From the IMG/VR virus record IMGVR_UViG_3300030104_002049, positions 1 to 20,117 of that record: a stretch of 20,117 nt of DNA; one strand, 5' to 3'. Below the pieces are notes generated by a model that had not been told where the DNA came from, searched no databases, and saw only the letters and a list, made by a program, of their open reading frames with translations. The position numbers were made by a program, and so were the translations under genes. Position 1 is the first letter of the stretch, and every line of letters starts with the position of its first letter. Source of the stretch: a virus. Below, in pieces: positions 1-20,117 of this stretch.

Positions 1-20
1 CCTAAATTTGTCCAAACCAT
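1..20 (-). CDS. Start of an unidentified gene, cut by the left window edge
   Basis: The ATG lies at 20-18 and six codons (MVWTNL) are visible before the window ends. A GGAG ribosome binding site stands nine bases upstream, and a CTAAATA late-promoter-like motif lies just beyond it, in the 57-base gap after the preceding gene. This is why I accept it as a gene start. Six residues are too few to assign a function. By T4 gene order after gene 15, a terminase or tail sheath/tube gene would be plausible, but this is only inference from position. Confidence 0.5.
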
Positions 21-38
21 TATATAAAACTCCAATAA

Positions 39-45
39 TATTTAG
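39..45 (-). promoter_or_regulatory. Candidate T4-type late promoter (CTAAATA)
   Basis: The minus strand reads CTAAATA in the gap between two genes, about 20 bases before the start of the leftmost partial gene. T4 late promoters are a single -10-type box, TATAAATA, recognised by the gp55 sigma factor, and related marine phages use close variants. The match is short and the region A+T rich, so support rests on its intergenic position and on similar motifs at 2612-2618 and 5031-5037. Confidence 0.45.
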
Positions 46-77
46 CTTTAACTGTATTCAAAAGTAACCTTAAAACA

Positions 78-551
78 TTAAGCATCAAAGTCAGATGAAG
101 TTGACATGCCAGACGGCAAACCTAAATTGATACCCACATCTTGTGTTGCTGTTCTTGAAAGAGTTAGATCTACCCGACCTACTTGAAGTCTGTCAGAAAT
201 TAATTGTTGCAAGGATAAGGCCAAGTTAACTTGCCTATCATTTGATCCATAATCTAATCCAATATCACTTCCTGGAATTTCACCGTCTGTTCCTGGATTA
301 ATAGTGGCAATGTATTGATTAGTTAGTTGTGTGATTATAGGTGATACAGATAAGTTAGTATTAGAAGAAGAAGGAATAGAATCCTCTGCACTCTCTCGTG
401 CGCTTTGAGCAGCAGCAGCAGCAGCAGCATCAGCAGCACGAATAGCGGCATTCCTCGCCTCATCACTTACAGCGTTTACACCACGAGTCATGCTCCTAGT
501 AATATTAGGTCTTCCCCTCTCCACTATAGTGACGTTAAAGGTAATAGACAT
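78..551 (-). CDS. Alanine-rich protein of unknown function next to the neck genes
   Basis: A 157-residue protein I do not recognise. Residues about 28-55 form an alanine-rich, probably helical stretch with a run of seven alanines, encoded by an AGC/GCT trinucleotide repeat. This is followed by a Ser/Asn-rich segment and a C-terminal half with alternating hydrophobic residues (NLALSLQQLISDRLQVGRV). No signal peptide or membrane segment is seen. Its ATG overlaps the stop of the gp15-like gene in a TAATG junction, so the two are probably translationally coupled and made together. The position suggests a late structural or assembly protein of the neck or tail, but the sequence alone does not show it. 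Its start is well fixed by the overlap. Confidence 0.8.
   Translation of the reverse strand: MSITFNVTIVERGRPNITRSMTRGVNAVSDEARNAAIRAADAAAAAAAQSARESAEDSIPSSSNTNLSVSPIITQLTNQYIATINPGTDGEIPGSDIGLDYGSNDRQVNLALSLQQLISDRLQVGRVDLTLSRTATQDVGINLGLPSGMSTSSDFDA
408..428. repeat. (AGC)7 trinucleotide microsatellite
   Basis: Seven perfect AGC units on the plus strand, followed after a one-triplet interruption by two more. They encode the poly-alanine run of the overlying minus-strand gene. Changes in unit number would keep the reading frame. Confidence 0.9.
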
Positions 552-1195
552 TATACGTTAAACTCCTTAATCTGTCCCGTATTGGTTATCGCAAACTTAG
601 GGTTCTCAACATAGGTCTCCAGGCTGACACTAATAGTCTTTTGTAATACTCGATCCTGACTGTCTTGAACGGACACAGTTCCTATATCGCTCTCACTCTC
701 TAGGAATACCTTGTTCAAATTTGATTGCTCAGTTGTTAGTTGAATATCGGGATTAAACTTGGAAAATATAGTTGCTCTTAACATGTCCAAGTCTGCCTTA
801 TACTTACACCATATATTAATCTCGTAAGAAATTGTTAAGGGTCTAGGAGATAAGCTAAGGACTCTAGTTGCTCTAAGCTTCTCACTGTCCCAATGCTTTT
901 CATGAAGAAGAACAGGGTTATACCTTCTGCGATCATCAGCATTTAAGGTTTGAGTCTCAACGATAGTAACCATCGGCAATATTAAAGTATTATCGGCTTT
1001 CAACCTACCCGCTATACGCTCAGGGTTACCGTAAACACACTTTACTTTTATTTTGTTAGAGTTGCCGTCAATGTAGTGAAGGTTGCCAAACTCAAAAAGC
1101 ATGGCTCTAAGACTTTCTTTGTATACGTTATCTATAACAGGGCGAACCTTATCGTTAGTCATCTCCAAGACTTGATTTCTTAGACTCTTACTCAT
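551..1195 (-). CDS. gp15: gp15-like tail completion / proximal sheath stabiliser protein
   Basis: A 214-residue protein resembling T4 gp15, which forms the ring that caps the tail tube and sheath and joins the tail to the neck. T4 gp15 is longer, about 270 residues. The similarity is of pattern rather than strong identity: a strand-like LILPMVTIVETQTL segment near residue 70, an Arg-rich turn with N-P (RRRYNPV) near residue 90, then SPRPLTISYEINIWCKYKADLDML and a following F-x-P (KFNPDIQL) near residue 150. These match the gp15 scheme of 'LPR.SF.L', 'RK.N', 'PY.L.F.L.I..K..DD' and 'IL.yF.P'. It lies directly after the gp13-like and gp14-like genes, as in T4, and its ATG overlaps the preceding stop (TAATG). 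The family call is an inference from pattern plus order. Confidence 0.65.
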   Translation of the reverse strand: MSKSLRNQVLEMTNDKVRPVIDNVYKESLRAMLFEFGNLHYIDGNSNKIKVKCVYGNPERIAGRLKADNTLILPMVTIVETQTLNADDRRRYNPVLLHEKHWDSEKLRATRVLSLSPRPLTISYEINIWCKYKADLDMLRATIFSKFNPDIQLTTEQSNLNKVFLESESDIGTVSVQDSQDRVLQKTISVSLETYVENPKFAITNTGQIKEFNV

Positions 1196-1740
1196 TAGTA
1201 GGGCCTCCCTCCTGTAGCATCAGACCTGTCAAAGTAATCCTCGTTGTGAATATCTTGAGTATCTCTGAGGACCTTGGCATGTACTAATAAGTGATAAACA
1301 CCATACGCTTCAAAGCTATCCTCTTGAACCTCGTAAACTTCAAACTTTATATCTTGAAACTCTGGTTCGAGGATATCGCCAATCTCAATAGGAGATCCTA
1401 ATATGCTTTCAACGTAAGACTTATTGAAGTTAAAAACTTGATCATACTGAATTTCAACGCCAAATTGAGATAGGTTCTCCTCAATAGGTCTTGGGTCGAA
1501 GTGGCCCCACACTATAACTGGCTCAGGTGCAATGGTCTTCTGACGAGACTCCATATAGATATCGTCTATGTCATTACTCTGAATATATTTGTAAACTTTG
1601 ATTTTAGACCCTGATAACTTTATATTCTCAGAATCTATCATATTAAACAGATTCTTATCGTTCTTCTTTTTGAATAACGATAAGCGAGCATCCCTTTCTT
1701 CAGGGATGTTAGTCGGGGGTGTATTTACTTTATATCTCAT
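1195..1740 (-). CDS. gp14: gp14-like neck / head-completion protein
   Basis: A 181-residue protein, shorter than T4 gp14 (about 256 residues). In T4, gp13 and gp14 form the neck that closes the filled head and gives the tail its docking site. The part that matches gp14-type proteins is the C-terminal half: FGVEIQYDQVFNFNKSYVE, then IGDIL, then FEVYEVQEDSFEAYGVYHLL and a VHAKVLRD strand. This follows the family pattern 'GD-hydrophobic, FEV..V, Y..G..Y, hydrophobic strand'. The N-terminus (Pro-, Asp- and Lys-rich) is not recognisable. It sits between gp13-like and gp15-like genes and overlaps both by TAATG junctions. An alternative is another head-closure protein of the same fold. I am moderately sure. 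Confidence 0.65.
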   Translation of the reverse strand: MRYKVNTPPTNIPEERDARLSLFKKKNDKNLFNMIDSENIKLSGSKIKVYKYIQSNDIDDIYMESRQKTIAPEPVIVWGHFDPRPIEENLSQFGVEIQYDQVFNFNKSYVESILGSPIEIGDILEPEFQDIKFEVYEVQEDSFEAYGVYHLLVHAKVLRDTQDIHNEDYFDRSDATGGRPY

Positions 1741-2603
1741 TAGAAGATATCAAACAGAGGTGGTGCCTCTATCTCATTCATAAGCTCCTCTACCAGGGCT
1801 TGTTTCTCTCTAGCAGCATCCTGGGACAAGATATCACCGTTGAGTCTAGTGCCACCACCAGGACCAGGGAGAGTTTGATATTTGCCTCTGATGCCGCCCA
1901 GTATCTCTTTAGCACATGCTAACGTGTATCGTTGAAGCCAACTCTTGTAAGCATGGTGTAGACTGTTTGGATCAAAAGCTCTGAACTCAAGGATAACATC
2001 CTCTTGAGCAGATTCAGGCTTAGGGAAAATATGTAAGAACTTATTGTTAACAAGCTGCCACGAAGACATCTGACCTAAAACATTCTTAACCTGTTTCAGG
2101 TATTGCTGCATAAGCAAATATTGGCTAACGTTATAATTATTAAACAAGCCAGTATTCGTAAAGAACATAACAGAGAAATCATACTCAAGAGAGCCAGGGT
2201 TTGCACCAAACTGGAAGAAATCTCTGCGATACCAGACATCGTTAAGGTTGTCTGCAACCTCTTGAGGAAGCTCATAAACGTTAATATCAGTCTCTGTCTT
2301 AAATACAGCATACTGAGTCATCCAATCAGGAGCATGATACTCCAACTTGGAAATAGCCTCATCGATGCAGATTTGTATCTGGAAATCATCAAGCTCTACG
2401 TCAACGATTGGGTGACCAAGTTTAGCTAAGACGTAATCTTTAATTGTTCTGTTAAACGTTTTAAATTCGTTTACAGTCTTAGCGTCTTTGTTATTTAAAT
2501 CTTTATCCTTAGGGCTTTTGTAATCCTTAAGTTGATTACCGCCATAAATCCCGTAGGAGGACCCATAGGCAGTGACAACGGGTTTTGAGATTTTTTCAGT
2601 CAT
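1740..2603 (-). CDS. gp13: gp13-like neck protein
   Basis: A 287-residue protein close in length to T4 gp13 (about 309). It acts in the neck, binding the portal vertex of a packaged head. The family signature is at residues about 55-95: DYVLAKLGHPIVDVELDD, then QIQICIDEAISKLEYHA, then D-W. This is a helix, a G-x-P-hydrophobic turn, and a helix with D-E-A, typical of gp13-type and other head-tail adaptor proteins. Two strand-like segments follow, then an 'LHIFPKP' motif near residue 190 and a helical C-terminus. It is the first gene after the head terminator. The ATG has only a distant AGGG upstream, so initiation may be weak or depend on a promoter-proximal leader. It ends in a TAATG overlap with the next neck gene. 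Confidence 0.78.
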   Translation of the reverse strand: MTEKISKPVVTAYGSSYGIYGGNQLKDYKSPKDKDLNNKDAKTVNEFKTFNRTIKDYVLAKLGHPIVDVELDDFQIQICIDEAISKLEYHAPDWMTQYAVFKTETDINVYELPQEVADNLNDVWYRRDFFQFGANPGSLEYDFSVMFFTNTGLFNNYNVSQYLLMQQYLKQVKNVLGQMSSWQLVNNKFLHIFPKPESAQEDVILEFRAFDPNSLHHAYKSWLQRYTLACAKEILGGIRGKYQTLPGPGGGTRLNGDILSQDAAREKQALVEELMNEIEAPPLFDIF

Positions 2604-2611
2604 ATCAATAT

Positions 2612-2618
2612 TATTTAC
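2612..2618 (-). promoter_or_regulatory. Candidate late promoter ahead of the neck genes (GTAAATA)
   Basis: The minus strand reads GGGTAAATAATA between the head terminator and the gp13-like start. It differs from the other two candidates in one base (G for C). Because a strong terminator lies just upstream, the neck genes need their own promoter or read-through, and this is the best match in the short gap. It lies only nine bases before the ATG, so the transcript would be nearly leaderless, a point against it. Confidence 0.35.
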
Positions 2619-2629
2619 CCTAGAGATAC

Positions 2630-2658
2630 AAAAAAGGCTCGGATTAAATCCGAGCCTT
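2630..2658 (-). terminator. Rho-independent terminator after the major capsid gene
   Basis: On the minus strand an 11-bp stem (AAGGCTCGGAT paired with ATCCGAGCCTT) with a three-base loop is followed directly by six T residues (2635-2630). It lies 27 bases after the capsid stop. The U-run is only on the minus-strand side, so it ends transcription of the head operon, not of anything on the plus strand. Confidence 0.93.
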
Positions 2659-2685
2659 CTTCAAACACTATTTAATCGTTAGAGA

Positions 2686-4356
2686 TTATTTAGTGTAGGC
2701 GCCGTCAAAGTCTACGCCGTTGTAGTGAGTGTTCCTGAAGATTTGCGGGTTCAGGAAGTCGTTACCGACACCGATCAGTCGAATCACGCGGTAGAAGCGC
2801 GACGCAGGCTGAACCGCAACCTTGCCGTAGCGAGTCAGGATACCCTTTCTCGGCTGGAAGGTCTCAGGATCCACAACCGTATCCAGAGGCTGGAGCGGGA
2901 TGTACGGGCAGTAGAAGAAGCCAGCATCCATCGGGCTCGAACCCTTGTAACCCACGATGATCTCGTCTTCCGGGAACATCGGATCAACAACCAGATCGTA
3001 CTTACCAGCAAACTTGCCAACGTATTGGATTTGCTCGCCGCCCATGTTTGTCGGGCCGTCAGCCGTCGCAAGGCCACCCTCAAGCTTCGCAGCCGACTCA
3101 AGCATCGACGCAATGATCGGAGAGGTGATCAGGACGTTACCAGGACCACGCAGGGTCGTGCGGTAGATGTCCGTGCTCGCGAAGTTGATCAGAGCCAGAA
3201 CGTTCGAGAACGCTTCACCGAGGTGACGAGGACGAAGGCTTGTAGCCGTCGCGCCAGGAGACGGTTCAATGAAGTTCTTAACATCCATGACGTAGATGTT
3301 CGAGTGACGGGTCAGGATACCTGTGCCAGGAGTCTGATCGCCAACGCTCTTCTGCTCATTCGCCAGAGCAGTCTTGAAGTCATACTCGTAAGCGCCAGCC
3401 ACAAACGTGCCGCCGTTCACTCTACCATTCGGAGCGCCTTCGCCGCCGATGCCCTTGAAGTTATCAGCACCACCCTGGTAAAGCGACTCAAGGTAGAAGC
3501 CACCCATGTTACTCAGCGTAGCAGGGCCGTAGGCAATCATGCGAATGTCTTCAATCAGTTCACGATCGATTTCGAGGTTCATTTCCTTCGACAGAAGATC
3601 CGTAAGCTCGGCTTCCATGTCCAGGTTGTGGTAAGCCTTCAGGTCTTGAGCGGCTTCCAGCGTCCAGAGGGCTCTCATCTTACGCTCACGCGCTTGCACG
3701 GTTTGCTTTTCGATGTGGAGGTTAACCTCAGGAATCTCGGTGTTCTTCAGTCTTTCAGCAGCCGAAACCGAATAACCCAGGATCGACGAAGACTCAGGGA
3801 ACGAGGCAATTTTACCACCCATCGTGGTCGAAGGCGAGCCGTTAACGTCATTGATAACGTTTGACAGGTCAAAGGAGCCCATGTCACCCTGGCCGAGGGA
3901 GCTAGCACCATCAAATGTGCTCCAATCCGAGTGGGTGCTGGCGTAGTCGCCAAGACCAGGACCAGAGAACGAACCGATCGGATCAGAGGTCAGACCCAGC
4001 GGCGTGATGCGGAACTTCGAGTACACCGTCTCTTCCGTGCCACCTTGAGCACGCGAGTTGCCCATGTAGAAGATTTGCGAAACCGGGCCGTCCATCGTTT
4101 GCGTGGCACCGATCTTGTTGAAGACCAGTTCCGGGTACATGCGACGAATCATCGGGAAGGCGAACTTCTGGAACGTACCGATCTTACCAGTGGTAGTAGC
4201 GGTATCGCTAAGTTCTTCGTCCATACGCTGCTTTTGGAATTCCTTAGCTTGGTTTTCAAAAAGACGAGCCGTTTGGTACGCGATGTGATCATCCGAGATA
4301 CCTTCAAGGAGTGGATCCCAACGCTTCAATAATGTGTCTCTATCTACTGCGGTCAT
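2686..4356 (-). CDS. gp23: Major capsid protein (T4 gp23 type)
   Basis: A 556-residue capsid subunit (T4 gp23 is 521). It forms the hexamers of the head after cleavage by the prohead protease. The N-terminal propeptide is conserved with T4: LLKRWDPLLEG at residues 9-19 parallels T4 LLNKWKPLLEG, and LFENQAKEFQ at 32-41 parallels IFENQEKDFQ. The shell core follows: MIRRMYPELVFNKIGATQTM near residue 70, SKEMNLEIDRELIEDIR near 250 and GNVLITSPIIASMLE near 405. A clean (I/L)-x-E cleavage site is not obvious; by position it should fall near residues 45-50 (RMDEEL). The start is fixed by a GAGGT site six bases upstream, inside the end of the scaffold gene. The gene is clearly richer in G+C than its neighbours and has a long antisense open frame, probably reflecting codon selection for very high expression. 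Confidence 0.97.
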   Translation of the reverse strand: MTAVDRDTLLKRWDPLLEGISDDHIAYQTARLFENQAKEFQKQRMDEELSDTATTTGKIGTFQKFAFPMIRRMYPELVFNKIGATQTMDGPVSQIFYMGNSRAQGGTEETVYSKFRITPLGLTSDPIGSFSGPGLGDYASTHSDWSTFDGASSLGQGDMGSFDLSNVINDVNGSPSTTMGGKIASFPESSSILGYSVSAAERLKNTEIPEVNLHIEKQTVQARERKMRALWTLEAAQDLKAYHNLDMEAELTDLLSKEMNLEIDRELIEDIRMIAYGPATLSNMGGFYLESLYQGGADNFKGIGGEGAPNGRVNGGTFVAGAYEYDFKTALANEQKSVGDQTPGTGILTRHSNIYVMDVKNFIEPSPGATATSLRPRHLGEAFSNVLALINFASTDIYRTTLRGPGNVLITSPIIASMLESAAKLEGGLATADGPTNMGGEQIQYVGKFAGKYDLVVDPMFPEDEIIVGYKGSSPMDAGFFYCPYIPLQPLDTVVDPETFQPRKGILTRYGKVAVQPASRFYRVIRLIGVGNDFLNPQIFRNTHYNGVDFDGAYTK

Positions 4357-4358
4357 AA

Positions 4359-5012
4359 TTAACCTCTATAACTGTTGAGTTTTTCTAACACGCCTTGATT
4401 GATCCACTCATTACCGTGGCCAGCGTGGTTTTCATTTAACTTTTCATCAGCTTCCTTCACTTCGAAGTTATCCTCACTGATGACCAGTGCCGTTTCCGAG
4501 AGTTTCCTCTCAGCGTTAGCCGACTCCTGAATGCTTTCGACTTCATGTCTAACAGCAGTCAAAGACTCTTCTAACTTTTGGTTCTTATCGTTCGAGACCT
4601 TAGCTTGACGCTTCAGGCTGACATTCTCCTTAAGGAGCTTATCAACTTGACGGAGAAGGGCTTGGTTCTTCTCTTCTTGCTGCTCACCAAGGGTAGCGAG
4701 GGCGGTCATACCGTTCATCTCATCTTGGTTCGTGGTCTCAAGAGCAAACATTGAACGGACGGTTTCGAACATTTGAGCGTTACGGTAGGTCTCGTTCTCA
4801 AGCTCAAGCTCCTTTAAGGCTTGCTCTTTCAGCTTTTCAATGTTTCCACGGATGAAAGATTGGACCTTCGTGGACAGGTCACTTACTTCTTCTTCGACTC
4901 GCTGCTCGACGTAATCGGCGCAAAGCTCGGACAGCTTCACGAGGACACTTTCATCAAGGCCCTCAGGAAGATGTTCAGCCATCGAATCTAAAATTTTACT
5001 TTGTTGCGACAT
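4359..5012 (-). CDS. gp22: Prohead core scaffold protein (T4 gp22 type)
   Basis: A 217-residue, highly charged and almost wholly helical protein (T4 gp22 is 269). In T4-like phages the scaffold fills the prohead, guides gp23 assembly and is then digested by the gp21 protease. The protein has acidic, Gln- and Glu-rich coiled-coil segments at residues about 45-75 and 105-165, the segment RNAQMFETVRSMFAL near residues 78-92 that is typical of the family, and many L-x-E sites that could be cut. It lies immediately before the capsid gene, as in T4, with only two bases between the stop and the next ATG. A GAGGTTTAAC ribosome site and a CTAAATA promoter-like motif stand upstream, so it may be expressed from its own late promoter together with the capsid gene. 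Confidence 0.88.
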   Translation of the reverse strand: MSQQSKILDSMAEHLPEGLDESVLVKLSELCADYVEQRVEEEVSDLSTKVQSFIRGNIEKLKEQALKELELENETYRNAQMFETVRSMFALETTNQDEMNGMTALATLGEQQEEKNQALLRQVDKLLKENVSLKRQAKVSNDKNQKLEESLTAVRHEVESIQESANAERKLSETALVISEDNFEVKEADEKLNENHAGHGNEWINQGVLEKLNSYRG

Positions 5013-5030
5013 GTTAAACCTCTATGTAGG

Positions 5031-5037
5031 TATTTAG
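5031..5037 (-). promoter_or_regulatory. Candidate late promoter ahead of scaffold and capsid genes (CTAAATA)
   Basis: The minus strand reads ACCCTAAATACC in the 50-base gap before the scaffold gene, about 18 bases before its ATG and ahead of an AGAGGTTT ribosome binding site. It is identical over seven bases to the motif at 39-45. A promoter here would give the scaffold and capsid genes a transcript separate from the upstream core genes and ending at the terminator at 2630-2658. Confidence 0.5.
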
Positions 5038-5062
5038 GGTAGTTAACTATTTTAAATAATAA

Positions 5063-5767
5063 TTATTTTTTCTTACCCTTCTTCTTTTTCTTCTTACCGC
5101 CGGGAGTTGTCTTCCCACTGCAAACAGCAGAAGCATACATGTTAGCATAAGCCGAAGGGTAGACATCAAACTTACGCTTCGCAGCCGCTTTGCCTCTAGC
5201 GCACAGCTTCTCCGAAATGATTTGACCAAAGAGTTCAACCGACTCTTTCTTAGAACTTTTCTTATTTTTAAAAGTGGAAACCATAGTGGGTTTACCCCCT
5301 GGGTTACCTGCTGCTCTCTTGCGTTTAACAGCAGATCTTCTTTGACCTTTACTCATGCTAGCCGCTTTTGCAGCAGGCACACACTTTGGGTATCCTTTAC
5401 GCTTCTCACCTTTAGAACGACCGCAGGGTTTGAAACCACCACCCTTTTTAGGAGCGCCGATATCAACCCAGCGTTGTTGAACCCACTTACGTAGATCCTC
5501 AGCAAGCTTATACTTGGAGTTGGTGTTTTCGTTTTTCTCGTGATATTCTTTGGGGTGGAACTTCATCTCTACTACCTTAGCATCTTTTTTAATGCTCTTA
5601 CCATCAACTAAGACCTCCACAGGAGCAGGCTTATCTGGCTTCTCATACCAGTAAGCCATCGTGTAACCACCATTCTCTAGGAGCTTAACTAGTAAGCCCC
5701 TATCGTAGTCCTTGTCTTCGGCTTTTAAAACCTTTTGGACTCCGCGTGGTAGTTTCAAATCAGTCAT
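5063..5767 (-). CDS. Basic two-domain protein between the protease and scaffold genes
   Basis: A 234-residue, very basic protein. Three parts are visible. Residues 1-80 are unrecognised. Residues about 88-168 match a small module I know from many marine phages: W-V-D-I-G-x-P-K-K-G-G-G, C115, then K-G-Y-P-K-C129 and MSKGQRRSAVKRKR, ending AGNPGGKP. Residues 188-218 match a second recurrent phage module, CARGKAAAKRKF followed by YPSAYANMYASAVC. A lysine-only tail ends the protein. Between the two modules, ELFGQIISE at residues 178-186 resembles a T4 capsid-targeting and cleavage site. The start overlaps the preceding stop as ATGA. The charge and place suggest an internal head or DNA-binding protein packaged with the genome, but this is inference; neither module has a function I can name. 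Confidence 0.85.
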   Translation of the reverse strand: MTDLKLPRGVQKVLKAEDKDYDRGLLVKLLENGGYTMAYWYEKPDKPAPVEVLVDGKSIKKDAKVVEMKFHPKEYHEKNENTNSKYKLAEDLRKWVQQRWVDIGAPKKGGGFKPCGRSKGEKRKGYPKCVPAAKAASMSKGQRRSAVKRKRAAGNPGGKPTMVSTFKNKKSSKKESVELFGQIISEKLCARGKAAAKRKFDVYPSAYANMYASAVCSGKTTPGGKKKKKKGKKK

Positions 5768-6252
5768 TTCTTAGCTGATTCCTTGGGTTTCTTATCATCA
5801 TGGCCGTTACCATTACCATTGGCATCGGATGCTTCAGCAGCACCTTCAGACACGATAGAACGTAAGTTTTGCATTAAAGCGGTTGCAACTAAAGTTAGGA
5901 GTGCAGATGCAACCGACACTTGATCGCTTGGCAATGCACCAAATCCTAGCATTGCAATGAAGCCACCAATTAATAAAACAAGAAGAGCAGGCGTTGTGAG
6001 AGCGATGTTAGTACGAGCTTTCTCACTAGCACTTTGAGACAGTTTCAGCTTAGTTAATTCAAGTTGAATTCTATCCCTTTGAAGAGCACGTTCAGCAGCT
6101 TTTTCTTCTCTTTCACGAGCTACGACAGCTTTATACTTATCACGGGCGGCTCTCGCCTCCTCCCGCTTCATCTTCAATGCTGCCTTTTCGTCTTTCACAA
6201 TAAATGTCTGCTTTCCGGTGTTGTAATCGTCATAGTCTTCATGTTTTGACAT
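5764..6252 (-). CDS. Small membrane protein with N-terminal coiled coil
   Basis: A 162-residue protein I do not recognise by family. Residues 18-78 are a charged coiled coil rich in Lys, Arg, Glu and Ala. Residues about 83-106 and 111-129 are two hydrophobic segments joined by a short GALPSD turn, so both ends should lie on the same side of the membrane. The C-terminus is hydrophilic (Asn-Gly repeats, then Lys). An AAGGA site precedes the ATG. It is coupled to the next gene by an ATGA overlap and stands between the prohead protease and the scaffold. T4 proheads assemble on the inner membrane, so a membrane anchor for prohead initiation is a fair hypothesis. A holin is possible from its size and two membrane segments, but the long coiled coil and the location argue against it. 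Confidence 0.85.
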   Translation of the reverse strand: MSKHEDYDDYNTGKQTFIVKDEKAALKMKREEARAARDKYKAVVAREREEKAAERALQRDRIQLELTKLKLSQSASEKARTNIALTTPALLVLLIGGFIAMLGFGALPSDQVSVASALLTLVATALMQNLRSIVSEGAAEASDANGNGNGHDDKKPKESAKK

Positions 6253-6281
6253 GGTTCATTCCTTGGGTTTAATTGTTTGCT

Positions 6282-7631
6282 TTAGTCCTTAGATTGATCT
6301 CGACCCGGACCACCTTTTCGGAGTCGCTCTCTTTCATTGTCTGCGACAGCTCTGGCTGCTCCTCTGGGATCGAGGGCTGCGGGCTTTCCACCCGCCACTC
6401 GTCTAGCACGCGCTCTCTGAGCCATTGCAAGTTTTTCATCATCTGTCAGGTCTTCGTATCTACGCTCATCCTTTCTGATAAGGTTTCTGTAGGCTTCGAT
6501 AACCTGTTGCTTTGCAAATCCTCTAAGCTTTTTTTGTCTTTCTTCCCTTTCCGCTGCTGCCTGTCGGCCTGCTGCTGTTCTGTCTGTGCCTTTGTAGGAG
6601 CCTGGGGATCCATACACCTTTCCAGGCTTAGGGGCCTTTCCCAGTTTTTGCTGAAGTTTGGCGCGGTCGTCTCTTTTGTCCTGGGCGGCTTGCGTGTATT
6701 TTTTAGCGGGACCAGTAAGCTGCTCGATCAAATTCCTATAGGCTTCGACAACCTTTTTACCGAAAATATCAGTAGAGGAGTTTTCGGCTGGTGGCTTAGG
6801 CTTAGGCTTAGGTTTAGGCTCCGGTAGCGGATCTTCGCCTTTTTTTTCTTGACGTTCAATATCTTGGTCTTTGAAGTAACTTTCGTTCTTGCTACCAGTG
6901 ATAGCCTTACGAACCGCATTACGACGGTTCTTCAGGTAGCTGTCAGTTTCATCCTCATCACCATCATTATCAATGTCACCATCTTCTTGACCAACAGGAT
7001 CGAGCTTCTTCTTAGCCTTCTTCTTGGCCATAGCCTCTTCAATCATGTTAGCAAAAGTAGTAGCTAAGGCTCTGTCCTGCTTGTGCTTTTTAACAATAGC
7101 CTGAGCACGCTCACTGTTCTCACGCATAGATTCCGAAAGCTCAGGGAACGCACCTCTCGTAGACGGATCAGATACAAGATCAAACGTAATCAGTTTGAAG
7201 TCTTCGTTAACAACCTTACCTTTGATGCTCTCCGAAACGCTACCAACGCCTCTACTGGAGATGCCAATCTTCACACCGTCGTCAATCAGGTTTTGAACGA
7301 TCTGACCATTAGGAGTAGACAGGATTTCGCACTCTCCCATCACATCGCCATTATCCTCAAGCCACAGGTTCGTGATAAGGTGCGAAGCTTGCGATAAGTG
7401 AATAGCATCGTTAGTCGGGTGATCTAAAGCACCAACCAGGGATCTATCGCCAATCTTCTCTTGGATCGCCTTTACTTGGCTTTCAAGAACTTTCTTGGGG
7501 TAGATTCTACCATTGTTGTTCTGCTCATCACACTTCTGAAACTTACCTCTAAGCTTCTTCTTCTGGGCTGCACCCTTACCTTCAGTGATAACCTGAACAT
7601 TCTCTAAAACGTTGTATTCTACGAGTAACAT
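6282..7631 (-). CDS. gp21: Prohead core protease (T4 gp21 type) with long C-terminal extension
   Basis: The serine protease that matures the prohead by cutting scaffold, core and capsid precursors. The catalytic domain fills residues 1-165: NNGRIYP at 39-45, then GALDHP with the likely catalytic His71, and GISSRGVGS with the likely nucleophile at Ser125 or Ser126. T4 gp21 is only about 212 residues; this protein has 449. The extension carries a lysine run, an aspartate-rich EF-loop-like segment (219-230), a Lys-Pro linker (272-281) and two copies of EAYRNLI (296-302, 379-385). The frame stays open upstream to a TTG at 7661. I prefer the ATG at 7631, because AGGA stands six bases before it and the 22-base overlap with the previous gene disappears. 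Confidence 0.93.
   Translation of the reverse strand: MLLVEYNVLENVQVITEGKGAAQKKKLRGKFQKCDEQNNNGRIYPKKVLESQVKAIQEKIGDRSLVGALDHPTNDAIHLSQASHLITNLWLEDNGDVMGECEILSTPNGQIVQNLIDDGVKIGISSRGVGSVSESIKGKVVNEDFKLITFDLVSDPSTRGAFPELSESMRENSERAQAIVKKHKQDRALATTFANMIEEAMAKKKAKKKLDPVGQEDGDIDNDGDEDETDSYLKNRRNAVRKAITGSKNESYFKDQDIERQEKKGEDPLPEPKPKPKPKPPAENSSTDIFGKKVVEAYRNLIEQLTGPAKKYTQAAQDKRDDRAKLQQKLGKAPKPGKVYGSPGSYKGTDRTAAGRQAAAEREERQKKLRGFAKQQVIEAYRNLIRKDERRYEDLTDDEKLAMAQRARARRVAGGKPAALDPRGAARAVADNERERLRKGGPGRDQSKD
6477..6500 (-). repeat. Second copy of the EAYRNLI coding repeat
   Basis: Encodes IEAYRNLI at residues 378-385 of the prohead protease, preceded by KQQV. It matches the copy at 6726-6749 in seven of eight residues, and the DNA is also similar (GGCTTCGA shared on the plus strand). 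Confidence 0.85.
6726..6749 (-). repeat. First copy of the EAYRNLI coding repeat
   Basis: Encodes VEAYRNLI at residues 295-302 of the prohead protease, just after the Lys-Pro linker. It is followed by EQL rather than the RKD of the second copy. Confidence 0.85.
6793..6816 (-). repeat. Hexanucleotide repeat encoding a Lys-Pro linker
   Basis: Four GGCTTA-type units in a row on the plus strand (the fourth is GGTTTA). They encode repeated Pro-Lys dipeptides in the protease extension. Such a segment should be stiff and extended, separating the catalytic domain and acidic loop from the EAYRNLI helices. Confidence 0.85.
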
Positions 7632-7639
7632 AATAAATC

Positions 7640-7966
7640 CTATTTCTGCTTGCGAGACCAATACTTCTTGCTCGTAAACTTATCAGAGCGTTGCTGACCA
7701 TGTCTCATCATTGTTCTAACCGCATACTTCTTAATGTCCGCGAACTTAGAGGGTATGCTACCAGGGGAGAAACCTTTTGCGGTCCTTCCTCCAACTGCTT
7801 GTTCATCATCCTTACCCCACTTCTGTTTAGTAATGACGTAAAGTCTGTCTGAGTTTTCAGTCGAGAAGATTTGACCGACATAACCTTTGCTGAGAGCGTC
7901 AGTAATAGATTTATAAACCTTAACACGCGACTTAGAAGCCTTGGTCTTACGAGTGGCCTTTCTCAT
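7640..7966 (-). CDS. Small basic protein in the head-core cluster
   Basis: A 108-residue basic protein (pI clearly high, Lys/Arg at both ends). The frame is open to an ATG at 8038, but that start would overlap the previous gene by 32 bases and has a poor ribosome site. The ATG at 7966 has GGGGAGGT six bases upstream and removes the overlap, so I use it. The middle, residues about 17-75, has the pattern KVYKSITDALSKGYVGQIF, SDRLYVITKQKWGK and VGGRTAKGF, which I associate with small conserved proteins of marine T4-like phages without known function. It sits in the place of T4 genes 67/68, directly before the prohead protease, whose AGGA ribosome site overlaps this gene's stop. A role in the prohead core is suggested by position only. 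Confidence 0.8.
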   Translation of the reverse strand: MRKATRKTKASKSRVKVYKSITDALSKGYVGQIFSTENSDRLYVITKQKWGKDDEQAVGGRTAKGFSPGSIPSKFADIKKYAVRTMMRHGQQRSDKFTSKKYWSRKQK

Positions 7967-8006
7967 CTTAGACCTCCCCTCTTCAGAACCTTTGCCTTTG
8001 GTCGCT

Positions 8007-8474
8007 CTAGTTTCCTTTATTAGATTTACGAGATCCATACGCGCTAGTTACCGCTTTACCATATTTCATTGACTTAGAAGGCTTAGGAGGATAGCAATCC
8101 TTCTTAAGCATCATCTTCTTCTGAGGACCAGTGCCAAGACTTCCCACAGTAGTCATTTCTTGTAAAACATTTTTAGCTTCGGCAAGAAGACTTTTAAGTC
8201 TCTCGACAAGGCTTTGAACTTTCTGCTCAAGCAGTTCTGCCTCTTCTAACTGATTAGGCTCTTCGATGACTTCCGACTCCTTGATAGGCTCAGGTTGCTT
8301 ACTCTCGTTCATCGAGCCAGCAAACCCAAGGATCTGATCAACATAAGAATCAGGTACGACGATGGCTTTCAAACCATCGTCGATAACAGGATTAGTAACA
8401 GGAACCTCCTTCACGGGAGTCGGGTCAGCCAAGATACCTTCAGATAAGGCTAAAAGATCTTTGGTGCTAGCCAT
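8007..8474 (-). CDS. Putative prohead core protein with coiled coil
   Basis: A 155-residue protein of unknown family. The N-terminal third contains DSYVDQIL at residues 42-49, which repeats DEYVNQIL of the gene before it. Residues about 66-106 are Glu-rich and heptad-like (LLEQKVQSLVERLKSLLAEA), a probable coiled coil with possible (I/L)-x-E protease sites. The C-terminus turns basic (KKMMLKKDCYPPKPSKSMKYGK). The split between an acidic middle and a basic tail fits a scaffold-like core protein. GAGGT lies seven bases before the ATG and overlaps the stop of the preceding gene, so the two are likely coupled. Place and character recall T4 gp68, but I see no direct sequence match. Confidence 0.8.
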   Translation of the reverse strand: MASTKDLLALSEGILADPTPVKEVPVTNPVIDDGLKAIVVPDSYVDQILGFAGSMNESKQPEPIKESEVIEEPNQLEEAELLEQKVQSLVERLKSLLAEAKNVLQEMTTVGSLGTGPQKKMMLKKDCYPPKPSKSMKYGKAVTSAYGSRKSNKGN

Positions 8475-8483
8475 GGCTTAACC

Positions 8484-8870
8484 TCAGTCCTCGTCCTTGT
8501 CTTTGTCTTCCTTCTTCTTGTCATCCTTCTTCTTGTCTTCCTCGTCGTCGCTATACTCCTCATCCAAGTCTTCACCTTCGAACTCTTCGGCTTCGTTGAT
8601 CGTTTCGAGGATTTGCTCAATGTGCTCTTGGATGCGCTCAACCGTTAAGGCTTCGTCTAACTCCGACTCGCACAGCGGGCATTGGTGAAGCTCGGTGGAC
8701 TCTTTGCCGTCCATCTCCTTCTTCTCCGGCTTGTTCTCTTCCTTGTGCTCCTTCTTCTTTTTCTTGTCGTCATGACTCGGGCACTCAGCTTCGGTAAGCG
8801 ACTGGTTAGAAAGCTTGTTAGCTTCTAAAATCTGATTGACGTACTCGTCAGCAACATCTATGTATCTCAT
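8484..8870 (-). CDS. Acidic core-like protein with a possible targeting and cleavage site
   Basis: A 128-residue protein with extreme charge. Residues 34-57 and 105-128 are nearly all Asp, Glu and Lys. In the middle, CPLC at about residues 64-67 is a single zinc-knuckle-like pair; a third Cys and a His lie at 30-33 (CPSH), so one metal site is possible. Residues 72-92 form an amphipathic helix. The N-terminus contains YVNQILEA at 10-17, the same length and layout as the T4 internal-protein signal YQEFIAEA, which is cut after Glu by gp21. It opens the head cluster after a 73-base gap and has an AGGAG site eight bases before the ATG. Position and acidity recall T4 gp67, but homology is not shown. 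Confidence 0.82.
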   Translation of the reverse strand: MRYIDVADEYVNQILEANKLSNQSLTEAECPSHDDKKKKKEHKEENKPEKKEMDGKESTELHQCPLCESELDEALTVERIQEHIEQILETINEAEEFEGEDLDEEYSDDEEDKKKDDKKKEDKDKDED

Positions 8871-8943
8871 AATAAAAGACTCCTATTACTACTATATGTA
8901 TTATTTTGGCCCAATTTAAAATATTAAAATTATATCGGATGAA

Positions 8944-9810
8944 TTAGGCGGTCGGGAAAAAGGGATTGCCGGGGTTGAATAACTGTAAATATACAGTTAT
9001 CGGAAATTCTTTTTCAATAATACCTTGATTTCCGTAGATCATCTTCACCTTAATAGTAATACTCCTAACGAATTTTTTATTGTCGTTTGGTTGTCTAGGA
9101 GGTATAAAGCTAGGAATTAAGGTTAACGTTCCTGCATTATCTATGGTGAAAGGACCTGTGACAACTTCAAATCTTACAAATGGATCCAAAGGCGCCCTGA
9201 ATACGGGAGGAGCTTCGGCGGGGAGGCTGGGCGCTCCAATGCCTTGAGTGCTTGTAAATGTTCTTTGAGGATTAAGAACATCCTCTTCCGTTATCTTAAT
9301 TGTAAAAGGGTTGGAGGTCCTAGGTTGAAATGCTGAGTTTACCCAATGTTTAAATGTTTCCCTTTGGTTGGAATTGTTCACCTCAATAGCACCACGAAGA
9401 CCGATTGTAGGCCAAGAGGCATTAAGGGCATCAGGACCATTTACAACGTAACTCACAGTCTCTCCAGGGTCTTGACCAGCGGGTATACCTCCAGGGAACA
9501 ATTCTCCAATGTTCCCACCACCATCGGCAAAGACATTACCGCCTTGCGTATCAGCAACATCACCACACCCCATAGGATCACCATCCCTTACAACTGCAAA
9601 ACCGTCTATAAAAACTGTAGGGCTTCCTACCATTGTCACAACGTCATGGGAAATAATATCGCCGCACTTACCGGGATGCCTTCCTTGATCCCCTACAACA
9701 ACAGCAGCCCGGTTATTGATAAAGACGCTACCTTGTGTCTCTGCATTCAGCGGAGCCGCTGGCCAGCAGTGGCCCTGAGTTTCATCTTGATCTCTAACAA
9801 TTAAAGGCAT
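8944..9810 (-). CDS. PAAR-type spike tip protein with C-terminal beta domain
   Basis: Residues 1-100 are a PAAR domain, the sharp cone that caps the central spike of contractile tails (gp5.4 in T4, about 97 residues). It shows the repeated short-strand pattern with AETQGSVFINNRAAVVVGD, then H-P-G-K-C-G, S-H-D, SPTVFIDGFAVVRDGDPMGCG and VFADGG. Candidate zinc ligands are His14, His45, His55 and Cys82, with Cys15 and Cys49 nearby. The protein is 288 residues, so about 190 residues are added. These include a Pro/Gly linker and, at about 210-285, a beta-sandwich-like domain with FTIDNAGTLTLIP, a cadherin- or Ig-like strand pattern. The start is a TAATG overlap with the previous gene, placing it in the tail operon. 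The extension might bind the spike, the baseplate or the host surface; its role is unknown. Confidence 0.88.
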   Translation of the reverse strand: MPLIVRDQDETQGHCWPAAPLNAETQGSVFINNRAAVVVGDQGRHPGKCGDIISHDVVTMVGSPTVFIDGFAVVRDGDPMGCGDVADTQGGNVFADGGGNIGELFPGGIPAGQDPGETVSYVVNGPDALNASWPTIGLRGAIEVNNSNQRETFKHWVNSAFQPRTSNPFTIKITEEDVLNPQRTFTSTQGIGAPSLPAEAPPVFRAPLDPFVRFEVVTGPFTIDNAGTLTLIPSFIPPRQPNDNKKFVRSITIKVKMIYGNQGIIEKEFPITVYLQLFNPGNPFFPTA

Positions 9811-12533
9811 TATCTATCTGACTCCCTAATAATAGTCTTATCGTCATCCTCTAGAAAACTAGACTCAAGGTCCTTGCCCGTATTCAATACGCTTTTTATC
9901 TTTATATTATCCCTAAATCCTCTTTCTAGCTCATTTACTATTCTGGAGTTTGTTGAATTCAGAAACTCCCCCACTCTATTAAGAGGCATTCGACGAATGA
10001 CATCATACCAAGTTATGGTTTCTGGATTATACTCAGTTTTAATGTAGTCAATAACATCCCTGACCATGTAAGAAATACCATTAGTAGATACCGAAGGTAT
10101 ATTAGCACTGGTTGTATACTCTCCGTCAACATAGAAAGTGTCCGTATATCTAACATCAGAAGCTTGATATTTATATATCACATTCTGAGTATCGTTAGGT
10201 TCAGCAAGCCCAACCCTTAAATCCCCACCAGTATCATTAAATAAATTGACCTCCTCCAGGTCAGGTTTAGACACTTCCAAGTCGGTAATATTTATGTCAG
10301 GAATCAATCTAATAGTTCTTACAAAAGGATCCACAAAGTTTTCCAACTTAGACTGACCGTTAAAGGGGTTGTGCTTAGACCCCATAACTGGTGTAATGAT
10401 CAAACCAAAAGGCATGTTCCTAGCTATTCTAGATCCGTTAGGTAGATCCTTGGGATCCAATATAGTTGTGAGGTTTATATCGTTTAGAGACAACGAGAGA
10501 CTTCCACTATCCAGGATGTATCTAAATATCGGGTCTCGATAATCTATATTCACACGAGTGATAGAAAGACCATTATTCTTCGCATGTCGATCGATAACAT
10601 CCTGATCCTTTTCGACATTGTAGGTGCCTTTGTAGTTTGATATTAACGGGTTGGCGTTAGTATCAAACTCAACGCTGGAGAGGTCTAGAGTAAGATAGAG
10701 TGGGTCTATCGCTGAAGGTCCTGTATCACCCGCAACAAACTCATTCTGACCGTTTACAGCCGTTGCTAGGATTGTGTAAGATGAGTCTTGTTTGGCCAGC
10801 TTCAATGCGTTGAATCTAACGCCTGCTGGGACATAGAAGGTGCTAGAGACATCCGTTAGTAATAGTAGAGGAATCTCTGTCCCATCTGCAAGTTTAGCGG
10901 GAATATAATAACCATCACCATCTCCAAGGGTCATCTTATACTCTCCACCCGCTAAAGTGCTAACATCAAACCCAATATCTTCCAACGTCAGATCTATGTC
11001 TACAGGACCGCTCGCCACATTATTAGATATCCTGGCGTTTATGTCGGTCAAGAATCTTCTTTCTCTTCTACTTTGCCTTTGTTGTAAATTTATCAATTGC
11101 GAGGAAGAAGAGTCCGCAGTGACAGAACCCTCGGAAACTAAACCTAATGCTGCTCTTTCTGAAGCATCTCGGTCGGTAAGTGAGGTGTATGCAACTCGTC
11201 TATCATTTGATTGATTTGAAGCTAAAGTAATATAATAATTAGGATCTACTTCTGAGAGAGTTCCCTCAAACAAATGCCTCTTAATCATTTGAAAAAACAA
11301 TGCCTTACCTACCAGTTGCCCTCCAATCTCGTGAATTGACTCGAAAGCGGCTAAAAGAGAAGGCTGTAAACTTTGCTCTATATGCTCCAGCTTTATAGAG
11401 AATAGCATACTCTCATCCCAAGCCTCTGTAGATCCCTGATTATTTAAAAGATATCCTACATTGGAGATAACCTGATTCTTAAATATCTCTGGGTAAGCTT
11501 GAGAGCCTGTAAAAGTTGACCGAGATATAGGTTGGTTTTTAGTAAACCAGTTAAAAGTGTTGTGATAAATTTGAGAGTTTGTACCTACAGGGTTCTGAGA
11601 TACCGTTGGTTGGTTTGCTCCTAATTCTTCTACGTTTACAACCTGAACATTGAAAGATCCTCCATTGGAAGTAGGTTGTGATACGTTAGTTACCCCTAAA
11701 GAAACTCCTCCTGCCTGACCCGGTATCGATACGTTAGTATATCCTAAGTTAGCAGGATCTTTAGGATTTACAAAAGATGTAGACTGAGAAGCTACGCTTA
11801 AAGGCTCGTTGCAATCTGATACAAGGTTCATCCCGGTGGGGCTAACAGGCGGACAATTAGCCTCACAATTGGCTTTGGATGAATGAATGCAATCAGTCTC
11901 GAACTTCTTAACTCCCCTAGAACCCTTTAACACTGGAGAGCCCATTCTTTGAAGAACATTAGATCCCGTTGAATTTAAAGGACTACAGGGAATGCATTCA
12001 TTTGTAACTTGTAAGACTCTTGGATTTGCAAGGTTCAAATCATCAGGGCAAATAAATAAAGTTTGTCGGCACTTGTGAGGGACCTCAGGAGTTGCAGCAG
12101 GAGAAAAGACTGGACCACCAGCAGGAGGTTGCGTTTGCGAAAAGTTAGGTATGAGTTGTTGTGGGTTAGGGCAATTATCATCACACTCTATTTTATCAAC
12201 CCATAGGCATTCAGAATCATTAGGATTTGGGTTAAATGGAGGATCTGGAAATTGAAAGTTTTGAGCACCGTTACAAGGCAAGCAGTATTGAAAAAATGAA
12301 TTAATATACTCAAATCCAAACTTAGGACTAGGGGCAAAAGATAGATTTGTCTTAACGCACTTAAACTTGGGAGGGCCAGGAACTTTAGGCTCAATAAAAG
12401 GCGGCTGCTTCTCACCGGGAGGATCCAGGGAGGGTACAATAACAGTGGGTGAGGGGGTAGGGAGATTGCCTACGGTAATAGGTTCTCCCCCTGGGACAAA
12501 TTCTCCACACCCAAAATAAATAGGATCGCTCAC
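9810..12533 (-). CDS. Large virion protein with duplicated cysteine module at the N-terminus
   Basis: A 907-residue protein without a family I can name. It starts with GTG (the next ATG is far inside), with GAGAG eight bases upstream. Residues 1-57 are rich in Pro and Gly. Residues 58-241 hold 14 of the protein's 15 cysteines (the other is Cys9), in two copies of C-x24-C-x2-C ... C-x7-C-x3-C-P. After residue 241 there is no cysteine. The rest alternates helical parts (about 370-420, 470-500) with beta-rich segments and a DGDGYYIPA strand near 545. Its stop overlaps the PAAR gene start (TAATG), which suggests a baseplate or spike-associated protein. The clustered cysteines could bind metal or form disulfides; the sequence does not decide which. 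Confidence 0.88.
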   Translation of the reverse strand: MSDPIYFGCGEFVPGGEPITVGNLPTPSPTVIVPSLDPPGEKQPPFIEPKVPGPPKFKCVKTNLSFAPSPKFGFEYINSFFQYCLPCNGAQNFQFPDPPFNPNPNDSECLWVDKIECDDNCPNPQQLIPNFSQTQPPAGGPVFSPAATPEVPHKCRQTLFICPDDLNLANPRVLQVTNECIPCSPLNSTGSNVLQRMGSPVLKGSRGVKKFETDCIHSSKANCEANCPPVSPTGMNLVSDCNEPLSVASQSTSFVNPKDPANLGYTNVSIPGQAGGVSLGVTNVSQPTSNGGSFNVQVVNVEELGANQPTVSQNPVGTNSQIYHNTFNWFTKNQPISRSTFTGSQAYPEIFKNQVISNVGYLLNNQGSTEAWDESMLFSIKLEHIEQSLQPSLLAAFESIHEIGGQLVGKALFFQMIKRHLFEGTLSEVDPNYYITLASNQSNDRRVAYTSLTDRDASERAALGLVSEGSVTADSSSSQLINLQQRQSRRERRFLTDINARISNNVASGPVDIDLTLEDIGFDVSTLAGGEYKMTLGDGDGYYIPAKLADGTEIPLLLLTDVSSTFYVPAGVRFNALKLAKQDSSYTILATAVNGQNEFVAGDTGPSAIDPLYLTLDLSSVEFDTNANPLISNYKGTYNVEKDQDVIDRHAKNNGLSITRVNIDYRDPIFRYILDSGSLSLSLNDINLTTILDPKDLPNGSRIARNMPFGLIITPVMGSKHNPFNGQSKLENFVDPFVRTIRLIPDINITDLEVSKPDLEEVNLFNDTGGDLRVGLAEPNDTQNVIYKYQASDVRYTDTFYVDGEYTTSANIPSVSTNGISYMVRDVIDYIKTEYNPETITWYDVIRRMPLNRVGEFLNSTNSRIVNELERGFRDNIKIKSVLNTGKDLESSFLEDDDKTIIRESDR
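11850..12074 (-). repeat. Cysteine module, copy 2
   Basis: Encodes residues 154-228 of the 907-residue protein. Cysteines at 155, 180, 183, 215, 223 and 227, with an extra one at 162. The spacing is K-C-x24-C-I-P-C-x31-C-x7-C-x3-C-P. Confidence 0.88.
12168..12362 (-). repeat. Cysteine module, copy 1
   Basis: Encodes residues 58-122 of the 907-residue protein. Cysteines at 59, 84, 87, 109, 117 and 121. The spacing is K-C-x24-C-L-P-C-x21-C-x7-C-x3-C-P, identical to copy 2 except for the loop length. Confidence 0.88.
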
Positions 12534-12549
12534 TAGTTAACTCTCACTC

Positions 12550-14652
12550 TTACATAGCCCCATTAGGGATTTCATATGTGATATCACTAGAGTTAGGCTC
12601 GTACACCCAACCTGTAATTAGTAGAGTTACAAATAAGTTTTCATTGCCGTTACTGTGATTAAATTGTAATCTTTCTGGTAATAGATATATGAAGACTCGA
12701 CCATCAGTAGTAACTCTAACAGGACATAACATGCTGTTCATGAAAGTGTTTGACATCTTTCCGCTTTCTACTGACCCACCCGCAGTTAAGAGCACCCTAG
12801 AATGACCTGCGGCTTGAAGTGAACGTTCGTTTGTATGGCTTATTCTAAGATCAAAAATATCAGTATCTGTACGGGTTCTTCCGCCTCCGGCGGCGCTTTG
12901 TCCAGCGACGCGGGGTCCAGGCATTCCTTGATCGATGATAGCTGTGAAGTATACCCCTTTTAGTGAGTATGGGTTAGCTACACTATTAACTGCACCTCCA
13001 AAAGCGTTAGTAATATCAAACTCTGTGTATACAGAGTCAGAAAACGAAGTAATCTTTTTACTAGTAATGCCCGTGACCTCTATAGGTTTATTTCGAGTGA
13101 ATACTTTATTCACTTTAAGATTGTTTATAATAGTTTGAAGCGGGTTTATCCTATTCTGCACAACAGAATCTACTCCATCCTTGATATCCTTCTTAACAAA
13201 ATCTAAGTGAGCCTCAGAGACAACCGGGTTAGCTATAGATATTTGAGGAGTTGCAGCAGCAATCCCCGCTCTTTCGTTATAAGCCAACTCCGTAGTCCTA
13301 AAGAAAGGTCTGATATCAATGATGTCGTTGTCCGTGATAACGGCATCGCCAACACTGTTGAAGCTAGCATCATTTTTCACTACGACATAGGCAACTGGTA
13401 GGATCGACTGACCGATAAGAGCAACCGAAGTGGTGCTCAAAGTTTCAGCCAGAAGTGGTGCTAAGTTCATCAAATCATCAGGGGAAGGGAAGGATCCTCT
13501 AACAACACTGCCAGCAGAAGTGGCGAATCCAGTGTTTTCCGCAAGCTCATCAGAACTATTCGGAATCATTAATGTTACACCATCAATGCTTTGAAGATCA
13601 ACTCTGGATTGCGGATTAGTTGACCCAGGAACCCCAGCGTCTTGAAACTTTCTTACACCCACACCCGCACCTTTAAGTATGCCTAGGGTAGGTTTGGTTA
13701 TCGTTCTAGGGGACCCATTTGTATAAGAAGGTAAGCTGGTTTCACTTTGATCAATTGCTTTTGAGTAGATAAAAACAAGGTCGATTCTTTGATTAGCTGT
13801 AACCGTCTGCTTATTATCGTTCTCATCAAAGTAGAAAAAGTCTTCGGAATCAAAACTAGGAATCTCAATTTCCAAAGTCTCACTTACATCAACTATGGAT
13901 GTTCTAGCAACTCCTCTCCATTTTTTAATAAACTCAGACTCCAACCTACCCGTTATTCTAAAGTTTTCTTCGGTGGTTATTCCTGTGAAGTTTGATCTAA
14001 GAATTGAGTAAAAGCCTTCTGAGTCTGTCTGCCCAGCAAACTCATTGATCATACCTATAAACCCAGGCCAAAAAGTTTGTTGAGAACCAAAGGTCGAAGG
14101 CTCTCGAACATTGTTAGGATCGTTAGAATCTACACCCTCAGAAGCAGTGTAGATATCTTTCATACCATACACAAACACCCTCTCAAACAGGCCGTTCATC
14201 AGGGTGGCATTGGAAGATAATCTATCTTGCCATTTATCTAAGGCAGCAGCTACATCTGTGTTTTTTGCAGTTCCTACGTTATACTTTGAAGTATCATCAA
14301 CGAAATCTCCCGTGAAGACTTGAGTTATGAACTGCAAGGGGTCTTTGCTGTAGGCATCGTTTATTCTGGCTGTGTATCGTCCAGGAAGAACTCTAAGTTT
14401 TGAATCTGTGCCATCGACTGTTGGCTTAAGCTCATTAAATCTAATTCTATCTAAGCCTCTAGTGTTATCAGAAAGAAACTCCCTACCTTGTTCTCTCAGG
14501 AGACCGTCAACTTGATCCTTGAGAAACTTAGAGTTCTCCTCAAGCTGCTTAACTGGGATGTTGTCAACTTCGTAGTAGTAAGGGTCGTTTGCCTTGAAGT
14601 ATCTAACCGGGTCCGTGTAGCGGTTACTAGATTCAAAATAGTTTATAGCCAT
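12550..14652 (-). CDS. Virion protein with fibre-family N-terminal motif
   Basis: A 700-residue probable baseplate or fibre protein. Residues 19-50 carry the motif FKANDPYYYEVDNIPVKQLE, which I associate with structural proteins of T4-like marine phages and which is echoed in the next-door beta-helix protein. A helical stalk (residues 32-55) follows, then long beta-rich segments and a helix near 470-510 (VKKDIKDGVDSVVQNRINPL) that may be a coiled coil. The C-terminal part, from about 530, is beta-rich and ends in GWVYEPNSSDITYEIPNGAM. There is no signal peptide or membrane segment. It is translationally coupled to the upstream gene by a TAATG overlap and also has AGGAA ahead of its ATG. The N-terminal motif may dock it on the baseplate, with the C-terminus outward; this is inference. 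Confidence 0.85.
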   Translation of the reverse strand: MAINYFESSNRYTDPVRYFKANDPYYYEVDNIPVKQLEENSKFLKDQVDGLLREQGREFLSDNTRGLDRIRFNELKPTVDGTDSKLRVLPGRYTARINDAYSKDPLQFITQVFTGDFVDDTSKYNVGTAKNTDVAAALDKWQDRLSSNATLMNGLFERVFVYGMKDIYTASEGVDSNDPNNVREPSTFGSQQTFWPGFIGMINEFAGQTDSEGFYSILRSNFTGITTEENFRITGRLESEFIKKWRGVARTSIVDVSETLEIEIPSFDSEDFFYFDENDNKQTVTANQRIDLVFIYSKAIDQSETSLPSYTNGSPRTITKPTLGILKGAGVGVRKFQDAGVPGSTNPQSRVDLQSIDGVTLMIPNSSDELAENTGFATSAGSVVRGSFPSPDDLMNLAPLLAETLSTTSVALIGQSILPVAYVVVKNDASFNSVGDAVITDNDIIDIRPFFRTTELAYNERAGIAAATPQISIANPVVSEAHLDFVKKDIKDGVDSVVQNRINPLQTIINNLKVNKVFTRNKPIEVTGITSKKITSFSDSVYTEFDITNAFGGAVNSVANPYSLKGVYFTAIIDQGMPGPRVAGQSAAGGGRTRTDTDIFDLRISHTNERSLQAAGHSRVLLTAGGSVESGKMSNTFMNSMLCPVRVTTDGRVFIYLLPERLQFNHSNGNENLFVTLLITGWVYEPNSSDITYEIPNGAM

Positions 14653-17600
14653 TAGTTCAATTTCCTAAGATTAAAGTTGTTTACAGAGGCAACACCCTTA
14701 CCAGAAGTCTTATCCGAAGTTGAGTCTCCACCTATCCCTGTCTTGTAGGGATCATATCTGGTTACTACATTTGCCAGTCCAGACTTGTTTACTGTATTAT
14801 GTTTTGCGTTCGCAAAAGTATTCATAGCGGAATCATCTAAAACAGCCTTTACAGTTTTAGGACTATGCACCATCGACGAAGCGTAGTAGAATCCAGCATC
14901 GCTAATTGTGTAGTATTCAGGACTGAAAATAGTTTTAGTGTATTCTGCACTTACGCTTCCAGGCGCGGAAAGTGCTCCTGAGAACTGGTACCCTTGAGCA
15001 AATACTTGAGTAGCATAACCACTAAGAACATCATTAGGATCCACCAGATAATTGGCTATCGGATCCACAGAGAAATACATCCTGAAAGCTCCAAAGTTCT
15101 TAATTGAGCTTGCTCCAAAGATGTTTTGATCATCATCATCAGGACCGTAGTAGTCCAGGACAGAGAGACTGCTAGTGTCAGGCGTGCCATTAGGTGCTTC
15201 AGATGCGCTATACCAGTTGCCTGAAGGACCAACATAACCAGCGTCTTGAGGGTGCTTACCGCTAACCGAGAGGTAACTAGCCTTCAAGATTGAGTCGTCA
15301 GCAATATTCCAAATGGGAGGTCTAGTACAAGCAGCTTCAAGACCATCGACACCATCAAAGTCGTAAATTACGGAGGACATCTGGTTGTGCCCTGTTGGGA
15401 AGTGAACGTTTACAGCGTTTACCTTACTTTGGTTTAAAGCTCTTACACACATTCCCCCTGTAGTTACTCCCGACACGCCTCCCGCAGCGGCAGTCCTTAA
15501 CTTATCACTTACAGTATTCGGCACATCATAAATGTAGTAGTAAGGCTGTGCATTATAACTACCACTATCAAAGTTCCGGTGGGATTCGGTTAGATTAGTA
15601 TGCTGAGGTTTGAACGGGATACCCGCGCCCAGGAAGGAGTTCGGATAAAACTGAAGTGAGCCCCCACTGACGGAGGATACTACAAGATCGGTCCCTGCGT
15701 CGCCGCTAGTAAGGTAATCCATTCTTGTTAAGTCTAGAGCCGCGCCATACGTGCCTACAGGCCAAAGATCGTGATACGATCCAAGATCTTGAAGGTTTAC
15801 AACAGAGCCGTTATCCGCGACAATACAAGCTCTTGAGGAGTGTAGCTCCACCATGCTATGGTTGGCTGGGTTAGACAGGTCGAATGACGATGTTAAGTAA
15901 GCTCCCTCTTCCTTTTTAGGAGGTGTGATGTTTAGTTGAGAGTTATTATCAATCATCAGATCCACACCAAACTGAGCTACGACGGTAGGACCTTGAAGTG
16001 ATATCGTAGAGTTATCCGTGGCGTAAACTCCCGCCCTGCGTTGCTGAGTTTCTCCAGTCGTATCTCCGATAACTTTGTTTGCATATTGACCAGAACCTCT
16101 GAGGCAGACCTTCGAACCACCCCTAGCAGCTATGGCCTCGCCAAAACAGTATTCATCACTATCACCATGTGCTGAAGGATAGATTGCAGCATGAATAATA
16201 TCTAATTCAGAAGAATCTAGCACAATATTAGGCTTAATATTGTGTCTCTCAACCCCATCTATACTCTCTTGAGTTTTTCCGTGAGTTCCCGAGACAAAGA
16301 AACTCTCGTAAATTGTGGGCATGGAACTCGTAAATACAGGAACAATGGACGAATTCTTTGCGTCGATTGCAGTTCCATTCTTTATGAGGGTAACTTGATG
16401 TTGCTCGTAATCATCCCGAGCGGTATCGTAAAAACTCGCTCCTAAGTAACCACTGTAGACATGGTTGTTGTACGTGAAAGTGCATCCTTCAAGTTTAATA
16501 GCATCCTTTTGATTTGCGTAAGCTTTAAAGTAATCAAACGAGGTATCACTGTTAAAAGCATCCAACCCAAAATAGTTACCATATAAGTTAAACCTACCAG
16601 CAATATCCAGGCTACAATTTTGAAGTCTGGCTCCCGCTTCTGTATTAAGTTCCGAGAAGATCTGAACAGCATCCTGCCACCTTGTTGTAGCAGAGCCATC
16701 AAGTTCAGTTCTCCCCCCTATAATATTAGAGTTCAAACCGTGAATACCGATATCGTTTCTAGATAAGCAGTATAGGTTTTCCTGCGAAGGCACGGGAAGG
16801 TTTCCGTCATAATTAGCAGCCGTGTAAACTAATGAAGAGGCTTCAGAAGACTTTTCAATATCCCTAGCGTAAGTGTTCTTAAAGTCTATGGTAGAGTTTT
16901 CAGCGTATATGCCTGCGCCATAATCATTTAATACAGTGTATGCTTTTCTCTTTTGAATGTAATCAATACCAACACGAGACCCATTAGTGTATCCATAGTT
17001 TCTAAAGGCAACAAACCCTCGTAAAAGTTTTACATCCGAGTTTACTGCGTAAAGGCCCGCCTTTGTACATCTAGAAACTGAACACCTCTCCAGATTAACT
17101 GTGGAGTTTAAAATTTCGATACCCTTTTCTTTGGTCTTCTCGCCATCTACAGTAAAGTTTCTAATGTAGATTGGACCGTTACAATTTGATATCTTTATCG
17201 AGTTTAAGTGGTTGTAGTATAGAGACGCAGCGACTGCATCATGGTTATCCGATCCATTTTCTAGACTTGCAAGTGGGAACAGGCTGGTGCCATCAATCTC
17301 ACTTATAGTGCTGGCATCATAAACATCCATGGAGTCGGTTGTTCTGAAAGATTTGTCATACGGGGCAAACTTAAGAGTCTTTGAAGCAAGCTCTAAGTTT
17401 CCTGTATTATCCCAACCGCTTACAGTACTACTCAAGGAGGCAGTTAGAATTCCTAACTGATCCCTACCAACTCTTCGAGTAAATGCATATTGATTTTCAG
17501 CAGAATATCTGTAATCTTTATATCTAGCTCCCGTTCCAGAAGCTATGAACTGCCTGTTATTGTATAAGTAGGAATTGAATAGGTCAAAAGTGATAGAAGG

Positions 17601-18119
17601 CGCTGAGGCATCAAGTAAAGAACTTACAGAGCTAGCTAAAACAAAATTACTAAAGCCAGTATCACTTGCGTCCACAGACATTACTTCGTTACTGAGGTCA
17701 ACTGCCCCCGCAAAAGCAGAGTTTCTGTTTACAATCTCTAATGATCCGTTTGGCCCAAAGACCTTGTTAGAGATGTGCAGATCACCAAGATCTCCAAAGC
17801 TGGCGACTTCAATCAGTATAGGATAGTTAATAACTTCAGGCATCGCCTTCAAGCATGTTCCAAGCGTTGTGAAATACTGAGGGTTGCACGAAGATGTCGA
17901 GTCGCCTGAAACAACAAAAGACATTCCGGTGATCGAAGAGGTGGGATGGCCTAACCTTTCCCATAAAAGGTGAGTCCTCTCATCCAGGTCATGCAAAGGA
18001 AGGTTATCCTGCTCAAAGTTGTAAAAAGAACTAGCGTCATACTTTGTGACCTTGTCAGTCCAACAAACTAACAGGTCGCTTGAACCGCCTTCCACATATA
18101 CGTCACTTGGGTTTAACAT
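14652..18119 (-). CDS. Large right-handed beta-helix virion protein, likely fibre or tailspike
   Basis: About 1155 residues. The N-terminus (about 33-57) contains YNFEQDNLPLHDLDER, matching the motif of the following gene. Residues about 305-905 show repeated rungs of the form (G)-I/L/V-Y-A-x-N-S-x-I/V, for example AGLYAVNSDVKL, AGIYAENSTIDF and AGVYATDNSTISL. This is the pattern of a right-handed parallel beta-helix as in tailspikes and pectate-lyase-like proteins. The end (from about 915) is Gly/Ser/Asp-rich and may form a receptor-binding or trimer domain. The frame is open to a TTG at 18152, which would overlap the previous gene by 32 bases. I prefer the ATG at 18119, just after that gene's stop (TAATATG), but neither start has a strong ribosome site. 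Whether it binds or degrades a surface polysaccharide cannot be seen. Confidence 0.88.
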   Translation of the reverse strand: MLNPSDVYVEGGSSDLLVCWTDKVTKYDASSFYNFEQDNLPLHDLDERTHLLWERLGHPTSSITGMSFVVSGDSTSSCNPQYFTTLGTCLKAMPEVINYPILIEVASFGDLGDLHISNKVFGPNGSLEIVNRNSAFAGAVDLSNEVMSVDASDTGFSNFVLASSVSSLLDASAPSITFDLFNSYLYNNRQFIASGTGARYKDYRYSAENQYAFTRRVGRDQLGILTASLSSTVSGWDNTGNLELASKTLKFAPYDKSFRTTDSMDVYDASTISEIDGTSLFPLASLENGSDNHDAVAASLYYNHLNSIKISNCNGPIYIRNFTVDGEKTKEKGIEILNSTVNLERCSVSRCTKAGLYAVNSDVKLLRGFVAFRNYGYTNGSRVGIDYIQKRKAYTVLNDYGAGIYAENSTIDFKNTYARDIEKSSEASSLVYTAANYDGNLPVPSQENLYCLSRNDIGIHGLNSNIIGGRTELDGSATTRWQDAVQIFSELNTEAGARLQNCSLDIAGRFNLYGNYFGLDAFNSDTSFDYFKAYANQKDAIKLEGCTFTYNNHVYSGYLGASFYDTARDDYEQHQVTLIKNGTAIDAKNSSIVPVFTSSMPTIYESFFVSGTHGKTQESIDGVERHNIKPNIVLDSSELDIIHAAIYPSAHGDSDEYCFGEAIAARGGSKVCLRGSGQYANKVIGDTTGETQQRRAGVYATDNSTISLQGPTVVAQFGVDLMIDNNSQLNITPPKKEEGAYLTSSFDLSNPANHSMVELHSSRACIVADNGSVVNLQDLGSYHDLWPVGTYGAALDLTRMDYLTSGDAGTDLVVSSVSGGSLQFYPNSFLGAGIPFKPQHTNLTESHRNFDSGSYNAQPYYYIYDVPNTVSDKLRTAAAGGVSGVTTGGMCVRALNQSKVNAVNVHFPTGHNQMSSVIYDFDGVDGLEAACTRPPIWNIADDSILKASYLSVSGKHPQDAGYVGPSGNWYSASEAPNGTPDTSSLSVLDYYGPDDDDQNIFGASSIKNFGAFRMYFSVDPIANYLVDPNDVLSGYATQVFAQGYQFSGALSAPGSVSAEYTKTIFSPEYYTISDAGFYYASSMVHSPKTVKAVLDDSAMNTFANAKHNTVNKSGLANVVTRYDPYKTGIGGDSTSDKTSGKGVASVNNFNLRKLN

Positions 18120-18120
18120 A

Positions 18121-18735
18121 TTATCCGAATGATATTGTCCATCTAAATACAAGACCGAAGTCGGAGGTCTTGGTTATATTGCTAAAGTATCTGTAAGCTG
18201 CCAAAGCTGATTCATCAGTAGCTTTTCCTCTGGCATTCTTAATAAATAGCCCTATTTCATTGAGTGATCTATCTTCACTATCTCGTGTGATACCGTTGCA
18301 CGAATCCTCGTCGATAAATATTGTGTAACGAACTGATCGGTCATCTATTTTGGTGACCTTCGCAAATGGAATCTTAGAAAATACTTGCTCTTCAATCGTC
18401 TCGTTAGTAAGATACAGGTCGCTTGAAACAGCATGAAGATTACTATCAGTACCAGTGCCGGTATACTCAGCCGCAGAGGAGAGAGGACCAGAAAGCTCAA
18501 AAGTAGAACTAACCTGATTGTCTGAGTTGCCACTAACCCCTAATTGAAACCTATCAATCTGAAAGTCTGTAATGGACTGAGATCCTGCAAGGCCATACAA
18601 GTGGGATAACGACCAACCAAAGCCAGACGTAATAACGTTGTCTTCATCATAAATAAGTTCCTCCTCTCCGTTCGCAATCTTGTGAATAGTGAGGTGACCC
18701 TTCATACCGATTTGTTCTACGAATGATTTGTACAT
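18121..18735 (-). CDS. Virion structural protein, tail or fibre associated
   Basis: A 204-residue protein. Its layout recurs in T4-like marine phages as an unnamed structural protein: an N-terminal strand pair (GHLTIHKIANGEEELIYDED), NVITSGFGWSLSHLYG near residues 33-48, F-x-L-G-V-S-G near 63, then LNEIGLFI near 158 and AAYRYFSNITKTSDFGLVFRW near 180. This last part ends exactly at the C-terminus with TISFG. It is likely beta-rich. The start follows the previous stop by one base (TAACATG) without a visible ribosome site, so it probably relies on coupling. The function is not known; it may be an adaptor for the beta-helix protein encoded next. Confidence 0.82.
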   Translation of the reverse strand: MYKSFVEQIGMKGHLTIHKIANGEEELIYDEDNVITSGFGWSLSHLYGLAGSQSITDFQIDRFQLGVSGNSDNQVSSTFELSGPLSSAAEYTGTGTDSNLHAVSSDLYLTNETIEEQVFSKIPFAKVTKIDDRSVRYTIFIDEDSCNGITRDSEDRSLNEIGLFIKNARGKATDESALAAYRYFSNITKTSDFGLVFRWTISFG

Positions 18736-18736
18736 G

Positions 18737-19771
18737 TTACAAGAAATTAAATTTTAATATATATGTCGGACCTTTATTAGTTAGCCCTTGCCCCTCACTT
18801 AAACCGTCAATTAATCCTGAAAGAGTGGAAATGTCCTCATGATTTATTAGATTGTCGTAAAAACTGACCTTTGAGACTAACTTATATACTCTGTTATTAT
18901 TTAGGGCATTGTAAGAATAAGGAGGTGTTATACCTGAGGCAAGCATCGCAGGTAAATCTAGACAATATACTCCTATGTGATTAATCCCCCCATATAGTGC
19001 TAAAGTAGCTGCGTCTCCATATTGCGGCACCACGGCTAAGGCTGTATTGCCAGCACTGGGTTGAACTGATCCATGTGAACTGAAGACCACTGGACCCCCT
19101 GAAAGCTCTGCACCTTGAGTGGCCCCTAAAGTCGAATTCAACCCACTAACCTGACTAACAGTTACATATCCATTTTTATCAATAACTCCGTTCTGGTTGT
19201 AAATCCCACTCAAAACTCCACTGGTTAATATCGTTCCGGCAGAATTGTATAAATGGCAAAACTTCCCAGCCGAAGAGGGAGGGGCAAATCCACCTAGAAT
19301 GGTCCAAGCATTACTAAGTGTTGTATCTATGTATGCGTTTGGGTAGTGACCTAAATCAGGACCAGCAGCCGAGAATGAAGGAGATGGGCTGGTTTGAGTG
19401 CTTACCAATTCAAGGCGGGTGTGGTTTATCGCAGGATATTGGGGTAGAGATATATAGGTGGATGAGAAGGTATTATGAGATGCACTAGCAGGGTATGAAC
19501 TGACGATAGGCGCTGCATTTGTATAGTTAATTGCTATTACATGATCATCATTATAACCACTAACAGCGCCGTCGCTTTCCCCATCAACACGATTCACAGT
19601 GCTAACCGAGTGAGCGTGGAAGTTAAACCCTTGAGCGTCCTTACCATACGTGACAGCATGAAAAGTGTAATTAGACGTATCCAGAATTGAACTGGCATTA
19701 GACAACCCGCTCACCTCGGGATTAACCGTCATTATGTCTGTCAGTACTTCTCCAAATCCTTGTAAAAACAT
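18737..19771 (-). CDS. Virion structural protein of unknown role
   Basis: A 344-residue protein rich in Ser, Gly, Asn and Tyr. The N-terminus (MFLQGFGEVLTDIM) is followed by a strand-rich part with HAVTYGKDAQGFNFHAH near residues 38-54. Near residue 265, GGINHIGVYCLDLPAML and PPYSYN precede RVYKLVSKVSFYDNLI, and the protein ends GPTYILKFNFL. This second part follows a pattern I recall from structural proteins encoded beside fibre genes in T4-like marine phages. No membrane segment or catalytic motif is seen. Its ATG overlaps the previous stop (TAATG), and the following gene begins one base after its stop, so it belongs to a tightly coupled tail operon. Confidence 0.82.
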   Translation of the reverse strand: MFLQGFGEVLTDIMTVNPEVSGLSNASSILDTSNYTFHAVTYGKDAQGFNFHAHSVSTVNRVDGESDGAVSGYNDDHVIAINYTNAAPIVSSYPASASHNTFSSTYISLPQYPAINHTRLELVSTQTSPSPSFSAAGPDLGHYPNAYIDTTLSNAWTILGGFAPPSSAGKFCHLYNSAGTILTSGVLSGIYNQNGVIDKNGYVTVSQVSGLNSTLGATQGAELSGGPVVFSSHGSVQPSAGNTALAVVPQYGDAATLALYGGINHIGVYCLDLPAMLASGITPPYSYNALNNNRVYKLVSKVSFYDNLINHEDISTLSGLIDGLSEGQGLTNKGPTYILKFNFL

Positions 19772-20117
19772 TATACGTCTATATCTATGCTGTTAATAAG
19801 TGTTGTTGTGAGGACAGGTGTAACTGTGAAGAATTCGGTCCTATACCTGTAGTCTAATTTAGATCCACCCTCTGCTCCCATTATAGTCGCAGTCTTAGTC
19901 TTGTCCCTGGAGGCGAGACCCGTCTTCGAGTTCTTACCAGATATATCGTTGAAGAATCTAAGGACTCTTCTTAAGTCCTCCTTACTAAGCTCTACACGAT
20001 ATTCAGGGCATCCGCCAATAACTTCAGGCATAACACAAAGAGGATCTTGATATCTACCCGTAGTGTAAATTTCTGATAACTTCTTAAGAGTTACATCTTG
20101 AATCTCTATAGTATCCA
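19771..20117 (-). CDS. C-terminal part of an unidentified tail-operon gene, cut by the right window edge
   Basis: The frame is open from the stop at 19773-19771 to the window edge without a stop, giving 114 whole codons. An internal ATG at 20031 is in frame, but coding continues upstream of it (EIQDVTLKKLSEIYTTGRYQ), with no ribosome site before the ATG, so the gene almost surely starts beyond the window. The visible part has SKEDLRRVLRFFNDISG, a helix, then a Lys/Thr-rich loop and a strand-like end (YRTEFFTVTPVLTTTLINS). I do not recognise it. It is coupled to the next gene by TAATG. Confidence 0.75.
   Translation of the reverse strand, partial: DTIEIQDVTLKKLSEIYTTGRYQDPLCVMPEVIGGCPEYRVELSKEDLRRVLRFFNDISGKNSKTGLASRDKTKTATIMGAEGGSKLDYRYRTEFFTVTPVLTTTLINSIDIDV

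Follow-up and report, generated by a model that had tools for sequence, protein, structure and literature searches.

The Locus and Its Genes

The stretch of DNA analysed here (the window, 20,117 nucleotides) belongs to a virus record of 21,154 bases and contains a T4-like structural cluster, comprising a gp23-type capsid protein, which is 35% identical to cyanophage gp23, a prohead protease and a head-tail adaptor. The sheath and tube genes were seen in L011, a relative, and lie outside the record to which the window belongs. With these included, the genes for the gp23-type capsid protein, protease, neck, sheath and tube are linked as in a T4-like structural cluster, in line with the synteny.

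The gene under study is an open reading frame of 907 codons with a GTG start, located at positions 9810–12533 on the minus strand. Its translation and its homologues divide the product into an N-terminal arm of cysteine modules and a C-terminal domain. Directly upstream lies a conserved neighbour recognized by synteny, a gene for a protein of 700 residues (12550–14652, minus strand). Directly downstream is a gene for a PAAR-motif protein (8944–9810, minus strand; PF05488, E 3.7e-8), which overlaps or abuts the cysteine gene in some relatives and is missing there in many; next comes a gene for a protein of 128 residues. Further along the window, positions 14652–18152 encode a protein of 1166 residues with a weak similarity to the Pfam Beta_helix family (E 0.027, below the cut-off). 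In the relatives, this protein has at least 14 cysteines, with counts of mixed parity, and it shares the motif D-N-[L/I]-P-[L/V] near its N-terminus with the 700-residue neighbour. The 907-residue product is inferred to be a virion protein, which fits the T4-like structural synteny.

Cysteines of the 907-Residue Protein

The cysteines of this protein are found at residues 9, 59, 84, 87, 109, 117, 121, 155, 162, 180, 183, 215, 223, 227 and 241, and, as had been observed earlier, none is present beyond the last of these. They thus account for 15 of the first 241 residues (6.2%), against 37 of 5584 (0.7%) for the window's 17 remaining proteins. This enrichment, together with a spacing that recurs in dozens of homologues, indicates that the clustering is not a product of chance.

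Cys9 (12507–12509, minus strand) lies in the motif F-x-C-G-x-x-x-P-G and is the sole cysteine that belongs to no module. All 45 full-length homologues, including the module-free ones, carry at the N-terminus a C-[G/R] motif, which is usually followed by P-G. Module 1 spans residues 55–127 (12153–12371, minus strand) and contains C59, C84, C87, C109, C117 and C121. It is followed by a linker rich in proline and glycine (residues 128–150; 12084–12152, minus strand), where the predicted confidence (pLDDT) falls below 50 at residues 134–147. Module 2 spans residues 151–245 (11799–12083, minus strand) and contains C155, C162, C180, C183, C215, C223, C227 and C241. Beyond it, a low-complexity linker (residues 246–320; 11574–11798, minus strand), with pLDDT below 50 at residues 244–280 and 300–320, leads to the cysteine-free C-terminal domain (residues 321–907; 9813–11573, minus strand). 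This domain is conserved, is common to homologues with and without modules, and is the proposed anchor.

The original prediction, which described two copies of a cysteine module at residues 58–228 (11850–12362), agrees with the translation in its cysteine positions and spacing. The pattern K-C-x24-C-(L/I)-P-C...C-x7-C-x3-C-P fits both copies, with one differing loop that is 21 residues long in the first and 31 in the second. The unit itself was taken to have six cysteines; here the spacing stands, and the unit is incomplete, as C162 and C241 were left out of the second copy. An alignment of 51 modules and a profile scan give the full unit as C1-x6-8-C2-P...C3-x2-C4...C5-x7-C6-x3-C7...C8. An aromatic residue is often present shortly before C1, and a serine or threonine is often found four residues before C6. 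Module 2 is the complete form with eight cysteines, while module 1 is a six-cysteine form devoid of C2 and C8.

The two copies in the window are only 22% identical, which rules out a recent duplication. Copy 1 reached 27 bits against a profile that was built from other modules alone, without those of its own type; with its cysteines held fixed, shuffled versions averaged 7.9 bits and did not exceed 15.9. The copies are, therefore, homologous and old.

Database Searches and Predicted Structure

The claim that the duplicated module belongs to no named domain was upheld, as searches of Pfam, PHROGs and NCBIfam gave no credible match; the NCBIfam rows were isolated weak scores and were discounted. 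No credible match was obtained in the PDB by sequence. Similarly, tblastn with the whole protein, the N-terminal part, several homologues and single modules found no match among 50,697 phage records, a collection in which the capsid protein, used as a positive control, matches 2465 records; no cultured-phage relative came to light.

AlphaFold2 prediction from the module alignment gave a pLDDT of 83.9 and a pTM of 0.69. In this model, a beta hairpin bearing C1 and C3 is accompanied by two further strands and a short helix that bears C6 and is closely followed by C7. The model of the full protein has a pLDDT of 76.2, and its linkers are of low confidence. Foldseek found no match at E 0.001, either in the PDB with the module and the full model or in BFVD with the full model. 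The best VIA-align scores, Z 3.5 for the module and 3.3 for the full model, lie under the level called meaningful (Z 8).

Relatives and Variation in Module Number

A protein search gave one close relative (88–96% identical). More than 130 loci were collected by using the capsid protein and the 700-residue protein as queries, and further ones were added with an alignment of the family. Among these, about 60 open reading frames homologous to the 907-residue protein are present, in uncultivated T4-like contigs. The homologues align across the C-terminal domain of around 585 residues, while their N-terminal parts range from about 200 to more than 600 residues and carry from none to about six modules. 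Profile detection gives five modules in L169, and even close relatives differ, with two in L041 and one each in L095 and L027. Among 24 contigs, the longest of which reaches 102 kb, only this gene contains the module. The module family has no name in the libraries searched, and its members came only from T4-like phages that are uncultivated.

It had been argued earlier that homologues devoid of the cysteines or of their spacing would speak against the module. Module-free homologues do exist (L039, L118, L152 and L117), so that not every one of these viruses requires the modules; the spacing, on the other hand, is kept wherever a module is present. The module is thus an optional element of variable number. 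The N-terminal parts also diverge faster, as in L084 and L123, which are 77% identical in the N-terminal part and 95% in the C-terminal part. In L159, the N-terminal part is closest to those of L090, L096 and L089, and the C-terminal part to those of L011 and L094; its cysteine array appears to have been exchanged. Another homologue, at 2271–5678 of L168, combines eight-cysteine modules with several four-cysteine repeats of the form W-x-C-x(5-9)-C...C-x3-C, which are possibly a minimal form of the module scaffold.

As for the host, a 29,949-base contig with a module-free homologue (L200) was found in a metagenome-assembled genome named Altibacter, a marine flavobacterium. A flavobacterial host is, on this account, a weak lead. 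Of 395 genomes sampled from the phylum of Altibacter, only this one has the homologous protein. The module was found in none of 299 genomes of the host-lead family, a result of little weight as it had no positive control. Far-T4 phages have been linked to marine Bacteroidetes (PMC7198788).

Pairwise Loss of Cysteines and Constant Parity

Reduced and enlarged modules differ from the full unit by pairs of cysteines. Among 76 non-redundant modules detected by the profile, 53 have all eight cysteines, 13 are devoid of exactly C2 and C8, and five of exactly C4 and C5. A four-cysteine form that keeps only C3 to C6, with both C1+C7 and C2+C8 gone, is present in L109, L131, L178 and L180. Another retains only C1, C3, C6 and C7; it occurs in L017 and L070, and visual inspection places it in L030 and L168 as well. 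The second module of L169 has gained two cysteines, at C1+2 and C3-2. In the predicted hairpin (E3-11/E22-32, where C1 is residue 5 and C3 is residue 30), these positions are in antiparallel register, and the two cysteines would face each other. Modules with 4, 6, 8 and 10 cysteines exist. The exceptions to the pair rule are one module of L170 and those of L176, where the gene is split into a cysteine arm (4390–5874) and a cysteine-free C-terminal domain (5908–7848). Shared ancestry inflates these module counts, and the independent pair losses within modules may number only four or five. We infer one nested pairing, C1-C7, C2-C8, C3-C6 and C4-C5, which would account for all the reduced forms.

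The same regularity is seen in whole N-terminal parts. Among the 45 full-length homologues, 13 different cysteine counts occur, ranging from 1 to 51, and the count is odd in all 42 of those with more than two N-terminal cysteines, a result that holds when the boundary of the N-terminal part is shifted within about 40 residues. The odd count is explained by the invariant cysteine of the N-terminal C-[G/R] motif together with an even remainder. The tree built from the C-terminal domain requires a minimum of 22 changes in cysteine count and none in parity, though the gain or loss of whole modules preserves parity by itself, so that the 22 changes are not independent proofs. The control proteins are mixed in parity, with odd and even counts of 22 and 25 for the beta-helix protein, 28 and 24 for the 700-residue protein, and 17 and 16 for the protease.

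Two readings of the module had been offered in the original prediction, a pair of metal-binding knuckles and a disulfide knot. Loss in pairs and constant parity favour the latter, and it is very probable from these patterns that the modules are tied by disulfides. Stabilization of each module by zinc, in the manner of zinc knuckles or clusters, is highly unlikely, even though CxxC pairs are frequent in zinc sites and zinc or Fe-S families in Pfam gave scattered scores with single modules (best E 0.01). These scores come from only one or two of the 51 modules and are not significant. Sites with four ligands would be expected to drop cysteines in groups of four or to exchange them for histidine, whereas here they vary two at a time in fixed pairs, and the parity of all 42 N-terminal parts also counts against metal binding. 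Membership of the zinc knuckles or ribbons, which have a constant four cysteine or histidine ligands per metal, was rejected for the same variation in twos.

Proposed Role of the Module Arm

Because the cytoplasm in which they are made is reducing, structural proteins of phages rarely rely on large numbers of disulfides. It is proposed, with reasonable confidence, that the present one is a structural protein in two parts from a T4-like virus, in which an arm of disulfide-tied modules is carried on a conserved anchor. The C-terminal 585 or so residues would probably anchor the protein in the tail or baseplate region, and the N-terminal third would form a flexible, Pro/Gly-rich arm bearing small domains, each with up to four intramolecular disulfides. 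C3-C6 and C1-C7 would be the usual core bonds, with C2-C8 and C4-C5 optional. The bonds would close once the protein is outside the reducing cytoplasm, thus stiffening an exposed adhesive array.

The Pro/Gly-rich linkers, the changes in copy number, the faster divergence of the arm and the one apparent array swap suggest that this arm is an exposed modular adhesin. Gain and loss alter the number of modules, and one array or more appears to have been exchanged, as happens in host-binding parts. Judged from such features of the sequence, chances are evenly balanced that the arm binds the host. The fullest form of the idea is put forward tentatively, with confidence somewhat short of even: an evolvable array of unnamed disulfide knots, in none to about six copies on a protein of the tail region and folding outside the cell, would determine host attachment and be a phage counterpart of the extracellular cysteine-rich repeat adhesins of animals.

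Stabilizing or cross-linking roles for the modules may fit too. The main rival to an adhesive arm is a structural reinforcement, in which the modules rigidify or cross-link the particle in the manner of Agrobacterium phage Milano, bind no host, and leave Cys9 to join chains. We regard it as rather unlikely. The sheath, tube and baseplate of Milano are indeed linked by disulfides (PMC10811340), and the unpaired Cys9, invariant even in homologues without modules, could possibly form a link between chains. The even cysteine counts of the modules, on the other hand, point to bonds within each module. Moreover, modules that are missing in some relatives and joined by low-confidence linkers are unlike a load-bearing lattice, and their variable number and faster divergence better suit a variable surface. 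The disulfides might instead serve as a redox trigger, where reduction at the host surface releases a change in the baseplate; the authors of the Milano study speculate that a reductant at the host surface may be needed (PMC10811340). No sign of such a switch is seen in the present system and the modules can be wholly missing, which makes this reading most improbable. The stiffened, exposed adhesive arm is the preferred explanation.

Comparison with Known Systems

Like the EGF-like and three-finger (Ly6/uPAR) domains, the present modules are small, cysteine-rich and beta-structured, and such domains form binding arrays of variable number. They differ from both in the order of the cysteines, and no profile match to them was obtained. 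Three-finger and TGF-beta-receptor ectodomains gave the weak structural matches of the module (best Z 3.5, rmsd 4.8, 70 residues aligned), and a Z below 8 is no evidence for a common fold.

Kunitz/BPTI domains have the spacing C-x8-C-x15-C-x7-C-x12-C-x3-C, with bonds 5-55 and 30-51. The module shares with them a terminal helix of the form aromatic-x-S-x-x-x-C-x-x-x-C, and its putative bonds C1-C7 and C3-C6 would resemble 5-55 and 30-51. It differs from them in the spacing and number of its cysteines, including the CxxC and the optional C2-C8. Neither spacing nor profile supports membership of this family, as none of the 51 modules matched the Pfam Kunitz family at E up to 1; by structure, no significant PDB match to any fold was obtained.

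The closest comparison among phages is with Milano, in which a disulfide network joins the subunits of the sheath, tube and baseplate (PMC10811340). Beyond Milano and its relatives, no described cysteine-repeat phage protein was found in the literature, and the search of the phage collection found no sequence relation to the Milano proteins. Both systems have cysteine-rich structural proteins in a contractile-tailed phage, with disulfides in the finished particle, which for the present protein pairwise loss and parity would suggest. The network highlighted for Milano lies between subunits, whereas the present modules would be tied internally and are repeated from zero to about six times on an arm. 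Virion disulfides are already known from Milano; a repeat array of such modules would be a new form of them. If the proposal is true, it provides a clear case, after Milano, of a phage architecture dependent on disulfides, with parity constant across at least 22 changes of count. It also offers a specific connectivity that can be tested, and points to a likely determinant of host range in viruses that have not been cultivated. Cysteine parity and co-loss could, moreover, serve to read bonding from metagenomes alone.
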